Shown here: positions 1 through 64,000 of the stretch, in pieces | Position numbering within the stretch: position 1 is the stretch's first letter | Layout: every line of letters starts with the position of its first letter | Source: Halopseudomonas phragmitis | Lineage (GTDB): Bacteria; Pseudomonadota; Gammaproteobacteria; Pseudomonadales; Pseudomonadaceae | Length of the DNA stretch: 64,000 bases | NCBI RefSeq assembly: GCF_002056295.1 | Contig: NZ_CP020100.1 | Location: 1,201,501-1,265,500, forward strand | Direction: 5' to 3' | The notes under the pieces: model-generated | The model's database searches: none | The model's input: the letters and a program-made list of their open reading frames with translations, nothing else | What the model was told of the DNA's origin: nothing | Translations under genes and position numbers: made by a program

Positions 1-41
1 CCGGGGTTTTCCGAGGTAGCCTCGCAGCAAAGGAACAACGG

Positions 42-2093
42 ATGTTCGCCCCAGCCAATCAAGCCCATTTCAGCCTGACCCTCGACGGCCTCGACCACGA
101 CTTCAAGGTCCTGGCCTTTACCGCCCGCGAGGCCATCAGCCAGTGCTACCGCATCGAGCTGCAACTGGTCAGCGAACAGCCCGACATCGACCTCGAAGCC
201 CTGTTGCAGCACAGCGCCTGGCTGGACCTGGGCAACGGCAGCGGCCTGCACGGGCTGATCCACCACGCCGCCGTCAGCGAATCCGGCCAGCGCCTGACCC
301 GCTACCAGCTGGAACTGGTACCGCACCTGCACTACCTCGGCCTGCGCCACAACCAGCGCATCTTCCAGCACCTGAGCGTGCCCGAGATCATCGCCCGGAT
401 CCTGCCCGAACACGGCATCCAGTCCGACGCCTGGCAGTTCCAGCTCTGCAGCGATTACCCGGCCCGCGAGTACTGCACCCAATACGACGAAAGCGACCTG
501 CACTTCATCCAGCGCCTGTGTGAAGAAGAAGGCATCCACTACCACTTCCGCCACACCCAGGACGGCCACCTGCTGGTGTTCGGCGACGACCAGACCGGCT
601 TCCCGCGCCTGGCCCCCACGGGTTTTGATCAAGGCAACGGCATGGTCGCCGACGACCCGGTAGTCAAACGCTTCGGCCTGCGCCTGGAAACCCGCAGCAG
701 CCGGGTCAGCCGCCGCGACTACGACCACCAGAAAGCCCGCCTGCTGCTCGAAAGCGAAGCCCGCAGCGAACACCTGCCGGACCTGGAAGACTACGACTAC
801 CCCGGCCGCTTCACAGACCGCGAGCGCGGCAAACACTTGGCCCGCCGCGCCCTCGAACGCCATCGCAGCGACTACCGCCAGGCCAGCGGCGACAGCGACC
901 AGCCGAGCCTGCGCAGCGGCCACTTCCTCGAACTCGAAGGCCACCCCACCCAAAGCTGGAACGACCTCTGGCTGATCACCGCCATCCAGCATCAGGGCAA
1001 ACAACCCCAGGTACTGGAAGAGTCGATTACCAGTGACACCCAGAACAACCAGAATAACCCAAACGACTCAGACGACTTCACCCAAGGCTACCGCAACCAC
1101 TTCACCGCCACCCCCTGGGACATCGCCTGGCGCCCGGCCCTGAACCACCCCAAACCCAAGGTCCTCGGCCAACAAACCGCCGTAGTCACCGGCCCGGAAG
1201 GCGAAGACATCCACTGCGACAGTGAGGGCCGGATCAAGGTCCAGTTTCACTGGGACCGCGAAGGCCAGGCCGACGCCAACACCAGTTGCTGGCTACGGGT
1301 CGCCAGCAGCTGGGCCGGCAACGGCTGGGGCGCCGTGACCATCCCCAGGGTCGGCATGGAAGTCTTGGTCAGCTTCCTCGAAGGCGACCCCGACCAACCG
1401 CTGGTCTCCGGCTGCCTGTACAACAGCGCCCACCCGGTGCCCTATGAGCTGCCCGAACACAAAACCCGCAGCCTGTTCAAAAGCCTCTCCAGCCCTGGTG
1501 GCAACGGCTTCAACGAACTGCGGATCGAAGACAAGGCCGGACAGGAACAGATCTTTATCCACGCCCAGCGCGACTGGGACCAGGACATCGAGCATGACCA
1601 GAAGATCCGCGTCGGCCACGAACGTCACGAACGCATCGAAGCCAACCGCTACAGCGAAAACCTGGCCGAAGAACACCACACCACCCACGCCGACCGAAAG
1701 ACCGAGATCAAGGCCGACGATCATCTGACCGTGGCCAACAGTCAGCACGTCAAGCTGGGCACCGCCCAACTGACCAAAGCCGGCCGAGAAATCCACCTCA
1801 AGGCCGGGCAGAAAATGGTCATCGAAGCCGGTAGCGAACTGACTCTCAGCGCCGGCGGCAGCTTCATCCACATCAGCCCCGCCGGCATCAGCCTCAGCGG
1901 CCCCGGCATCAAACTCAATGCCGGCGGCAGCCCCGGCAAGGGCAGTGGCGCGGCGCCGAAGTTGCCGGGGGATGTTGTGGCGGCTGAGGTGGAAGAGGGG
2001 GGTAAGCCGTTGGTGGCTGCTCAGAAACAGGCACTGAAAAGGGCGGCGCAGAATGCTCAGGCTGTTTGTGAAGTCTGCCAGCAGGGAGGGTGA
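42..2093 (+). CDS. vgrG: Type VI secretion tip protein VgrG
   Basis: This is the trimeric spike protein at the tip of the type VI secretion tube; it punctures target membranes and carries effectors. The 683 residues show the gp27/gp44-like base (about 1-370), the gp5-like OB fold with the Vgr signature ([16 protein letters not shown], then [10 protein letters not shown], about 425-460), and a C-terminal beta-helix of DUF2345 type with repeated short strands (about 540-640). There is no extra C-terminal enzyme domain, so this is a cargo-carrying rather than an evolved VgrG. The ATG follows a good ribosome site (AAAGGAAC). The next gene, a DUF4123 adaptor, begins 3 bases after the stop, which fits an adaptor loading the downstream effector onto this spike. 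Confidence 0.96.
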
Positions 2094-2096
2094 TAG

Positions 2097-2954
2097 ATGG
2101 ATGCAGGCATGAGGCATTACCTATTGCTTGATGGCGCCCAGATTGACGATCTGCTGCAGCAAATTTATCGCCTGGAGCTGGCCCCCGAGTTCCATGTGCT
2201 GTATCAGCAAACGCGTTACGCTGAACTGGCTGAGGTTGGCCCGGTACTGGTGGAGACCGGTCATGACAGCGCACTGACTCGTCATTTTGAGCAGCACTGG
2301 TCGGCCAGTGCTGGCGTGGCATTGACCAGCAGCGCTGTAACCGAGGAACTGATTCAACACCTACGCAGCCTGGTTCATATACAGACCGGCGGCGAAGCGA
2401 TATTGCTGTTCCGGTTTTATGATCCACGCATTTTGCATTTGTGGTTGTTGGATCTGGCAGGCAAAGAGCAAAACGCAGTCATGGGGCCGGTTAACGAATT
2501 TCGCCTGCTTGCAGGCAATACCTGGCATACCTATTCGAGCAACGTCAGCGTCAAGGCCCGGTGTTATGCCGATACTCCGTGGCTGCAATTGGATAGTGAG
2601 CAGCTTGCCCGGCTCAATCAGGCCAAGCTGGGGGCTTTCGAGCAGCGCTTGCTGGAGCATGTCGATGCCTGGTTCCCCGACTGTCTCAAGGTTGCCAGCG
2701 CACAGGAGCGCAGCGAGTGGGCGAATAGCTGCCGGATTCAAGCGGATAGATATGGTTTCAGTTCAGCGCTGGAAGTGGCGCGCTGGGCTGGGTTCATGGC
2801 GCTGCTTGGCAAGGATTTTCCGGAAGCAGAAGAACATGAATCCTATCGTGCCCTGCTTGAGCGGTCCGATCTCCAGCCCGCCGCACGACTCGATGCCATC
2901 AAGACGGAAATTCAGCGCCAGGCGCTGGTGCAGAACAAGGATGATATTGCGTGA
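2097..2954 (+). CDS. DUF4123 T6SS effector chaperone/adaptor
   Basis: The 285-residue protein has the DUF4123 pattern: an N-terminal YLLLDGAQIDDLL segment, a central LLFRFYDPRILHLWL segment (about residues 100-115), and a helical C-terminal half. DUF4123 proteins (Tap/TEC adaptors) bind one effector and its VgrG, and load the effector onto the spike. Its position between vgrG and a VasX-like effector is the standard arrangement. The start at 2097 is 3 bases after the vgrG stop; an alternative ATG lies at 2109. Its stop overlaps the GTG start of the next gene (GTGA), so the two are probably translationally coupled. Confidence 0.92.
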   Translation: MDAGMRHYLLLDGAQIDDLLQQIYRLELAPEFHVLYQQTRYAELAEVGPVLVETGHDSALTRHFEQHWSASAGVALTSSAVTEELIQHLRSLVHIQTGGEAILLFRFYDPRILHLWLLDLAGKEQNAVMGPVNEFRLLAGNTWHTYSSNVSVKARCYADTPWLQLDSEQLARLNQAKLGAFEQRLLEHVDAWFPDCLKVASAQERSEWANSCRIQADRYGFSSALEVARWAGFMALLGKDFPEAEEHESYRALLERSDLQPAARLDAIKTEIQRQALVQNKDDIA

Positions 2955-5900
2955 CCACAGACAATCAACAACAGGTCATCAGTCTGGATCAGGCTGATCA
3001 GTCTGCTCAACAGGGTTTTGACCAGGAGTCTCTGGATAGTCCTGTAGCAGGCTGCCCAGCGCGGGACGACGAGATTTGCATCGTGCCGGCACGTTATGCG
3101 TTAGCCGAGTTCCAGGCTGAAGACCCCTGTATCGCTCCTGTTTGTACCCCCCAAAGTCACCCCATGGCCTTGAGGCAGCTGCGGCCAGGGTATTTGTATC
3201 TGTGGCAGTCTGATGAGGGGCTGCGCCGCTTTGCCGTTGCGAACGATGGCTTATTGCAGGAGCAGGATCTGGCCAGCACCGCAACCTTGCCAGCGCAGGG
3301 GGCGTTGGCTGGACTGGTTCTGCCTAAGGTGGCTGAGGTATGGCTAGCCTACACGGAAATACCGCTACCGGTTGAAACCTGTCAGCTACTGGCCGAGTCG
3401 CAGGCGTTACGGGCAGAGCGCATGCGCCGCATCAGTCTGCCTGCGGTGGCGCGAGAACTGGAAATTCAGCACTGCCCGGCCTTGGAGCGTGCAGAACAGC
3501 TGGTAGCTGAACTGATGCCCGGTGTTCAGGAGATGCTCAAGGCGCACGAATACCGGACTCAAGGTGATAGCCACCGGCAAGACATTGATGCTCTGGGCCA
3601 GCGCATGATGGAAAACCCGACTCCCGAGCGGGTCCAGGCCTATGTCAGTAGTGTCAGTTGGTTGCATGAGCTTGAACAGAGCGCCGCTAACAGCCCGGAA
3701 CAGGGTAAATACCCGCCAGGATACTGGAGCTCGATGCCGTGGCAGGTGGCCCAGGTTCAAGGCTGGATTCGTCAGGCGAATGCTGATGCTGGCGGTCTGT
3801 ATGCGGTGCTGGTTGCTGTCGATGACACACTTGGCATGTTGCGTGATTTCAACCACGAGCAGGGCAAAGTCAGCGAAATTGAGGCCGAGTGGGGTGAAGC
3901 CAACGGCCACAAGGGGCTCATGGCTGGTTTTATCAACAGCCTGAGAAGTGAGGACGGAGCTGAGCTGGCCGGGCTGATCAATTACCGTTATCGCGATCAT
4001 GAGATCCAGCTAACCCGAGAGCAGGGCGAGCAGTTGCTTGAAGCGCAGCATAGGCTCAAGCCAATCATCGACAGGGAAACAGAGCTCAACCGTTACGGAC
4101 AGTCGGGGACAGAAACGGCGCGGGGTATTATCCAGGCACAGCAGGAAGAGATTTTGGCCCCCATACGTAGTTTCATCCCCGCAGACTTGCATGGGCATGT
4201 CCGTGGGGTTGTGATGAATTATAGCGCGGCGAAAGCGCGGAATATGACCGGCGACCGCGCGGGCGCGCAGGTTGCCGAACGGGTGCGGCTTGATGATATG
4301 GAGCGCTGGACCACCCAGGTTGCCGAGCCCCATCGTGCCTGGGTCGCCAGTCGGCGCCAGCCGCTCTTCAACGACACAGGCCTGGTGTTGGGGCTGCACC
4401 AGCAAGGCAGTTGGTTTGTTGATTACTCGCAGGCCAGTCACTGCGACTGGTTGAGCGAGCTTGCACTCAATACCTTAAGTGAACTCTGCACAGCAGGGCC
4501 CGGAGTGATGATCGCCACGGACCTGCTCCGCAACCCGACGCCAGACCGGCCACTCTCGTTGCTGGCCAGCGCGTTCACGCCGGAACTCGCTGATTTCGTG
4601 GCTGGCTCCAAGCGTCTGACCGAAATCGAAGCGGTATTAACGGCGGATAATGCTGAGCTGGCTGGCAAGCTGCTCGAACGCCTTGCCGGGCTGGACAAGC
4701 TGAACTGGTTGCAGGGGCTTGGCGGGCCGGATGGCAATGACTGGGGCCGGGCGGTGGGCCGTCTTGGAGCCGCCTTTGTCGAGCTGGAGGCTGCTCATCT
4801 CAAGGGTGCTGCGGCGTTGCCTCTGGCCATTCAGTATTTCCCCAAGCAACTGTTGAGCCTGATGCTGGTGCTCAAGGTTTCCGCAGACATGGCATTGGAG
4901 GCTCTACGGGCAGGTTACAGACTTTCCGGTCCGCTTGGCCAGGCGGTGTGGGACTGGGCCAGCGAAGCTGCGCGCAAACTGCGCCTGGGCCTGGCGGCCA
5001 GGCTTGCCCGGGTAGAGGCCGTGAATGCCTACGGTGGAGCCCTGTCGCTGGTGGCCTTGTTGCTGCATGGCGTCAATCTGGTGATTCTGAAGGATCAGGG
5101 CACCTGGCGTGAGCATGATGATGTGCGGCAGATGGAATACCTCAGCACGGCACTCAATACGGCAGCGGCCCTGAGTGCGGTGATTTTGAATGTGGCGAAT
5201 ACTAGGGAAATGCTTGAGATATCAGTGCGAAGGGCCAGGTTGCCGTTGGTAACTATGCTGGGCTTCGTCACGGGGACGTTTGCTATGCTGGCCGGGGTTG
5301 CTGATCTACGGCAACTATCTGCTGAGCAAAAGAAGGAACACTCTGACTGGGGAGCTGATGAATGGGGGCGTTTGCTGAGATTCTCTGGGCAAACTGCCTT
5401 GGCTACAACCTATGGCGCATTGGGCGGTTATGCCACCTATATGTTCCTTAGCGGGCGTTGGGATTCTTTTCGTGCAACCACCTGGTTTACTCGGGGGATC
5501 GGTTTTGTTGGTTGGGGGGTGCTGCTGGTTGAAGTCTTGTATTTTGTCTGGCGCCGCCATACCCATCGCACAGATATGCAGCGTTTTCTCGAACAGTGTT
5601 GCTGGGGCACCCAGCGGCGTTGGACGGATAGCCCGGATGATCAGCGTCAGGAGTTTCAGGCACTGATCGATATGCTGTTTATGCCGCAACTGGGCGTACA
5701 GACAATGGTAACCAGCCGCCAGATTGGCAATAGCGGCAACCGGCATACTCTGGGTAGCCGTATAGACAGCCTGACCCTGCTATTGCCTGGAGCAGTTCCT
5801 GACACAACTAGGTTGGGAATCAAGCTGGCGGCAGTAACGCCAGGGGGGGTGCCTGAAGATATTACCGATAGCTGGGTCAACTCGGTAACCTGCGAATGGT

Positions 5901-6190
5901 TGCCCATTCAGCAGGGCATGGGACTTAAGCTATCTGGTTCGTTGGCCGACCTGGCTGAATCCCAGCATCTGGAGGTGCGGGTACTTTATCACAGCCCCCT
6001 GGCCATGCTGACCGGCACGCTGGATGAACGCAATCCGGTAGTCGGTGGTCGCATGGGTATGCGATATCTGGTCAGGGGGGGGCGTATCATTGAGCATGCC
6101 AGCACAGATGGCCCGTTGCCCAGTGATCAACTACCCATCCGCCAGGCACTGTCATTCGACGCCAATTTGCAACTCAGGACCGAGTCATGA
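2951..6190 (+). CDS. VasX-like membrane-active T6SS effector (BTH_I2691 family type)
   Basis: This large protein of 1079 residues is predicted to be the cargo of the upstream VgrG and adaptor. The N-terminal 130 residues carry the hallmark of the VasX N-terminal region: IVPARYALAE (about 36-45) followed by LRQLRPGYLYLW (about 75-86). A long, mainly helical middle follows, then about five hydrophobic segments near residues 690-710, 732-750, 763-787, 815-836 and 850-871, then a soluble tail of about 200 residues. VasX of Vibrio cholerae dissipates membrane potential, so a pore-forming role is inferred here. The GTG start overlaps the previous stop, and its own stop overlaps the next ATG (ATGA). 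The gene is visibly less GC-rich than vgrG. The target membrane and the lethal segment are not established by sequence. Confidence 0.85.
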   Translation: MTTDNQQQVISLDQADQSAQQGFDQESLDSPVAGCPARDDEICIVPARYALAEFQAEDPCIAPVCTPQSHPMALRQLRPGYLYLWQSDEGLRRFAVANDGLLQEQDLASTATLPAQGALAGLVLPKVAEVWLAYTEIPLPVETCQLLAESQALRAERMRRISLPAVARELEIQHCPALERAEQLVAELMPGVQEMLKAHEYRTQGDSHRQDIDALGQRMMENPTPERVQAYVSSVSWLHELEQSAANSPEQGKYPPGYWSSMPWQVAQVQGWIRQANADAGGLYAVLVAVDDTLGMLRDFNHEQGKVSEIEAEWGEANGHKGLMAGFINSLRSEDGAELAGLINYRYRDHEIQLTREQGEQLLEAQHRLKPIIDRETELNRYGQSGTETARGIIQAQQEEILAPIRSFIPADLHGHVRGVVMNYSAAKARNMTGDRAGAQVAERVRLDDMERWTTQVAEPHRAWVASRRQPLFNDTGLVLGLHQQGSWFVDYSQASHCDWLSELALNTLSELCTAGPGVMIATDLLRNPTPDRPLSLLASAFTPELADFVAGSKRLTEIEAVLTADNAELAGKLLERLAGLDKLNWLQGLGGPDGNDWGRAVGRLGAAFVELEAAHLKGAAALPLAIQYFPKQLLSLMLVLKVSADMALEALRAGYRLSGPLGQAVWDWASEAARKLRLGLAARLARVEAVNAYGGALSLVALLLHGVNLVILKDQGTWREHDDVRQMEYLSTALNTAAALSAVILNVANTREMLEISVRRARLPLVTMLGFVTGTFAMLAGVADLRQLSAEQKKEHSDWGADEWGRLLRFSGQTALATTYGALGGYATYMFLSGRWDSFRATTWFTRGIGFVGWGVLLVEVLYFVWRRHTHRTDMQRFLEQCCWGTQRRWTDSPDDQRQEFQALIDMLFMPQLGVQTMVTSRQIGNSGNRHTLGSRIDSLTLLLPGAVPDTTRLGIKLAAVTPGGVPEDITDSWVNSVTCEWLPIQQGMGLKLSGSLADLAESQHLEVRVLYHSPLAMLTGTLDERNPVVGGRMGMRYLVRGGRIIEHASTDGPLPSDQLPIRQALSFDANLQLRTES

Positions 6191-7155
6191 CCCAACAAGC
6201 AGGTGACAACAAGCAAGGCTTACTGTGGAAGCAGGAGCACCTGTCGCCGCTACCTATCCCGACTGGCCAGCCGGCGTCGGATATTCTGGGCATGATCTGG
6301 CGCAAAAATGACGTGTATCTGGATATTGGTAGCCTGTCTCTGGTGGGGGGGTGGGTAACGCTGTATATGGGCTCTCTATTAATCGGTAGCTTTTTAGTTT
6401 ATGCGCTTGTTGAGAGGGATTTTCTTTTCTTTTTTTTGATTCTTTTGTTTGGTGGGACCATGATGGCCTTCCTCTGGATTGGTTATATCCGCGTCTACCG
6501 CCGCCCGCTGATGCCACCGTTGCGCTTTCATCGTCAACGCCGAGAAGTGCGCATTGTGGCTGATGATGGTGAGGAGTGGACCGTGCCCTGGGAGCGGGTA
6601 CACGCCATTGCCCCGAGTGCCACCATGGTCGGCCAGTTTGGTGCGGCGAAGATGGGTGGGTTGCTGTTGTGGTTTCCCTTCAAGGATGAAATCGACGAGC
6701 CTTACCATGATAAAAAACCGGGCTGGATCATCATGGTCAGCCCCGGCCCGGGTGCCGCGGCCATGCGTCAGTGGGAGTGTATTCGCAGTTTTATGGAGAT
6801 TGGCCCTGAAGCTGTGCCCGACTCTACGGTTATGCACAATCACGAATTAAGTGTTTGGCAGAGTTTTGTCCAGGATATGCGCGATGGTGTGAAGACCCAT
6901 GGCTGGTTGCGCACGGTCCTGTGGGATGGGCTGGCTTCATTCGTATTCAACCTGTTTGCTTACGATTATTTGATGCGCAAGAAATTCACCCACATCCCCG
7001 ACCTCACCAGCCCCGAATCCATCGCCTGGTCCCAGCCGCTGCCCCCGGAGCAATGGGCTCGGCGCTCAGCTGAGCTGGAAGCGGCCATCGCCGAGCGCGA
7101 GAAGGACCTGGCCGCCAGCGAGGAATCCCAGGCATCCACGGAGCAGGCGGGGTAA
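6187..7155 (+). CDS. DUF6708-type membrane protein, first copy (putative immunity/accessory)
   Basis: The protein has 322 residues with two adjacent hydrophobic segments near 54-100, a conserved basic and aromatic stretch (YIRVYRRPLMPPLRFHR, about 100-116), a DDGEEWTVPWERV motif (about 125-137), and a charged C-terminal helix rich in Ala and Glu. I assign it to DUF6708 from this pattern, but the function is unknown. It overlaps the effector stop by four bases and has a near-identical paralogue immediately downstream. The two differ almost only in residues 53-92 (membrane segments) and 213-272. A membrane protein directly behind a pore-forming effector is the usual place for an immunity protein; that role is inference. 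A chaperone role is the main alternative. Confidence 0.8.
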   Translation: MTQQAGDNKQGLLWKQEHLSPLPIPTGQPASDILGMIWRKNDVYLDIGSLSLVGGWVTLYMGSLLIGSFLVYALVERDFLFFFLILLFGGTMMAFLWIGYIRVYRRPLMPPLRFHRQRREVRIVADDGEEWTVPWERVHAIAPSATMVGQFGAAKMGGLLLWFPFKDEIDEPYHDKKPGWIIMVSPGPGAAAMRQWECIRSFMEIGPEAVPDSTVMHNHELSVWQSFVQDMRDGVKTHGWLRTVLWDGLASFVFNLFAYDYLMRKKFTHIPDLTSPESIAWSQPLPPEQWARRSAELEAAIAEREKDLAASEESQASTEQAG

Positions 7156-7182
7156 AGCGGTGACAGCGCTCAGGACCGAGCC

Positions 7183-8139
7183 ATGACCCAACAAGCAGGT
7201 GACACGAAGCAAGGCTTACTGTGGAAACAGGAGCACCTGTCGCCGCTACCGATCCCGACTGGCCAGCCAGCGTCGGATATTCTGGGCATGATCTGGCGCA
7301 AAAATGACGTTTATCTGGATATCGGCAGCCTGTCCTTGGCGGGGGGGTGGGTGACGCTGTATCTGGGAACATTGCTGCATCTTGGGATGATTACATACAG
7401 TCTTAGCCAAGGCTTTTATCTGCTCGCTGTTTTGATCTTGGCCGTGGGCGGAGGGGTCATGACCTTTCTCTGGATTGGTTATATCCGCGTCTACCGCCGC
7501 CCGCTGATGCCACCGTTGCGCTTTCATCGTCAACGCCGAGAAGTGCGCATTGTGGCTGATGATGGTGAGGAGTGGACCGTGCCCTGGGAGCGGGTACACG
7601 CCATTGCTCCCAGCGCCACCATGGTCGGCCAGTTTGGTGCCGCCAAGGTGGGGGGATTGCTGTTGTGGTTCCCCTTCAAGGATGAAATCGACGAGCCTTA
7701 CCATGATAAAAAGCCGGGCTGGATCATCATGGTCAGCCCCGGCCCGGGTGCCGCGGCCATGCGTCAGTGGGAGTGTATTCGCAGTTTTATGGAGATTGGC
7801 CCTGAGGTGGTGCCGGAGCCGACGCTCGTTCCAGATCCCGACTTGAGTATTTGGCAAGGCTTTATCAAAAGAATGCGCGAAGGCATGGTAAAAAATGGCT
7901 GGTTTCGCACAATTTTCTGGGATGGTTTGTTTTCCTTTGTTTTTAATCTCTTTGCCTACTACTACCTGATGCGCAAGAAATTTGCCGTCATCCCCGACCT
8001 CACCAGCCCCGAATCCATCGCCTGGTCGCAGCCGCTACCCCCGGAGCAATGGGCCCGGCGCTCAGCTGAGCTGGAAGCGGCCATCGCCGAGCGCGAGAAG
8101 GATCTGGCCGCCAGCGAGGAATTCCAGGTATCTGGATGA
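7183..8139 (+). CDS. DUF6708-type membrane protein, second copy (putative immunity/accessory)
   Basis: The protein has 318 residues and is a tandem duplicate of the preceding gene. Residues 1-52, about 93-212 and about 273-315 are almost identical to the first copy, including silent positions, while the transmembrane block (53-92) and the block at 213-268 have diverged strongly. The bases just before the ATG (CTCAGGACCGAG) repeat the 3' end of the effector gene, so the duplicated unit began inside the effector reading frame. The gap to the first copy is 27 bases. Its stop overlaps an ATG at 8136 (ATGA), which was probably the original start of the DUF3304 gene. A spare or diversified immunity gene is the leading inference. 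Confidence 0.8.
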   Translation: MTQQAGDTKQGLLWKQEHLSPLPIPTGQPASDILGMIWRKNDVYLDIGSLSLAGGWVTLYLGTLLHLGMITYSLSQGFYLLAVLILAVGGGVMTFLWIGYIRVYRRPLMPPLRFHRQRREVRIVADDGEEWTVPWERVHAIAPSATMVGQFGAAKVGGLLLWFPFKDEIDEPYHDKKPGWIIMVSPGPGAAAMRQWECIRSFMEIGPEVVPEPTLVPDPDLSIWQGFIKRMREGMVKNGWFRTIFWDGLFSFVFNLFAYYYLMRKKFAVIPDLTSPESIAWSQPLPPEQWARRSAELEAAIAEREKDLAASEEFQVSG

Positions 8140-8196
8140 CGACCTTTCGCCAACGCTGGCTGAGCCTGCCTGCCTACCTGGCTGCGCTGGAGCTTG

Positions 8197-8565
8197 ATGC
8201 TGATGTTTTATCTGACGCTGATTGTCAGCTTTGTGATGTGGCAATACCAGCGGCCAGGCGGCGCAGCGCTGTCTGGCCACAACCATACAGACCGCCCGAT
8301 TTTCAGCTACTGGGTTAATGACAACTGGGGTGGGAATGGTGGTGTCACCTGCTGTTGGCGTATCCGTGGTGATAGTTTGAAGGTGGTGTGGATATTGGAC
8401 GTCACACCGGAGCAGATAGAGCGAGGACTGGAGGAAGAGCGGCATGAGCTGGAGCTGCCTAATCCGCCTCGAGACCGGGCGGATCGCTATTTGCACGTGC
8501 ATTTCTTTCCCAACAACCAGGTACGCCTTGCCTGGAGCCCCGATCACGATACGCCTTACGAATGA
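8197..8565 (+). CDS. DUF3304 domain protein with probable 5' frameshift
   Basis: The readable protein starts with a hydrophobic segment (LMFYLTLIVSFVMW) and continues with the DUF3304 pattern: HNHTDRPIFSYWVNDNWGG, GGVTCCW, LKVVWILD and YLHVHFFPNNQVRLAWSP. DUF3304 proteins are small, membrane-anchored proteins that recur in pseudomonad T6SS effector neighbourhoods; their function is not known. The ATG at 8136, which overlaps the preceding stop as ATGA, opens a different frame whose first 15 residues (MTTFRQRWLSLPAYL) look like a natural N-terminus. A one-base slip near 8179 would join it to this frame. I therefore place the usable start at 8197 (TTG at 8194 is also possible) and treat the 5' end as damaged or mis-sequenced. 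Confidence 0.7.
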   Translation: MLMFYLTLIVSFVMWQYQRPGGAALSGHNHTDRPIFSYWVNDNWGGNGGVTCCWRIRGDSLKVVWILDVTPEQIERGLEEERHELELPNPPRDRADRYLHVHFFPNNQVRLAWSPDHDTPYE

Positions 8566-8688
8566 CTCAAACAGGCTCCTGATGAGGAGGTAGTAGGTGA
8601 ATAGTGAGAGCTTATTGCAAGCCCAGGCGATCAGTGCTCGATGTCGTGTGCCGGCAGCAGTTGCACCGAGCTGCGGCAGGCTCCGCAT
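8566..8688. other. Spacer with an orphan ribosome site and short GTG reading frame
   Basis: After the DUF3304 stop there is a strong Shine-Dalgarno-like string (GAGGAGGT, about 8584-8591) followed by GTG at 8597. That frame reads about 30 unremarkable codons and then runs into the paired REP element, ending at 8815. It may be the start of a gene cut by the repeat insertion, or chance. Nothing else is recognisable. Confidence 0.3.
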
Positions 8689-8811
8689 GGATTGCTTCAG
8701 GCCTTCGGCCGTTCGCAATGACGGTGGGGTGGGTTTGGGGCTGTGTGAGTACAGTCTGGGGTCGAGCATCGATTCCGGGTCATTGCGAGCCGCGCAGCGG
8801 CGTGGCAATCC
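8689..8811. repeat. Paired inverted REP elements (BIME), copy 1
   Basis: Two REP-like units face each other: an inverted unit at 8689-8724 (from GGATTGC to GCAATGACGG, with an internal AGGCCTTCGGCC stem) and a forward unit at 8779-8811 (GTCATTGCGAG to GGCAATCC, with a CCGCGCAGCGG stem). The same pair with the same linker start (TGGGGTGGGTTTGGG) recurs at 10884-11013, so two membrane-protein genes are boxed between direct copies. Confidence 0.85.
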
Positions 8812-8859
8812 ATAAGACGACGCCCCTTATTGGCAGATCGAAACCAGCGAGTTCAAGGT

Positions 8860-10062
8860 ATGAATGCCCAGCACCAGCCGGATAACCATGATTCACACTA
8901 TGGCCCTGCCGCTTATCGGCCCGATGCCATTCCGGCCCTTGCTCCGGCATGGAATGACCGGAGTGGCATCACCCGCACGCCCTTGCACTGGGGGCACTAT
9001 GCGGGGCTGGACTCCGTCACTGAGATAGAGTCACAACTGGAGGCCGGGCACCACAAGGCCTATGAACGACAGATAGCAGAGAAACGCCCGCACTTGATCT
9101 TTTGTGATGCGCAGCGCTGGCGGTTTGAAAATAGCAGCCGAATTCCGTATCTGCTGTTTATTATTAAGTGGTGGAGTTTTGGGTTTCCTTGGGCAATATG
9201 GGGAGTTGAAATACAGCTCATCATAGATGCTGGTTCATTGATGAGTTTTTTAATCGTTGCATTGTTGGTTGGAAATATGTGTTTCTTCGGCACTAGCAAG
9301 CAACACTGGGCATACTGGTTTCTGGCCGCAGGGGCTGTAGTCACTGCCGGCGTTATCAGTTGGCACGAAGGTGCGCTCTGGGGGTTTTGGGCGGAGCAGA
9401 CCGCATTCTGGCTAGGTATGTTTTTGTTCTTTATGGCATTGGTGGGAGCAGATGCCTTGCTCTGGTTATATGCCCGACGCTACCAGCACGATGGCAGTGA
9501 ATTCAATCGGCAGGCCGGGACACTGAGCATTGCCCGGCGCTGGCGCAAGCCCTTTGTCGCGCCGTTTTACGAGTTCGATCCGGTCATGCAACTGGTGGTG
9601 ACACCCCATGGTGGCCATGACTACGTACTCTGGCTGCACCACCGCTACACGGCCACCAAGATCTGCCTGGCTGGCCGCTTGCACAGCCTTGGACTGGACC
9701 AGGTCAATCTGCTGGCATTCTGGGACACTCTGCAGCGCTATATGGATGTGAGTCAGCCCTTGCCAGACCTGCCGGTGCTGGAGCAGAGCCGACATCTGGA
9801 TCCAGTGACTGCCGCTTTTGATGCGGCAAACCAACGCCCCGAGCGTTATTGGCGTGACATAAAACCCAAGGTCTGGGGACGCAAGGAAGGCAAGTTGTTG
9901 CGGGAGAAACTGGCGGCCTACCCCTGGCAGCAGCAGCCTTGCATTGTGCAAGGCCGAATCGATCCCAAGCTAACGATCGAGACCTATTACCGCAGCCAGG
10001 AAGCCAAGGGGATTCAGGCCACGCCCAAGGGTGATGATTACGATAATGTTCACCGGGGGTAA
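8860..10062 (+). CDS. Unknown multi-pass membrane protein in T6SS cluster
   Basis: I do not recognise a named family. The 400-residue protein has a soluble N-terminus of about 85 residues, four hydrophobic segments between about residues 90 and 205, and a soluble C-terminal half. That half has an aromatic-rich block (YVLWLHHRYTATKICLAG, then FWDTLQRYMDVSQPLPDLP) resembling the C-terminal parts of other T6SS-linked pseudomonad hypothetical proteins. The ATG at 8860 is preferred over the TTG at 8830 because AAGG lies just upstream. It lies downstream of an effector and a DUF3304 gene and is followed 40 bases later by another unknown membrane protein. An immunity or inner-membrane accessory role is only a guess. 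Confidence 0.7.
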   Translation: MNAQHQPDNHDSHYGPAAYRPDAIPALAPAWNDRSGITRTPLHWGHYAGLDSVTEIESQLEAGHHKAYERQIAEKRPHLIFCDAQRWRFENSSRIPYLLFIIKWWSFGFPWAIWGVEIQLIIDAGSLMSFLIVALLVGNMCFFGTSKQHWAYWFLAAGAVVTAGVISWHEGALWGFWAEQTAFWLGMFLFFMALVGADALLWLYARRYQHDGSEFNRQAGTLSIARRWRKPFVAPFYEFDPVMQLVVTPHGGHDYVLWLHHRYTATKICLAGRLHSLGLDQVNLLAFWDTLQRYMDVSQPLPDLPVLEQSRHLDPVTAAFDAANQRPERYWRDIKPKVWGRKEGKLLREKLAAYPWQQQPCIVQGRIDPKLTIETYYRSQEAKGIQATPKGDDYDNVHRG

Positions 10063-10102
10063 AGTTGCAAGGTTCTGGTGTTCCAGGCTATGGAGAATCC
10101 AG

Positions 10103-10852
10103 ATGTTCCCAGCCAAAGCCCTGGCCCTGCCCCCGCAACTGGACTGGCAGTACAAGGATGAGCCTGCACTGGCCGAGTGGTCGTTGAAGGCTCGGGCGTA
10201 TAACACAGATATTGCGAATGGGATTTTCGTTTTCTTTCTTATAGGCCAAATACCTTTACTTATCTGGTTCCTGTCAACTCAGGGCGGCAGTTTGCAAGAG
10301 CAGATACTGGTTGGTGCTTTTCTCTATATTTTCACAATGAGTGGTGTTCTAAGCATGACCCACCAAAAAACCAAGTTCGCCTACCGGTTGACGGCCTCTG
10401 GACTGGAGTTCTGCGAATGGAAGGAGTTCCCCAAGTGGTTGCCGCAGCTGTTGAAGTGGGCGGCGATCATTACCGGGGTGGTGATGCTGATGTTGGCGAT
10501 GGTGCACCCGGCAGCACTGATCGGCGCGATTGCCGGGCCGGGCTTGATGGGGTTGATGTATTTGCGGATGGGAACGTCCAGCCAGTTTCGGAGAATGCAT
10601 GAGCGATTTCATCAGGGTTTTCACCCGTGGAGTGACTTTACCAAGATGACCGTATTTCGGCGGCGCTCGATCATTGGGCTGCATTTCGAGTGGTACAACC
10701 CCGAAGGGGATGGAGGTAAGGGACGAATGATCCCCTGGGAGGAGATTCTTTACTGCCGCAAAACCCAGCTCAATGAACTAATCGGCATCATCCGCAAACA
10801 ACTGCCCGAGTCCACGCCATACACGGAAGCCTACATTCCGATTTATGCCTGA
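10103..10852 (+). CDS. Unknown membrane protein in T6SS cluster
   Basis: The 249-residue protein has hydrophobic segments near residues 41-59 and 70-87, a long double segment at about 118-155, and a basic C-terminal domain ending in a motif-like stretch (WYNPEGDGGKGRMIPWEEILYCRKT). The segment MIPWEEI resembles the VPWERV motif of the DUF6708 proteins upstream, which hints at distant relatedness. The start at ATG 10103 follows GGAG with normal spacing; the longer frame from 10031 has no comparable ribosome site. With the gene at 8860 it forms a two-gene unit bounded on both sides by direct copies of a paired REP element. Function unknown. Confidence 0.7.
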   Translation: MFPAKALALPPQLDWQYKDEPALAEWSLKARAYNTDIANGIFVFFLIGQIPLLIWFLSTQGGSLQEQILVGAFLYIFTMSGVLSMTHQKTKFAYRLTASGLEFCEWKEFPKWLPQLLKWAAIITGVVMLMLAMVHPAALIGAIAGPGLMGLMYLRMGTSSQFRRMHERFHQGFHPWSDFTKMTVFRRRSIIGLHFEWYNPEGDGGKGRMIPWEEILYCRKTQLNELIGIIRKQLPESTPYTEAYIPIYA

Positions 10853-10883
10853 TGGGGTGGTGGTGCATGGCAGGACTCCGCAT

Positions 10884-11013
10884 GGATTGCTTCAGGCCTT
10901 CGGCCGTTCGCAATGACGGTGGGGTGGGTTTGGGCGATGTGGGTAGAGTCTAGGGTCGTGCATCTATTCAGTTATTCAGTGTCATTGCGAGCCGCGTAGC
11001 GGCGTGGCAATCC
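10884..11013. repeat. Paired inverted REP elements (BIME), copy 2
   Basis: The inverted unit at 10884-10919 is identical over its length to the one at 8689, and the forward unit at 10981-11013 differs at one stem base from the one at 8779. The linkers start identically and then diverge. The two BIMEs are in direct orientation, about 2.2 kb apart, and enclose the genes at 8860 and 10103. Confidence 0.85.
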
Positions 11014-11298
11014 ATGCAAGTCGGTGCAAGGCCGGTAGCTATACGGTCATTTCTTTCGCCATAAGTCCGAGCCATGACCCCATACGCTGACGGCAGTGAA
11101 GCAAAGGTTATGGGAGACAGAGGCGCATGTTTTCGCTTCGCACGCGCGCTTGTGTGGCAACCGTGCATGGTCGGCATTTTTCCTTTGCCACGTTCCGCAA
11201 CGGCGGGATTGTGCCTACAATGAACAGTGATGGGCGCCCGGGAAGAAGGCGCTCCGACCAACACTCATGCCTATCGGGCCACAACCAGGGATTCCACT
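11014..11298. other. Intergenic stretch without a recognisable gene
   Basis: No convincing reading frame, RNA gene or repeat is visible here. A TACAAT hexamer at about 11215 could be a -10 element for the small exported-protein gene that begins at 11299, but no good -35 element stands at the right distance. Confidence 0.4.
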
Positions 11299-11637
11299 AT
11301 GCGCCTGTTACGTCATTTCACTGCTTTCATGGTTGGTATGCTGCTGACTGGCAGCGTGCTGGCTGCCGATTCGTCCTACGGTTATCAGCATGAAGTCGAG
11401 AACCCGGGCTTCTATGCGATGGTGGGTGATCTGGTAATTGCCCGGCCGTTGCTGCTGGGTGCGACTGCCATTGGGGCTGCCGCGTTTGTGGTCAGCCTGC
11501 CGTTCACTGCGCTGGCGGGTAACACCAAGGAAGCTGGCCAGGAGCTGGTGGTTCGCCCTGGTCGGGAAACCTTTGTGCGCTGCCTGGGTTGTACCCGCAG
11601 CGGCTATGGCCGCAAACAGCAGGACGAACGCCGCTGA
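11299..11637 (+). CDS. Small exported/membrane protein of unknown function
   Basis: The 112-residue protein has a clear signal peptide (positively charged start, hydrophobic core, cleavage after VLAA around residue 23) and a second hydrophobic stretch ([24 protein letters not shown], about 50-73). The C-terminus is basic and includes a Cys-x-x-Cys pair (CLGC). Similar short proteins in pseudomonads are often labelled multidrug transporter, which the size does not support. The ATG at 11299 is chosen because it opens the signal peptide; the frame extends upstream to 11227 without a ribosome site. The Na/Pi cotransporter gene follows 70 bases later. Confidence 0.75.
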
Positions 11638-11707
11638 TATGGGTTGCGGGGGCGGACTATCGTTGCTGTCGCCGCTATCGCGTCTGATGCCTGTCGGGTA
11701 GTCGGGC

Positions 11708-13549
11708 ATGCATAGTCTGCTTAAACCACGCTGGATGTCTGCCCTGTTGCTGGGGCTGCTCATCCTGTTCTTCTGGCAGCCGGAGGCCGCTACGCTGGCG
11801 GCTGGTATCGCGCTGTTCATCATGGGTATGCGCCATCTTGAGGATGGCTTCCGGGCCTTTACCGGCGGTGCGCTGGAGCGCTGGCTGGCCCGTTGCACCA
11901 ACCGGTTGTGGAAAAGTCTGCTGTTCGGCGTGGTCAGTACCGCGCTGGTGCAGTCCAGTACTCTGGTCACCCTCTTGTCGATTGCGTTTCTCAGTGCCGG
12001 GCTGATGAGCCTGATGGCCGGGATCGGGATAGTGTTCGGGGCCAACCTGGGGACTACCACCGGGGCCTGGCTACTGGCCGTAGTCGGGTTGAAGGTGGAT
12101 CTGGCGGCGGTGGCCATGCCGATGCTGGTGTTCGGCGGGATTCTCGGCCGGCGTGGTGAGGCCTACTGGAAGGGTGTTGGTCAGGTGATGCTGGGGATTG
12201 GTTTCCTGTTCCTTGGCATCGACCTGATGAAGGACGGTTTTACCAGCTTCCAGGGGATTCTCGATCCCGAGCGTTACCAGATCAGCGGTTGGCTGGGGGT
12301 GGTGGTCTATACCCTGTTCGGATTGCTGGCCACGGTGGTTATGCAGTCCAGCCATGCAACCCTGATGATCACTTTGGCGGCCCTGGCCACCGGTCAGCTG
12401 GATTACGCCAATGCGCTGGCCATGGCGATTGGCGCCAACCTGGGGACTGCGGTGACTTCGGCGCTGGGGGCCGTGGCCAGTAACCAGGCCGGCCGGCGTC
12501 TGGGTGTGGCGCACGTACTGTTCAACCTGATGACCGGGGCGGTGGCGCTGGCGGCTTTGCCGCTACTGACCCGTTCAGTGGACTGGACCGCCGAACTGAT
12601 CGGCATTGCCGCCGATGCCTATACCCTCAAGCTGGCGTTGTTCCACACCCTGTTCAATGTGCTGGGACTGGTGATCATGCTGCCGTTGACGCCGTTGCTG
12701 CTTAAGGCTCTGATGCGCTGGCTACCTGACCCCACTCCGGCGGTTGGGCCGGAGGGTGCCGATCTGGCGCTGAGCGAGCAGCCGCGCACCCGGGCGCTTT
12801 ATCTCAACGACTCGGCCATGCTGCATGCTGACACCGCGCTCAAGGTGCTGGGCCAGGAGTTGTTGCACCTGGCGACCTTGAGCCGCAAGGTGGTGGCCTC
12901 GGCGCTGTATTTGCCGCCGGATATTCATCAGGGTATGAGCCGCGAGCAGCTTCATGCCCAGCTTCAGCGCCCGGTGCCCGGTGAGCAGCGCGAGGATGCC
13001 GATGCGTTGTATGAGCGACACGTCAAAGGGGTGTATGGCGATATTGTCGACTTCATCAGCCGTCTGGATATCTCGTTACTGCCCGAGCAGCAGCAGGCGT
13101 TGATGGACGACAACCTGGCAGCCCGGGATCTGGTCGAGGCGGTCAAGGCGGCCAAGCACTTGCAGACTAACCTGCGCCGGCAGATCGACAGCCCCCAGGA
13201 GGCGGTGCGCGAGGCCTATGGTCAGTTGCGTGAGCAATGTGGGCTGGCGCTGATTGAGCTGGCCAGGCTGGCCGATCTGGAGATTGACTCTCCGGCCCGC
13301 GAGGCGTTGTTTGCCCGCTATGAGGCCGAGGACAATCTGTTTGCCGAGCATTTTCAGGCGCTGGTGCAGCGTCTGTTGCGCGAACGCCTGCTCGATGGCT
13401 GGCAGGCTACCTCACTGCTCAACGATCTGCATTACATGCTGCGCATCCGTCGCCATCTGCATCTGGCCCATGCGGTGCTCTACGATGGCCTGAGCGCTGA
13501 GCTGGAAGCCAGTGCCGAACGGATCGAGCCGAGCCTCAGTCTGTCTTGA
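11708..13549 (+). CDS. Na+/phosphate cotransporter family protein
   Basis: The 613-residue protein has an N-terminal multi-pass domain made of two inverted PNaS repeats. Each repeat carries the diagnostic QSS motif (QSSTLVTLL near residue 80; QSSHATLMITL near 216) and a GANLGT loop. The soluble C-terminal part (about 370-600) is helical and PhoU-like. The family imports inorganic phosphate with sodium or balances phosphate by export; direction and affinity cannot be read from sequence. It is convergent with ggt, whose stop overlaps its 3' end by 14 bases. No Pho box was seen immediately upstream. Confidence 0.92.
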   Translation: MHSLLKPRWMSALLLGLLILFFWQPEAATLAAGIALFIMGMRHLEDGFRAFTGGALERWLARCTNRLWKSLLFGVVSTALVQSSTLVTLLSIAFLSAGLMSLMAGIGIVFGANLGTTTGAWLLAVVGLKVDLAAVAMPMLVFGGILGRRGEAYWKGVGQVMLGIGFLFLGIDLMKDGFTSFQGILDPERYQISGWLGVVVYTLFGLLATVVMQSSHATLMITLAALATGQLDYANALAMAIGANLGTAVTSALGAVASNQAGRRLGVAHVLFNLMTGAVALAALPLLTRSVDWTAELIGIAADAYTLKLALFHTLFNVLGLVIMLPLTPLLLKALMRWLPDPTPAVGPEGADLALSEQPRTRALYLNDSAMLHADTALKVLGQELLHLATLSRKVVASALYLPPDIHQGMSREQLHAQLQRPVPGEQREDADALYERHVKGVYGDIVDFISRLDISLLPEQQQALMDDNLAARDLVEAVKAAKHLQTNLRRQIDSPQEAVREAYGQLREQCGLALIELARLADLEIDSPAREALFARYEAEDNLFAEHFQALVQRLLRERLLDGWQATSLLNDLHYMLRIRRHLHLAHAVLYDGLSAELEASAERIEPSLSLS

Positions 13550-15257
13550 GCTGTACGCTGGCCTGGCCAACTCCGCGTGGGTCGCTGGCCGCGCTTAGCT
13601 CGCCCCGTCGCTTGTCCCACAGCAGAGCCTGCATATCGCCATAATCCCGGCCGACCGGCCTGATCTGGTGGCCGAGCGCTTCCAGGTCGGCTTGTTGCTG
13701 CGGGCTGAAGGCCGCTTGTTCGATCTGGATATGATCGGGCAGGTATTGGTGATGGAAGCGTGGGCGGCTGACCCAGCGTTCGACCGGCTGGCCGTCGATG
13801 GCCTCCAGGCTGCCAAGCAGGACCATGGTGATGATGCGGCTGCCACCGGGTGTGCCCAGCACGGCCAGTTGCTGATCATTCTCCAGCAGCGTTGGGGTCA
13901 TGCTCGACAGTGGCCGCTTGCCGGGCGCGATGGCATTGGCCTCACCGCCAGCCAGTCCGTATTCGTTGACCCCGTCGGGGTCGGCGGCAAAGTCGTCCAT
14001 CTCATTGTTCAGCAATACCCCGGTACCGGGTACGGTAAAGGCCGCGCCGAACGGCAGGTTGATGCTCAGGGTGGCGGCTACGGCATTGCCATCGGCATCG
14101 ATCAGCGAGAAGTGAGTGGTGTTGCTGCCTTCGCTGAAGACCTTGGGCATACCCAGGCTGCTGCTCGGGGTGGCGCGCTGCGGGTCGATCTGGCTGGCCA
14201 GCTCACGGGCATAGCTGGCCGAGGTAAGGCGCTCAACCGGGACCGGGACAAAGTCGCCATCGCCCAGCAGGGTAGCCCGGTCGCGGTAGGTGCGGCGCAT
14301 CAGCTCAACCAGATTGTGAGTCCAGGCAGTAGAGCCGGGTTGGGCTTTGGGCAGGGTTTCTAGCCCCTGCAGAATACCGGCCAGGGCAATGCCGCCAGCC
14401 GAGGGCAGGGGCGCGCTGATGACCTCGAAACCATGGCTATGGAAACGAATCGGCTGGCGCTCGATGACCTGATAGTTGTCCAGGTCGGCCTGTTGCCAGA
14501 TACCGCCGGCAGCCTGCACCGAACTCAGCAGTTGCTCGGCCACGGGGCCGGCATAAAAACCAGCCCGGCCCTGCTCGGCCAGCGCGCGCAGGGTCTGGGC
14601 CAGTTCCGGTTGCTGGATCAGGCTGCCTTCGGCGGGTATGTCGTTGTCACGCAGGAACAGCCGTGCGGTTTCCGGGTCACGGCGCATGGCTTCGACCCGG
14701 AAGCTGCCCAGTGCCTGGTAGCGTGAGGTGACGGCAAAGCCCTGTTCGGCAGCGTCGATGGCCGGGGCCAGGCTCTGGCTTAGCGGCAGGCGCCCGTAGT
14801 GTTCAGCCAGATGTACCAGCGCCGCGGGCAGGCCGGGGATGCCGGCAGCCAGCGGGCCATTGATCGCCGAGTCGCGCTGCACCTCGCCGCTGATGTTGCG
14901 GTAGAGGTCGCGTCCAGCCAGTTGCGGGGCGGTTTCGCGGGCGTCGATAAAGCGGTAGTCGATGGCTTCGCCATTAGCCTGGCGCAGCAGGAAAAAGCCA
15001 CCGCCCCCGATGCCCGAACCGTAAGGCTCGACCACCCCGAGTGTCGCGGCGGCGGCGATGGCGGCATCAAAGGCATTGCCGCCGGCATCGAGAATCTGAT
15101 GGGCTGCTTCGGTGGCGATCGGGTGGGCGGTGGCTACAGCCTGCTGGCCGGGCCCGGGTGCTGCCTGCAACGCCCCAGCCAGAGTCAGGGCCAGCAACGG
15201 CAGCACAACCGCTCCTGCAAGACGTCTGCAAATCCCCGGCCTTGAACAGATACTCAA
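13536..15257 (-). CDS. ggt: Gamma-glutamyltransferase
   Basis: This periplasmic enzyme cleaves gamma-glutamyl bonds of glutathione and related compounds. It is made as a precursor that cuts itself before a conserved threonine. The self-cleavage site is visible as SNTTHFSLIDADGNAVA in the middle of the chain, followed by the small-subunit motifs NNEMDDF and PLSSMTPT; the large subunit carries DARETAP. A hydrophobic signal segment (AGAVVLPLLALTLAGALQA) precedes the mature part. The frame extends to a TTG at 15335, but that extension contains a perfect stem-loop (15284-15303). I therefore prefer the TTG at 15257, directly before the signal peptide; this start is uncertain. Confidence 0.93.
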   Translation of the reverse strand: MSICSRPGICRRLAGAVVLPLLALTLAGALQAAPGPGQQAVATAHPIATEAAHQILDAGGNAFDAAIAAAATLGVVEPYGSGIGGGGFFLLRQANGEAIDYRFIDARETAPQLAGRDLYRNISGEVQRDSAINGPLAAGIPGLPAALVHLAEHYGRLPLSQSLAPAIDAAEQGFAVTSRYQALGSFRVEAMRRDPETARLFLRDNDIPAEGSLIQQPELAQTLRALAEQGRAGFYAGPVAEQLLSSVQAAGGIWQQADLDNYQVIERQPIRFHSHGFEVISAPLPSAGGIALAGILQGLETLPKAQPGSTAWTHNLVELMRRTYRDRATLLGDGDFVPVPVERLTSASYARELASQIDPQRATPSSSLGMPKVFSEGSNTTHFSLIDADGNAVAATLSINLPFGAAFTVPGTGVLLNNEMDDFAADPDGVNEYGLAGGEANAIAPGKRPLSSMTPTLLENDQQLAVLGTPGGSRIITMVLLGSLEAIDGQPVERWVSRPRFHHQYLPDHIQIEQAAFSPQQQADLEALGHQIRPVGRDYGDMQALLWDKRRGELSAASDPRGVGQASVQLKTD

Positions 15258-15283
15258 GGCTCCCAGGCGGCGTTCCCCGGAAG

Positions 15284-15303
15284 ACGGGAGCAGTTGCTCC
15301 CGT
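15284..15303. repeat. Short palindrome of the GGGAGC-TGCTCCC type
   Basis: An 8-bp perfect stem (ACGGGAGC / GCTCCCGT) encloses a 4-base loop, between the ferredoxin gene and ggt. It has no U-tract on either strand, so it is a weak terminator candidate. A very similar palindrome lies after yddG at 47184-47201, suggesting a small dispersed hairpin family. Confidence 0.55.
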
Positions 15304-15363
15304 AGCAAGTTGTCAGACGTCCTTTTATCGCTCAATGTCTTGCCTCGAAACGGCAGCAGCCCC

Positions 15364-16140
<777 letters not shown>

Positions 16141-16188
16141 CTAGGGGGCAGATGGTAGCCCAACGCCGGGGGTTGAGTCATCACGCCC

Positions 16189-16357
16189 GTCATTGTGAGC
16201 GACGGTATGGCGCTTCCAGCGCCCTCCCGCCGTGGCCGTACCACCCCGTCATTGCGAGGGCCGTAGGCCCGTGGCAATCCAGGCAGGAGTGCGTGTGGCA
16301 AGGGCGTATGGATTGCCACGTCGGCGGATGGCCGCCCCCCGCTCCTCGCAATGACGG
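16189..16357. repeat. REP-like cluster between coaD and laoA
   Basis: A degenerate forward unit begins at 16189 (GTCATTGTGAGCGACGG). A full forward unit lies at 16247-16280 (GTCATTGCGAGGG, stem GGGCCGTAGGCCC, tail GTGGCAATCC), and an inverted unit at 16310-16357 (GGATTGCCACG to CGCAATGACGG). The spacing and opposite orientation match a BIME. It lies downstream of the laoABC genes and may stabilise or end their transcript. Confidence 0.8.
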
Positions 16358-16376
16358 AGTGGGGGCGTGGTCGGGT

Positions 16377-17972
16377 TCAGGCCCGACTTAATTCACTGGC
16401 CAGGCCGGTGGCCAGTTTGGCGACGATGCCGTAGATCGACAGCTGCGGGTTGGCGCCAATGCTGGTGGGGAACAGCGAACCGTCCAGCACCGTGAGGTTC
16501 TCAAGCTGATGGTGGCGGCCCTGGCTGTTGACCACCGCCCGTTGCGGATCATCACCCATGGCGCAGCCTCCCATGACATGGGCACTGGCCAGGCGTACAT
16601 CGTGGATGCGGTAGCTCAGACCTTCGACCTGCTGGCGGAAGTCGGCCATGGTGCGGCTGGCGCGGCCGTGGACGTGGACCGGGAACACCTCGCGGGCACC
16701 GGCGGCGAACTGGATTTCCGCCATGGCCAGATAGGCCCGGCGAGCCCCTTCCCACAGGTAATCGGTGAGCGGGTAGTCGAGTACCGGGGTGGCGTCGTCG
16801 CGCAGCACGACGCTGCCGCCGGGGCTGGCATCGTCGAAACCGTCACGCAACAGGGCCAGCATGATATTGCTGTGAGCCAGCTGGCGCATGCGCTGGAAGT
16901 TCTCCTGGCCGTGACTGCCGAGCAGCGCCGAGGTGATGCTGGGGTACATGGGCGGCACTTCCAGCTTGAAACCCATGGGCCCGAGAGCACCCTGCTGCCA
17001 CTGGAAGTGATCCGAGTAGATCGACTGCGGCGCACCGTAGAAGCCGTTGATCGGCTGATCGAACTGAGCCAGGGTGAAGTTGACCGGGTGCAGAAAGGTC
17101 CGCTTGCCCAGACGCTGATGCGGGTCCGGAGCCTTGGAGCGCAGCAGCAGCGCCGGACTGTTGATACCACCGCCAGCCAGCACCACATGGCGGGCGCGCA
17201 GACGCAATCGTGGGCCATCGGCCAGAGTCTGGAGCTGGTTCATGGCCCGGCATTCAACTTCACTGATCTGATCGCCGTTGAACTGCAGACGTTCGGCCCG
17301 GGCTCGGTAGATCAATACTGCGCCACGCTCCAGCGCCGCCGGCAGGGTGGTCACCAGCATCGACTGCTTGGCGTTGACCGGGCAGCCGGTGCCGCAATAG
17401 CCGAGGTTCCAGCAACCGCGCACGTTGCGCGGGATCACTGCCCAGTGCCAGTCGAGCGCCTCGCAGCCACGCCGGATCACGTCGTTGTTGGCATTGGGCG
17501 GCACCGCCCAGGGGCTGATGCCCAGGCGTTCTTCCATTTGGGCGAACCAGGGCGCCAGGCTGGCACTGTCCAGACCGGACACCGCATGCGCCTCGGCCCA
17601 GTGCTGGAGCGTTGGTTCTGGCGTGCGGAAGCTGCTGGTCCAGTTGACGGTGGTGGTGCCGCCAACGGCCCGGCCCTGGAGAATACCGATGCCGCCGTCG
17701 CGGGTGGCCCTGGCCGAGCCTTCCTGGTACAGCTCGGCATAGGCCTTGGCCTCGTCGTTCTTGAAGTCGCTGGAGGTCTTGAGGGCGCCTTCCTCGAGCA
17801 CAATCACCTTGAGCCCGGCTTCGGCCATAATCTGCGCACTGGTGCCGCCGCCGGCACCGCTGCCAATGATGATGACATCGGCTTCGAAGACGCTGTTATC
17901 CGGCTGGAGACTGGCGTCGATGACCTGCCAGCCGCGCTCAATGCCCTGGCGGAAAATATCAGGTACGGACAT
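16377..17972 (-). CDS. laoA: GMC-family long-chain alcohol dehydrogenase LaoA
   Basis: This FAD-dependent GMC oxidoreductase has 531 residues. The ADP-binding loop IIIGSGAGGGTSAQ is at about residues 34-47. Further GMC signatures follow: the GRAVGGTTTVNWTSSFR segment (about 100-116), the VLAGGGINSPALLLRS segment (about 265-280), and a C-terminal histidine region (SAHVMGGCAMG) with NPQLSIYG. In P. aeruginosa the same set of four genes, laoABCR (PA0364-PA0367), oxidises long-chain alcohols derived from SDS and alkanes; I assign the name from this gene order and family content. It follows laoB by 21 bases. The tail of the gene is followed by REP elements. Confidence 0.88.
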   Translation of the reverse strand: MSVPDIFRQGIERGWQVIDASLQPDNSVFEADVIIIGSGAGGGTSAQIMAEAGLKVIVLEEGALKTSSDFKNDEAKAYAELYQEGSARATRDGGIGILQGRAVGGTTTVNWTSSFRTPEPTLQHWAEAHAVSGLDSASLAPWFAQMEERLGISPWAVPPNANNDVIRRGCEALDWHWAVIPRNVRGCWNLGYCGTGCPVNAKQSMLVTTLPAALERGAVLIYRARAERLQFNGDQISEVECRAMNQLQTLADGPRLRLRARHVVLAGGGINSPALLLRSKAPDPHQRLGKRTFLHPVNFTLAQFDQPINGFYGAPQSIYSDHFQWQQGALGPMGFKLEVPPMYPSITSALLGSHGQENFQRMRQLAHSNIMLALLRDGFDDASPGGSVVLRDDATPVLDYPLTDYLWEGARRAYLAMAEIQFAAGAREVFPVHVHGRASRTMADFRQQVEGLSYRIHDVRLASAHVMGGCAMGDDPQRAVVNSQGRHHQLENLTVLDGSLFPTSIGANPQLSIYGIVAKLATGLASELSRA

Positions 17973-17993
17973 AAATCACCTCGTGTGAACGGC

Positions 17994-18533
17994 TCAAATC
18001 TGCGGTGGGCCGGGGTAGCCGGTGGTTTCCCAGGACAGGGGCAGGGCGTACCAGGCCATCAGCAACAACTGGCTGAGAGCCTTGTAGCCCTGGCGCAGCA
18101 TCTCCAGGCGGCTGTCGCGCCAGCGCTGCAAGAAGGCTTCCAGGCGCTCTGGCGAGGCTTGCTCCCAACTGCCCCAGATGCCGGTCAGCGGACCGCGAGT
18201 CAACGGCAGGCTGAGCAGGCCGAGCAGGTCGTGAACATCCTTTTGGATCGCCGCCGAGGTATGCGCCAGGCTGATATCCAGCTGGCGCAGGGTGGCAGTG
18301 ATGGCCTGCGGCTGATTGGTCAGCGCAGGATGGTTACCGACCAGTGCTGGCAGCAGGGCCGCCAGCACGGGCAGGTCGCTGTCGCGCAGCACATCAAAGT
18401 CGCTACTCGGGCGGCTGGATGAGCAGCCGCTCAGGGTCGCGGTCAGGCCGACGGTGGTCAGCGCCAGACTGGCGCCGGCACCGATCTTGAGCAGTTCCCG
18501 GCGGCTGAGCCGGGTTTGGGTGAGAGATGTCAT
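17994..18533 (-). CDS. laoB: Tat-exported lipoprotein-like LaoB
   Basis: The protein has 179 residues. The N-terminus carries a twin-arginine motif (SRRELLKIG, about residues 10-18), a hydrophobic core and a lipobox (LSGC, about 34-37), indicating Tat export and possible lipidation. The rest is a helical domain of the kind found in small subunits of membrane-associated GMC dehydrogenases. Its position between laoC and laoA matches LaoB, the partner needed for alcohol oxidation in P. aeruginosa. LaoA itself lacks an obvious signal sequence, so it could be co-exported with LaoB or act on the cytoplasmic side; the sequence does not decide this. Confidence 0.82.
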   Translation of the reverse strand: MTSLTQTRLSRRELLKIGAGASLALTTVGLTATLSGCSSSRPSSDFDVLRDSDLPVLAALLPALVGNHPALTNQPQAITATLRQLDISLAHTSAAIQKDVHDLLGLLSLPLTRGPLTGIWGSWEQASPERLEAFLQRWRDSRLEMLRQGYKALSQLLLMAWYALPLSWETTGYPGPPQI

Positions 18534-18572
18534 GAACCACCTCGTTGTTATGATTATTGTTGTGGGCAGTGA

Positions 18573-20015
18573 TCAGCGAATAAATAAACGATAGATCAAC
18601 TGCAACAGCTTGCCGCCGTAGGGCGGATAGATTGGCCGGGCGCCGTTGAAGCGCTGCTTGATATAGACCCCCTTGGCCTTACTGAAGGTCAGAAAACCCT
18701 CATGACCGTGGTAGTGACCCATACCCGACGGGCCAACGCCGCCAAAGGGCATGTCATCCTGGGCGACATGCAGGATGGTGTCGTTGATGCACATGCCGCC
18801 GGCATGGCTGTGCTGCATCACATGCTGCTGCTCGGCCCGGTCGTAACCGAAGTAATACAGCGCCAACGGCCGGGGCCGCTCGGCGATATAGGTCAGCGCC
18901 TGCTCCAGTGAGTCATAGGGCAGGATCGGCAGCAGCGGGCCGAAGATTTCTTCCTGCATCACCCGCATTTCATCGCTGACATCCAGCAGCAGGGTGGGTG
19001 CCAGGATCCGGGTGTCGTCCAGATTTTCGCCTGCCGGGTTGATGCTGATGACCCGCGCACCCTTGCTCAGGGCGTCATCCAGATAACCGCTCAGGCGCTG
19101 ATGCTGGCGGGCATTGATGATCTGGGTGTAGTCGGGGTTGTTGCGCAGGCTGGGGTACATGTGGGTGAGACGCTGCTGCAGCGCCTCGACCAGGGCGTCC
19201 ACCCGCTCGCGCGGGCACAGCACATAGTCTGGTGCCACACAGGTTTGCCCGGCATTCAGACCCTTGCCGAAGGCGATCCGCTCGGCGGCATCCTGCAGTG
19301 GCACATCGGCGCTGACGATGGCCGGTGACTTGCCGCCCAGCTCCAGCGTTACCGGGGTCAGGTTGTCGGCTGCCGCGCGCATGACGTGACGGCCGATGCC
19401 GGTGCCGCCGGTGAACAGCAGGTGATCGAAAGGCAGCTTGGAGAAGGCCATGCCGACCTCGGCTTCACCGGTCACCACGGCTACCTCGCTGTCATCGAAC
19501 AGCTCGGCCAGCAGTGTGCGCAGGGCCTCGGCGGTGGCCGGGGTCGACTCGCTCATCTTGATCATCACCCGGTTGCCGGCGGCCAGTGCGCCAACCAGCG
19601 GGCCGATGGCCAGATACAGCGGATAGTTCCAGGGCACGATGATGCCGACCACGCCCAGCGGCTGGTAAATCACCCGTGCCTTGCCGGGCTGAAAGGCAAG
19701 GCCAACCTTGCGCCGCGAAGGGCGCATCCAGCGGCGGATGCGCTTGCTGGCGTAGTGGATGCCTTCGAGTGAGGGCATCAGCTCGGCCAGCCGGGTTTCA
19801 TCGGCGCTGCGGCGGCCAAAGTCATCGCTGATGGCCTGGATCAGGGTTTGCTGATGACGCACCAGCGCGGCTCTGAGCTTGCTCAGTGCCTGGATGCGCT
19901 GTTCGGCGCTGGGCATGGGGGCGGCGAGGAAGGCCGCGCGCTGACGCTCGAACAACTGGTGCAGGTGTTCAATGGTGCGTTGTTGATCCTGCAGATAAGC
20001 GATATCCGCTACCAT
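18573..20015 (-). CDS. laoC: Aldehyde dehydrogenase LaoC (coniferyl-aldehyde dehydrogenase type)
   Basis: This NAD(P)-dependent aldehyde dehydrogenase has 480 residues. Catalytic features are the general-base glutamate in TLELGGKSP (about residue 225) and the nucleophilic cysteine in GLNAGQTCVAPDY (about 259). The C-terminal EEIFGPLLPI, ALYYFGYD and PFGGVGPSGMG motifs group it with coniferyl-aldehyde and fatty aldehyde dehydrogenases. The ATG at 20015 has a strong GGAGG site 4 bases upstream; the frame extends to 20078 but without a ribosome site. In the lao pathway it converts long-chain aldehydes to fatty acids. It is first in a minus-strand operon with laoB and laoA, divergent from laoR. 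Confidence 0.92.
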   Translation of the reverse strand: MVADIAYLQDQQRTIEHLHQLFERQRAAFLAAPMPSAEQRIQALSKLRAALVRHQQTLIQAISDDFGRRSADETRLAELMPSLEGIHYASKRIRRWMRPSRRKVGLAFQPGKARVIYQPLGVVGIIVPWNYPLYLAIGPLVGALAAGNRVMIKMSESTPATAEALRTLLAELFDDSEVAVVTGEAEVGMAFSKLPFDHLLFTGGTGIGRHVMRAAADNLTPVTLELGGKSPAIVSADVPLQDAAERIAFGKGLNAGQTCVAPDYVLCPRERVDALVEALQQRLTHMYPSLRNNPDYTQIINARQHQRLSGYLDDALSKGARVISINPAGENLDDTRILAPTLLLDVSDEMRVMQEEIFGPLLPILPYDSLEQALTYIAERPRPLALYYFGYDRAEQQHVMQHSHAGGMCINDTILHVAQDDMPFGGVGPSGMGHYHGHEGFLTFSKAKGVYIKQRFNGARPIYPPYGGKLLQLIYRLFIR

Positions 20016-20079
20016 GTGGCCTCCGTAGGGCAGCCGTATGCCGGGTGGCAATCGGCTTTTTATCGTGATGGCTGCCATT

Positions 20080-20099
20080 TTTAGAGTAATTGCTCTAAA
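20080..20099. promoter_or_regulatory. Palindromic operator between laoC and laoR
   Basis: Two perfect 7-base arms, TTTAGAG and CTCTAAA, are separated by 6 bases. The site lies exactly in the divergent region of laoCBA and the TetR-family gene. TetR-type repressors usually bind such palindromes and control both themselves and the divergent operon. The site abuts a GTG at 20100, which argues that translation of laoR starts further in. Confidence 0.75.
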
Positions 20100-20135
20100 G
20101 TGTCAAATGCTCCAGACAGGAAACCGACCAAGCGC

Positions 20136-20783
20136 ATGAAAACCCGTGAGCGAATTCTTCAGGCCAGCCTGCAACTGTTCAACGAACAGGGGGAGCGGGC
20201 CGTGACTACTAACCATATCGCTGCCCACCTGGGTATCTCGCCAGGCAACCTGTACTACCACTTCCGCAACAAGCAGCAGATCGTCACCGAGCTATTTGGT
20301 CGCTATGAGGCTCAGGTGGATGATTATCTGCGGGTGCCGGAGGGGCGGGCGCTGAGCCTGGAGGACAAGGCCCACTACCTGGAATCGATTTTTCGCGGGT
20401 TGTGGGATTACCGCTTTTTTCTGCGCGATCAGGAGCATTTGCTCAGCGCCGACCCGGACCTGGCCGAGCGCTATCGGCAGTTCTCACGCCGCTGCGTGAA
20501 CAGTGGCCGGGCGATTTATCAGGGCCTGGCCGAGGCCGGGATTCTCGATGCCGAGCGGACCGATCCCGAGGTGTTGGCGATCAATAGCTGGCTGCTGATG
20601 ACTAGCTGGATCAGCTTTGTTTACACCTCGGTGCTGGATGCGGATCAATCGGAATTGACCCCGGCACTATTGCGGCGCGGGGTGTATCAGGTGCTGGCCC
20701 AGGAGTTGGGGCTGCTGACCGAGCAGGCCCGCCCGGCCGTGCAGGCCATGCTGGCGGAGTATTACGCGCCGCTGGGCCATTGA
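20136..20783 (+). CDS. laoR: TetR-family repressor LaoR
   Basis: The protein has 215 residues. A typical N-terminal TetR helix-turn-helix is visible (TRERILQASLQLFNEQGERAVTTNHIAAHLGISPGNLYYHFRN in sequence, with the recognition helix near SPGNLYYHF), followed by an all-helical ligand-binding domain. The frame opens at a GTG at 20100, but that codon touches the palindromic operator and has no ribosome site. The ATG at 20136 starts the conserved family sequence, so I use it. Divergent placement from laoCBA indicates it represses that operon. In P. aeruginosa long-chain acyl compounds are reported to relieve LaoR; the ligand here is inferred. Confidence 0.88.
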   Translation: MKTRERILQASLQLFNEQGERAVTTNHIAAHLGISPGNLYYHFRNKQQIVTELFGRYEAQVDDYLRVPEGRALSLEDKAHYLESIFRGLWDYRFFLRDQEHLLSADPDLAERYRQFSRRCVNSGRAIYQGLAEAGILDAERTDPEVLAINSWLLMTSWISFVYTSVLDADQSELTPALLRRGVYQVLAQELGLLTEQARPAVQAMLAEYYAPLGH

Positions 20784-20793
20784 GCGGGTTGCC

Positions 20794-21777
20794 TCAGCCG
20801 AGCTGCTGCGCCAGCCACTCTGGCAGGCGCCGCTCCAGATAATAGCCCGGCCGCCACGGCGGCCCTTCGATGAAGCCGACATGCCCGCCGCGCGGGTGCA
20901 GTTCCATCCGGGTGCTGGCCGACAGCTCGGCCAGTTCAGGCACGCTGTGGGGGTAAACGAAGGGATCGTTCAGCGCCTGTACGATCAGGGTCGGTACCTG
21001 AATGCCGGCAAGAAAGAATCGGCTGCTGCAACGCTGGTAATAATCGGCGGCGCTGGCGAAACCGTGCAGCGGGGCAGTAACCCGGTCATCGAAATCCCAC
21101 AGGCTGTCCATGCCCTCCAGGGTGCCGAGCGCATCCAGTCGGGCCTGTTCGGCCGACAGGCTGTGATGCGCGAACAGGCGCCGCTTGTTGGCGACATAGG
21201 CCAGCAGATCGCGCAGAAAACGCGCCTGGTAGACCCGCGAAAACCCTTCGCCGATGCGGTCGGCGCACTGATCCAGGCGAAACGGAACCGAGACCGCCGC
21301 CGCAGCCTGCAACGGGCAGTCTGCCCCGCACTCACCCAGATACTTGAGCAGCACGTTGCCACCCAGAGAGTAGCCAACGGCGGCCAGGTCGTGCTGTGGC
21401 AGTTGCTGGCGCAGGTGCCCGACCACCTCGGCCAGATCGTCACTGGCCCCGGAGTGATAGCTTCTGGCCCGTTGATTGGGCTCACCTGAGCAGCCCCGCC
21501 AGTTGACCGCCACCGAACGCCAGCCGCGTGCCGCCAGAGCCTGCTGTTGGCCGAGAATGTAGGGCGACTCGGCACTGCCGGTCAGGCCGTGCAGCAGGAT
21601 GATGCATGGGCCTGTGGTGGATTCGGGGCCGTACCAGTCCAGATCGAGAAAATCGCCGTCACTCAGGGCCAGGCGCTGGCGTTGGCGCGGCAGTTGAGGC
21701 CGGCGCCGCAGCAAGGGGCTGAACAGGGTTTGCAGGTGCCCGCCTGGTAACCAGCGGGCCGGACGAAAGCCGTTCAT
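20794..21777 (-). CDS. YheT-family alpha/beta hydrolase
   Basis: The 327-residue alpha/beta-fold hydrolase has the oxyanion segment LLHGLTGSAESPYI and a nucleophile elbow GYSLGGN (serine in GxSxG form). A late aspartate (LNDPFVYP) and histidine (PRGGHVGF) complete the apparent triad. The N-terminal PARWLPGGHLQTLF segment is characteristic of the YheT group. Substrate unknown; family members act on esters or lipids. It is convergent with laoR and lies 7 bases downstream of rsmD on the same strand. Confidence 0.9.
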   Translation of the reverse strand: MNGFRPARWLPGGHLQTLFSPLLRRRPQLPRQRQRLALSDGDFLDLDWYGPESTTGPCIILLHGLTGSAESPYILGQQQALAARGWRSVAVNWRGCSGEPNQRARSYHSGASDDLAEVVGHLRQQLPQHDLAAVGYSLGGNVLLKYLGECGADCPLQAAAAVSVPFRLDQCADRIGEGFSRVYQARFLRDLLAYVANKRRLFAHHSLSAEQARLDALGTLEGMDSLWDFDDRVTAPLHGFASAADYYQRCSSRFFLAGIQVPTLIVQALNDPFVYPHSVPELAELSASTRMELHPRGGHVGFIEGPPWRPGYYLERRLPEWLAQQLG

Positions 21778-21784
21778 GACCCGG

Positions 21785-22366
21785 TCACGCCTGGCGTTGC
21801 CAGAGACTGTAGTAGACCTGGCCGGCGCGCTTTTCCCGGTGCAGCTGCCAGGAGGTGGGCAGCTCGAGCTGACTCGGCGGGGCTTCGCTTTCGATATAGA
21901 TCCAGGCCCGTTTGCTCAGCCAGCCATTGGCTTCCAGCGCCTGACAGGTTGCGGGCAGCAGGTTCTGATGAAACGGCGGATCGAGAAACACCAGGTCGAA
22001 GGTTTCGCTGGCATTCTGGCCGAGCAGCGCCAGAGCATCCTGCTGACGCACTTCACCGCGGGTACAGTCGAGGCTGGCCAAGTGGCCGCGCAGGGTAGTG
22101 ACCACCTCATGGCTCTGATCGCAGGCCAGCGCCCGCGCCGCCCCGCGTGACAGGGCTTCCAGAGTCAGGGCACCGCTGCCGGTGAACAGGTCCAGGCAAC
22201 GGGCCCCTTCGGTATAGCCGCTGAGCCAGTTGAACAGGGTTTCGCGAACCCGGTCAGGGGTCGGGCGCAGGCCGGGTTGTTCGCTGAAGCCGAAACGCCG
22301 GCTACGCCACTGGCCAGCGATGATCCGCAGCTGCTGACTGCCGGCTTTGGCCTTGCTCTTGCTCAT
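21785..22366 (-). CDS. rsmD: 16S rRNA m2G966 methyltransferase
   Basis: This S-adenosylmethionine-dependent enzyme methylates N2 of guanine 966 in 16S rRNA during 30S assembly. The 193 residues include the N-terminal RIIAGQWRSRR segment, the RPTPDRVRETLFNWL motif, SAM-binding DLFTGSGALTLEALSRGA, and the catalytic DPPF motif (VFLDPPFHQ). Length and motifs are normal for RsmD. Its start overlaps the end of the upstream M16 peptidase-like gene by four bases, so the two M16 genes and rsmD probably share a transcript. Confidence 0.96.
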   Translation of the reverse strand: MSKSKAKAGSQQLRIIAGQWRSRRFGFSEQPGLRPTPDRVRETLFNWLSGYTEGARCLDLFTGSGALTLEALSRGAARALACDQSHEVVTTLRGHLASLDCTRGEVRQQDALALLGQNASETFDLVFLDPPFHQNLLPATCQALEANGWLSKRAWIYIESEAPPSQLELPTSWQLHREKRAGQVYYSLWQRQA

Positions 22367-23886
22367 GCATCGGGCTCCTGCTCGGCGGTTTCGGTCTGGG
22401 TTTCGGTATGAGCTTCGTTGTGGGTCGGGCCGACAGTCACCACCAGCCGGTTTTCCGGGTCGAAATGACGGGCGAAGGCGGCGCGCACGTCTTCCACGCT
22501 CAAGGCCTGAACCCGCTCAAGAAACAGTTGCAGGTGATTGAGCGGCAGGTCGTAGAAACCGAGCATGCCCAACTGCCCGACAATCGCGGCATTGCTGGCC
22601 GTGGACAGGGCGAACTCGCCCATGATCTGGCGCTTGGTGCGTTGCAGCTCGGCTTCGCTCGGGCCGATTTCGATGAACTGATCAAGGCTGTCATGGATCA
22701 CTTCCAGCGCCAGTTCGACCTGATCGGCGCGGGTCTGCATGCTGATCATGAACGGCCCCTTGGCCTGCATCGGCACCAGGCTGCTGCTGACCGAGTAGGA
22801 CAGCCCGCGGGTTTCGCGGATCTGCTCCATCAGCCGTGAGCCGAAGCCCGAGCCACCGAGGATCTGGTTGCCGACGTAGAGCGCGGCATAGTCCGGGTCG
22901 TTGCGGCTGATGCCGTGCTGGCCGAGCAGGATGTGGGTCTGCTGGGAGTCGAAGTCGATATGCCGGTGGCCGGGCTCGATCGGGAACGGATCGGCGATCG
23001 GGCTGGCGGCGCGGCCCTGGGGCAGGGCCTCGGCAATCCGTCGGGCGATGCGTTCGGCCTGCTCGCGGTCGATGGCACCCACCAGGGCAATCACCGCATT
23101 GCCGGCGCTGTAGTAGCGCTGGTGAAATTCACGCAATTGCTCGCGGTCGATCTGCACCAGACTCTCGGCCTGGCCCTGGGGCAGAGTGCCGTAGGGGTGA
23201 GCCGGGTAGAGGTCGGTCCAGAAGGCCTCGCTGGCCAGGGCCGAGGGACGCTGCAAGCGGAAGCGCAGGCCGGCCAGCATCTGGTCGCGCAGCCGCTCCA
23301 ACGCCTCTTCCGGAAAGCTCGGGCGGGCCACCACGGCAGTGAACAGTTCCAGCGCCGGGGTCAGCTTGTCTTCGGCAGTCAGGCTGCGCAGGCCGGCAAT
23401 CGCCATGTCGCGATGGGCGCTGTTCTCGAATTCGGCACCCAGTTGCTCGAAACCGGCGGCGATGCTGCCGGCGTCCCGCTCGCCAGTGCCCTCGTTAAGC
23501 ATGGCGTTGGTCAGGGTCGCCAGTCCGGGCAGATGCTCATCGCGGCTGGCGCCGGCGGCGAAGGTCAGGCGCACATCGAGCATAGGCAGCTCGTCAGCCC
23601 GCATGAAATAGACCCGTGCGCCCTGAACGGTGGTCCAGTGCTGCAGGTCAAGCTGGCGGCGGGCCGGAGCCTGATCCAGATCGACCTCGGCCAGCGAACG
23701 CAGCTTGGGCAGGGGCTCCTCGTCAATGCTGCTGGGCGCCTCGGTCAGTTCGGGGGTACTGGGCTGGGCCGGCGCTTCGGGTTCGCTGATGCTGCGTTCC
23801 AGGCTGGGGCGCAGGGCCAGCGCCAATACCAGCAGCAGGGCCGCCAGGGTTACCAGCCAGCGCAGGGGGGATTGGAACCGGGCCAT
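22363..23886 (-). CDS. M16 peptidase-like protein lacking the zinc motif
   Basis: This 507-residue M16 (pitrilysin/insulinase-like) protein has an N-terminal membrane anchor (about residues 8-27). The region where active M16 enzymes carry HxxEH reads DEHLPGLATLTNAML, so the zinc ligands are missing. It retains the R/Y-type C-terminal features (ETRGLSYSV), as in the non-catalytic subunit of paired M16 enzymes. It overlaps the upstream active M16 gene by one base. By analogy with mitochondrial processing peptidase pairs it may form a heterodimer with that protein. Substrate unknown. Confidence 0.9.
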   Translation of the reverse strand: MARFQSPLRWLVTLAALLLVLALALRPSLERSISEPEAPAQPSTPELTEAPSSIDEEPLPKLRSLAEVDLDQAPARRQLDLQHWTTVQGARVYFMRADELPMLDVRLTFAAGASRDEHLPGLATLTNAMLNEGTGERDAGSIAAGFEQLGAEFENSAHRDMAIAGLRSLTAEDKLTPALELFTAVVARPSFPEEALERLRDQMLAGLRFRLQRPSALASEAFWTDLYPAHPYGTLPQGQAESLVQIDREQLREFHQRYYSAGNAVIALVGAIDREQAERIARRIAEALPQGRAASPIADPFPIEPGHRHIDFDSQQTHILLGQHGISRNDPDYAALYVGNQILGGSGFGSRLMEQIRETRGLSYSVSSSLVPMQAKGPFMISMQTRADQVELALEVIHDSLDQFIEIGPSEAELQRTKRQIMGEFALSTASNAAIVGQLGMLGFYDLPLNHLQLFLERVQALSVEDVRAAFARHFDPENRLVVTVGPTHNEAHTETQTETAEQEPDA

Positions 23887-25247
23887 CAGCGCACCTCCTC
23901 GGGGTTGTTCGGCAGCACATGGGCGCGGGTCAGGCGCTCGCGGACCAGATAGCGGCGCGCCACCGCACTGATCTGCTCGGGGCTGACCGCTTCAAGGGCG
24001 GCGATATCTTCATCGACCAGCCGCCAGGACAGGCCAACGCTTTCTAACTGGCCGATCTGGCTGGCCTGCTGGCTGATGCTGTCCTGACCGTAGACCAGAC
24101 CAGCGATGGTCTGGGCCTTGACCCGGTTCAGCTCTTCGGTGCTCGGTGGTTCCAGCTTGAGCGCTTCGATTTCCTGCCACAGGCGCTGTTCCAGTTGCTC
24201 CAGATCGACGCCGCGGGACTGATTGGGAATGCCGCTGAGCAAAAACAGGCTGTCGCCGCGGCTGAACCCGTCGTAGCTGGCCGAGGCTGAGGTGGCGATG
24301 GCCTCGCCGCGCTCCAGGCGGCTGGCCAGCCGGGCGCTGTAACCGCCGTCGAGTACCCCGCGCAGCAGCCGCAGGGCGTAGATTTCCCAGGGCTGCTCGG
24401 TGGTATTCAGGCTCGGCACGTTGAAACCCATCAACAGGCTGGGCAGTTGCACGTTGAGGTTCAGGGTGAGCTGGCGCTCAGCACCGCCAGGCAGCTCCAG
24501 CGGCAGCTTCTGCGGCGGTACCGGGCCGGCCGGAATCGGCCCGAAGTGCTGCTGAACCAGGGCCCGGATCTCGGCCAGACGCACATCACCGACGATCACC
24601 AGAATGGCGTTGCCGGGCTGGTAGTGGGTCTGGTACCAGGCGCGCAGATCATCGACGGTCAGCCGCTCGATATCGTGCATCCAGCCGATCACCGGCTGAC
24701 CATAGGGGCTGGCCATGTAGGCCTGACGCAGAAAGCGTTCAAAGGCCAGGCCGTTGGGGTTGTCATCGACCCGCAGCCGGCGCTCTTCCTTGATCACCTC
24801 CATCTCACGCTCGAACTCGTCCTCGGGCAGGCTCAGGCGGTGCATGCGTTCGGCTTCCATCTCCAGGGCAATCGCCAACTGATCGCGGCTGAGGATCTGG
24901 TAGTAGCCGGTGTAGTCGCGGCTGGTAAAGGCGTTTTCCTGGGCGCCTAGGCTGCTCAGCAGGCGCGAGGCCTGGCCCGGTGCCAGATTGTCGGTGCCCT
25001 TGAACATCATGTGTTCCAGTGCATGGGAAATACCGGTCAGGCCCGGCGGCTCATGGCTGCTGCCAACCCGGTACCAGAGCTGGGAGACCACCACCGGAGC
25101 GCGATGATCTTCGCGAACAATGACCTTCAGGCCGTTGTCGAGGGTGAATTCATGGGTCGGCTGACGTGGCTGGCTATCCTGCGCCCAGGCGCCCAGGCTA
25201 AACACCAGGACCAGCGTCAAGGCAATACTTTGTCGAAGCATGATCAT
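23886..25247 (-). CDS. M16-family zinc protease
   Basis: The 453-residue protein has a signal peptide (SIALTLVLVFSLGAWA, about residues 6-21) and an intact inverted zinc motif HALEH (about residues 76-80, ISHALEHMMFKGT). The third zinc-ligand glutamate about 75 residues downstream lies in an EMEVIKEERR segment. It is therefore the catalytic partner of the motif-less M16 protein that follows it. The pair is divergent from ftsY, a conserved arrangement in pseudomonads. The likely site is the periplasm or the outer face of the inner membrane. Confidence 0.93.
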   Translation of the reverse strand: MIMLRQSIALTLVLVFSLGAWAQDSQPRQPTHEFTLDNGLKVIVREDHRAPVVVSQLWYRVGSSHEPPGLTGISHALEHMMFKGTDNLAPGQASRLLSSLGAQENAFTSRDYTGYYQILSRDQLAIALEMEAERMHRLSLPEDEFEREMEVIKEERRLRVDDNPNGLAFERFLRQAYMASPYGQPVIGWMHDIERLTVDDLRAWYQTHYQPGNAILVIVGDVRLAEIRALVQQHFGPIPAGPVPPQKLPLELPGGAERQLTLNLNVQLPSLLMGFNVPSLNTTEQPWEIYALRLLRGVLDGGYSARLASRLERGEAIATSASASYDGFSRGDSLFLLSGIPNQSRGVDLEQLEQRLWQEIEALKLEPPSTEELNRVKAQTIAGLVYGQDSISQQASQIGQLESVGLSWRLVDEDIAALEAVSPEQISAVARRYLVRERLTRAHVLPNNPEEVR

Positions 25248-25364
25248 TCCCGTTCAGACTAGGGTCATACCGCCGTAGGCGGAACTGGGGTAGGATAACC
25301 CGATTCTTTCATTACGCCCTTATGTAGCGGTTTATCCGCTGCCTGACTCAGATAGTGATCATTC

Positions 25365-26540
25365 ATGTTTGGTTCCAAAGACAAGCCCGAACACCCCAAG
25401 CGCGACGAGCAGGACAAACCCAAGAAAGGCCTGTTCGGCTGGATGCGCGGCAAGGACGACGCCCGACCCGATGAAGCCGCGCCTGTCGAACCCGCCGAGC
25501 CTGCTGCACCGGCCTCGGCCGATGAAAAGGCCCGCCAGGTAGCCGCCGAACTGTTTTCCGGCCTGGGGCAGGGCGAGCCGCCCGCCGCCAGTGAAGCCCC
25601 AAGCCCCGAGCCTGAACCCAAGGGCTTCTTCGCCCGGATGAAGGCGGGGCTGGCCAAGACCAGCGTCAATCTTGGCGAAGGCATGGCCAACCTGTTTCTG
25701 GGCGAGAAGGAAATCGACGACGACCTGCTCGAAGAAATGGAAACCCGCCTGCTGATGGCCGACGTGGGTATCGAAGCCACCACCCTGATCATGGAGTCGC
25801 TCCAGGGTCGGGTACGGCGCCGCGAGCTGTCGGACCGCAAGGCCCTGTATCGCGCCCTGCAGGACGAACTGGAAAGCCTGCTGGCGCATGTCGCCAAACC
25901 GCTGGAAGTCGACACCGCCAAGCAGCCCTACGTGATTCTGGTGGTCGGGGTGAACGGGGTCGGCAAAACCACCACCATCGGCAAGCTGGCCAAACGGCTC
26001 CAGGGTGAAGGCAAGCAGGTGATGCTGGCCGCTGGTGACACCTTCCGCGCCGCTGCCGTCGAGCAGTTGCAGGTCTGGGGCGAGCGCAACCAGATTCCGG
26101 TCGTGGCCCAGCATACCGGGGCTGACTCGGCGTCGGTGGTATTCGACGGCCTGCAGGCCGCCAAGGCCCGTGGCATGGACGTACTGATTGCCGACACCGC
26201 CGGCCGGCTGCACAACAAGGACAACCTCATGGATGAGCTGAAGAAGGTTAAGCGGGTGATGGCCAAGCTGGATGCCGAGGCCCCGCACGAGGTGCTGCTG
26301 GTGCTCGATGCCGGCACCGGCCAGAACGCCATCAGCCAGACCAAGCTGTTCAATGAAGCGGTCGATTTGACCGGTCTGGTGCTGACCAAGCTTGACGGCA
26401 CCGCCAAGGGCGGGGTGATCTTTGCCCTGGCCAAGCAGTTCGGCCTGCCGATCCGCTATATCGGCGTGGGTGAACAGATCGACGACCTACGGCCCTTTAC
26501 CGCGCCGGAGTTCGTCAAGGCCCTGTTTGGACGCGACTGA
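25365..26540 (+). CDS. ftsY: Signal recognition particle receptor FtsY
   Basis: FtsY is the GTPase that receives ribosome-SRP complexes at the inner membrane for co-translational insertion. It has 391 residues with a long charged, acidic and alanine-rich N-terminal A domain (about 1-85), then the NG domain. The G domain shows G1 (GVNGVGKTTTIGKLA, about 196-210), the DTFRAAAVEQL motif, DTAGRLHNK, and TKLDGTAKGG. It begins the conserved ftsY-ftsE-ftsX-rpoH cluster and is separated from ftsE by three bases. Confidence 0.98.
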   Translation: MFGSKDKPEHPKRDEQDKPKKGLFGWMRGKDDARPDEAAPVEPAEPAAPASADEKARQVAAELFSGLGQGEPPAASEAPSPEPEPKGFFARMKAGLAKTSVNLGEGMANLFLGEKEIDDDLLEEMETRLLMADVGIEATTLIMESLQGRVRRRELSDRKALYRALQDELESLLAHVAKPLEVDTAKQPYVILVVGVNGVGKTTTIGKLAKRLQGEGKQVMLAAGDTFRAAAVEQLQVWGERNQIPVVAQHTGADSASVVFDGLQAAKARGMDVLIADTAGRLHNKDNLMDELKKVKRVMAKLDAEAPHEVLLVLDAGTGQNAISQTKLFNEAVDLTGLVLTKLDGTAKGGVIFALAKQFGLPIRYIGVGEQIDDLRPFTAPEFVKALFGRD

Positions 26541-26543
26541 TCG

Positions 26544-27212
26544 ATGATCCGCTTCGAGCAGGTCAGCAAACGTTACCCCAACGGTCATCAGGGGCTGGAC
26601 AACCTCAGCTTTCATATCCGCGCTGGGGAAATGGTCTTCATTACCGGCCACTCCGGCGCCGGCAAGAGCACCCTGCTCAAGCTGATCATGTGCATGGAGC
26701 GCCCCAGTAGCGGCCATGTGCATGTTGGCGGGCAAAACCTGCGTGATCTGGGCAGTGCCGATATTCCCTACCTGCGTCGCCAGGTTGGTGTGGTGTTCCA
26801 GAACCACCAGTTGCTGTTCGACCGCACGGTGTTCGACAACGTCGCCCTGCCGCTGATCATCAATGGTACCCCGGCCGACGAGATTGGCCGCCGGGTGCGC
26901 GCGGCGCTGGACAAGGTCGGGCTGCTGAGCAAGGAAGGCAGTTACCCGATTGCGCTGTCTGGCGGTGAACAGCAGCGGGTTGGCATCGCCCGGGCGGTGG
27001 TGCACAAGCCGGCACTGCTGCTGGCTGACGAGCCAACCGGTAACCTTGACCCGGGGCTGTCGGCTGAGATCATGGCGCTGTTCGAGGACTTCAACCGGGT
27101 GGGCGTGACCGTACTGATCGCCAGTCACGACCTGCCGCTGATCGCCAAGCTCGACCACCGCATGCTGACCCTGCATCAGGGCCGCCTGCTGCAGGACGGG
27201 GAGGGCGCATGA
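26544..27212 (+). CDS. ftsE: Cell division ATP-binding protein FtsE
   Basis: FtsE is the ATPase half of the FtsEX complex, which regulates divisome assembly and activates peptidoglycan amidases through EnvC. The 222 residues carry Walker A (GHSGAGKST, about 34-42), the ABC signature (LSGGEQQRVGIAR) and Walker B (LLLADEPTGNLD). Length is normal. The stop overlaps the start of ftsX by four bases (ATGA), indicating translational coupling. Confidence 0.98.
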   Translation: MIRFEQVSKRYPNGHQGLDNLSFHIRAGEMVFITGHSGAGKSTLLKLIMCMERPSSGHVHVGGQNLRDLGSADIPYLRRQVGVVFQNHQLLFDRTVFDNVALPLIINGTPADEIGRRVRAALDKVGLLSKEGSYPIALSGGEQQRVGIARAVVHKPALLLADEPTGNLDPGLSAEIMALFEDFNRVGVTVLIASHDLPLIAKLDHRMLTLHQGRLLQDGEGA

Positions 27213-28210
27213 GTCGCAAACCAACCACCAGCCAGGAAAGCCGGCGCAAGGCGCCCAGTGGCGCGGCCCGTTCCCGGCGCGACTGGCGGCACCCGCTGCG
27301 CAGTTGGAGTGGCAGCCACCGGGCCAGTGCCCGGCAGGCACTGGAGCGTGTGCGCCAGCAGCCCTTGAGCAGCCTGATGACTGTGCTGGTCATGACCATC
27401 GCGCTGGCCTTGCCGATGGGCCTGACCGTATTGATCGACCAGATTGAACGGTTGGGGATCGACTGGCAGCGCTCAGCGCAGTTGTCGGTCTACCTGGAAG
27501 ACAGCGTGACTACTGAGCAGGCCAAGACCCTGACAGCACAGGTGGCGGCGCTGGACGGCGTGGCCGATGCCCAATTGCTGGACAAGGATCTGGCTCTGGC
27601 CGAGTTCCAGCAGCATTCCGGGCTGGGTGACGCCCTGCAGCAACTGGCCTACAACCCCTTGCCGGCGGTAATCGTGGTCACTCCCAGCAGCCTGGACGGC
27701 GGCGCGGCGGCATTGCAGCCACTGCGCGATCAACTGGCCGCTCTGACAGGGGTCGAGCTGGTGCAGATCGATCTGCAGTGGGTCGAGCGCCTGAGTGCCA
27801 TCCTCGGGGTGTTCGAGCGCTTTACCGGCGCCCTGGCGCTGATGCTGATTTTGGCGCTGCTGCTGGTGATGACCAACACCATCCGGCTGGCGATCGAAAG
27901 CCGGCGTGAAGAGATTCTGGTGGTCAAGCTGGTCGGCGGCACCGATGCCTTCGTGCGCCGGCCGTTTCTGTATATCGGCGTGCTCTACGGGCTGATTGCC
28001 GGGCTGCTGGCCTGGGGCCTGTTGAGCCTGGGCCTGGCCTGGCTGAATGCCAGCGTGCGTCAGGTCGCAGCCCTGTACTACAGCGACTTTGCCCTGTCCG
28101 GCATGCCGCTGGCCGACGGTCTGACCCTGCTGGCCGGGGCCATGCTGCTGGGTCTGGCCGGCGCCTGGCTGGCGGTTGGACGACACATCCGGGACATCGA
28201 GCCGCAGTAG
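27209..28210 (+). CDS. ftsX: Cell division permease-like protein FtsX
   Basis: FtsX is the membrane partner of FtsE and passes ATP-driven conformational change to periplasmic EnvC. It has 333 residues: an unusually basic cytoplasmic N-terminus (about 1-45), a first membrane span (SLMTVLVMTIALALPMGLTVL, about 55-75), a periplasmic loop to about residue 205, then three more spans in the C-terminal third. The basic N-terminal extension is typical of the Pseudomonas protein. The gene is followed by the rpoH promoter. Confidence 0.97.
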   Translation: MSRKPTTSQESRRKAPSGAARSRRDWRHPLRSWSGSHRASARQALERVRQQPLSSLMTVLVMTIALALPMGLTVLIDQIERLGIDWQRSAQLSVYLEDSVTTEQAKTLTAQVAALDGVADAQLLDKDLALAEFQQHSGLGDALQQLAYNPLPAVIVVTPSSLDGGAAALQPLRDQLAALTGVELVQIDLQWVERLSAILGVFERFTGALALMLILALLLVMTNTIRLAIESRREEILVVKLVGGTDAFVRRPFLYIGVLYGLIAGLLAWGLLSLGLAWLNASVRQVAALYYSDFALSGMPLADGLTLLAGAMLLGLAGAWLAVGRHIRDIEPQ

Positions 28211-28246
28211 CCTGCGGCCCTTATGTTTCGGAACTTTTACCCCGGT

Positions 28247-28275
28247 TTCACAGTCCGATTGGGCAGTGATACACT
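28247..28275 (+). promoter_or_regulatory. Putative sigma-70 promoter of rpoH
   Basis: A -35 hexamer TTCACA (28247-28252) and a -10 hexamer TACACT (28270-28275) are separated by exactly 17 bases, and TG lies one base before the -10 (extended -10). The site is 29 bases upstream of the rpoH start codon and would give a very short leader. Confidence 0.6.
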
Positions 28276-28303
28276 GCACCGTCTTTACATGGGGAGTTCA
28301 AAC

Positions 28304-29167
28304 ATGAGCACTGCTTTGCAGCCCGTACATAACCTGGTTCCCGGCGCGAACCTGGAGGCTTATGTCCAGACCGTGAGCAGCATCCCGGTACTCAGTGCCG
28401 AGGAAGAGCGCGAGCTTGCGGATCGTTTGTTCTACCACGAGGATCTGGACGCCGCGCGCCAACTGGTCATGTCGCACCTGCGTTTCGTTGTGCACATTGC
28501 CCGCAGCTATTCCGGCTATGGTCTGGCCCAGGCCGATCTGGTTCAGGAAGGCAATGTCGGCCTGATGAAGGCGGTCAAGCGCTTCAACCCGGAAATGGGC
28601 GTACGTCTGGTGTCCTTCGCCGTGCACTGGATTCGCGCCGAGATTCACGAGTTCATCCTGCGCAACTGGCGCATCGTCAAGGTTGCCACCACCAAGGCCC
28701 AGCGCAAACTGTTCTTCAACCTGCGCAGCGCCAAGAAAAAGCTGGCCTGGCTCAACCACGATGAAGTCAACGCCGTAGCCGAAGACCTCGGCGTGGCCGC
28801 CCACGAAGTGCGCGAGATGGAAAGCCGTCTGTACGGCCAGGATCTGGGCTTTGACGCTGGCGCCGACGATGACGACGACGCCACCTACGCGCCGGTTCAC
28901 TATCTGGAAGACAAGCGCTACGACCCGGCCACCCTGCTGGAGTCAGCCGACTGGTCGGACAACTCGGTCGGCCATCTGCAGCAAGGCCTGGCCAGTCTCG
29001 ACGAGCGCAGCCGCGACATTCTCTATCAGCGCTGGCTGGCCGAAGAAAAGGCCACCCTGCATGAGCTGGCAGCCAAGTACCAGGTCTCGGCGGAACGCAT
29101 CCGCCAACTGGAAAAGAACGCCATGAACAAGCTGAAGAAAAATCTGGAGGCCGAGGTCGCGGCCTGA
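28304..29167 (+). CDS. rpoH: RNA polymerase heat-shock sigma factor RpoH
   Basis: RpoH (sigma-32) directs RNA polymerase to heat-shock promoters. The 287 residues show region 2 ([17 protein letters not shown] and [15 protein letters not shown]), the diagnostic RpoH box QRKLFFNLR (about 132-140), and a region 4 helix-turn-helix ([20 protein letters not shown]). The ATG at 28304 is preferred because GGGGAG lies just upstream; the frame extends to 28223 without a ribosome site. It closes the ftsYEX-rpoH cluster. RpoH is normally regulated at translation and protein stability; the short leader was not folded here. Confidence 0.97.
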
Positions 29168-29195
29168 CGCGTCCGGCTTCGAGCGCTTTACTACA

Positions 29196-29219
29196 GGGCA
29201 TCCCACGGGATGCCCTTTT
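29196..29219 (+). terminator. Rho-independent terminator after rpoH
   Basis: A perfect 9-bp stem (GGGCATCCC / GGGATGCCC) with a 2-base gap between the arms is followed by TTTT, 28 bases after the rpoH stop. In practice the outer arm pairs form a stem of about 8 with a small loop. It separates rpoH from the downstream hypothetical gene. Confidence 0.85.
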
Positions 29220-29243
29220 GCTGTCCAAGGGGGACAAAACTGA

Positions 29244-29843
29244 ATGGATACCCGAATGCGTGTGCGTATTGCCACGATCCTGAGTGCGGTAGTGCTGAGC
29301 TTTTTTGCTCTGGGCTACTGGATGGGCGGTGAAGACACCGCAGAGCCGCTGGCCTGGCAAGAACGCTATAACGACGCGCTATGGGTGCCGCTCAAGGAGC
29401 GCCAGCTGGAACTGGGCACGCTTGAGCGCACCCTGGGCGAGGGTCGGCTGTGGCTGATCAGTGCCGATGACCAGCCGCTGCTGGTCAGCCGTTATGGCCT
29501 GCAGAGCGATGGGCAGGCCTGGCGCGTGCAGGCGGTAGTCGAGCTGAACGCCGAGCAGATGGACAGTCTGGTTCAGGCCCAGGCCTGGCAACCCGGCCAG
29601 CACGACCAGCCGTTGTCACCAGCGGTTGGTGAAGCGCTGGCAGCACAAGCGATCAGCCGGCTCAGTCTGATCCCGGCCGAGGCCGTAGATGTAGAGCAGA
29701 TTCAGGCCACCTTCGGTAACCCGGATATGCGTCTGGAAGTAGCCGAAGGTGAAGCCTGGGTCTATCCCAAGGCTGGGGTGGTGATCGCCGTGACCGGCGA
29801 GCAGGCCCACTCGGTTATGTATGGCCTGCAGGGCGGGTTGTAA
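29244..29843 (+). CDS. Hypothetical membrane-anchored protein
   Basis: The 199-residue protein has one N-terminal hydrophobic segment (IATILSAVVLSFFALGYWMGG, about 9-29) that could be a signal anchor. The remainder is a soluble, acidic domain with no motif that I recognise. The start at 29244 has a good ribosome site (AAGGGGGA). From memory the equivalent slot in P. aeruginosa (between rpoH and mtgA) also holds a hypothetical protein of similar size, so it appears to be a conserved pseudomonad gene. It is convergent with mtgA with one base between the stops. Confidence 0.8.
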   Translation: MDTRMRVRIATILSAVVLSFFALGYWMGGEDTAEPLAWQERYNDALWVPLKERQLELGTLERTLGEGRLWLISADDQPLLVSRYGLQSDGQAWRVQAVVELNAEQMDSLVQAQAWQPGQHDQPLSPAVGEALAAQAISRLSLIPAEAVDVEQIQATFGNPDMRLEVAEGEAWVYPKAGVVIAVTGEQAHSVMYGLQGGL

Positions 29844-29844
29844 C

Positions 29845-30603
29845 TCAAGCCCCACTCAACCTTTCACGCCAATAAGTAAAACTGAGCCACTGCGGCGCGC
29901 CACGCCTGGCCTCCACCTGATCGAGATAGTGGCGGCCACCCAGTTGCCGGGTCTGGCGTTGAATCCAGTTGGCCCGGTTCTGGACATGGGCCGGCGGGTT
30001 GGCCGCACTCCATTGCCGGGGATTGGGCAGTACCGCCGCCAGCAGCGCACTCTGGCGCTGTGACAGGTAACTGCCACCGATGCCGAAGTGATGGCGGGCC
30101 GCCGCCTCGACGCCGAACACACCGTCATCCCACTCGACGATGTTCAGGTACATCTCCAAAATCCGCTGCTTGGGCCACAGCAGTTCGATCCAGAAGGTGT
30201 ACCAGGCCTCCAGCCCCTTGCGCGGCCAACTGCGGCCAGACCAGAGAAACAGATTCTTGGCCACCTGTTGGCTGATGGTACTGGCGCCGCGCAGGTTGCC
30301 GCCCCGACGGTTGTGCTCCAGCGCCGCGCGGATAGCGGCCAGATCAAAACCGCCATGATTGGCGAAATGCTGGTCTTCAGCGGCGATCACCGCCATTTTC
30401 ATACTGTCCGGGATATGGTCATACCTCAGCCACTGGTGTTGAATCACCAGAGCGTTTTCACCGCCGCGGGCCTGCAGCCAGCGCTCAAACATCAGCATCG
30501 AACCGGGTGCCGGCGCCCAGCGCAGTACAATCACCGGCAGCAGGCTGATCAGCAGCAGGATCAGCAGCCACTTGGCGGTTTTGCGTAGTATGGTCTTTAA
30601 CAT
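29845..30603 (-). CDS. mtgA: Monofunctional peptidoglycan glycosyltransferase
   Basis: This GT51 enzyme polymerises lipid II into glycan strands but lacks a transpeptidase domain. The 252 residues begin with a membrane anchor (WLLILLLISLLPVIVL, about 12-27). The GT51 motifs are EDQHFANHGGFD (catalytic glutamate), GGSTISQQ-like GASTISQQVAKNLFLW, and RSWPRKGLEAWYT. The ATG at 30603 starts just before the anchor; the frame runs on to 30762 but with no family similarity. It is divergent from the DUF423 gene, with 58 bases between the start codons. Confidence 0.95.
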   Translation of the reverse strand: MLKTILRKTAKWLLILLLISLLPVIVLRWAPAPGSMLMFERWLQARGGENALVIQHQWLRYDHIPDSMKMAVIAAEDQHFANHGGFDLAAIRAALEHNRRGGNLRGASTISQQVAKNLFLWSGRSWPRKGLEAWYTFWIELLWPKQRILEMYLNIVEWDDGVFGVEAAARHHFGIGGSYLSQRQSALLAAVLPNPRQWSAANPPAHVQNRANWIQRQTRQLGGRHYLDQVEARRGAPQWLSFTYWRERLSGA

Positions 30604-30661
30604 GGCAGGCCGGACTGACAGCGTTTCTGAAGGTCCGGCCAGTATAGATCGGGGGAATTGC

Positions 30662-31036
30662 ATGGCCAAACTCTTGTTGCTGCTGGCCTCGCTCAGCGGA
30701 TTTACTGGCGTGGCGCTCGGCGCCTTTGCCGCCCACGGGTTACGCAGCCGGCTGCCGGACAACCTGCTGGCCGCCTTTCAGACCGGCGTGCAGTACCAGC
30801 TCTGGCATACGGCGGCGCTGATCGGCGTCGCCTTGCTGCTGTTGCGCTTTCCTGACTCGGGGCTGTTCAAGGTCGCCGGTGGGTTGTTTGTGGCCGGTAT
30901 TGTGCTGTTTTCCGGCAGCCTCTATGTGCTGGCGCTGAGCGGGCTGGGCAAGCTCGGGATCATTACCCCGTTCGGTGGCGTGTGCTTCCTGCTGGCCTGG
31001 CTGCTGTTGGGCATAGGCGCCTGGCGGGCGCTGTAA
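30662..31036 (+). CDS. DUF423 membrane protein
   Basis: The 124-residue protein has four hydrophobic spans and the DUF423 signature GALGAFAAHGL (here GVALGAFAAHGL, about 16-27), followed by FQTGVQYQLWHTAALI and FSGSLYVLAL, LGIITPFGGVCFL. Members such as YgdD are small inner-membrane proteins of unknown function. The start at 30662 follows GGGGGAA with good spacing. thiS follows 57 bases later on the same strand. Confidence 0.92.
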   Translation: MAKLLLLLASLSGFTGVALGAFAAHGLRSRLPDNLLAAFQTGVQYQLWHTAALIGVALLLLRFPDSGLFKVAGGLFVAGIVLFSGSLYVLALSGLGKLGIITPFGGVCFLLAWLLLGIGAWRAL

Positions 31037-31093
31037 GAGGGCACCGTTTCGCGCTATCATAGCCGCTTTGCGCAAACCTCCACCGAGTAGTCC

Positions 31094-31294
31094 ATGCATA
31101 TCCAACTCAATGGCGAAGCCTATGAGCTTAACCAGCCGCTGACGCTGGCCGAGCTGGTCGAGCATTTGGGCCTGACCGGCAAGCGTCTGGCCGTCGAACA
31201 CAACCTGGAGATCGTGCCGCGCAGCCAGCACGGCGACATCCGCCTGAGCGATGGCGACCGGGTGGAAATCGTCCATGCCATCGGTGGCGGCTGA
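31094..31294 (+). CDS. thiS: Sulfur carrier protein ThiS
   Basis: This ubiquitin-like sulfur carrier is used in thiazole formation. The C-terminal Gly-Gly (here ending in IGGG) is adenylated by ThiF and then thiocarboxylated to donate sulfur to ThiG. The 66-residue length, the beta-grasp pattern (MHIQLNGEAYEL, TLAELVEHLGL, AVEHNLEIVPRSQ, DGDRVEIVHAIGGG) and its position directly before thiG support the call. No TPP riboswitch fits in the short upstream gap. Confidence 0.96.
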   Translation: MHIQLNGEAYELNQPLTLAELVEHLGLTGKRLAVEHNLEIVPRSQHGDIRLSDGDRVEIVHAIGGG

Positions 31295-31349
31295 TCTGCA
31301 CCCGCGCCGCCCCTAACCGTTTCCAGCCCGCCCCAACCCGGAGAGCCCC

Positions 31350-32141
31350 ATGACCGACCTCACTCAGGATGCCTTTGAAATCGCCGGCGTACGTTACAAC
31401 TCACGGCTGCTGGTGGGCACCGGCAAATACAAGGACCTGGAAGAAACCCGCCAGGCCATCGAAGCCTCCGGCGCCGAGATCGTCACCGTCGCCATCCGCC
31501 GCACCAACATCGGTCAGAACCCTGGCGAGCCCAACCTGCTCGACGTGATCCCGCCGGATCGCTACACCATTCTGCCCAACACCGCCGGCTGCTACACCGC
31601 CGAAGATGCCGTGCGCACCTGCAAACTGGCACGCGAACTGCTCGACGGCCACAAGCTGGTCAAGCTGGAAGTACTGGCCGACCAGAAAACCCTGTTCCCC
31701 AACGTGGTAGAAACCCTCAAGGCCGCCGAAGTGCTGGTCAAAGACGGCTTCGACGTCATGGTCTACACCAGCGACGACCCGATCATCGCCCGCGAACTGG
31801 CCGCCATGGGCTGCGTCGCCGTCATGCCGCTGGCCGGCCTGATCGGCTCCGGCATGGGCATCTGCAACCCCTGGAACCTGCGCATCATCCTCGAAGAAGC
31901 CACCGTGCCGGTGCTGGTCGATGCCGGGGTCGGCACCGCCTCCGACGCCACCGTAGCGATGGAGCTGGGCTGCGCCGCCGTACTGATGAACACCGCCATC
32001 GCCCACGCCAAACAGCCTGTGCTGATGGCCGAAGCCATGAAGCACGCCATCATCGCCGGGCGCGCCGCCTACCTGGCCGGACGCATGCCGCGCAAACTCT
32101 ACGCCAGCGCCTCTTCGCCGCTGGATGGCACTTTTTTCTGA
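31350..32141 (+). CDS. thiG: Thiazole synthase
   Basis: ThiG forms thiazole phosphate from 1-deoxy-D-xylulose 5-phosphate, dehydroglycine and ThiS-thiocarboxylate in thiamine synthesis. The 263-residue TIM barrel carries the Schiff-base lysine region ([16 protein letters not shown]), [16 protein letters not shown], and [20 protein letters not shown]. The ribosome site GGAGAG precedes the ATG. The stop codon at 32139-32141 coincides with the first base of a small inverted-repeat element, so the element inserted at, or contributes to, the gene's 3' end. Confidence 0.97.
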
Positions 32142-32282
32142 GAATGCGTCTACGGACTGCTGCGCGTCGGCCCTACTGCGTTAAAAACAGGCTCGGAATG
32201 CTCATTTACAACTCGTAAACTCCGCTTCCTCGCCTGTTTTTGCCTTGTATGGCTCTAGCTCGCTAGACCGTAAACACATTCT
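32141..32282. mobile_element. MITE-like element downstream of thiG
   Basis: About 142 bases, bounded by imperfect 15-base terminal inverted repeats (AGAATGCGTCTACGG at the left; CCGTAAACACATTCT at the right). The core contains TACTGCGTTAAAAACAG, ATGCTCATTTACA, GTAAACT and CTGTTTTTGCCTTG in order, giving a long internal hairpin. The same core is in the elements at 47300-47457 and 54895-55140, which have different termini. No coding sequence. Confidence 0.7.
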
Positions 32283-32311
32283 ACGAACTTTTATTTTTTC
32301 GAGGCCTACCG

Positions 32312-33028
32312 ATGACCGACAAGCCTGAAAGCGATAGCTCCGTCGCCCCTGAACACCGCCGCACCATCAAGAGCTTCGTCATGCGCGCCGGGCGCATGAC
32401 CGAAGCCCAGCAACGTGGTGTAGAGCAGGGCTGGCCGCAGTTTGGCCTGAACCTGGAGCAAGGGCTGCTGGATCTGGATCAGGTCTTTGGCCGCAGCGCC
32501 CCGCGCAGCCTGGAAATCGGCTTCGGCATGGGCCAGTCGCTGCTGGAAATGGCGGAAAAGGCCCCCGAGCAGGACTTTATCGGCATCGAAGTGCACCGCC
32601 CCGGCGTCGGCTCGCTGCTCAATGGCGCGCTCAAGGCCGGCCTGACCAACCTGCGGGTCTATGACTGCGACGCCATCGAAGTGCTCGACAAGGCCATCCC
32701 CGATGCCAGCCTCGACCGCCTGATGCTGTTCTTCCCCGACCCCTGGCACAAGAAAAAGCACCACAAGCGCCGCATCGTCCAACTGGCCTTTGCCGAAAAA
32801 GTCCGGCAGAAACTCAAGGTCGGCGGCATCTTCCACATGGCCACCGACTGGCAACCCTACGCCGAGCACATGCTGGAAATCATGAACGCCGCCCCCGGCT
32901 ACCGCAACCAGTCCCCCGACGGCACCTGGGTCCCTCGCCCGGAAGAACGCCCGATCACCAATTTCGAGAAGCGTGGCGAGCGGCTGGGGCATGGGGTGTG
33001 GGATTTGAAGTTTGAGCGGGTGGAGTGA
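32312..33028 (+). CDS. trmB: tRNA (guanine-N7)-methyltransferase
   Basis: TrmB places m7G at position 46 of tRNA variable loops using S-adenosylmethionine. The 238 residues include the SAM site [15 protein letters not shown] (about 66-80), [15 protein letters not shown], and the diagnostic [17 protein letters not shown] motif (about 147-163). The C-terminal [20 protein letters not shown] motif is typical. It is followed by a strong terminator. The upstream 170 bases are mostly the MITE-like element. Confidence 0.97.
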
Positions 33029-33080
33029 GGGGAAGGTACTGTTCACTTGGATTGCTTCTGAACCAGTGCGTGTGAAACGA

Positions 33081-33106
33081 AAAACCGGGCCTAGTGCCCG
33101 GTTTTT
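33081..33106. terminator. Bidirectional terminator between trmB and the DUF3010 gene
   Basis: A 10-bp stem (AAAACCGGGC / GCCCGGTTTT) has a 5-base loop, with a T-run on the plus strand and an A-run that becomes a T-run on the minus strand. It can end both trmB and the convergent DUF3010 gene. Confidence 0.88.
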
Positions 33107-33126
33107 TGTGGGGGTTACGTGGCTTC

Positions 33127-33564
33127 TTATGCGGCGTATTTGTCTTTCATCAGAAACGCATAGGCGGTGGTGAAGGCCGTCTCCTGATAGGCCTTGAGGC
33201 CAGTATCCGCGAACTCAATCTGAATCGGATTGCGTTTCAATAAGTCCTTGATCTCGGTTGTCGACAGAATGACCACATCAAGATCGCTGATCAGTTCAAT
33301 CGCCGCTTCCAGCTTGAAACCCACCGCACCACCGGCAAACTTGCCCTTCATCGGCCGCTGGCGAATAACCACCTTGTCCACAGGGTAATCCTGCATCAGC
33401 TTGGCAAAGGTCTGCTGGAAGTAGCGCAGCTCAGCGGTGCTGTGAACATCTTTCAGCGTCAGCCGCCGGGAGCGGCAGTCAGGCAACTCGAAAATGTCGT
33501 CGCTCAGCGACAGCAGACAGAGATTCACATCGTTACTGTTGATTTCAATGCCACAGACTTTCAT
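33127..33564 (-). CDS. DUF3010 family protein
   Basis: The 145-residue protein matches DUF3010 from its start (MKVCGIEINSNDVNLCLL), its RRLTLKD segment, and the VVIRQRPMKGKFAGGAVGFKLEAAIEL block; the fold looks like a small RNase H/actin-like domain. Function unknown. It is convergent with trmB. The start lies about 140 bases from an insertion-sequence remnant, so this gene is the last clearly native gene before the accessory segment. Confidence 0.88.
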   Translation of the reverse strand: MKVCGIEINSNDVNLCLLSLSDDIFELPDCRSRRLTLKDVHSTAELRYFQQTFAKLMQDYPVDKVVIRQRPMKGKFAGGAVGFKLEAAIELISDLDVVILSTTEIKDLLKRNPIQIEFADTGLKAYQETAFTTAYAFLMKDKYAA

Positions 33565-33727
33565 AGGGTGCTCGATTCGGGTTTATCCGGGCATTGTAGC
33601 GCAAAATGGTTGGGCTATATGGGGCTGCGCCGGCTTGGTGGTTCAGCTCGGTGAGTCATAGGGCAGGGGGCTTTCGAGGAGCTTCTATGGAAAGCTACGC
33701 TGTAATGACCCAGCGGATTTTGCACAC

Positions 33728-34058
33728 CTAAGCCGCTAATTGTTGATAAACCACGCTGGGTGTTTTCATTCCCAGCGCTTGATGAGGGCGTTGTTCGTTG
33801 TAGTACTTGAACCACGCTCTCAGCGTTGTCCTGGCTTCATCCAGTGACTGGAAGTTATGCAGCCAGAGGCACTGCTCTTTTACCGTTCGGATCAGCCGCT
33901 CGACCATTCCGTTCAGCCAGATGCTCGTTGATCCTGGGTTTGGCTTTGGTGGGCCGATAGTAATAGCTGCGCCGGGAAATACCGGACCAGCGACAAGCCT
34001 GGACTACCGTCACCGCATCGCCATTGGCCGCCATCTCGGTCACAACCCGCTCGATCAA
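33728..34058 (-). pseudogene. IS3 transposase orfB, internally deleted
   Basis: The N-terminal part reads MIERVVTEMAANGDAV, QACRWSGISRRSYYYRP; the C-terminal part, in another frame, reads NGMVERLIRTVKEQCLWLHN, then WFKYYNEQRPHQALGMKTPS, ending at the stop at 33728-33730. The two are joined near 33925 with the central DDE catalytic region missing, so the transposase is inactive. The C-terminal sequence is a standard IS3-family integrase ending. Confidence 0.88.
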
Positions 34059-34363
34059 TCGTCGGTCGATTCGAGATGGCGCTGTAACTTTTTTCGGAAC
34101 TTGAGCTCCAGCATGGCCTCTCCATAGGCTTCCTTGAGGTCACGCAGTTGCGACTCGTATTGCTCGGCAATGTCCTTGGGATTGGCCTTCAGAGCATTCT
34201 CCATGCCGGCTTCTGCATCATCCATCCACTTCTCGATCTCTTGCTGGGTGAGATCGTAGTGACGGGCAGCCTACGGAACGGTGGTTTGCCCTCGGTAGAT
34301 TTGCTTGATCAGCTCCGCTTTGCGTTTGGCTGTCCAGCGCTTGATGTCAGGTTCTTGCGTCAT
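34055..34363 (-). pseudogene. IS3 transposase orfA with internal stop
   Basis: The reading frame starts MTQEPDIKRWTAKRKAELIK and continues with a helix-turn-helix and coiled-coil region (ARHYDLTQQEIEKWMDDAE, later EAYGEAMLELKFRKKLQ). Codon 31 is TAG (34271-34273), where the family has a sense codon, so only a 30-residue peptide would be made. It overlaps the start of orfB, as usual for IS3 elements that use programmed frameshifting. Confidence 0.85.
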
Positions 34364-34507
34364 GCTTCACTCCATTTACTGAAGCGACTTTAGCATGTGC
34401 AGGTTTTCACTGGGTCATTACATGGCAGCGTTGTAAGATTCGATCCTCTTCCTTCAGATGCTTTGGCGGTATTGTGTGCCTCACGACAAACTAACCGGAG
34501 ATTTTTC

Positions 34508-34807
34508 ATGGGTCAGAATGTAGTGTTAACACCCGGCCGCCAGATGTACCACTTTGCTCAGCTTCGCGAAGAGGTCGGTGACCTCGGCTTGATCGGATTA
34601 ATGGCTGAAAGGTTGCTCAACACAGTGCACTGCTCTGCAGCTGCGGCCGTGCGGGCCGCTGCAGATCAGTTTGAGATTCTGGAAAAAATGCAAAATGGGG
34701 TTCCCGTATTTTCCGACATGCGGGCAGCAAAGGGACTGGGGCGCATGGGAGACAAGGGTGTAGTTTTGACGATTGACGCCTCAAAAGGCATCGGTCATGA
34801 GAGTTAA
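34508..34807 (+). CDS. Small protein of unknown function, first gene of a two-gene module
   Basis: I do not recognise this 99-residue protein. It starts MGQNVVLTPGRQMYHF, has an alanine-rich helical middle (CSAAAAVRAAADQFEILEKM) and ends in a short beta-prone stretch (KGVVLTIDASKG). There is no signal peptide or membrane segment. The ATG at 34508 follows CCGGAG by 7 bases. Its 3' end overlaps the start of the next gene (ATG at 34797), so the two are probably co-translated. Base composition is visibly more AT-rich than the neighbours, and an IS3 remnant lies just upstream, which suggests horizontal transfer. A partner, antitoxin or sensor role for the large downstream protein is only speculation. 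Confidence 0.65.
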   Translation: MGQNVVLTPGRQMYHFAQLREEVGDLGLIGLMAERLLNTVHCSAAAAVRAAADQFEILEKMQNGVPVFSDMRAAKGLGRMGDKGVVLTIDASKGIGHES

Positions 34808-36314
34808 TGACATGAGCAAACCAGAAAAAAAGGGCTCTGCTGATACTCGCTACGAACCGAATGTGTCGATCAGTGCTCTCGACAAAAAAGCTCGCTTTAA
34901 CGCCGATGACTTCTACAGGCACCTCACCTCAGAATTTGAGGTGACTGAGAAGGGTTATCAGCCATTGAAAGAGTTGATGGCTGCTTATGGCATCGATTCG
35001 ACTGACATCCTAGGCTCCGATTATCCAGAGGATCCTGACTCGCCCCCGCGCAATGATCTCATGCTGTTCGAAAAGGCCAAGCTTGCGGTTCTCGCAAGGC
35101 GGATGTCTGTGCGAAGCAAAAAATGGCGTCCCTATGCTTTGTTCGCAAAGCCATCGATGAGCGCTGTCCTAGGTTCGAAGGCGCCAAGTAGCAAATACCA
35201 TAAGCAAGAGCGGGATAAGATGCTCCTGTACTACCTCACAGAGTTGAAGAGCGGGATTCCAGCGCCGGCGCAGGGTTCTGCGCAACCTTTGTTGGAAAAT
35301 AACGATGGCTTTGAGCTAGCGGGCGGACGCTTTGAGCAACGCTCAATGGGGATGACCTACGTCGTCGCAAACTTCTTGGCTGCTCGTCAGCGGGAAGTCG
35401 TGGTAAAGAACAACTGGGAAAACGGCTGGAGGGATTCAGAAAACAAGCTTGCGTCCTGGCCGCCGCACGTTCCGCCCGAGTATGGCGCATCTGAAGCGGT
35501 AGATATAACGAGAAAAGCGTTTGTCGCCATGCTTGAAGCTGTCCCTCCCGAAGCATCCAAAGACATGGCAAGGGTCCGATTAATTAAGGATCATTTCCTC
35601 GACGCAGAATCGTCCCACTGGCGAGAGGCATGTGAGCTTGACAAGAGCCTGTTGGCTGACATTCCTCCCGAGATCAGCAGGTTAGACCTTCGCGTAACTC
35701 GCGATCATATTAAGGAAGGCGTCGCCAGCGCCTTAGGCGTTGAGGTTCATGATCTACCTGGGAATCTTGTCCGCCAGGCGGAGTGCCTCGTTCGCCTCTA
35801 TGGACATAAGCATTGCCCTAATATGACGAATCCAGAGAGACTTAGGTATTTCCGAGAACTCCAAGCTCCACACCAAACAGCGATGGCCGCAGTGTTACTC
35901 TTCAGTTTAAAGCGTACGTCCCGGCAGATAGTGCTCAGTCTCCCTGGCGAGACCCACTCCAAGGTCTATGTGCATAAGGCTTTTTTGATGGCGCTCGCAG
36001 CTGCAGGGGTTGATCTGAACGAAAGCTTAGAGACTAACGACCAGCAGCTAACATCTGTGGTCGACAACATGGATACCAAGGTACTGACCTACCTGACGTC
36101 GCTTTTCTCAATCGTCACCATGGCCGATGATGGTCATCGAAACCACCTCAAAATGGAGTACTTAGCAAGCCATCTCAAGGTCAAAATCGAGCGCAGGGCC
36201 CTCTTGGCTGAACTCCCGCAGTTGCTAAAACCTTACAGCTGCCGTTTGGCCTATCAGTTGATGGGAGATTTCATGTCCTGCCTATACGAACACACAAAAA
36301 ATCCAATGTCCTGA
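34797..36314 (+). CDS. Large protein of unknown function, second gene of a two-gene module
   Basis: This 505-residue soluble protein matches no family that I know. The N-terminal 30 residues are polar, and the first 160 residues are charged and helical. A tryptophan-rich middle (NNWENGWRDSENKLASWPPHVPPEYG, in two parts) follows, then helical repeats to the C-terminus. Two cysteines and a histidine cluster (ECLVRLYGHKHC) could bind metal, but no known zinc motif is complete. No Walker, nuclease or helicase motif was found. The ATG at 34797 has AAAAGG upstream and overlaps the previous gene; ATG 34812 is an alternative. Low GC and the neighbouring IS remnant point to acquisition. The setting resembles that of small defence or conflict modules, but function is unproven. 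Confidence 0.7.
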   Translation: MRVNDMSKPEKKGSADTRYEPNVSISALDKKARFNADDFYRHLTSEFEVTEKGYQPLKELMAAYGIDSTDILGSDYPEDPDSPPRNDLMLFEKAKLAVLARRMSVRSKKWRPYALFAKPSMSAVLGSKAPSSKYHKQERDKMLLYYLTELKSGIPAPAQGSAQPLLENNDGFELAGGRFEQRSMGMTYVVANFLAARQREVVVKNNWENGWRDSENKLASWPPHVPPEYGASEAVDITRKAFVAMLEAVPPEASKDMARVRLIKDHFLDAESSHWREACELDKSLLADIPPEISRLDLRVTRDHIKEGVASALGVEVHDLPGNLVRQAECLVRLYGHKHCPNMTNPERLRYFRELQAPHQTAMAAVLLFSLKRTSRQIVLSLPGETHSKVYVHKAFLMALAAAGVDLNESLETNDQQLTSVVDNMDTKVLTYLTSLFSIVTMADDGHRNHLKMEYLASHLKVKIERRALLAELPQLLKPYSCRLAYQLMGDFMSCLYEHTKNPMS

Positions 36315-36442
36315 TCAGGCTGCCGACTAGAGCAGCTTCTTGGTATCCTCAGCCTAGGGACCGATTGGCCATCTCTCTCGCTGAGGGAGGCCACTGCTAC
36401 CAAGCATAGGCGCCGCTGCGAGATACCTGAATCCCCCCAACC

Positions 36443-36643
36443 TCACCGCCTCCTCTTAAGCAACGGCAACACCGCCAGCACCACTAGCACGCCGCCAAGC
36501 ACCCGCACCAGGCCTATATCGACAGAGCTTCTGCCGGCACCGGTGTAGCCCATCCAGCGAAACCCGGTCTCTGGGTCGGTGGTCAGCATCAGCAGGCCAA
36601 GAACGCCCACCATCAACAAAAAGGCATAGGGGATCAGGTGCAT
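36443..36643 (-). CDS. Small two-span membrane protein
   Basis: The 66-residue protein has two hydrophobic segments (IPYAFLLMVGVLGLLML, about 4-20, and LVRVLGGVLVVLAVLPLL, about 45-62), a short polar loop and a basic end (LKRRR), which predicts a hairpin in the inner membrane. Function unknown. It starts 18 bases from the end of the LysR-type regulator gene on the same strand, so it may be in the same transcript. Confidence 0.6.
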   Translation of the reverse strand: MHLIPYAFLLMVGVLGLLMLTTDPETGFRWMGYTGAGRSSVDIGLVRVLGGVLVVLAVLPLLKRRR

Positions 36644-36660
36644 GGGTGTGTTTCTCCCTA

Positions 36661-37584
36661 TTAAGTCATCGCATTGGCGACAGGTGCATGTTTGGCAATC
36701 AGGTCAGTTACCCAGTCGATGAATACCCGTAGCTTGCGGCTGATATGCCGGTTAGGTGGGTAAGCCACATACAGAGGCATGCTATCGAGGGTCCAGTCGG
36801 TGAACAGGGGCAGCAGTTCGCCGCGCTGCTGAAAGGGGCTGGACATGTACTGTGGCAGCCAGAGTACGCCGAGTCCGGCCAGGCCGGCGGCGAGGTAGGC
36901 GTTGCCGTCGTCAACGGCCAGTGCATAGCGCCCGTTGATCTGCAGGCTTTCGTTCTGCCTGTGCAGGGCGTAGGGCACCGCCCGGCCGGTTCGCGCCCAC
37001 AGAAAGCCGACGATCCGATGCTCTGAGTCCTCCAGCTCGTGTGGATGGGCCGGGGTGCCGAAGCGCTCGATGTAGCTTGGTGCGGCGAACACGCCCAGTT
37101 CAAGATCACCAACCCGTCGCGCCATCAGCGATTGATCCATCAACTCGCCGCCGCGCACTACGCAATCGACATGTTCATCGATGATGTCCACCACGCGGTC
37201 GCTGACGCCCAGGTCAATCTGGATATCCGGGTAGCGGGCATAGAAATCAGGCAATGCCGGGACCAGAATCATGCTGGCCAGCGGGCTGGGTACGTCCACC
37301 CGCAGGCGCCCGCTGGGCAGGGCCGATGCGCTGGACAGGCTGGACTCGGCATCTTCCATGTCGGCCAGCAGTCTGATGACCCGCTCGTAGTAGGCTGCGC
37401 CATCGGCCGTTACGTTGACCTTGCGGGTGGTGCGATTGAGCAACTTGACCCGCAGGCGCGTTTCCAACTGCTGGATTAGCAGCGATACGGTGGTTTTGCT
37501 CATGTGCAGGGTTTCGGCAGCCTTGGTAAAGCTCCCGGCTTCTACCACACGGGCAAACGCCTGCATTGCGTCAAAACGGTCCAT
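36661..37584 (-). CDS. LysR-type transcriptional regulator
   Basis: The 307-residue protein has the standard LysR winged helix-turn-helix (MDRFDAMQAFARVVEAGSF, AAETLHMSKTTVSLLIQQLE) and a periplasmic-binding-like effector domain starting near residue 90 (GRLRVDVPSPLA). The ATG at 37584 matches the family N-terminus; the open frame runs to 37713 without support. It is divergent from a RidA-family gene with about 140 bases between them, so it probably controls that gene. The effector is unknown. Confidence 0.93.
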   Translation of the reverse strand: MDRFDAMQAFARVVEAGSFTKAAETLHMSKTTVSLLIQQLETRLRVKLLNRTTRKVNVTADGAAYYERVIRLLADMEDAESSLSSASALPSGRLRVDVPSPLASMILVPALPDFYARYPDIQIDLGVSDRVVDIIDEHVDCVVRGGELMDQSLMARRVGDLELGVFAAPSYIERFGTPAHPHELEDSEHRIVGFLWARTGRAVPYALHRQNESLQINGRYALAVDDGNAYLAAGLAGLGVLWLPQYMSSPFQQRGELLPLFTDWTLDSMPLYVAYPPNRHISRKLRVFIDWVTDLIAKHAPVANAMT

Positions 37585-37726
37585 TTTCGCCCCGGTTGAT
37601 CGGTGGATTGTTTGGCATTCACAAACAGTGCTGGTTAGCCTTGCGCGTTTATCGCCCCGGCGCAAGTTTCTAGAGTATCTCCATGGGGCTTTCACGGCCC
37701 GCCCAGTCCACATGATGGAGGTAGTT

Positions 37727-38122
37727 ATGTCGCAACGTGATGTTGTTTTCCCGCCTGGTCGCCATGCGCTCTACGAGCGCAACCGTTATTCGCCGGCGGT
37801 GCGCTCCAATGGTTTTCTGTTCGTGTCCGGTCAGGTCGGCAGTAAGGAAGATGGCTCGCCGGAACCGGATCTGAAAAATCAGGTGCGCCAGGCTTTCACC
37901 AATCTGAACGCGATTCTTGCCGCCGCTGGCGCCAGCTTCGAGGATGTGGTGGATGTGACGGTGTTTATCGTCGATCCGCAGTCGAAATTCGACATCATCT
38001 GGCCGGTGGTGCAGGAGTTCTGGGGCGAGCCGCCGCATCCGACGGTGACCGCGGTTGGTGTGACCTGGCTGTATGGGTTTGATTTTGAGATCAAGGTGAT
38101 CGCCAAGTTGCCGCAGCAGTGA
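37727..38122 (+). CDS. RidA family protein
   Basis: The 131-residue YjgF/YER057c/UK114-fold protein contains LFVSGQVGSKEDG, QVRQAFTNLNAILAAAGAS and DVVDVTVFIVD, with a late conserved segment (EPPHPTVTAVGV). Classical RidA has an arginine in IARVRP where this protein has VTAVGVTWL, so it may not deaminate enamines and instead belongs to another Rid subgroup. A strong GGAGG lies 5 bases before the ATG at 37727. It is divergent from a LysR-type regulator. Confidence 0.9.
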   Translation: MSQRDVVFPPGRHALYERNRYSPAVRSNGFLFVSGQVGSKEDGSPEPDLKNQVRQAFTNLNAILAAAGASFEDVVDVTVFIVDPQSKFDIIWPVVQEFWGEPPHPTVTAVGVTWLYGFDFEIKVIAKLPQQ

Positions 38123-38152
38123 GTTGCAGCCGCTCAAGATAGCGGGGCTGGG

Positions 38153-38181
38153 CTGTCATGTTGTTGTAATGTGCATGTCAT
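38153..38181 (+). promoter_or_regulatory. Pho-box-like triple repeat upstream of the PstS-OmpA gene
   Basis: Three 7-base repeats at exact 11-base spacing: CTGTCAT (38153-38159), TTGTAAT (38164-38170), ATGTCAT (38175-38181). The PhoB consensus is two CTGTCAT-like repeats separated by 4 bases, so this reads as two overlapping Pho boxes. The last repeat ends 45 bases before the start codon of a phosphate-binding-protein-like gene. Confidence 0.75.
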
Positions 38182-38226
38182 CTTTTTTGCGCATTCTGGC
38201 GGCCCACTGCTGACTATCTGATTTCA

Positions 38227-39561
38227 ATGAGGCTGTTGATGCGCTCTGTTTGTCGCCGACTTATGCAATACCTGGGGGTCTCCCTGGCCTTGGTCTCTGG
38301 CCCGGTATCTGCCCACGCGCTGGAAATTCATGGCTCCAACACTGTGGGCGCCACCCTGGCACCGATGCTGATGAGCGCCTTTCTCGAGCAACTGACGGGC
38401 GAATCCGTCAGCGCCAGCGCTACCGGCGCTGACAACGAGACAGTGCTCAGGACCCGGCATCAGGGTCAGCCGCTCAGTGTGTTGATCGCCGCTCACGGCA
38501 CCAGCACCGGTTTCGCTGCGATGCGGGCTGGCCGGGCGGATATCTGGGCGGCTTCCCGGCGCATCACCGATACCGAAATCGCCAGCATGGCCGCGCAGGC
38601 GGACATGGTCAGCCCTAGTAGTGAGCATGTCATTGCGATTGATGGGCTGGCCATTCTGGTGCATCCCGCCAACCCGGTCAGTCAGTTGGATATCGATACG
38701 CTGGCGCGGATTTTTGCCGGCGATATCGGCAACTGGTCTGAGGTCGGCGGGCCGGATCGGGCGATTCAGGTCTATGCCCGCGACAGCCAGTCCGGCACCT
38801 GGGACACCTTCAAGGATCTGGTGCTGGCGGGCCGCTACAGCCTGACCGAGAGCGCCCGGCGCTACGAGTCGAATGACCTGTTGTCTGAGGATGTAAGCCG
38901 TGACCCGGGTGGCATCGGCTTTGCGGGTTTTGCCTCGGCTGGCAACAGCAAGTTGCTGGCGATTGCCGACGGTGCGGCACCGGCCTTGCAGCCGAGCAAG
39001 CTGTCGGTGGCCACGGAAGATTACCCGCTGTCCCGCCGGCTGTATCTCTACACCCCGGAGCTGGCCAGCAAGCCACTGCTCCAGGCCTTTATCGATTTTG
39101 CCCAGAGCCAGGCCGGGCAGGATGTCGTGGCCAAATCCGGTTTCTTTTCCCAGACCCCGTTTGCCGTCGATCCGGTGCTGGATGCCAGCGTGCCGGAAAC
39201 TTTCCGGCGCCTGACGCAGAATTACCAGCGCCTGTCGGTAAATATGCGCTTTGCCGAGGGGCATACCCGGCTCGACAACAAGGCTCACCGCGACTTGCTG
39301 CGCATTCGGCAGTATCTGCAAGACACCGGCAAAACCGGTGCCGATCTGATGCTGATTGGTTTTGCTGATCAACAAAGCGGCGAACTGCGCGCGCAGATGA
39401 TCTCCGAGCTGCGGTCCCAGTCGGTCAGCCGTGCGCTGCGTGACCTGGGTGTGCAGGGCCACGGCCATACCGGCTATGGCCACTACATGCCCGTGGGCGC
39501 AACTGGGGGAACCAGCGGCGCCCAGCGCAATGGCCGCGTAGAAGTCTGGGTGCGGCGCTGA
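38227..39561 (+). CDS. PstS-like phosphate-binding protein fused to an OmpA C-terminal domain
   Basis: The 444-residue exported protein has a signal peptide with cleavage near residue 32 (VSAHA before LEIHGSNTVG). The PBP-like domain of PstS type carries the phosphate-loop residues IHGSNTVGATLAP and later YARDSQSGTWDTFKDLVL and DPGGIGFAGFAS. From about residue 335 an OmpA-family peptidoglycan-binding domain follows (MRFAEGHTRLDNKAHRDL, LMLIGFADQQSGE, SRALRDLG, AQRNGRVEVWV). The fusion would hold a phosphate-binding protein at the cell wall or outer membrane. The triple Pho-box repeat upstream supports control by PhoB. It is not beside a pst transporter, so it may be a scavenging or sensing protein. 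Confidence 0.9.
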   Translation: MRLLMRSVCRRLMQYLGVSLALVSGPVSAHALEIHGSNTVGATLAPMLMSAFLEQLTGESVSASATGADNETVLRTRHQGQPLSVLIAAHGTSTGFAAMRAGRADIWAASRRITDTEIASMAAQADMVSPSSEHVIAIDGLAILVHPANPVSQLDIDTLARIFAGDIGNWSEVGGPDRAIQVYARDSQSGTWDTFKDLVLAGRYSLTESARRYESNDLLSEDVSRDPGGIGFAGFASAGNSKLLAIADGAAPALQPSKLSVATEDYPLSRRLYLYTPELASKPLLQAFIDFAQSQAGQDVVAKSGFFSQTPFAVDPVLDASVPETFRRLTQNYQRLSVNMRFAEGHTRLDNKAHRDLLRIRQYLQDTGKTGADLMLIGFADQQSGELRAQMISELRSQSVSRALRDLGVQGHGHTGYGHYMPVGATGGTSGAQRNGRVEVWVRR

Positions 39562-39566
39562 CGGGC

Positions 39567-40202
39567 TCAGCGAAACCGACTGCGGCTCAGGTTGCGTTGG
39601 CAGCCCTGATATTGCTGGTGGTAGCTGTTGGAGCGGGTATCCACGCGTCGCGCCACGCCCTGCAGCCAGGCTTTGTTGCGGTGGGTGCCGCGCCGGTATC
39701 CGCCCCAGCCTTCGTGGTAGTTCAGGTACTGGTGCTGGGCATCCCACTTGGAGATGCGGTTGATGCTGTGGGTTTTGTTGATGTACCAACCCATGAAGTC
39801 GATCGAGTCGGCAAAGTTTGTCCGGCTGGCTCGGCGGTTGCCGGTTTCCTGCCGGTAGTCATTCCAGGTTGAGCTAAGGGCCTGCGAGTAGCCCAGTGCG
39901 TCGCTGGGGCGGCCGGCGGGAATAAAGCCGAGGATGGTGCGCCGCGGCGGGCGGGCGTTATGCCGGAAGCTGGATTCCTGATACATCATTGCCATGGGCA
40001 CATGCACGGGCACTCCCCAGGTCTTTTCCATTTGCAGCGCGTGGTAATGCCAGCCGCGCTGGTCGGCAAAGATATGGCAGATGTTCTCTTGGCGGGTGGG
40101 TACGGCTTTGCTGGCGCAACCGGCGAGCAGGGCAGCCAGTACCAGCAGGCTGATCAGTTTGCCGGCGGCGGGCCGGCGCGCTGTGGGGGTAAAGCGGGGC
40201 AT
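39567..40202 (-). CDS. Lysozyme-like lipoprotein
   Basis: The 211-residue protein has a lipoprotein signal (KLISLLVLAALLAGC, lipobox LAGC, about 25-28). The mature part has a lytic-transglycosylase/lysozyme-like fold pattern: a candidate catalytic glutamate in MAMMYQESSFRHNARPP and a downstream GYSQALSSTWNDY segment, as in SLT-type enzymes. It is probably an outer-membrane lipoprotein acting on peptidoglycan. The ATG at 40202 follows AAGGAA; the frame extends upstream to 40463 but that part belongs to another sequence, a phoD-like relic. Confidence 0.85.
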   Translation of the reverse strand: MPRFTPTARRPAAGKLISLLVLAALLAGCASKAVPTRQENICHIFADQRGWHYHALQMEKTWGVPVHVPMAMMYQESSFRHNARPPRRTILGFIPAGRPSDALGYSQALSSTWNDYRQETGNRRASRTNFADSIDFMGWYINKTHSINRISKWDAQHQYLNYHEGWGGYRRGTHRNKAWLQGVARRVDTRSNSYHQQYQGCQRNLSRSRFR

Positions 40203-40343
40203 GGCAGGTTCCTTGTTTTGTCGGATGATACCCATGGGGGCTGACAAAACAATCTTTCCTGGCCTCCGGTTTGTATCAGGGTAATTGCGGGAGGCTGCGC
40301 AAGCGCTGTCAGGTTGGCGCGGTGGATGGGTAGTTGCTGGGCC

Positions 40344-40433
40344 AGCCAGCGGCGTGCCCCGGGACCGGATGATGGTCCGGTCGGTCAAGGGATCGCCGCT
40401 GGCCACGCCATGACTGAAGGCCAGCTCGCGTTC
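40344..40433 (-). pseudogene. Relic of a PhoD-like alkaline phosphatase N-terminus
   Basis: Translation on the minus strand gives ELAFSHGVASGDPLTDRTII followed by RSRGTPLAG. This resembles the start of the mature PhoD-family domain, which typically reads as (F/L)xHGVASGDPLPDRVILWTR. Only about 30 residues remain, without a start codon of their own, and the following sequence is unrelated. It lies immediately after the MFS transporter gene and near the Pho-box-controlled gene. Confidence 0.45.
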
Positions 40434-41646
40434 AGCGCTGTGCTCGGAGGATGTGCTGGTCATACAGCAACACCAGCCCCGCCAGCCCGGCGAATAGTAC
40501 CCCCACTACGCAGGTCGTGGCCCAGCCGCCGTGGCTCCAGGCCAGTGCCGCTAATGCCGAGCCACTCGCGGCACCGACGAAGTAAGCGGTCATGTACACG
40601 GCGTTGACCCGTGCCCGTGCCTGCGGGGCCAGTTGATAAATCACGCTCTGATTGCTGATATGCACCGCCGGTAGGGCTATGTCCAGCAACAAGAGCGCCA
40701 GCAGGAACCAGTACAGATTGCCGGCCCCAAGATAGAGCCCCAGCCAGCCGAGTAACAACAGAACCAGTGCGCCAGCGCTGACCCTCTGCCCCCGGCCACG
40801 ATCTGCCAGGCGCCCTGCCATATTGGCGGTAATGACCCCGGCAATGCCGAGCAACCCAATCAGGCCAATCTGGCTGTCGCTGAGTTGATGAGCCGGCCCT
40901 GATAGCAGCAGAGCCATGGTCGAAAACAACACGCTGACCGAGCCAAATACAAGGCCGCCGAGCGCTGCACGGGTGCGCAGTCGAGGGTGGGCGATAAGCA
41001 ACTGCACCAGCGAACCGAGTGTCGCGGCGTAACTGGCCGGCTGAGCGTTGCGGGCGCGGGGTAACACTACCCACAGCGCACCAGCCAACAACAGCATCAG
41101 CACGGCGGTTAAACGATATACGGTACTCCAGCCATCCACTTCCGAGAGCAAGCCGGCAGCGGTGCGTGCCAGCAGAATCCCCGCCAGCAATCCGCTCATG
41201 ACCAGCCCAACGGCTCGGCCGCTGCGCGCTGGGTCGGAAAGATTCGCCGCCATGGGCACCAGAATCTGGGCGGCAACCGAAAAGAAGCCGGTAACCAGGG
41301 TACCTATCAGCAGCATGTTGAAGTTCTGTGCATAGCCGCTGATCAGTAGACCCAGTGCGGCGATCAGCATCAGGCTAACCGCCAGACCGCGCTGCTCAAG
41401 CTTGTCGCCCAGCGGTACCAGAAACAGCAGGCCGACGGCGTAAGACACTTGTGACAGGGTCACGGTCAGCGCCGCCAGCCCCTCACTGACGCCAAGAGCC
41501 AAAGCGATGGAGTTCAGCAGTGGCTGATTGAAGTAGTTGGCCCCGGCACAGAGTCCGGTGGCCACCGCCATCATCAACAGCACCCCCGTAGTGAGGTACT
41601 GACCACTCATGTTCGCGCTGGTGGCGTGATTGCTAGCCTGCGTCAT
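40432..41646 (-). CDS. MFS transporter under a SoxR-type promoter
   Basis: This 404-residue major facilitator transporter of the 12-span type has the loop 2-3 motif LGDKLEQRG (about 83-91) and a MAGRLADRGRGQ loop in the second half. It is probably a drug or redox-compound exporter. Its promoter has a near-perfect SoxR box inside a 19-base spacer. From memory, P. aeruginosa SoxR controls an MFS gene (PA3718) in its small regulon, and this may be its counterpart. The ATG at 41646 has AGGAG upstream. It is followed directly by a phosphatase relic. The substrate is inferred only from regulation. Confidence 0.9.
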   Translation of the reverse strand: MTQASNHATSANMSGQYLTTGVLLMMAVATGLCAGANYFNQPLLNSIALALGVSEGLAALTVTLSQVSYAVGLLFLVPLGDKLEQRGLAVSLMLIAALGLLISGYAQNFNMLLIGTLVTGFFSVAAQILVPMAANLSDPARSGRAVGLVMSGLLAGILLARTAAGLLSEVDGWSTVYRLTAVLMLLLAGALWVVLPRARNAQPASYAATLGSLVQLLIAHPRLRTRAALGGLVFGSVSVLFSTMALLLSGPAHQLSDSQIGLIGLLGIAGVITANMAGRLADRGRGQRVSAGALVLLLLGWLGLYLGAGNLYWFLLALLLLDIALPAVHISNQSVIYQLAPQARARVNAVYMTAYFVGAASGSALAALAWSHGGWATTCVVGVLFAGLAGLVLLYDQHILRAQR

Positions 41647-41684
41647 GCGTGCGACTCCTGGGCCGTGGTATGAAAGTCGCGAGC

Positions 41685-41715
41685 ACCTTAATACCTCAAC
41701 TTAACTTGAGGTCAA
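41685..41715 (-). promoter_or_regulatory. SoxR box in a 19-base-spacer promoter of the MFS gene
   Basis: On the minus strand a -35 TTGACC (41715-41710) and a -10 TAAGGT (41690-41685) are separated by 19 bases, the over-long spacer typical of MerR-family regulators. Within the spacer is the palindrome CCTCAACTTAACTTGAGG (41694-41711), one base from the SoxR consensus CCTCAAGTTAACTTGAGG. Confidence 0.85.
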
Positions 41716-41728
41716 GCGTTTGAATGCA

Positions 41729-41755
41729 CAAAACGGAGCACAAGGCTCCGTTTTG
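41729..41755. terminator. Terminator after metE
   Basis: An 11-bp perfect stem (CAAAACGGAGC / GCTCCGTTTTG) has a 5-base loop. On the minus strand it follows the metE stop by 18 bases and ends in a short T-run; it also insulates the MFS promoter. Confidence 0.85.
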
Positions 41756-41773
41756 TCGATCAGTCAGCCTGAC

Positions 41774-44065
41774 TCAGGCCAGTTCGCTACGCAGTTGCTT
41801 GGCGGCTGCGACCATGTTGACCAGTGCTGCTTCGGTTTCCGGCCAGCCACGGGTTTTCAGACCGCAGTCGGGGTTGACCCACAGCCGTTCGGCCGGCACT
41901 CGCTGGGCAGCTTTTTTCATCAGCCGGGCCATTTCGGCGCTGCCGGGTACCCGTGGCGAGTGGATGTCGTACACCCCCGGGCCAATCTCGTTGGGGTAGT
42001 CGAAGCGCTCGAAGGCCTCCAGCAGTTCCATATCCGAGCGCGAGGTCTCGATGGTGATCACGTCGGCATCCATGGCGGCGATCGATTCGATCACGTCGTT
42101 GAACTCGCTGTAGCACATGTGCGTGTGGATCTGGGTTTCGTCACGCACGCCCGAGGCGGTCAGGCGGAACGACTCGGTGGCCCAGTCCAGGTACGCCTGC
42201 CATTGCGCCTTGCGCAGCGGCAAGCCTTCACGGAAGGCAGCCTCGTCGATCTGAATGACCTTGATGCCGGCGGCTTCCAGGTCGACCACTTCGTCGCGGA
42301 TGGCCAGGGCCAGTTGGCGCGCCTGCTGCTCGCGGGGGATGTCGTCACGCGGGAAGGACCACATCAGCATGGTCACCGGGCCGGTCAACATGCCTTTCAT
42401 CACCTTGTCGGTGCAGCTCTGGGCGTAGCTGATCCAGTCCACGGTCATCGGTTGCGGGCGGCTCAGGTCGCCGTAGATTACCGCCGGTTTGACGCAACGC
42501 GAGCCATAGCTCTGTACCCAGCCAAAACGGGTGAAGGCGTAGCCGTCGATCTGCTCGGCAAAGTACTCGACCATGTCGTTACGCTCGGCCTCGCCGTGCA
42601 CCAGCACGTCCAGGCCCAGTTGCTCCTGCACGCTGACCGCGTGGCGGATTTCGCTGTGCATGGCTTCGGTGTACTCGGCGGCGGAAATCTTGCCGGCCTT
42701 GAACGCCTGGCGGGCCAGGCGGATTGCCGGGGTCTGCGGGAAGGAGCCGATGGTGGTCGTGGGGAAGGGCGGCAACTTCAGGCGTGCGCGCTGCAGCTCG
42801 ATGCGCTGGGCAAAGGGCGACTGACGCTGGCTGTCCTGTGCGCTGATAGCGGCCAGGCGCGCTTGCACGGCCGGCTTGTGGATGCGCGGCGATGCGGCGC
42901 GGCTGGCTTGTATGGCGCGGCTCTCGGCCAGGGCTGCTTGCACCTCGGCGGCTTCCGGTTCGCGCAGGGCCTGGGCCAGTACGGCAACTTCACGGCACTT
43001 CTGCACGGCAAAGGCCAGCCAGCTCTTCAGTTCGGCGTCGAGCTGGTCTTCACGCGTCAGGTCGACTGGGCTATGCAGCAGCGAGCAACTGGGGGCCACC
43101 CACAGGCGCTCGCCAAGCCGTTCTTGCGCTTGTTGCAGCACGTTCAGGGCTTGTTCCAGGTCGGTACGCCAGACGTTGCGGCCGTTGACCACGCCGAGCG
43201 ACAGCACCTTGTAGGCCGGCAGGCGGTCGAGGATAGTCGGGAACTGCTCCGGGGCGCGTACCAGGTCGATATGCAGGCCGTCCACCGGCAGACCGGCGGC
43301 CAGGCCGAGGTTGTCTTCCAGGCCGGCGAAGTAGGTGGCGATCAGCTTCTTGCCCGGTTCTTTCTGCAACAGGTTGTAGGCGCGCTCGAAGGCGTTCTTC
43401 CAGTCCTGCGGCAGATCCAGGGCCAGGATCGGCTCGTCGATTTGTACCCATTCGATACCTTGCGCAGCCAGACGCTGGAGGATTTCACCGTAAACCGGCA
43501 GCAGGCGCTCGAGCAGGTCGAGGCGGTTGAAGTCGCTACCTTTTTCCTTGCCCAGCCACAGGTAGGTCAGCGGGCCGATCAGTACCGGCTTGAGGTTGTG
43601 CCCCAGAGCCTGGCCCTCTTCGACCTCTTCAAACAGCTGTTCCCAGCTCAGGGCGAACTGCTGGTCAGCGGTGAATTCGGGGACCAGGTAGTGGTAGTTG
43701 GTATCGAACCACTTGGTCATTTCCTGAGCATGCGCGCCGCCACAGCAACTGTCTTGAGTGACGCCACGGGCCATGCCGAACAGGGTGTCCAGGGTCGGCT
43801 TGGTGCCGTGTGCATGGAAGCGTTCAGGGATCACGCCGAAGGTCAGCGAGTGGGTCAGCACCTGGTCGTACCAGGCGAAGTCGCCAACCGGCAGCAGTGC
43901 GATGCCGGCGTCTTTCTGGACTTGCCAGTGGGTGGCACGCAGCTCGCGGCCAACGGCGCGCAGGCCGGCTTCATCCAGATCGCCTTTCCAGTAGGCTTCC
44001 TGGGCTTTTTTCAGTTCACGGTCGCGGCCAATGCGCGGAAAACCGAGATTGTGGGTCAATGCCAT
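41774..44065 (-). CDS. metE: Cobalamin-independent methionine synthase
   Basis: MetE transfers a methyl group from 5-methyltetrahydropteroyltriglutamate to homocysteine to make methionine. The 763 residues start with the family signature [19 protein letters not shown]. The C-terminal catalytic barrel carries the zinc-ligand motifs [10 protein letters not shown] (His and Cys), the [13 protein letters not shown] segment and the last cysteine in [12 protein letters not shown]. The ATG at 44065 (MALTHN) has a GGAGGG site, which lies inside a 9-bp hairpin. Two inverted repeats further upstream could be operators. A strong terminator follows. Confidence 0.98.
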
Positions 44066-44071
44066 GGGGGT

Positions 44072-44098
44072 TCCCTCCATCAAAAATCAATGGAGGGA
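44072..44098 (-). promoter_or_regulatory. metE leader hairpin covering the Shine-Dalgarno sequence
   Basis: On the minus strand TCCCTCCAT and ATGGAGGGA form a perfect 9-bp stem with a 9-base, U-rich loop (TGATTTTTG). The GGAGGG ribosome site for metE is wholly inside the 3' arm, 7-8 bases from the ATG. Folding would block translation, which suggests a thermosensor, a small-RNA target or another translational switch. Confidence 0.7.
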
Positions 44099-44114
44099 TT
44101 CTCAAGGCCTGGCG

Positions 44115-44163
44115 ATCACGAAACAAACTCATTTTCTTCGTGATGAACATAAGTTTTGTTCAT
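44115..44163. promoter_or_regulatory. Two adjacent inverted repeats upstream of metE
   Basis: Repeat 1: ATCACGAA and TTCGTGAT, perfect 8-base arms with a 14-base spacer (44115-44144). Repeat 2: ATGAACA and TGTTCAT, perfect 7-base arms with a 7-base spacer (44143-44163). Repeat 2 contains TGAA and TTCA half-sites as in MetR boxes, but with 11 rather than 5 bases between them. They share the 128-base gap between metE and the glutathione S-transferase gene, both on the minus strand. Confidence 0.6.
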
Positions 44164-44193
44164 GTTGCGTAGCGCCGCCTGTTCAGCAACGTT

Positions 44194-44781
44194 TCAGGGC
44201 TTGGGCAGATAGCCGGGCAGGGCTTCCAGACGCTCAAACCAGCGGGCGATATGCGGATACGGCTGCAGGTCTACGCCGCCTTCGGGGGCCAGCACTACGT
44301 ATGGGTACACCGCGCAGTCGGCAATCGTCGGCCGGCCAAGCGCCAGCCAGTCATGCTCGGCCAGGTGCGAATCGAGTACCGACAGCACGGCTGGCGATTT
44401 GTCCAGCGCCGCAGCCTGGTCCAGCGGGTAGCCAAACTTCTGCACCAGACGCGCGGCACACAGGCTGTGCTGCACCTCATTGGCGGCGAATGACAGCCAC
44501 TGCACAATCTCGGCCTGACCCTGCGGATGCGCCGGCCACCAGGCCAGCCCACCGTAGCTGCCTGCCAGATACACCAGGATGGCCTGTGAGTCGCGCAGGG
44601 CCAGCTTGCCGTCTTGCAGCACCGGTACCTGCCCCAGCGGGTTCAGGTCGATCAGCGGCGGTTTTTTATGCGCGCCGTTAGGGATGTCTACTGTGGTTAG
44701 CTCCAGATCAATATTGGCCAGCGCCGCAAAGAGCCGCACCTTGTAGCAGTTGCCGGAAGCGTCCAGGTTGTACAGTTTCAT
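44194..44781 (-). CDS. Glutathione S-transferase
   Basis: The 195-residue cytosolic glutathione transferase has an N-terminal thioredoxin-like domain (MKLYNLDASGNCYKVRLFAAL, with NPLGQVPVLQDG and the glutathione gamma-Glu site DSQAILVYLA around residues 64-73) and a C-terminal helical domain with the conserved TIADCAVYPY motif. The substrate is unknown; detoxification of electrophiles is typical. Its start codon overlaps the stop of the upstream VOC protein gene (TAATG), so the two form an operon opposite a LysR-type regulator. Confidence 0.93.
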   Translation of the reverse strand: MKLYNLDASGNCYKVRLFAALANIDLELTTVDIPNGAHKKPPLIDLNPLGQVPVLQDGKLALRDSQAILVYLAGSYGGLAWWPAHPQGQAEIVQWLSFAANEVQHSLCAARLVQKFGYPLDQAAALDKSPAVLSVLDSHLAEHDWLALGRPTIADCAVYPYVVLAPEGGVDLQPYPHIARWFERLEALPGYLPKP

Positions 44782-45206
44782 TACGCGTGTTCCTCTACCA
44801 GTTGATTGAATTCCAGGACATTGCCATCGGGATCGCGGATGAACAGGGCGATTCGCCGGGGGCCAATGTGATGCGGCCCTTCGGTGATGACGATGCCCTG
44901 TGCATCCAGCCAGCGTTGCAGCGCTGACAGGTCATCGACAATGAAAGCCGGGTGGGTGATGCCCGGTAGTTTGACCGGCTCATCCAGCAGAACGTTGTGG
45001 GCGGCAGGCTGGCGCGCGCCATTGAAGATCAGGTTGATCCGCACGCCGTCCGGGCTAAGCATTTCGTTGGCCTCGAACTGCGGAAAGCTCATGCTCTCCA
45101 CAAAGCCGAGCGCCTGGTAAAAAGTCATGGCCCGATTCTTGTCGCTGACACGTATTCCGATATGATCGTAAGCCAGTATGCGAGCGGGGCTGTGGTGGTG
45201 GCTCAT
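44781..45206 (-). CDS. VOC-family (glyoxalase-like) protein
   Basis: The 141-residue vicinal oxygen chelate protein has paired beta-alpha-beta-beta-beta modules: YDHIGIRVSDKNRAMTFYQALGF near the start and GITHPAFIVDDLSALQRWLDAQG, then FIRDPDGNVLEFNQLV near the end. Probable metal ligands are the first His and the last Glu. The ATG at 45206 follows GGAG; the frame extends to 45347 without support. It probably acts with the glutathione S-transferase whose gene overlaps it. Substrate unknown. Confidence 0.9.
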   Translation of the reverse strand: MSHHHSPARILAYDHIGIRVSDKNRAMTFYQALGFVESMSFPQFEANEMLSPDGVRINLIFNGARQPAAHNVLLDEPVKLPGITHPAFIVDDLSALQRWLDAQGIVITEGPHHIGPRRIALFIRDPDGNVLEFNQLVEEHA

Positions 45207-45321
45207 GGTGTAGATACTCCAGGTGACATCAGTCGCTGTAGTGTCCACTCTGGCAGGCCTTTCACCTATGCCGCGCACCTGACATGACCTGTGCAACACA
45301 TGCACAAATCCAAAGGTGGCT

Positions 45322-46236
45322 ATGGACAGGCTCAAGGCAATGGCCAATTTCGTGCGGATCGTCGACAGCGGCAGCCTGAGTGGCGCCGCCGACGCGACAG
45401 GGCAGTCGGTCGCCTCGCTGGTGCGCTCGCTGGCGGCTCTGGAGCGTCATCTCGGAGTACGGCTGCTGAACCGCACCACCCGCAGTATGGCACTGACCCA
45501 CGAAGGCGAAGAGTACCTGGCCTGGAGTCGCCGGATCCTGGCGGATTTCGACGACATGGAGCAGCGCCTTGATGCGCGCGATGGCAGCGTGCGAGGTCTG
45601 CTGCGTATTACCGCCCCGGTGGAGTTCGGGCAGCGCTATCTGGCCCCGCTGGTGAATGACTTTCTCAAGGAGTACGCGCAAATCAGTGTCGAGCTGACAT
45701 TCAGCGACCAGATACTGCCCCTGCTCGATGAGCGGCTCGATCTGGCGCTACGCATCGGCCACCTGCCGGATTCCAACATGGTCGCCCGCCAGATCGGCGC
45801 TACCCGCCTGGTTACCTGCGCCAGCCCGGATTACCTGCGCAGCGCTCCGGCCATCGACACGCCGGAAGCCCTGCGCGAGCACGCCTGCATCACGCTGCTC
45901 ACCCAAGGTCGCCACTGGCACTACCGTCACAACGGCCAGGACCGCGCAGAAACCATCATCCCCAAACTGGCCTGCAACCAGATCCGCGCCGCCAACCAGG
46001 CCTGCGTACAGGGTGTGGGCATTACCCGTTTGATGCATTACCAGGTGGCCGATGAACTGGCTGACGGCCGCCTGGTCCGAGTGCTGAGCGAGTTTGAACC
46101 GGCGGATATCCCGATTCAGTTGGTCTATCCGCACGCCTTGCAGCTATCGCCGCGAGTGAGGGCGTTTGTGGAGTGGGTGTGTCCGCGGCTGGAGAGAGTG
46201 GTGCCTTGGCCGGATGAGGGGCGTTCTGCCATTTAA
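45322..46236 (+). CDS. LysR-type transcriptional regulator
   Basis: The 304-residue LysR regulator has an N-terminal winged helix-turn-helix (MDRLKAMANFVRIVDSGSL, AADATGQSVASLVRSLAALE) and an effector domain beginning near residue 90 (GLLRITAPVEFGQRYLAP). The ATG at 45322 is preferred over the GTG at 45316 because AAAGGTGG lies close upstream. It is divergent from the VOC/glutathione S-transferase pair and probably regulates it. The yddG-like gene follows 30 bases downstream on the same strand and may be co-transcribed. Confidence 0.93.
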   Translation: MDRLKAMANFVRIVDSGSLSGAADATGQSVASLVRSLAALERHLGVRLLNRTTRSMALTHEGEEYLAWSRRILADFDDMEQRLDARDGSVRGLLRITAPVEFGQRYLAPLVNDFLKEYAQISVELTFSDQILPLLDERLDLALRIGHLPDSNMVARQIGATRLVTCASPDYLRSAPAIDTPEALREHACITLLTQGRHWHYRHNGQDRAETIIPKLACNQIRAANQACVQGVGITRLMHYQVADELADGRLVRVLSEFEPADIPIQLVYPHALQLSPRVRAFVEWVCPRLERVVPWPDEGRSAI

Positions 46237-46266
46237 ATCAAGCAGTTGGGCAGTAAGTAGAGCGGT

Positions 46267-47181
46267 ATGAACAGGCATAACAAGGCAACACTCATCGGGC
46301 TTATCGCAATTGTGCTGTGGAGCTCGATAGTCGGCCTGATTCGTGGCGTCAGCGAAAGCCTCGGGGCGGTCGGCGGAGCTGCGATGATCTACAGCGTGGC
46401 GTCGGTGATGCTGTTATTCACGGTCGGTTTTCCGAAGCTTGGCCGGTTCCCGCGGCGCTATCTCGTCTGGGGCAGCGTGCTGTTCGTTAGTTACGAGCTG
46501 TGCCTGGCCTTGTCGATTGGCTACGCCAACACCAGCCGGCAAGCCATCGAAGTAGGCATGGTCAATTACATGTGGCCGGCTTTCACCATCCTGGCGGCCA
46601 TCCTGTTTAACAAGCAGCACTCCAGCCTGTTGATCATTCCCGGTTTTCTGCTGGCGATGCTTGGCATCTGCTGGGTGTTGGGTGGTGAGCAGGGGCTGGA
46701 TTTTGCCGGGATGGTGACGAATATCCAGGACAATCCCCTCAGTTATGGGCTGGCTTTCACGGGGGCGGTGATCTGGGCGGCGTATTGCACGGTGACCACG
46801 CGCATTGCCGGTGGGCAGAACGGCATTACCTTGTTTTTCATGCTGACGGCTTTGGCGTTGTGGATCAAATACAGCGCTGGTGGCGGTGGCACGATGGACT
46901 TCAGCCTCCATGCGGTGATTTATCTGCTGATGGCTGCCTCGGCGATGGGGTTTGGTTATGCCGCCTGGAACGTTGGCATCTTGCACGGTAACGTCACCAT
47001 CCTCGCTGGCGCGTCGTATTTCATTCCGGTGCTGTCTGCGGCTTTGGCGGCCATGCTGCTGCGCACACCACTGTCGCTGTCGTTCTGGCAAGGTGCGCTG
47101 ATGGTCTGCATCGGCTCGATCCTGTGCTGGTTTGCAACCCGTGCCCGGCCAATGAAACAGCTTGTCGATGACGCGGTGTAG
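46267..47181 (+). CDS. yddG: YddG-type aromatic amino acid exporter (DMT superfamily)
   Basis: The 304-residue protein has ten hydrophobic spans and two EamA-type halves. The sequence around MNRHNKATLIGLIAIVLWSS and VSYELCLALSIGYANTSRQA matches YddG, which exports aromatic amino acids and paraquat-like compounds in enteric bacteria. WVLGGEQGLDF and ASYFIPVLSALAAMLL-like segments support the fold. It follows the LysR-type gene closely. Substrate specificity in this organism is inferred from family only. Confidence 0.85.
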   Translation: MNRHNKATLIGLIAIVLWSSIVGLIRGVSESLGAVGGAAMIYSVASVMLLFTVGFPKLGRFPRRYLVWGSVLFVSYELCLALSIGYANTSRQAIEVGMVNYMWPAFTILAAILFNKQHSSLLIIPGFLLAMLGICWVLGGEQGLDFAGMVTNIQDNPLSYGLAFTGAVIWAAYCTVTTRIAGGQNGITLFFMLTALALWIKYSAGGGGTMDFSLHAVIYLLMAASAMGFGYAAWNVGILHGNVTILAGASYFIPVLSAALAAMLLRTPLSLSFWQGALMVCIGSILCWFATRARPMKQLVDDAV

Positions 47182-47183
47182 TC

Positions 47184-47201
47184 CGGGAGCAGATGCTCCC
47201 G
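47184..47201. repeat. Short palindrome of the GGGAGC-TGCTCCC type
   Basis: A perfect 7-bp stem (CGGGAGC / GCTCCCG) with a 4-base loop begins 2 bases after the yddG stop. There is no T-run, so it is at best a weak terminator. It closely resembles the palindrome at 15284-15303. Confidence 0.55.
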
Positions 47202-47299
47202 TCTCCCAGGGGCTCCATCCGCCCTACCTATGCCTGGGCATACGCCTGAGTGAGGCAACTGGTGGCTGTGACCCGTGAGTTCTACACTGGCCGACACTA

Positions 47300-47457
47300 G
47301 GGAACCACTGAAAAACTACCTGCGTTGGCAATACTGCGTTAAAAACAGCCTCGATCGCGAGCCCGGTCAAAATGCTCATTTACACCGCGTAAACTGCGCT
47401 TTTTCGGCTGTTTTTGCCTTGTCTTGCCTGCCTCGCCTACGTTTTTCAGAGGCTCCC
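47300..47457. mobile_element. MITE-like element between yddG and the crotonase gene
   Basis: A 158-base element with terminal inverted repeats: GGGAACCACTGAAAAACTAC at the left and the complement of GGGAGCCTCTGAAAAACGTA at the right. The core has TACTGCGTTAAAAACAG, ATGCTCATTTACA, GTAAACTGCGC and CTGTTTTTGCCTTG, as in the elements at 32141 and 54895. No coding capacity. It occupies most of the 311-base gap between the genes. Confidence 0.78.
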
Positions 47458-47492
47458 TGGATGAATAATGCTGACCGAATGGAGCTTGCCCT

Positions 47493-48353
47493 ATGTCCTA
47501 CGAAACCCTCGATTACCAGGTTCAGGATGGCATCCTGACCTTGACCCTGAATCGTCCCGAGCGGATGAATGCCTTCAACGGCCAGATGCGCCGTGATCTG
47601 ATCGCTGCCTTTGATGCCGCCGATGCCGATGATGCGGTGCGGGTGATTGTGATGACCGGGGCTGGCAAGGCGTTTTGTGCCGGGGCCGACCTGGAGAAGG
47701 GTGGTGATACCTTCAACCGCCACAAGCGCCAGGACCAGCCCGAGGGCGATGATCTGCGTGACGGCGGCGGTACGGTGTCGCTGCGGATCTACGAGAGCAC
47801 CAAGCCGGTGATCGGGGCGTTCAACGGTGCGGCGGTGGGTGTCGGCGTGACCATGACCCTGCCAATGGATATTCGCCTGGCCTCGACCAATGCCAAGTTT
47901 GGCTTTGTGTTTGCCCGCCGCGGGATCACCATGGAGGCCTGCTCGAGCTGGTTCCTGCCGCGCCTGGTTGGCCCGATGCAGGCCGCCGAGTGGGTCTATA
48001 CCGGCCGCGTGTTTGGTGCCGAGGAGGCGCTCAAGGGCGGCCTGGTGCGCAGCCTGCACGAGCCAGATGAGCTGCTGCCGGCGGCCTATGCGTTGGCCCG
48101 TGAGATTGCCGACAACACCTCGGGCATGTCGGCGCTGCTGAACCGTCAGTTGTTGTGGCGGATGATGGCGGCCGATCATCCGATGGAGGCCCACATTGTC
48201 GATTCGCGGGCGATTGCCTTTATGGGTGAGTCGGCCGATGCCAAGGAGGGAGTGCAGTCGTTCCTGGAGAAACGTGCGCCGCAGTTCAAGCTGAGTCCGA
48301 GCAAGGATCGGCCGGGGTTTTATCCGTGGTGGGATGAACGCAAGTTTCGCTGA
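47493..48353 (+). CDS. Crotonase / enoyl-CoA hydratase family protein
   Basis: The 286-residue crotonase-fold protein shows LTLNRPERMNAFNG near the start, the first oxyanion-hole segment GAGKAFCAGADLEKGG (about 55-70), and the second AFNGAAVGVGVTMTLPMDIRLAS (about 109-131). An acyl-CoA substrate is expected. The catalytic glutamates of true enoyl-CoA hydratase are not both obvious, so another reaction (isomerase, hydrolase) is possible. It is a single gene flanked by a MITE-like element and a REP pair. Confidence 0.92.
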   Translation: MSYETLDYQVQDGILTLTLNRPERMNAFNGQMRRDLIAAFDAADADDAVRVIVMTGAGKAFCAGADLEKGGDTFNRHKRQDQPEGDDLRDGGGTVSLRIYESTKPVIGAFNGAAVGVGVTMTLPMDIRLASTNAKFGFVFARRGITMEACSSWFLPRLVGPMQAAEWVYTGRVFGAEEALKGGLVRSLHEPDELLPAAYALAREIADNTSGMSALLNRQLLWRMMAADHPMEAHIVDSRAIAFMGESADAKEGVQSFLEKRAPQFKLSPSKDRPGFYPWWDERKFR

Positions 48354-48367
48354 CCGGGGCTGGCTGT

Positions 48368-48466
48368 GGATTGCCACGGGCCTGCGGCCCTCGCAATGAC
48401 GGTCAAAACCACCACCAACTTCACACCACCCCCGTCATTGCGAGGGCTATAGGCCCGTGGCAATCC
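48368..48466. repeat. Paired inverted REP elements between the crotonase gene and gloA
   Basis: An inverted unit (GGATTGCCACGGG to CGCAATGACGG, 48368-48402) faces a forward unit (CGTCATTGCGAGGG to GTGGCAATCC, 48433-48466), 30 bases apart. Same family as the units at 8689, 10884, 16189, 50837 and 55440. Confidence 0.82.
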
Positions 48467-48544
48467 AGGGGTGCAGGTGGTTGCGCTTTGGTGGGGCGGT
48501 GGTAGTCTGCCGCTTTATCTGACTGAGCCGAAACAGGAGTCATC

Positions 48545-49087
48545 ATGAGCCGCCATTTCGAAGCCGCCCCGGGCCTGTGCGAGAACCGTGACCCGGGTAC
48601 CGAGGGTTTTGTGTTCAACCAGACCATGCTGCGGATCAAGTCGCCGGAGCGCACGCTGGATTTCTATACCCGGATCATGGGTATGACTCTGGTGAAGAAG
48701 CTGGATTTCCCGGAGATGAAGTTCAGCCTGTTCTTCCTGGCTGCGATCGACAGCCACGAGCTGGGCAACTGGTCGACTGATCCCAAGGAGCGCCTGGTGC
48801 AGACCTTTGGCCGCCCGGCGATGCTGGAGCTGACCCACAACTGGGGTACCGAGGACGATCCGGAGTTTGCCTACCACAACGGCAACGAAGAGCCGCGTGG
48901 GTTTGGCCACATTGGCTTTGCGGTGCCGGATCTGGATGCGGCCTGTGCGCGTTTCGAGTCCTTGGGCGTGAGCTTCGTCAAGCGCCCGCAAGACGGCAAG
49001 ATGAAGGATATCGCCTTCATCAAGGATCCGGACGGTTACTGGATTGAGCTGTTCACACCCGGTCGGCTGCCGGGCGTGCTGGGCTAA
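48545..49087 (+). CDS. gloA: Lactoylglutathione lyase (glyoxalase I)
   Basis: Glyoxalase I isomerises the hemithioacetal of methylglyoxal and glutathione to S-lactoylglutathione. The 180-residue length is the longer type typical of pseudomonads. All four metal ligands are recognisable: Gln in FNQTMLRIK, Glu in MLELTHNWG, His in GFGHIGFAVPD and Glu in GYWIELF. The ATG lies after ACAGGAG. It is convergent with the thioesterase gene. Confidence 0.96.
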   Translation: MSRHFEAAPGLCENRDPGTEGFVFNQTMLRIKSPERTLDFYTRIMGMTLVKKLDFPEMKFSLFFLAAIDSHELGNWSTDPKERLVQTFGRPAMLELTHNWGTEDDPEFAYHNGNEEPRGFGHIGFAVPDLDAACARFESLGVSFVKRPQDGKMKDIAFIKDPDGYWIELFTPGRLPGVLG

Positions 49088-49099
49088 GTCAGCGCGGCT

Positions 49100-49543
49100 T
49101 CACACCTGCAAGCGCGCCAGCGCTGCCCGCGGCCCGGCTGGGATCGGGCAGGGCTGGTTGCTGGCGCGGTCGACGAAGACGTGGACAAAGCGTCCGGCAG
49201 CACAGGCTTCGGCCTGCCCTTCCTTGAAAATCCCCAACTCGTATTGCACTGAACTGTTGCCCAGTTTGGCGACCCGCACGCCCACGGCGATCCGCTCGGG
49301 AAAGGCGATGGGGGCGAAGTAGTCGCACCCGGAGCTGACCACGAAGGCGACCTGCTCGCCGTGGTGAATATCTAGCCCGCCCTGTTCGATCAGCCAGCTG
49401 TTCACCGCACTGTCAAAGTAGCTGTAGTAGGTGACGTTGTTGACGTGACCATAGATGTCGTTGTCGTGCCAGCGGGTGGTGATCGGGTGCAGGTAGGGGT
49501 AGTCGTGGCGCTGGGGTTTGCTGTTCATGTTCATGCTCTTCAA
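49100..49543 (-). CDS. 4-hydroxybenzoyl-CoA thioesterase-like acyl-CoA thioesterase
   Basis: The 147-residue hot-dog-fold protein has the catalytic-aspartate segment TRWHDNDIYGHVNNVTYYSYFD (in two parts, Asp in WHDND near residue 27) and the later VGVRVAKLGNSSVQYELGIF strand pattern. It hydrolyses acyl-CoA thioesters; chain-length preference is unknown. The start at 49543 overlaps the stop of the upstream alcohol dehydrogenase gene by four bases; MNSKPQRH at 49528 is an alternative start. Confidence 0.92.
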   Translation of the reverse strand: MKSMNMNSKPQRHDYPYLHPITTRWHDNDIYGHVNNVTYYSYFDSAVNSWLIEQGGLDIHHGEQVAFVVSSGCDYFAPIAFPERIAVGVRVAKLGNSSVQYELGIFKEGQAEACAAGRFVHVFVDRASNQPCPIPAGPRAALARLQV

Positions 49544-50700
49544 TAGGCCTGCCGGTAGATGGCCAGGGCGTCGGCCTCGCTGACTTCACGCGGGTTGTTG
49601 ATCAGCAGGCGCTGCTGCAGCATGGCATCGCGAGCCAGCATCTCCAGGCTGGACTCGGGCACGCCGGCATCACGCAGACGGCTGGGCAGGTTGCAGCGTG
49701 GGCTGAGTTCGCTCAGGGCGTTGACCAGTTGTCCGGTCAGGCTGGCAGCGCTGCCGGGCTTGAGATCGGACACCAGCAGTGGTGCCAGTTCGGCGTACAG
49801 GTTCTGGGCGGCTGGGGCGTTGAAGGCGATCACGCTGGGCAGGACCAGGGCGTTGGACAGGCCATGAGGAATATGGAAATGCCCGCCCAGCGGATAGGCC
49901 AGGGCATGGACCGCCGCGACCGGCGCGTTGGCGAAGGCCTGGCCGGCGAGCAGGGCGCCGAGCAACATGGCCTGGCGTGCTTCGCGGTTGCTGCCGTTGT
50001 GGACGGCCTCGTCGAGGTTGGCGGCCAGCAGGCGCAGGGCTTCGCGGGCGAGCATGTCCGACAGCGGGTTCTTTTTCAGTTTGCTGGTGTAGGCCTCAAT
50101 GGCGTGGACCATGGCGTCGATGCCGGTGGCGGCGGTGACTGCCGGTGGCAGGCCCAGGGTCAGTTCGGCGTCGAGCACCGCTAGGTCGGGCAGCAGAATC
50201 GGTGAAACCACACCCATCTTGGTGGTTTCTCCGGTGGTGATGATGGCGATCTGAGTGACTTCCGAGCCGGTGCCGGCGGTGGTCGGGACCTGAATCAGCG
50301 GCAGACGCTGGCCTTTGGCGTTGCCGACCCCGTAGATATCGGCCAGTTGCTGCTGGCAGTCGGGGTGAGCCAGCAGGGCGATCAGCTTGGCCACGTCCAT
50401 CGAGCTGCCGCCACCAAAGCCGATGATCAGCTCGGCGCGCAGTGCCTTGGCCTGTGTGACGGCGGCCAGTACCACGGCTTCCGGCGGATCGGCGATCACC
50501 TGATCGAAGACTTCAACGCTCAGCCCGGCCTGGGCGAAGCCGGGCAGTACGCCATTGAGCAGGCCGTGCTGGGTAATGCCTGGGTCGGTGACGATCAGAA
50601 TCCGCTGGGCATTACGTTCACGGCACAGATCGGCCAAACGGCTGGCCGAGCCGGATTCGCAGAGAATCTGGGCGGTGGTGGCAAAGCTGAACGGTGTCAT
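49540..50700 (-). CDS. Iron-containing alcohol dehydrogenase
   Basis: This group III Fe-dependent alcohol dehydrogenase has 386 residues. The NAD-binding GGGSSMDVAKLIALL segment is at about residues 93-107. Metal ligands are in GIDAMVHAIEAY (Asp, His), and in HALAYPLGGHFHIPHGLSNAL (two His). The ATG at 50700 starts the family sequence (MTPFSFATTAQILCESG); the frame continues to 50754 without support. It overlaps the thioesterase gene. The natural alcohol is unknown. Confidence 0.94.
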   Translation of the reverse strand: MTPFSFATTAQILCESGSASRLADLCRERNAQRILIVTDPGITQHGLLNGVLPGFAQAGLSVEVFDQVIADPPEAVVLAAVTQAKALRAELIIGFGGGSSMDVAKLIALLAHPDCQQQLADIYGVGNAKGQRLPLIQVPTTAGTGSEVTQIAIITTGETTKMGVVSPILLPDLAVLDAELTLGLPPAVTAATGIDAMVHAIEAYTSKLKKNPLSDMLAREALRLLAANLDEAVHNGSNREARQAMLLGALLAGQAFANAPVAAVHALAYPLGGHFHIPHGLSNALVLPSVIAFNAPAAQNLYAELAPLLVSDLKPGSAASLTGQLVNALSELSPRCNLPSRLRDAGVPESSLEMLARDAMLQQRLLINNPREVSEADALAIYRQAY

Positions 50701-50836
50701 GGGGCCCTCGGCTGCACTGAGACATTTGGCACAACTGTATGAGGCCTGCGCCATGGCTGCAAGGGTTACAGCCCATGCTGGATGTTGTGAATGGCGGGCT
50801 ATGTAACGGTCAGGGCCGCTGGATTGCCGTATCTGT

Positions 50837-50861
50837 GGATTGCCGTGCTCGCAATGACGAT
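50837..50861. repeat. Degenerate inverted REP unit
   Basis: GGATTGCCGTGCTCGCAATGACG is a shortened copy of the inverted REP unit with most of the central stem lost. A second GGATTGCC at 50821 suggests a duplicated or eroded unit. It lies between the hemW stop and the alcohol dehydrogenase start, both minus strand. Confidence 0.6.
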
Positions 50862-50879
50862 GGTGGGGCGTGGGATGGC

Positions 50880-52010
50880 TCAGAGAAACCGTTGCAGCAG
50901 GTCGTTGAGGAACAGTCGGCCGCGTTCGGTGGTGTGCAGTTGTTGTTGCCAGGGTTGCAGCAGGCCGCGAATCACGGCGTCGTCGAGCTGGTTGGCGATG
51001 CTGTCCAGCGTCTGGCCGGTGCGTTCGCTGTACCAGGCGCTGGGTACGCCGTCGACCAGGCGCAGGGCGTTCATCAGAAAGTCGAAGGGCAGCTCGTCGG
51101 GCTCGAGCAGTCGGTGCCCGGCGCGGAAGCTTTTGTCCGGATTGAGGTAGTCCTTGGGCAGGCGGGTTTTCCAGTAGCGTTCGATCCGCCCGTCAGGGTG
51201 GGTCTGCTTGCCGTGGGCGCCGGCGCCGATGCCAATAAAGTCGCCATACTGCCAGTAATTGAGGTTGTGCCGGGCGCGGCGCTGGGCGCGGGCGTAGGCG
51301 GAGACCTCGTACTGGGCGTAGCCGTGTTCGGCCAGCCGGGCCTGGCCGGCTTCCTGGATGTCCCAGAGGATGTCGTCCTCCGGCAGCTGCGGCGGCTGGC
51401 TGTAGAACACGGTGTTGGGTTCCAGGGTCAACTGGTACCAGGACAGGTGTTCAGGGCCGAGGGCGATGGCCTGGTCGATGTCGGCCAGGGCCTGCTCCAG
51501 GCTCTGATCGGGCAGGCCGTGCATCAGGTCCAGGTTGAGATTGTCGAACCCGGCCCGGCGGGCCATGTCGACTGCGGCCAGGGCTTCACGGTGATCATGA
51601 ATCCGGCCCAGCGCCTTGAGGTGTTCGGGGTTGAAGCTCTGAATGCCGATCGACAGGCGATTGATCCCGGCGCTGCGATAGCCAGCGAACTTGGCCTGCT
51701 CGAAGGTGCCGGGGTTGGCTTCCAGGGTGATTTCTATGTCACTGGCAAACCGCAACCGGGCGCTCATTGCGTTGAGTAGTCGCTCCAGGCTGGCAGCCGA
51801 GAACAGGCTGGGGGTGCCGCCGCCGAAGAAGATCGACACCAGTTCACGGCCTTGAACGGCTTCCAGTTCCTGATCCAGATCGTCGATCAGTGCGTCGATG
51901 TATTCGGCTTCCGGCAGGCTGGCGCCGGCGGCATGCGAGTTGAAGTCGCAATAGGGACATTTGCGTACGCACCAGGGAATGTGTACGTACGCCGCCAGCG
52001 GCGGCGTCAC
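50880..52010 (-). CDS. hemW: Radical SAM heme chaperone HemW
   Basis: The 376-residue radical SAM protein has the modified cluster motif CVRKCPYC (Cys-x3-Cys-x2-Cys, near residues 15-22) within [19 protein letters not shown], then [10 protein letters not shown] and SIGIQSFN. It is formerly described as oxygen-independent coproporphyrinogen oxidase-like but now regarded as a heme chaperone. The GTG at 52010 overlaps the rdgB stop (GTGA), so I use it rather than the longer frame to 52103, which lies inside rdgB. Confidence 0.95.
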
Positions 52011-52612
52011 GCCAGCCCCAGCCGCTGGCGCAGCAGAACCATGGCCCGGGCCCGGTGGCTGAGCCGGTTTTTCTGCTCGGCCGGCAGTTCGGCGCTGCTG
52101 CATTCGGTTTCCGGCACCCAGAACAACGGGTCGTAACCAAAGCCCTGATCACCCCGCGGGGCGTGCAGGATGCGTCCGCGCCAGTGGCCTTCGCAGAGAA
52201 TCGGCAGCGGATCGTCGGCATGCCGGACCAGCGCCAGGGCGCAGATGAACTGGGCGCCACGCTGTTCATCGGGCAGGCCGTCGAGGGCGGCCAGCAGCTT
52301 GCTGTTGTTGGCGGCATCACCGGCGCCATCGGCATAGCGGGCCGAGTAGATGCCCGGTGCGCCGCCCAGGGCGTCGACCGCCAGCCCGGAGTCGTCGGCC
52401 AGCGCCGGCAGACCGGAGGCGCGGGCGGCGTGGCGGGCCTTGAGAATGGCGTTTTCGACGAAGCTCAGGCCGGTCTCATCGGCTTCCTGATCGGTGAACT
52501 GCTTCTGCGGCAGCACTTCTATCTGGCTGCCGAGCATGGCCTGCAGTTCTTTCAGCTTGCCGGCGTTGTTGCTGGCCAGAACCAGTCGGGTCAGGGGCAG
52601 TACATCAGTCAT
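52007..52612 (-). CDS. rdgB: XTP/dITP pyrophosphatase
   Basis: This Ham1-family enzyme hydrolyses non-canonical purine nucleoside triphosphates to monophosphates, preventing their incorporation into DNA. The 201 residues show the substrate site [10 protein letters not shown] near the start, the [17 protein letters not shown] and [25 protein letters not shown]-like segments, and GFGYDPLF near residue 155. The ATG at 52612 overlaps the DUF4426 gene's 3' end by eight bases. Confidence 0.96.
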
Positions 52613-53027
52613 CGGGATGGAAATCCTGCTGGAAGCGCACGCTATGCACCGGGGAGTTGTCGTCGGCCTGCACCTGGACTTCAAAGCGCAACAGGCCGCG
52701 CTGGGCGGCGGTGTAGTTGGCAACGAAGTAGACCGCGTCGCCTTCCTGGATGCGGATGAAGTTCAGCGGGGTGATCTGCTGAATCAGGTTGGTCACGGTG
52801 CCGCTGATCCGCGCGTCGACCGGCTCGCCATTGCGCTGCACGGCGATGTTGACCACCCCGTGGGTGCGGCCGCGAACCAGCCCGGCACTGCGTGCAATCT
52901 CTGGCTGCAGGAAGCTGCTGTTGAAGGTGTTGTGGTAGACCGTCAGGTCACCGACCTGCTGGCTCTGGGCCCAGCTCAGGGATGAGAGGCTCAGTAAAAA
53001 AGCGCAGATGAGGGTGCGTAATATCAT
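52605..53027 (-). CDS. DUF4426 domain exported protein
   Basis: The 140-residue protein has a signal peptide ([19 protein letters not shown], cleavage near residue 20) and a DUF4426 beta-rich domain ([36 protein letters not shown]-like strands). The family is periplasmic and of unknown function, and in pseudomonads it sits between metW and rdgB as here. The ATG at 53027 has AAGGAG at suitable spacing; a GTG at 53033 is too close to that site. Confidence 0.9.
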
Positions 53028-53044
53028 GGCCACATACTCCTTGC

Positions 53045-53641
53045 TTAACGGGTAACCCGGTAGATCGCGACTTCACCCAACAGGTTTGGCCACAGTCCGC
53101 TGAACCAGCGGCTTTGGTGGGTCTGGTCGACGACCAGACGATCAAGCACCTTGATCGAGCGCTGACGGCACAGGTCTTCGAAGTCCTTGAAGGTGCAGAA
53201 GTGAATGTTGGGTGTGTTATACCAAGTGTAGGGCATGAACTCGGAAACCGGCATGCGTCCCTTGAGTCCCAGGTACAGGCGGCAGCGCCAGTGGGCGAAG
53301 TTGGGGAAGGTCAGGATCGCCTCGCGGCCGATACGCAGCATGTCTTCCAGCACCCGGTCGGGGTAGTGCACGGCCTGCAGGGCCTGGGTCATGACCACGC
53401 TGTCGAAGCTGTTGTCAGCGAAATTGTCCAGGCTCTTGTCCATGTTCTGTTCGATCACGCTGACGCCCTGGCGCACGCAGTGGGCGATCTTGTCCGGATC
53501 GATTTCCAGGCCATAACCCTGGACCTGCTTGTGCTGGTTCAGGTAATGCAGCAGTTCGCCGTCACCACAGCCCAGGTCGAGTACCCGGCTGGCCGGCTTG
53601 ATCCATTGCTGGATAATTTCCAGGTCGGCGCGCAGGCTCAT
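53045..53641 (-). CDS. metW: Methionine biosynthesis protein MetW
   Basis: The 198-residue SAM-dependent-methyltransferase-like protein has [15 protein letters not shown] (about residues 20-34), the [16 protein letters not shown] segment and a C-terminal [16 protein letters not shown]. In proteobacteria it is always paired with MetX and is needed for full homoserine acylation activity in some species. Its start overlaps the metX stop by four bases, consistent with a coupled metXW operon. Confidence 0.95.
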
Positions 53642-54780
53642 GGGCTCACCTCGATACGGTTCATGTAGCTGCTGAAAGCGTCGATGTAGCGTGGAATCGG
53701 CAGCAGGAAGGCGTCATGACCCTGAGCTGCTTCGATTTCCAGATAGCTGACCGGTTTGCGCGCGGCCAGCAGGGCGTCGACGATCTCCCGCGAGCGGGCC
53801 GGGGAAAAGCGCCAGTCGGTGGTGAACGACATGATCAGACACTGGGCCTGCAGTTGCTCGAAGGTTTTCGCCAGGTTGCCAGCGTGGGCTGCGGCCGGGT
53901 CGAAGTAGTCCAGCGCCTTGGTCATCAGCAAGTAGGTGTTGGCGTCAAAGCGTCCGGAAAACTCCTGACCCTGATAGCGCAGATAGCTCTCGACTTGAAA
54001 TTCAACGCTGTTGAAGTCGTAGTTGAGCTGGTCGTTGCGCAGTTCACGACCGAATTTCTCACCCATCGAGTCGTCCGACAGGTAGGTGATATGACCGACC
54101 ATGCGCGCCAGCATCAGGCCGCGCTTGGGAATCACCCCAAAGGCGGCGTAATCGCCGTTGTGAAAGTCCGGGTCGGTGATGATCGCCTGGCGCGCTACTT
54201 CATTGAAGGCGATGTTCTGGGCCGACAGTTTGGGCGCAGTGGCGATCGCCACGCAGTGGCGCAGCCGCTCGGGATAGCTGATCGCCCACTGCAACGCCTG
54301 CATGCCGCCAAGACTGCCGCCGACCACGGCGGCCCACTGGCCAATGCCCAGCACATCGGCCAGGCGAGCCTGACTGTTGACCCAGTCTTCCACGGTCATG
54401 ACCGGAAAGCTGGCACCGTAGGCCTTGCCGGTAGCTGGGTCGATGCTGGATGGTCCGGTCGAGCCGTGACAACCGCCCAGGTTGTTGAGACTGACGACGA
54501 AGAAGCGGTTGGTGTCAATGGCTTTGCCCGGACCAATGCAGGCATCCCACCAGCCGGGCTTGCGCTCTTCGATGCTGTGATAGCCGGCAGCATGGTGATG
54601 GCCCGACAGCGCGTGGCAGATCAGCACAGCGTTGTCACCGGCGCTGTTCAGGCTGCCGTAGGTTTCATATACCAGTTCGTACTGCGCCAGCGCCTTGCCG
54701 CAAGCCAGCGGCAGGGGCTCGGTGAAGGCCTGGCGCTGGGGCGTCACCAGGCCAACGGAGTCGGCGGGAAATCTGGACAT
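53638..54780 (-). CDS. metX: Homoserine O-acyltransferase (MetX type)
   Basis: This alpha/beta-hydrolase-fold acyltransferase activates homoserine for sulfhydrylation. It has 380 residues. The nucleophile elbow is [12 protein letters not shown] (serine near residue 155), the late aspartate lies in FTTDWRFSP and the histidine in [11 protein letters not shown]. Pseudomonad MetX enzymes use succinyl-CoA more often than acetyl-CoA; the residues that decide this were not resolved here. The gene is coupled to metW. The following 350 bases upstream contain a MITE-like element. Confidence 0.95.
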
Positions 54781-54894
54781 CGGGAACCTGTTCCTGTGTG
54801 AGTTGCTCGCTGAGAGTGGCAGGCGACCAACGGTAGAGGCGCCAGTCTAAAGAGGGTGACTGGCGGACGCAATATTAGCCGTGGCTGATCGCAA

Positions 54895-55140
54895 GGGAGC
54901 CTCTGGAAAACGTAGGCGACGACTGCATGGATGCAGGAGTTAGGGCGAAGCAGGAGCCAGAGCCGAGGCAGGCAAGGCAAGGCAAAAACAGCCGAAAAAG
55001 CGCAGTTTACGTAGTGTAAATGAGCATTTGATTCGCTTCGCTCACCCCTTCGGGGCCGCACTGAAGTGCGTTCAACCTTACGGTTGTGAGGCTGTTTTTA
55101 ACGCAGTATTGCCAACGCAGGTAGTTTTTCAGAGGTTCCC
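54895..55140. mobile_element. MITE-like element between metX and yggU
   Basis: A 246-base element with imperfect terminal inverted repeats: GGGAGCCTCTGGAAAACGTA at the left, and the complement of GGGAACCTCTGAAAAACTAC at the right. It is in opposite orientation to the copy at 47300 and carries an extra internal stretch of about 60 bases with its own small palindromes (CCCCTTCGGGG, CACTGAAGTG). Its right end overlaps the last codons and stop of yggU. Confidence 0.8.
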
Positions 55141-55413
55141 AAGCTCTGCGGGCAACTGCTGCGGGGCTATGATCAATACCCGTTTCTGGCGGCTTTGCTG
55201 GCCGCTGAGCAGGCTGACCTGTTGCCGGGGTACGGCGAAGGCCTGGGCCAGAAACTCGATCAGCATGGCGTTGGCCTTGCCGTCCACTGGCGGGGCGCTG
55301 ATGCGGATCTTCAGCCGTTCGCCATGCAACCCGGCAAACCCTGGCTGTTTGGCTCCGGGTTGCAGGTGGCAGTCGAGAATCAGGTCGTTGTCGCGCCAGT
55401 GGTAGAACGGCAT
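55129..55413 (-). CDS. yggU: DUF167 (YggU-family) protein
   Basis: The 94-residue DUF167 protein has the family core (LILDCHLQPGAKQPGFAG, LKIRISAPPVDGKANAMLIEFLA, VSLLSGQQSRQKRVLII). Function unknown; it lies in a conserved cluster with yggT, proC and yggS. The last residues (GNL and the stop) are encoded by the terminal inverted repeat of the neighbouring MITE-like element, so the original C-terminus was probably replaced or trimmed when the element inserted. Confidence 0.9.
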   Translation of the reverse strand: MPFYHWRDNDLILDCHLQPGAKQPGFAGLHGERLKIRISAPPVDGKANAMLIEFLAQAFAVPRQQVSLLSGQQSRQKRVLIIAPQQLPAELGNL

Positions 55414-55439
55414 GGCTCAGTTCCTGTGTGCTGCGCTAC

Positions 55440-55482
55440 CGTCATTGCGAGGGCCGTGGGTCTGTGGCTCGCAATGACGGTG
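55440..55482. repeat. REP-like unit between yggU and yggT
   Basis: A forward head (CGTCATTGCGAGGGCC) runs directly into an inverted head (GGCTCGCAATGACGG), making a head-to-head hybrid that lacks the usual GGCAATCC tails. It is best read as two REP units that recombined through their central stems. Confidence 0.7.
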
Positions 55483-55495
55483 GGGCGACAGCGTC

Positions 55496-56086
55496 TTACA
55501 AGGCCAGGGTCAGTCCGCGTGGCATGCCGGTAGCGATTGCCAGGTTGGTGACCACCAGCATATCGACCAGACGCAGGGCGATGAAGCCGAAGATTGGTGA
55601 CAGGTCCAGGCCGCCAAGCGAAGGGATGATCTTGCGGATTGGTGCCAGGATCGGCTCGCAGATCTGATGCACCAGAATTACCGCCGGGTTGTGGCTGCCC
55701 TGGGCGACCCAGGACAGGATCACGCTGGCGATCAGGGCGAAGAAGAAGATCTTGATGAACAGTGCCGTTACGCCCACCAGCGACCAGACCAGCATCTGCA
55801 GTACGCCGGGCAGGGCAGCGCCCATCAGCTTGATGATCAGGCCGATCAGCACCAGTTGTACCAGCACGGCCAGTACCAGCGAGGCGAAGTCGATGCCGGC
55901 AAAGCCGGGGATGGCCTTGCGCATCGGGGTCAGCAGCGGGGCGGTGGCGCGGACGATGAATTGTGACAGCGGATTGTAGAAATCGGCACGCACCAGTTGC
56001 AGGATGAAGCGCAGCAGTACGACCAGCAGGTAGAGGCTGCCGAGGGTCTGGACCAGATAGACGGCGGCCATGTTCAGTCCGTTCAT
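55496..56086 (-). CDS. yggT: YggT family membrane protein
   Basis: The 196-residue protein contains two YGGT domains, each with a pair of membrane spans and the conserved pattern of a proline-rich loop (DFYNPLSQFIVRATAPLLTPMRK near 35-58 and HNPAVILVHQICEPILAPIRK near 132-155, both given in part). Members are linked to osmotic or pH tolerance and to cell-division-related gene clusters, but have no firm biochemical role. It lies 9 bases downstream of proC on the same strand. Confidence 0.93.
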   Translation of the reverse strand: MNGLNMAAVYLVQTLGSLYLLVVLLRFILQLVRADFYNPLSQFIVRATAPLLTPMRKAIPGFAGIDFASLVLAVLVQLVLIGLIIKLMGAALPGVLQMLVWSLVGVTALFIKIFFFALIASVILSWVAQGSHNPAVILVHQICEPILAPIRKIIPSLGGLDLSPIFGFIALRLVDMLVVTNLAIATGMPRGLTLAL

Positions 56087-56095
56087 GAAAGCTCC

Positions 56096-56911
56096 TTAGG
56101 CGAGTTCTTTGGACAGTTCGTCGGCGCGTCGGGCGCAGGCTTGCATGGCCCGTTCGACCATGGCCGGCAGACCGTCGGCGGCAAAGCTGTTGATGGCCTG
56201 TTCGGTGGTGCCACCCGGCGAGGTGACCCGGCGGCGCAGTTCGGCCACATCGACATCGCTGTGCACGGCCATGTCGGCGGCGCCCAGGGCGGTGAACAGG
56301 GTCAGGCGTTCGGCGGTTTCGCGTGGCAGGCCAAGCTGCTGGCCGGCGGCGATCATCGCTTCCATCAGATAGAAGAAATAGGCCGGGCCACTGCCGGATA
56401 CCGCGGTGACGGCATCGATCTGGCTTTCCTGCTCCAGCCACAGGCTGATGCCCACGGCGTTGAGGATATCTTCGGTCTGTTGCTTTTGCGTGTCACTGAC
56501 CAGAGCATTGGCGTACAGGCCGCTGACCCCCTGGCGGCGCAGTGACGGGGTGTTGGGCATGCAGCGTACCAGCGGACCGTCGCCCAGCCATTCGGCCAGA
56601 CTGGCGCAACTGATGCCGGCGGCAATCGAGATCACCAGTTGGCCGGGCTTGCGTTCGGCCGGCAGGGCACGGCAGACCTGCTGCATGACCTGCGGCTTGA
56701 CCGCCAGCACCAGCACATCACACTCGCGGGCCAGCTCGGCGTTGTCGGTGGTGGCGCGGATGCCGAACTGGCGGGCCAGCTTGTCGCACTGCTCGGCGGT
56801 GCGGTCGCTGGCCATGATCCGGGCTGGCTTGAAGTTCTGCTGCAGCATGCCGCCGATCAGGCTGGTGGCCATGTTACCGGCGCCGATGAATCCGATGGTC
56901 GGAGCGCTCAT
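56096..56911 (-). CDS. proC: Pyrroline-5-carboxylate reductase
   Basis: ProC catalyses the last step of proline synthesis, reducing pyrroline-5-carboxylate with NAD(P)H. The 271 residues include the Rossmann start IGFIGAGNMATSLIGG (about 5-20), VLAVKPQVM near residue 71, CMPNTPSLRRQGVSG, and the C-terminal TSPGGTTEQAINSF signature (about 228-241). The ATG at 56911 starts the family sequence; the longer frame to 56974 overlaps yggS. It is four bases downstream of yggS. Confidence 0.97.
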   Translation of the reverse strand: MSAPTIGFIGAGNMATSLIGGMLQQNFKPARIMASDRTAEQCDKLARQFGIRATTDNAELARECDVLVLAVKPQVMQQVCRALPAERKPGQLVISIAAGISCASLAEWLGDGPLVRCMPNTPSLRRQGVSGLYANALVSDTQKQQTEDILNAVGISLWLEQESQIDAVTAVSGSGPAYFFYLMEAMIAAGQQLGLPRETAERLTLFTALGAADMAVHSDVDVAELRRRVTSPGGTTEQAINSFAADGLPAMVERAMQACARRADELSKELA

Positions 56912-56915
56912 GGAG

Positions 56916-57617
56916 TTATCCTTGCACGTGAGGTGAATGGGAGTAGTCGCGGGCCCCGAACAGGGCCGTGCCAATCCGGACCTGGGTCGCCCCCTCCTGA
57001 ACCGCTTCGGTCAGGTCGTCGGTCATGCCCATCGACAGGGTATCCAGGGGCAGCGGTAGCGCTTGCAGCGCCTGGCGCAGAGCCTGTAGCGGGGCACGCC
57101 GGGCGGCACTGTCCTCGGCTGGTGCCGGAATCGCCATCAGCCCGCGCAGACGCAGGTTGGGCAGCTCGGCAACGGCGGCGGCCAGAGCCGGCAAGTCGGC
57201 CAGCGCGACGCCGGACTTGCTGTCCTCGCCACTGATATTGACCTGCAGGCAGATATTCAGCGGGCCAAGCTCTGTGGGGCGTTGCTCGGACAGGCGTTTG
57301 GCGATCTTCAGCCGGTCGACGCTGTGTACCCAGTCGAAGTGCTCGGCAATGGCGCGGGTCTTGTTCGACTGGATCGGGCCGATGAAGTGCCAGGTCAGTG
57401 GCAGGTCGGCCAGCGCCTCGATCTTGTCCAGAGCTTCCTGCAGATAGTTCTCGCCTACGTCGTGAATGCCGGCGGCCCAGGCCTCGCGAATGTCGCCGGC
57501 CGGGCGGGTCTTGCTGACCGCGATCAGGGTCACCCCGGCCGGGTCGCGCTCGACACTTTTTGCCGCACGGTGAATGCGTTCACGTACGTTTGCAATATTC
57601 TTTGCTATCGTGGACAT
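56916..57617 (-). CDS. yggS: YggS-family PLP homeostasis protein
   Basis: The 233-residue alanine-racemase-like barrel binds pyridoxal 5'-phosphate through the lysine in LIAVSKTRPA (about 30-39). FGENYLQEA-like GENYLQEALDK, WHFIGPIQSNKT and the C-terminal LSMGMTDDLTEAVQEGATQVRIGTALFG (in parts) are typical of YggS/PLPBP. It has no enzyme activity but keeps vitamin B6 pools balanced. It is divergent from pilT with 80 bases between the start codons. Confidence 0.96.
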   Translation of the reverse strand: MSTIAKNIANVRERIHRAAKSVERDPAGVTLIAVSKTRPAGDIREAWAAGIHDVGENYLQEALDKIEALADLPLTWHFIGPIQSNKTRAIAEHFDWVHSVDRLKIAKRLSEQRPTELGPLNICLQVNISGEDSKSGVALADLPALAAAVAELPNLRLRGLMAIPAPAEDSAARRAPLQALRQALQALPLPLDTLSMGMTDDLTEAVQEGATQVRIGTALFGARDYSHSPHVQG

Positions 57618-57697
57618 TACGGACGTTTATTACCTGCCAAATCAGAAAAAGGGCCTGTCGGCATTCTACATGCTTGCAGGATGCAATGGGGAACCCT

Positions 57698-58732
57698 ATG
57701 GACATTACCGAACTGTTAGCCTTCAGTGCCAAGCAGGGCGCGTCTGACTTGCACTTGTCGGCTGGATTGCCGCCGATGATCCGGGTTGATGGTGACGTCC
57801 GCCGCATCAATGTGCCGGCCATGGAACACAAGCAGGTTCATGCGCTGATCTACGACATCATGAACGACAAGCAGCGCAAGGACTATGAAGAGTTCCTTGA
57901 GACTGACTTCTCTTTCGAAGTGCCCGGGGTCGCCCGTTTCCGGGTCAACGCCTTCAACCAGAACCGGGGCGCCGGGGCGGTGTTCCGGACCATTCCGTCC
58001 AAGGTGCTGACCATGGAAGAACTGGGCATGGGCGAAGTGTTTCGCAAGATTGCCGATGTGCCGCGTGGGCTGGTGTTGGTGACCGGGCCGACCGGCTCGG
58101 GTAAATCGACCACCCTGGCGGCGATGCTCGATTATCTGAACGTCACCAAGTACCAGCATATTCTGACCATCGAAGATCCGATCGAATTCGTTCACGAATC
58201 CAAGAAGTGCCTGGTCAACCAGCGTGAGGTGCACCGCGATACCCTGGGGTTCGCCGAAGCTCTGCGCTCGGCTCTGCGTGAAGACCCGGACATCATTCTG
58301 GTTGGTGAGATGCGTGACCTGGAAACCATTCGCCTGGCGCTGACCGCTGCCGAAACCGGTCACCTGGTATTCGGCACCCTGCACACCACCAGCGCCGCCA
58401 AGACTATCGACCGGGTGGTTGATGTGTTTCCCGGCGAAGAGAAGGCCATGGTTCGCTCGATGTTGTCCGAGTCGCTGCAGGCGGTGATTTCCCAGACCCT
58501 GCTCAAGAAGATCGGCGGTGGCCGGGTGGCAGCTCACGAGATCATGATCGGCACGCCGGCGATTCGTAACCTGATCCGCGAGGATAAGGTGGCGCAGATG
58601 TATTCGGCGATTCAGACCGGCGGCAATATCGGCATGCAGACCCTGGACATGTGCCTGAAGGGGTTGGTCGCCAAAGGACTGGTTACCAAGGAATCGGCCC
58701 GCGAGAAGGCCAAGATTGCAGAAGGCATCTAA
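57698..58732 (+). CDS. pilT: Type IV pilus retraction ATPase PilT
   Basis: PilT powers pilus retraction and twitching motility. The 344 residues show an N-terminal ASDLHLSAGLPPMIRVDG (PAS-like domain), Walker A GPTGSGKST (about 130-138), the Asp box TIEDPIEFVH, Walker B DIILVGEMRDLET, and a His box GHLVFGTLHTTSA. The AIRNLIRE motif near residue 290 is the PilT-specific C-terminal feature. The ATG at 57698 is chosen from family length; the longer frame to 57560 overlaps yggS. Confidence 0.97.
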   Translation: MDITELLAFSAKQGASDLHLSAGLPPMIRVDGDVRRINVPAMEHKQVHALIYDIMNDKQRKDYEEFLETDFSFEVPGVARFRVNAFNQNRGAGAVFRTIPSKVLTMEELGMGEVFRKIADVPRGLVLVTGPTGSGKSTTLAAMLDYLNVTKYQHILTIEDPIEFVHESKKCLVNQREVHRDTLGFAEALRSALREDPDIILVGEMRDLETIRLALTAAETGHLVFGTLHTTSAAKTIDRVVDVFPGEEKAMVRSMLSESLQAVISQTLLKKIGGGRVAAHEIMIGTPAIRNLIREDKVAQMYSAIQTGGNIGMQTLDMCLKGLVAKGLVTKESAREKAKIAEGI

Positions 58733-58789
58733 GGATGCCGCTTACAGGTCGCCGGAGCATTAGCACTGGCCTATTGAACGAGGGAAGTC

Positions 58790-59926
58790 ATGGAGTTTGA
58801 GAAGCTGCTGCGCCTGATGGTCGAAAAGGGTGCGTCCGACCTGTTCATTACCGCTGGCGTGTCGCCGAGCATGAAGGTGAACGGCAAGATCCTGCCGGTT
58901 ACCAAGACTCCGTTGTCGCCCGAGCAGACTCGGGAAACCGTACTCGGAGTGATGACCGAAGCCCAGCGCCGCGAGTTCGCCGAAAAGCGCGAATGCAATT
59001 TCGCCATCAGCGCCCGGGGCATTGGTCGCTTTCGGGTCAGCGCCTTTTATCAGCGCAACCTGGTCGGCATGGTGCTGCGGCGGATCGAGGTCAATATCCC
59101 GACCATCGAGGAGTTGCGGCTGCCGGAGATCCTCAAGAAGCTGGCGATGACCAAGCGCGGACTGGTGATCTTCGTTGGTGCCACCGGTACCGGTAAGTCG
59201 ACCTCACTGGCGTCGATGATCGGGTATCGCAACAAGAACTCCAGTGGCCACATCATCACGGTCGAAGATCCGATCGAATTCATTCACCAGCACCAGAACT
59301 GCATCGTCACTCAGCGCGAGGTCGGTATCGATACCGACTCGTTCGAGGTGGCGCTGAAGAACACCCTGCGTCAGGCTCCGGATGTGATTCTGATCGGTGA
59401 GGTGCGCAGCAAGGAAACCATGGAGCATGCGGTGGCCTTTGCTGAGACCGGTCACCTGTGTCTGGCGACCCTGCACGCCAACAACGCCAACCAGGCGCTG
59501 GATCGGATCATTCACTTCTTCCCCACCGAGATGCATCAGCAGGTGTGGATGGACTTGTCACTCAACCTCAAGGCCATCGTTGCCCAGCAGCTGATCCCCA
59601 CGCCGGATGGCAAGGGTCGGCGTGCGGCCATTGAAGTGTTGCTCAACACCCCGCTGGCCGCCGATATCATCCGCAAGGGTGAGGTACACGAACTCAAGCC
59701 GCTGATGGCGCGTTCTAACGAGCTGGGTATGCAGACCTTCGACCAGGCGCTGTACAAGCTCTATAGCGCTGGCGAAATCACCTATGAGGATGCGTTGTTG
59801 CATGCCGACTCGGCCAACGACCTGCGGCTGATGATCAAGCTGGGTTCGGAAACCGATGGCAAGCATCTGATGCAGGACACCAGCGAGTTTACCCTGACTG
59901 TCGAAGAGGACGACCGCCGGCGCTGA
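58790..59926 (+). CDS. pilU: Type IV pilus retraction ATPase PilU
   Basis: PilU is a second, PilT-dependent retraction ATPase. The 378 residues have ASDLFITAGVSPSMKVNG, Walker A GATGTGKSTS, TVEDPIEFIHQ, Walker B DVILIGEVRSKETM and GHLCLATLHANNANQ. The long C-terminal tail after residue 345, ending in acidic residues, distinguishes PilU from PilT. It follows pilT by 57 bases on the same strand and is convergent with siaD. Confidence 0.96.
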   Translation: MEFEKLLRLMVEKGASDLFITAGVSPSMKVNGKILPVTKTPLSPEQTRETVLGVMTEAQRREFAEKRECNFAISARGIGRFRVSAFYQRNLVGMVLRRIEVNIPTIEELRLPEILKKLAMTKRGLVIFVGATGTGKSTSLASMIGYRNKNSSGHIITVEDPIEFIHQHQNCIVTQREVGIDTDSFEVALKNTLRQAPDVILIGEVRSKETMEHAVAFAETGHLCLATLHANNANQALDRIIHFFPTEMHQQVWMDLSLNLKAIVAQQLIPTPDGKGRRAAIEVLLNTPLAADIIRKGEVHELKPLMARSNELGMQTFDQALYKLYSAGEITYEDALLHADSANDLRLMIKLGSETDGKHLMQDTSEFTLTVEEDDRRR

Positions 59927-59939
59927 GAGGCGCCGGGGC

Positions 59940-60746
59940 TTACAGAACGTCTTCGGTGACGGCTGAGCTGGCTCGGTTGCGACCGCTGCGCTTGGCTGCC
60001 AGCAGGGCGCCGTCGGCGCGATTGATGGTGTCCGAGTAGCTGTTGCCTGCCAGGTGTTCGGCCAGGCCGACGCTGATGGTGACCGATACCGATGCCGTAT
60101 TGACCCGCACGGTCAGCCGCTCCACGGCCTGACGCAGCCGCTCGAGTACCTGGCTGGCGGTGCCTTGATCAGTTTCCGGCAGCAGCACCAGAAACTCTTC
60201 ACCGCCCCAGCGCCCGCACAGGTCATGTTCGCGAATCTCAGCGTCCAGCACCCGGGCAACCTCGACCAGTACGTTGTCACCGATTTCATGGCCGAAGTGG
60301 TCATTGATCAGCTTGAAGTGGTCGATATCGATCATGGCGATGCTGAATGGCCGGGTATAGCGGCGAAAGCGTTCGCTTTCTTCCTTGAGCCGTTCGACCA
60401 GCAGCCGCCGGTTGGGCAGCCCGGTCAGGGCATCGTGGGTCGAAGCTTCCTGCAGGGCCAGGTTCAGATCGCGCATCATCTGCTGATAGCGGTCAGAGAT
60501 GCGCGCGACCTTTTCCAGTTGCCGCAACTGTTTGTTGACCCGCTCGGCCAGGCTCTGCTCCTTTTGCTTGGCCAGGCTCTGGTAGGCATCGGAGATCCGG
60601 GCAATCCGTTCCAGCCGGCGCACGAGTTCCTGATGAGCATCCCACAGTTCACTGAGTGTTTGATGCAGCGCGGTGTCCTGGTGCTCGGAATCGGCCAGCA
60701 ACTGACTGATCCGGGTTTCGAGTGGCGGCGACTTGGTCTGGGCCAT
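59940..60746 (-). CDS. siaD: Diguanylate cyclase SiaD
   Basis: The 268-residue protein has an N-terminal helical, coiled-coil stalk (about 1-100) and a GGDEF domain with an active GGEEF motif (about residues 186-190). An allosteric I-site RxxD (REHD) lies five residues upstream, so product inhibition is expected. It is the last gene of a set whose order and content match siaABCD of P. aeruginosa. There, SiaC binds SiaD and turns it on to make c-di-GMP during aggregation. The stalk is the likely SiaC-binding part. The start is 4 bases after the siaC stop. Confidence 0.93.
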   Translation of the reverse strand: MAQTKSPPLETRISQLLADSEHQDTALHQTLSELWDAHQELVRRLERIARISDAYQSLAKQKEQSLAERVNKQLRQLEKVARISDRYQQMMRDLNLALQEASTHDALTGLPNRRLLVERLKEESERFRRYTRPFSIAMIDIDHFKLINDHFGHEIGDNVLVEVARVLDAEIREHDLCGRWGGEEFLVLLPETDQGTASQVLERLRQAVERLTVRVNTASVSVTISVGLAEHLAGNSYSDTINRADGALLAAKRSGRNRASSAVTEDVL

Positions 60747-60750
60747 GGCT

Positions 60751-61134
60751 TCAGGCCTGCGGGCTGGGAATGATCTCGAACGGGAAGCTGCAGTCTTCCT
60801 TGAACTCCTCGGCCAGTTCGGCGACCCGCTCGTTGCGCTGGTCGTAGTACCAGTTGACGGCTACGGGCTTGTGCTCCTGATGGGCAACTTCGAGCAGGTC
60901 GAAGATGTCCATCATCGCCTTGATGCTGCTGGTGTTGAGATACAGCAGGTTCAGTTCCAGGCTAAGTGGGCGTCCGCCTTCGGCCAGAAAACGCTCGATC
61001 CATTCAAAGATCTGGTTGAACAGTTCGTAGGAGTTTTCCGGGTAGGAGTCGCCCTGCATGAACAGTCGGCCGGTGCTCCATTCGGTGCGGATGTCCGGGG
61101 TGGATTGAGTCCCGGCAATCGTGATATCGGTCAT
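60751..61134 (-). CDS. siaC: SiaC regulator of diguanylate cyclase SiaD (DUF1987)
   Basis: The 127-residue DUF1987 protein contains LELNLLYLNTSSIKAMMDIF. Counting from the ATG, the threonine in NTSS is residue 68, the same position as the phosphorylated Thr68 of P. aeruginosa SiaC. When unphosphorylated, SiaC binds and activates SiaD; SiaB phosphorylates it and SiaA removes the phosphate. Its place between siaB and siaD and the conserved residue support direct transfer of that model. Confidence 0.93.
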   Translation of the reverse strand: MTDITIAGTQSTPDIRTEWSTGRLFMQGDSYPENSYELFNQIFEWIERFLAEGGRPLSLELNLLYLNTSSIKAMMDIFDLLEVAHQEHKPVAVNWYYDQRNERVAELAEEFKEDCSFPFEIIPSPQA

Positions 61135-61154
61135 GGGGGTTGATTCTCGGATAT

Positions 61155-61697
61155 TCAGATGACGGCCCGCAGGCTGAAAAAAGCTTTGCCGTTATCGGCC
61201 GGCTGCAACGCTGCCTTTAGCGGTTCGCTGGACTTGCGGGCGATGTCGATCAGACCCAGGCCGGCGCCGCTGCTTACTTCGGCATCTCGCGGGCGGCGCA
61301 GCTGCTCCTTGTAGGCGGCCTTGAGCTGAGCCTTGTCGAGCAGACCAAGCGCTTCGATGCTGTTGACCAGAACCTCGCCATCAGCGGCCTCGATCAGGTT
61401 GCCGGAGGACACCACGTAATGGCCGTTGTCGTCACGCGAGACAACCACGGTGGCGCTGGCGTCCTGCTCGCTCCAGCCGCGGTCGCGGGTGTAGTGGCGG
61501 ATGTTCTGGGTCATTTCGATATACACGGCAAATACGTCCATGGCCGCCGAGGGGTGGGCATGGTCGGCGGCCAGATAGTTGCGCAGGGCGTTGCCGATTT
61601 CCTCGATCAGGCTGCGGGAAATGGGCCCGTTGAAGCAGAGCATGATCTGCTGGCGGTTGAAGGTTTCGCGCATGGCGAACAGGTCGATCATGGACAT
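61155..61697 (-). CDS. siaB: SiaB kinase of SiaC (DUF6272)
   Basis: The 180-residue GHKL-like protein has an N-terminal segment with an N-box-like region (VYIEMTQNIRHYTRDRGW) and a glycine-rich C-terminal segment (EVSSGAGLGLIDIARKS) that would bind ATP. In P. aeruginosa SiaB phosphorylates SiaC. The ATG at 61697 gives a normal length; the frame extends to 61763 overlapping siaA by a few bases. It lies 62 bases downstream of siaA. Confidence 0.92.
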   Translation of the reverse strand: MSMIDLFAMRETFNRQQIMLCFNGPISRSLIEEIGNALRNYLAADHAHPSAAMDVFAVYIEMTQNIRHYTRDRGWSEQDASATVVVSRDDNGHYVVSSGNLIEAADGEVLVNSIEALGLLDKAQLKAAYKEQLRRPRDAEVSSGAGLGLIDIARKSSEPLKAALQPADNGKAFFSLRAVI

Positions 61698-61759
61698 GGA
61701 AGCTCCTGCTGGGTCAAACAATAACCACCGTGCAACGCCTTGTAACATGAACTCATGGC

Positions 61760-63751
61760 TCAATCAAAGCGGAAGCATAGCATGGTGATGTCGTCGCGCT
61801 GTGGGTAACTGCCCTGGTAGGCGGCCAGGGTTGCGCTGAAAGCGGCGCTTTGCTGCTCCAGTGGCAGACAGGCGTGCTTGCGCAGCATCTCGGCAAACCG
61901 GCTGTTGCCGAAGCCAAAGCCAAGCTCGCCGCCAGCCTGGTCCAGGAAGCCGTCGGTGCACAGATAAAAGGTGCGGCCACTGAGCAATTCCGTTTCAGTG
62001 TTGTGGTACTGGCCTTGGCGTTTGTCGACCAGCGCCCGCCGCCCTCCGGGTAGGTGTTCGACCCGATTGCCATCACTGAAATACAGGGCGATTTTGGCAC
62101 CGGCAAAGGTGACTTTGCGTTGATCAAGGTCAACGAAGGCTAGTCCGACATCCATATTGGTCGCCAACGAGCTGAATTCCGGGGTGTCGCCCAGCATGTT
62201 GCGCACGATCTGATCGGTGCGCTGCAAGACTGCGGCCGGGTCCTGCGGGCCACAGTCGCTGATTGCCTGATCCAGTGCAGCGTGGGCCAGCATGGTCATC
62301 AGTGCGCCGGGTACGCCATGGCCGGCGCAGTCGACTACGCCCAGGAGGTAGTGCTGACCCAGGTTACGGAAAATGTAGAAGTCGCCGCCGACCACATCGC
62401 GAGGGCGCCACAGCACCGCGTGGCGATCACCCAGGGTATTGACCAGTTCGCGATTGGGCAGAATCGCCCGCTGGATCAGGCTGGCGTAGTCGATTGAGTC
62501 GCCAATTTTCTTGTGGGCGTTGGCCATGTCGCGGTTGGCTTCTTCCAGCGCGCGGGTGCGCTCCTGAACCCGGCTTTCCAGTTGCTGGGTATTTTCCCGA
62601 ACTCGCGCGGCCATGCTGCCGAAAGCGCTGCTGAGTTCGCCGATTTCATCGTTGCGGGCCTTGGGCAGACGTACATCGTAGTTGCCGGCGGCCAGTGCCT
62701 GGGCGCTTTGCCGAAGCTGGCGCAGTGGCCGCAGCAGCAGGCGTTCGGTGCCCAGTGCGAACAGCAGTACCAGTGCCAGGATCAGGCCAGCCAGGCCGAT
62801 TACCAGCGGCCACAGCCACTGACGGTTGATTACCTCGGCGGTATTGAGATCGACCGCGTTGACCACATGCCAGCCCAGCTCCGGGATAAAGCCCAGCGCC
62901 AGCAACTGTTCACGGCCCTGCAGTTGCAGACGCAGGGTCTGGACCTGGTCGGGCTGCTGTTCGGCCTGCTGCATGGCCTGGCGCAGGCTCTCGGCCTGGT
63001 CGGCGCTGCCCAGCAGACTGAAGACCAGCGATTCGGGTTGGGCCGCGCCGTCGGCACCGGAGTTGAGGGCGATCAGCTCGGGATTCTGGTGAGCCTGAAT
63101 GGCGCCGTGGCGGTCGAGGATCATTGGGCTGACCCCGGCCAGCTCGCTGGCGATGAAATCGCTGATGAAGTTCGACAGATCAATGCCCGAGCCGGCAATG
63201 CCGATGATTTTGTGGTCATTGCGGATCAGCATGTTGAGCCAGACCCGGGTGGTATTCATCTGCGGGTTGCTGTCGACGTTGATGTTGTAGTCGCTGGTTG
63301 ACTCCAGGGTACCGAAGAACCAGCGATCATCGGGATTGTCCGGGCTCATTCGGTAGCGGGGCTGATCGCTGAAACTTTGGTCGCCGCCGTTGAAGTAGTA
63401 GTCCAGGCTATTGGTGTTGACGATGAAATAGGCGTGGTCGCGGAAGGCCTGGCGATAGCCTTCGGCTTCGCGGAAAAACAGGCTGTGTTTGTCCGGATTC
63501 TGCTCATCGAGCAGCCACTGACGGGTGACTTCGGAGTTGGCGAAGCGCAGGGACAGAGCCAGTTCGCGGGAAATCGGGGCAAAGATCCGCTCGCGGTTGA
63601 GCTGGGTGGCGTTGCGCGCATAGGCCTCGCCAAAGTGCTGGTGAATGCCTTTGAGTGTCTGGCCGCCGATAAGTAAAGCTGGCACCAGAGCCAGTAGGCA
63701 GGCCAGTACCAGGGCCAGGAACGATTTGGCACGTAATCCGAAGGCAGCCAT
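61760..63751 (-). CDS. siaA: SiaA sensor PP2C-type phosphatase
   Basis: The 663-residue membrane sensor has a first span (LALVLACLLALVPALLIGGQ, about 11-30), a large periplasmic Cache-like domain (to about 310), a second span (WPLVIGLAGLILALVLLFALG, about 314-334), a HAMP domain (about 336-390), a short coiled coil, and a C-terminal PPM/SpoIIE-type phosphatase (RDVVGGDFYIF; VVDCAGHGVPGALMTML). It dephosphorylates SiaC in response to an external signal. It follows the dihydroorotase-like gene by about 60 bases, which contain a perfect 7-bp hairpin. Confidence 0.95.
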   Translation of the reverse strand: MAAFGLRAKSFLALVLACLLALVPALLIGGQTLKGIHQHFGEAYARNATQLNRERIFAPISRELALSLRFANSEVTRQWLLDEQNPDKHSLFFREAEGYRQAFRDHAYFIVNTNSLDYYFNGGDQSFSDQPRYRMSPDNPDDRWFFGTLESTSDYNINVDSNPQMNTTRVWLNMLIRNDHKIIGIAGSGIDLSNFISDFIASELAGVSPMILDRHGAIQAHQNPELIALNSGADGAAQPESLVFSLLGSADQAESLRQAMQQAEQQPDQVQTLRLQLQGREQLLALGFIPELGWHVVNAVDLNTAEVINRQWLWPLVIGLAGLILALVLLFALGTERLLLRPLRQLRQSAQALAAGNYDVRLPKARNDEIGELSSAFGSMAARVRENTQQLESRVQERTRALEEANRDMANAHKKIGDSIDYASLIQRAILPNRELVNTLGDRHAVLWRPRDVVGGDFYIFRNLGQHYLLGVVDCAGHGVPGALMTMLAHAALDQAISDCGPQDPAAVLQRTDQIVRNMLGDTPEFSSLATNMDVGLAFVDLDQRKVTFAGAKIALYFSDGNRVEHLPGGRRALVDKRQGQYHNTETELLSGRTFYLCTDGFLDQAGGELGFGFGNSRFAEMLRKHACLPLEQQSAAFSATLAAYQGSYPQRDDITMLCFRFD

Positions 63752-63779
63752 GATGCGCGGAATCCTTGCAGGTGCGAGG

Positions 63780-63798
63780 CCGGGCGCGGACCGCCCGG
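63780..63798. terminator. Stem-loop between the dihydroorotase-like gene and siaA
   Basis: A perfect 7-bp stem (CCGGGCG / CGCCCGG) has a 5-base loop in the 62-base gap. There is no T-run after it on the minus strand, so it may slow rather than stop transcription into siaA. Confidence 0.45.
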
Positions 63799-63813
63799 CG
63801 GGTCAGTGGAAGT

Positions 63814-64000
63814 TCAGGCCTGGTAAACCAGTTTGCCGTGGCTGAGGGTGTGGGTGACCACGGTGGGTGCACCCTGGCCGATGAAGGGACAGTTGGCGCC
63901 CTTGGACAGCCAGTTATGACCGATATGGCTGGAGGCAACCGGATCGAACAGCACGATGTCGGCTTCACCGCCCAGTTCCAGACGTCCGGCCGGCAGCCCC
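63814..64000 (-). CDS. pyrC: Dihydroorotase-like protein, 3' end (partial)
   Basis: Only the last 61 residues are in the window. They read GRLELGGEADIVLFDP, then LSKGANCPFIGQGAP and LSHGKLVYQA before the stop. This is the typical C-terminus of amidohydrolase-fold dihydroorotases. In pseudomonads the copy in this neighbourhood (next to pyrB and downstream of pilTU) is often a non-catalytic PyrC' that supports aspartate transcarbamoylase. The catalytic residues lie outside the window, so activity cannot be judged. Confidence 0.85.
   Translation of the reverse strand, partial: GLPAGRLELGGEADIVLFDPVASSHIGHNWLSKGANCPFIGQGAPTVVTHTLSHGKLVYQA

What the first reader, a model, noticed from the sequence alone, without database searches (positions are those of the whole stretch)
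34508..36314. Two-gene module of unknown function beside an IS remnant
A 99-residue and a 505-residue protein with no recognisable domains overlap in an operon. They are visibly AT-richer than their surroundings and lie between a broken IS3 element and native genes. The small gene overlaps the large one, as in many partner-type conflict modules. The large protein has a possible metal-binding ECLVRLYGHKHC segment and a tryptophan-rich centre. This is the strongest candidate for an undescribed system here, but no function can be read from sequence.
Basis: partly seen in the sequence, partly recalled or inferred. Interest (0 to 1): 0.72.

Follow-up and report, generated by a model that had tools for sequence, protein, structure and literature searches.

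The report
Mobile gene pair with swapped partner
Two bacterial genes of unknown family travel together as a small mobile cassette, and a relative of the small one sits with a completely different big partner at the very same chromosomal spot in a close relative, a pattern typical of phage-defence or toxin-antitoxin modules, although no function has been tested.

Summary
The pair is real: a 99-aa gene (34508-34807) and a 500- or 505-aa gene (34812 or 34797 to 36314) form an AT-rich cassette that most relatives searched lack. Five intact copies of the large gene were found, all in Pseudomonadaceae; all five have the small gene directly upstream. Six decayed loci were found. A 14-nt element lies 73-76 nt upstream of the small start codon in all five copies, and nothing beyond it is conserved.

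The main new result is partner exchange. In a close relative (flanks 97-98% identical) the same slot holds another pair: a 106-aa homologue of the small protein (hhalign score 44.3; best of 200 shuffles 21.7) and a 495-aa protein with no detectable relation to the large one. A second copy of that pair exists elsewhere, and a third small homologue sits alone between a PDC-S06 ATPase and a retron RT.

Neither gene matches Pfam, NCBIfam, PADLOC, PHROGs or PDB sequences. Four of seven intact modules have a PADLOC-matching gene within 6 kb, but there is no background control. Best reading: a partner-exchanging conflict module (toxin-antitoxin or abortive defence) with the small protein as conserved partner. 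Function is inferred. The suggested metal site and tryptophan-rich centre are not conserved.

The parts
34434..34447 (+). Conserved 14-nt upstream element TAAGATTCGATCCT (consensus over five copies TAAGRTTVSATCCT), first conserved block of the module; candidate promoter or operator element
   Evidence: Present 73-76 nt upstream of the small start codon in 5 of 5 type-A copies, no conservation further upstream. With up to 1 mismatch, the pattern search of 7 genomes gave 5 sites, 4 of them at the 4 intact modules in those genomes and 1 elsewhere in G000; reversed control pattern 2 sites. RNA fold not better than shuffles.
34508..34807 (+). Small gene, 99 aa, type-A small protein (P0002); predicted helical hairpin; motif xYHF
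   Evidence: no family in Pfam, PADLOC, NCBIfam, PHROGs; AF2 on the single sequence: helices 12-39 and 44-62 at pLDDT about 80, rest low
34812..36314 (+). Large gene, 500 aa from ATG 34812 (or 505 aa from ATG 34797), type-A large protein (P0001); no known domain
   Evidence: no family in Pfam, PADLOC, NCBIfam, PHROGs, no PDB sequence relative; AF2 model unusable, pLDDT 35
33606..36433 (.). Variable segment: window contents that are replaced by other genes (type-B module, SMC-like ATPase, HTH gene) in G018
   Evidence: blastn window against L025: flanks 33090-33605 at 97.9% and 36434-38129 at 96.6% identity, nothing between matched
33691..34432 (.). IS remnant with inverted arms 33691-33713 / 34410-34432, ending next to the conserved element; probably not part of the module
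   Evidence: no transposase domain by Pfam in three fragments

Best explanation
A small, horizontally moving two-gene conflict module (toxin-antitoxin-like or abortive phage defence). Shown: the two genes are inherited as a unit behind a conserved cis element; the module is AT-rich, sporadic and prone to decay; the small protein belongs to a family whose members are paired with at least two unrelated large proteins of about 500 aa. Inferred: the small, first-encoded helical protein is the conserved partner that binds and restrains (and possibly autoregulates through the 14-nt element) a large effector; when the balance is upset, for example by phage infection, the effector acts on the host cell and stops the infection. 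The effector's biochemical activity is unknown and was not deduced.
For: Co-occurrence 5 of 5 intact large-A copies, small gene first. Small A and small B homologous: hhalign probability 94, score 44.3 over 78 columns, 200 shuffles at most 21.7, reversed 12.4. Large A and large B not related: score 18.3, 60 shuffles up to 24.9. Type B replaces type A at the same site between near-identical flanks; type B recurs as a pair in G575. Module relationships do not follow the hosts: window large protein 66 and 64% to copies in other genera, 48% to the same-genus copy. Relics at 6 loci, two of them within 1 kb of a tRNA. PADLOC matches near 4 of 7 intact modules: Hachiman HamA/HamB with DarT in G639, AbiJ C-terminus 38 nt from large A in P. 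moorei, HsdR in G007, LmuB-like ATPase and HEC-09 beside type B in G018. Solitary small C lies between a PDC-S06 ATPase and a retron I-C RT.
Against: No functional data. No known toxin, nuclease or antitoxin fold matched. Defence neighbours were sought in chosen neighbour genes only, with no background control; none was found for the window, G757 and G575 copies among the 3, 4 and 3 genes tested. Large A is longer than most toxins of type II pairs (recalled). Small C has no large partner, which does not fit a simple toxin-antitoxin pair. No plasmid, phage or viral contig copy was found in the searches made.
Confidence: 0.45

Rival explanations
1. A phage-defence pair in which the small protein is not an antitoxin but a sensor or adaptor required for activity of the large effector; different effectors plug into one sensing subunit.
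For: Same partner-exchange pattern; proximity of known and candidate defence genes in 4 of 7 modules plus small C; the small C without a large partner could serve a neighbouring gene.
Against: No direct evidence separates adaptor from antitoxin; no defence model matched the genes themselves.
Confidence: 0.25
2. A cargo or maintenance operon of mobile elements (regulation of transfer, integration or establishment) rather than defence.
For: Neighbours include TnsD and TniQ in P. moorei, relaxase-like and integrase-like genes near the L007 relic (named by eye), tRNA or tmRNA near three relics.
Against: No intact copy was found in the plasmid, phage or viral collections searched; intact copies lie at unrelated sites with no shared mobility gene noticed.
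Confidence: 0.15
3. An ordinary accessory metabolic or stress operon of Pseudomonadaceae, with no conflict role; exchange with type B at one site is coincidence of an insertion hotspot.
For: No fold or family known; three of seven modules without a defence gene among the neighbours tested.
Against: Homologous small proteins with unrelated large partners, two of them at one site, high rate of decay (6 relic loci against 5 intact A copies), sporadic distribution (6 of 398 family genomes incl. 2 relic genomes).
Confidence: 0.15

Closest known systems
Panacea (DUF4065, PanAT) toxin-antitoxin systems, PMC8832971 (passages seen)
   Same: A conserved small partner combined with unrelated second proteins; two-gene units, small partner usually first; vicinity of mobile elements.
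   Different: No Pfam match of the small proteins to any family, Panacea included; only two partner types seen here; no toxicity shown; large proteins carry no known toxin domain.
Variable defence hotspots of Pseudomonas (cDHS1/cDHS2, PMC10250203; two passages and section 18 read)
   Same: Sites beside a small RNA gene (cDHS2 beside ssrA) where different immune systems replace each other at lower GC; the SJZ079 relic lies 8.4 kb from an ssrA tmRNA.
   Different: The window site (between a DUF3010 gene and a LysR gene) is not one of the two; no tRNA was sought in the window itself; thyA is not mentioned in that paper's text (one search found 0 for thymidylate).
Lamassu, Hachiman, type I restriction, AbiJ, retron I-C, PDC-S06 (PADLOC models)
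   Same: Found near some copies.
   Different: Neighbours only; the small and large proteins match none of the PADLOC models.

Membership tests
Type II toxin-antitoxin pair | Two adjacent co-directional genes, small antitoxin usually first | tested here: met
   5 of 5 type-A and 2 of 2 type-B modules
Type II toxin-antitoxin pair | Known toxin or antitoxin fold | tested here: not met
   No Pfam, NCBIfam, PADLOC match; PDB sequence and fold searches empty or insignificant
Type II toxin-antitoxin pair | Large protein toxic, small protein neutralises it by binding | not testable with these tools
   Needs expression and binding experiments
Type II toxin-antitoxin pair | Autoregulation through an operator upstream | tested here: inconclusive
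   A conserved 14-nt upstream element exists in 5 of 5 type-A copies; binding unknown; no sigma-70-like promoter on this strand
Panacea (PanA) antitoxins | DUF4065/Panacea domain | tested here: not met
   No Pfam match at E up to 10 for small A or up to 1 for small B
Known anti-phage defence system (PADLOC-DB 2.0.0, 2023) | Match of the components to a system's models | tested here: not met
   0 families for small A, large A, small B, large B, small C
Defence-island gene | Significant clustering with known defence genes against a background | tested here: inconclusive
   4 of 7 intact modules have a PADLOC-matching gene within 6 kb; chosen neighbours only, no background
IS3 passenger genes | Genes lie within the IS or recur with it | tested here: not met
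   Genes lie outside the inverted arms; copies at unrelated sites share nothing upstream of the 14-nt element. IS elements were not searched for at the other copies

The most novel reading that the evidence does not exclude
The xYHF small proteins (types A, B and C) are the shared core of an undescribed, partner-exchanging defence family of Pseudomonadaceae: one conserved helical subunit, with its own upstream control element, to which evolution couples different, still uncharacterised effectors of about 500 residues.
Probability: 0.4. Interest if true: 0.75.

Novelty: new variant of a known kind. Interest (0 to 1): 0.55.

Why it matters
If true, a single small protein family would mark a series of unknown effectors, so that its homologues could be used as bait to find further new immune or toxin proteins, as was done with Panacea. 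The two large families have no known relative and would be new effector folds.

Tried and rejected
Family libraries: no significant match for either gene or for the type-B and type-C proteins. PDB sequence search with profiles: large A only insignificant hits to penicillin-binding protein 1B (E 2), small A none. Structure: large A with a 2-row alignment, pLDDT 35, not used further; small A on the single sequence, pLDDT 59, Foldseek best E 0.77, none at 0.001 or better. Plasmids and phages by tblastn: none for large A (both), small A (plasmids only), large B (plasmids only), small B (both). Viral contigs, four scans: none.

Hits dropped: G199 (26% over 160 residues of a 593-aa ORF, E 6.6e-4), judged chance. 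In one search, 12 of 398 genomes matched; 6 of them (E 3.0e-4 to 6.6e-4) fall in one conserved long reading frame that looks by eye like a PAS sensor kinase and were dropped; the remaining six are 3 intact modules (G639, G757, G575), 2 genomes with fragments (G1274, G1387) and small C (G1206). One of these six dropped genomes (G628) also appeared.

RNA structure for the upstream element: folds no better than shuffles, z 1.1, 1.3 and 0.1. A sigma-70-like promoter upstream on the + strand: none found. Homology of large A and large B: rejected at this sensitivity. Small C against the type-A profile alone is weak (score 21.9, shuffles up to 18.2); it rests on type B (37.2 against 18.5) and the joint profile (38.2 against 20.5). 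Paper searches: nothing found that describes this pair; these are word searches of an open-access library only.

Full report
What is there. A 99-codon gene at 34508-34807 is followed by a 505-codon frame at 34797-36314. Alignment of five copies suggests that the large gene starts at ATG 34812 (500 aa), because the G639 copy starts at the aligned methionine and has no overlap. GC is 0.533 and 0.515, against 0.613 for the window. No family matched in Pfam, PADLOC, NCBIfam or PHROGs.

Distribution. Large A was sought in 58 relatives (4 matched, own and two relic genomes included), 390 genomes of the order (2 matched, own and one hit that I dropped), 398 of the family (6 matched, of which 4 intact and 2 relic), 369 of the class (own only), and in genome contigs by peptide patterns (17 stretches matched a pattern, 2 encode a relative: Pseudomonas moorei, intact, and Pseudomonas sp. 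SJZ079, a 47-residue remnant). These samples overlap. Intact copies number five: window, P. moorei (L006), G639 (L015), G757 (L016), G007 (L017). In all five the small gene lies directly upstream. Identity to the window is 66, 64, 44 and 48% for the large protein (P. moorei, G639, G757, G007) and 79, 79, 54 and 56% for the small one. The window copy is thus closer to copies in other genera than to the one in its own genus (G007), which points to horizontal transfer. Relics: a C-terminal part of large A in G024, pieces of both genes in G016, a C-terminal part in SJZ079, small-gene fragments at two places in G1274 and one in G1387. The G024 and G016 relics lie within 1 kb of a tRNA gene and the SJZ079 relic 8.4 kb from the tmRNA gene.

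Selection. Nei-Gojobori estimates give dN below dS wherever dS could be computed: 6 of 10 pairs for the small gene, 3 of 10 for the large one; the others are saturated. Example, window against P. moorei: 0.12/1.04 and 0.22/1.39. Most of these dS values are near or above 1, so the ratios are rough.

Upstream element. Anchored alignment shows TAAGRTTVSATCCT at 73-76 nt before the small start codon in five of five copies, and nothing conserved in the 45 nt before it apart from scattered columns. The pattern was made from these copies, so its presence in them is by construction; its rarity elsewhere is the test. In seven genomes with up to one mismatch it occurs at the four intact modules those genomes hold, and once elsewhere in G000; the reversed control gave two sites, both in G016. 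P. moorei's genome was not searched. RNA folding is not better than shuffles and no sigma-70-like promoter was found on this strand. I take it for a promoter or operator element of the module; this is inference.

Partner exchange. The type-A small profile, run on 37 genomes of the genus, also matched G018 at E 7.7e-5. That match is a 106-aa protein at L025:9266-9586, followed after 60 nt by a 495-aa protein (L025:9647-11134) and, convergent, a 949-aa SMC-like ATPase. The segment lies between the same DUF3010 gene and the same 66-aa/LysR genes as the window pair: blastn gives 97.9% and 96.6% identity in the flanks and no match for window 33606-36433. A second type-B pair is in G575 (70 and 58% identity). 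Small A against small B: probability 94, score 44.3 over 78 columns, against at most 21.7 in 200 column shuffles and 12.4 reversed. Large A against large B: score 18.3, below the best of 60 shuffles (24.9). So homologous small proteins go with large proteins that show no relation at this sensitivity. Six other genomes of the genus with a LysR orthologue (69-82% identity) hold neither module nor the DUF3010 gene in the 16 kb taken.

A third branch. A search of 398 genomes of G575's genus with the joint profile matched 12. Six of these are one sensor-kinase-like frame and were dropped. One, in G1206, is a 100-122-aa protein (L081:9473-9841) scoring 38.2 against the joint profile, with 20.5 the best of 150 shuffles; against type A alone the score is weak (21.9 against 18.2). 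It has no large partner next to it. It lies between an ATPase that matches PDC-S06 (1117.6 bits) and a reverse transcriptase that matches retron RT-Toprim I-C (E 5.7e-217), in an island about 9 kb from thymidylate synthase; the G757 type-A copy is also about 9 kb from thymidylate synthase.

Neighbours. PADLOC matches were found near four of seven intact modules: G639 (HamA, HamB, and DarT, the last weak in PADLOC at 6e-5 but 5e-16 in Pfam), P. moorei (AbiJ C-terminus, E 1.5e-7; also TniQ models), G007 (HsdR, 5.6 kb away), G018 (LmuB-like, 4.3e-19, and HEC-09, 9.8e-19). None was found for the window (3 genes tested), G757 (4) or G575 (3). I chose the neighbours by hand and ran no background, so this is suggestive only.

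Reading. The features fit a mobile conflict module: co-inherited pair, small gene first, own upstream element, low GC, sporadic presence, frequent decay, exchange of one large partner for an unrelated one at one site, and defence genes near some copies. They do not say what the large proteins do. Structure prediction gave no usable model for large A and only a helical hairpin for small A, with no significant fold match. I therefore hold the toxin-antitoxin or abortive-defence reading at 0.45 and the sensor/adaptor variant at 0.25. The nearest precedent for partner exchange is Panacea (PMC8832971, passages seen), but the small proteins do not match Panacea or any Pfam family. A related listing, PMC10440598, was seen only as a search listing.

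Noticed in passing
window 33127-33564 (-): DUF3010 gene (PF11215, E 5e-56) that borders the variable slot in the window and in G018; in G018 an XRE-type HTH gene lies next to it.
   Followed up: partly
L025:11341-14190 (-): 949-aa SMC-like ATPase with LmuB-like PADLOC match, convergent with the type-B large gene in G018; absent at the second type-B copy (G575).
   Followed up: partly
L081:6390-14460: Defence island near thymidylate synthase in G1206: PDC-S06 ATPase, solitary small C, a membrane protein-like 324-aa gene and a retron I-C type RT; G757 carries the type-A pair near the same gene.
   Followed up: partly
L015:10044-13887 (-): UvrD-like helicase, DarT and an ADP-ribosylglycohydrolase in overlapping, co-directional order, ending 230 nt upstream of the type-A pair in G639: a DarT unit with a glycohydrolase rather than a listed DarG.
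   Followed up: no
L018:6369-7787 (-): DUF6035/DUF7830 protein with weak CoiA-nuclease similarity beside the G024 relic near a tRNA-Ser gene.
   Followed up: no
L006:4873-7715: Tn7-like TnsD and a second TniQ-like gene upstream of the P. moorei copy.
   Followed up: no
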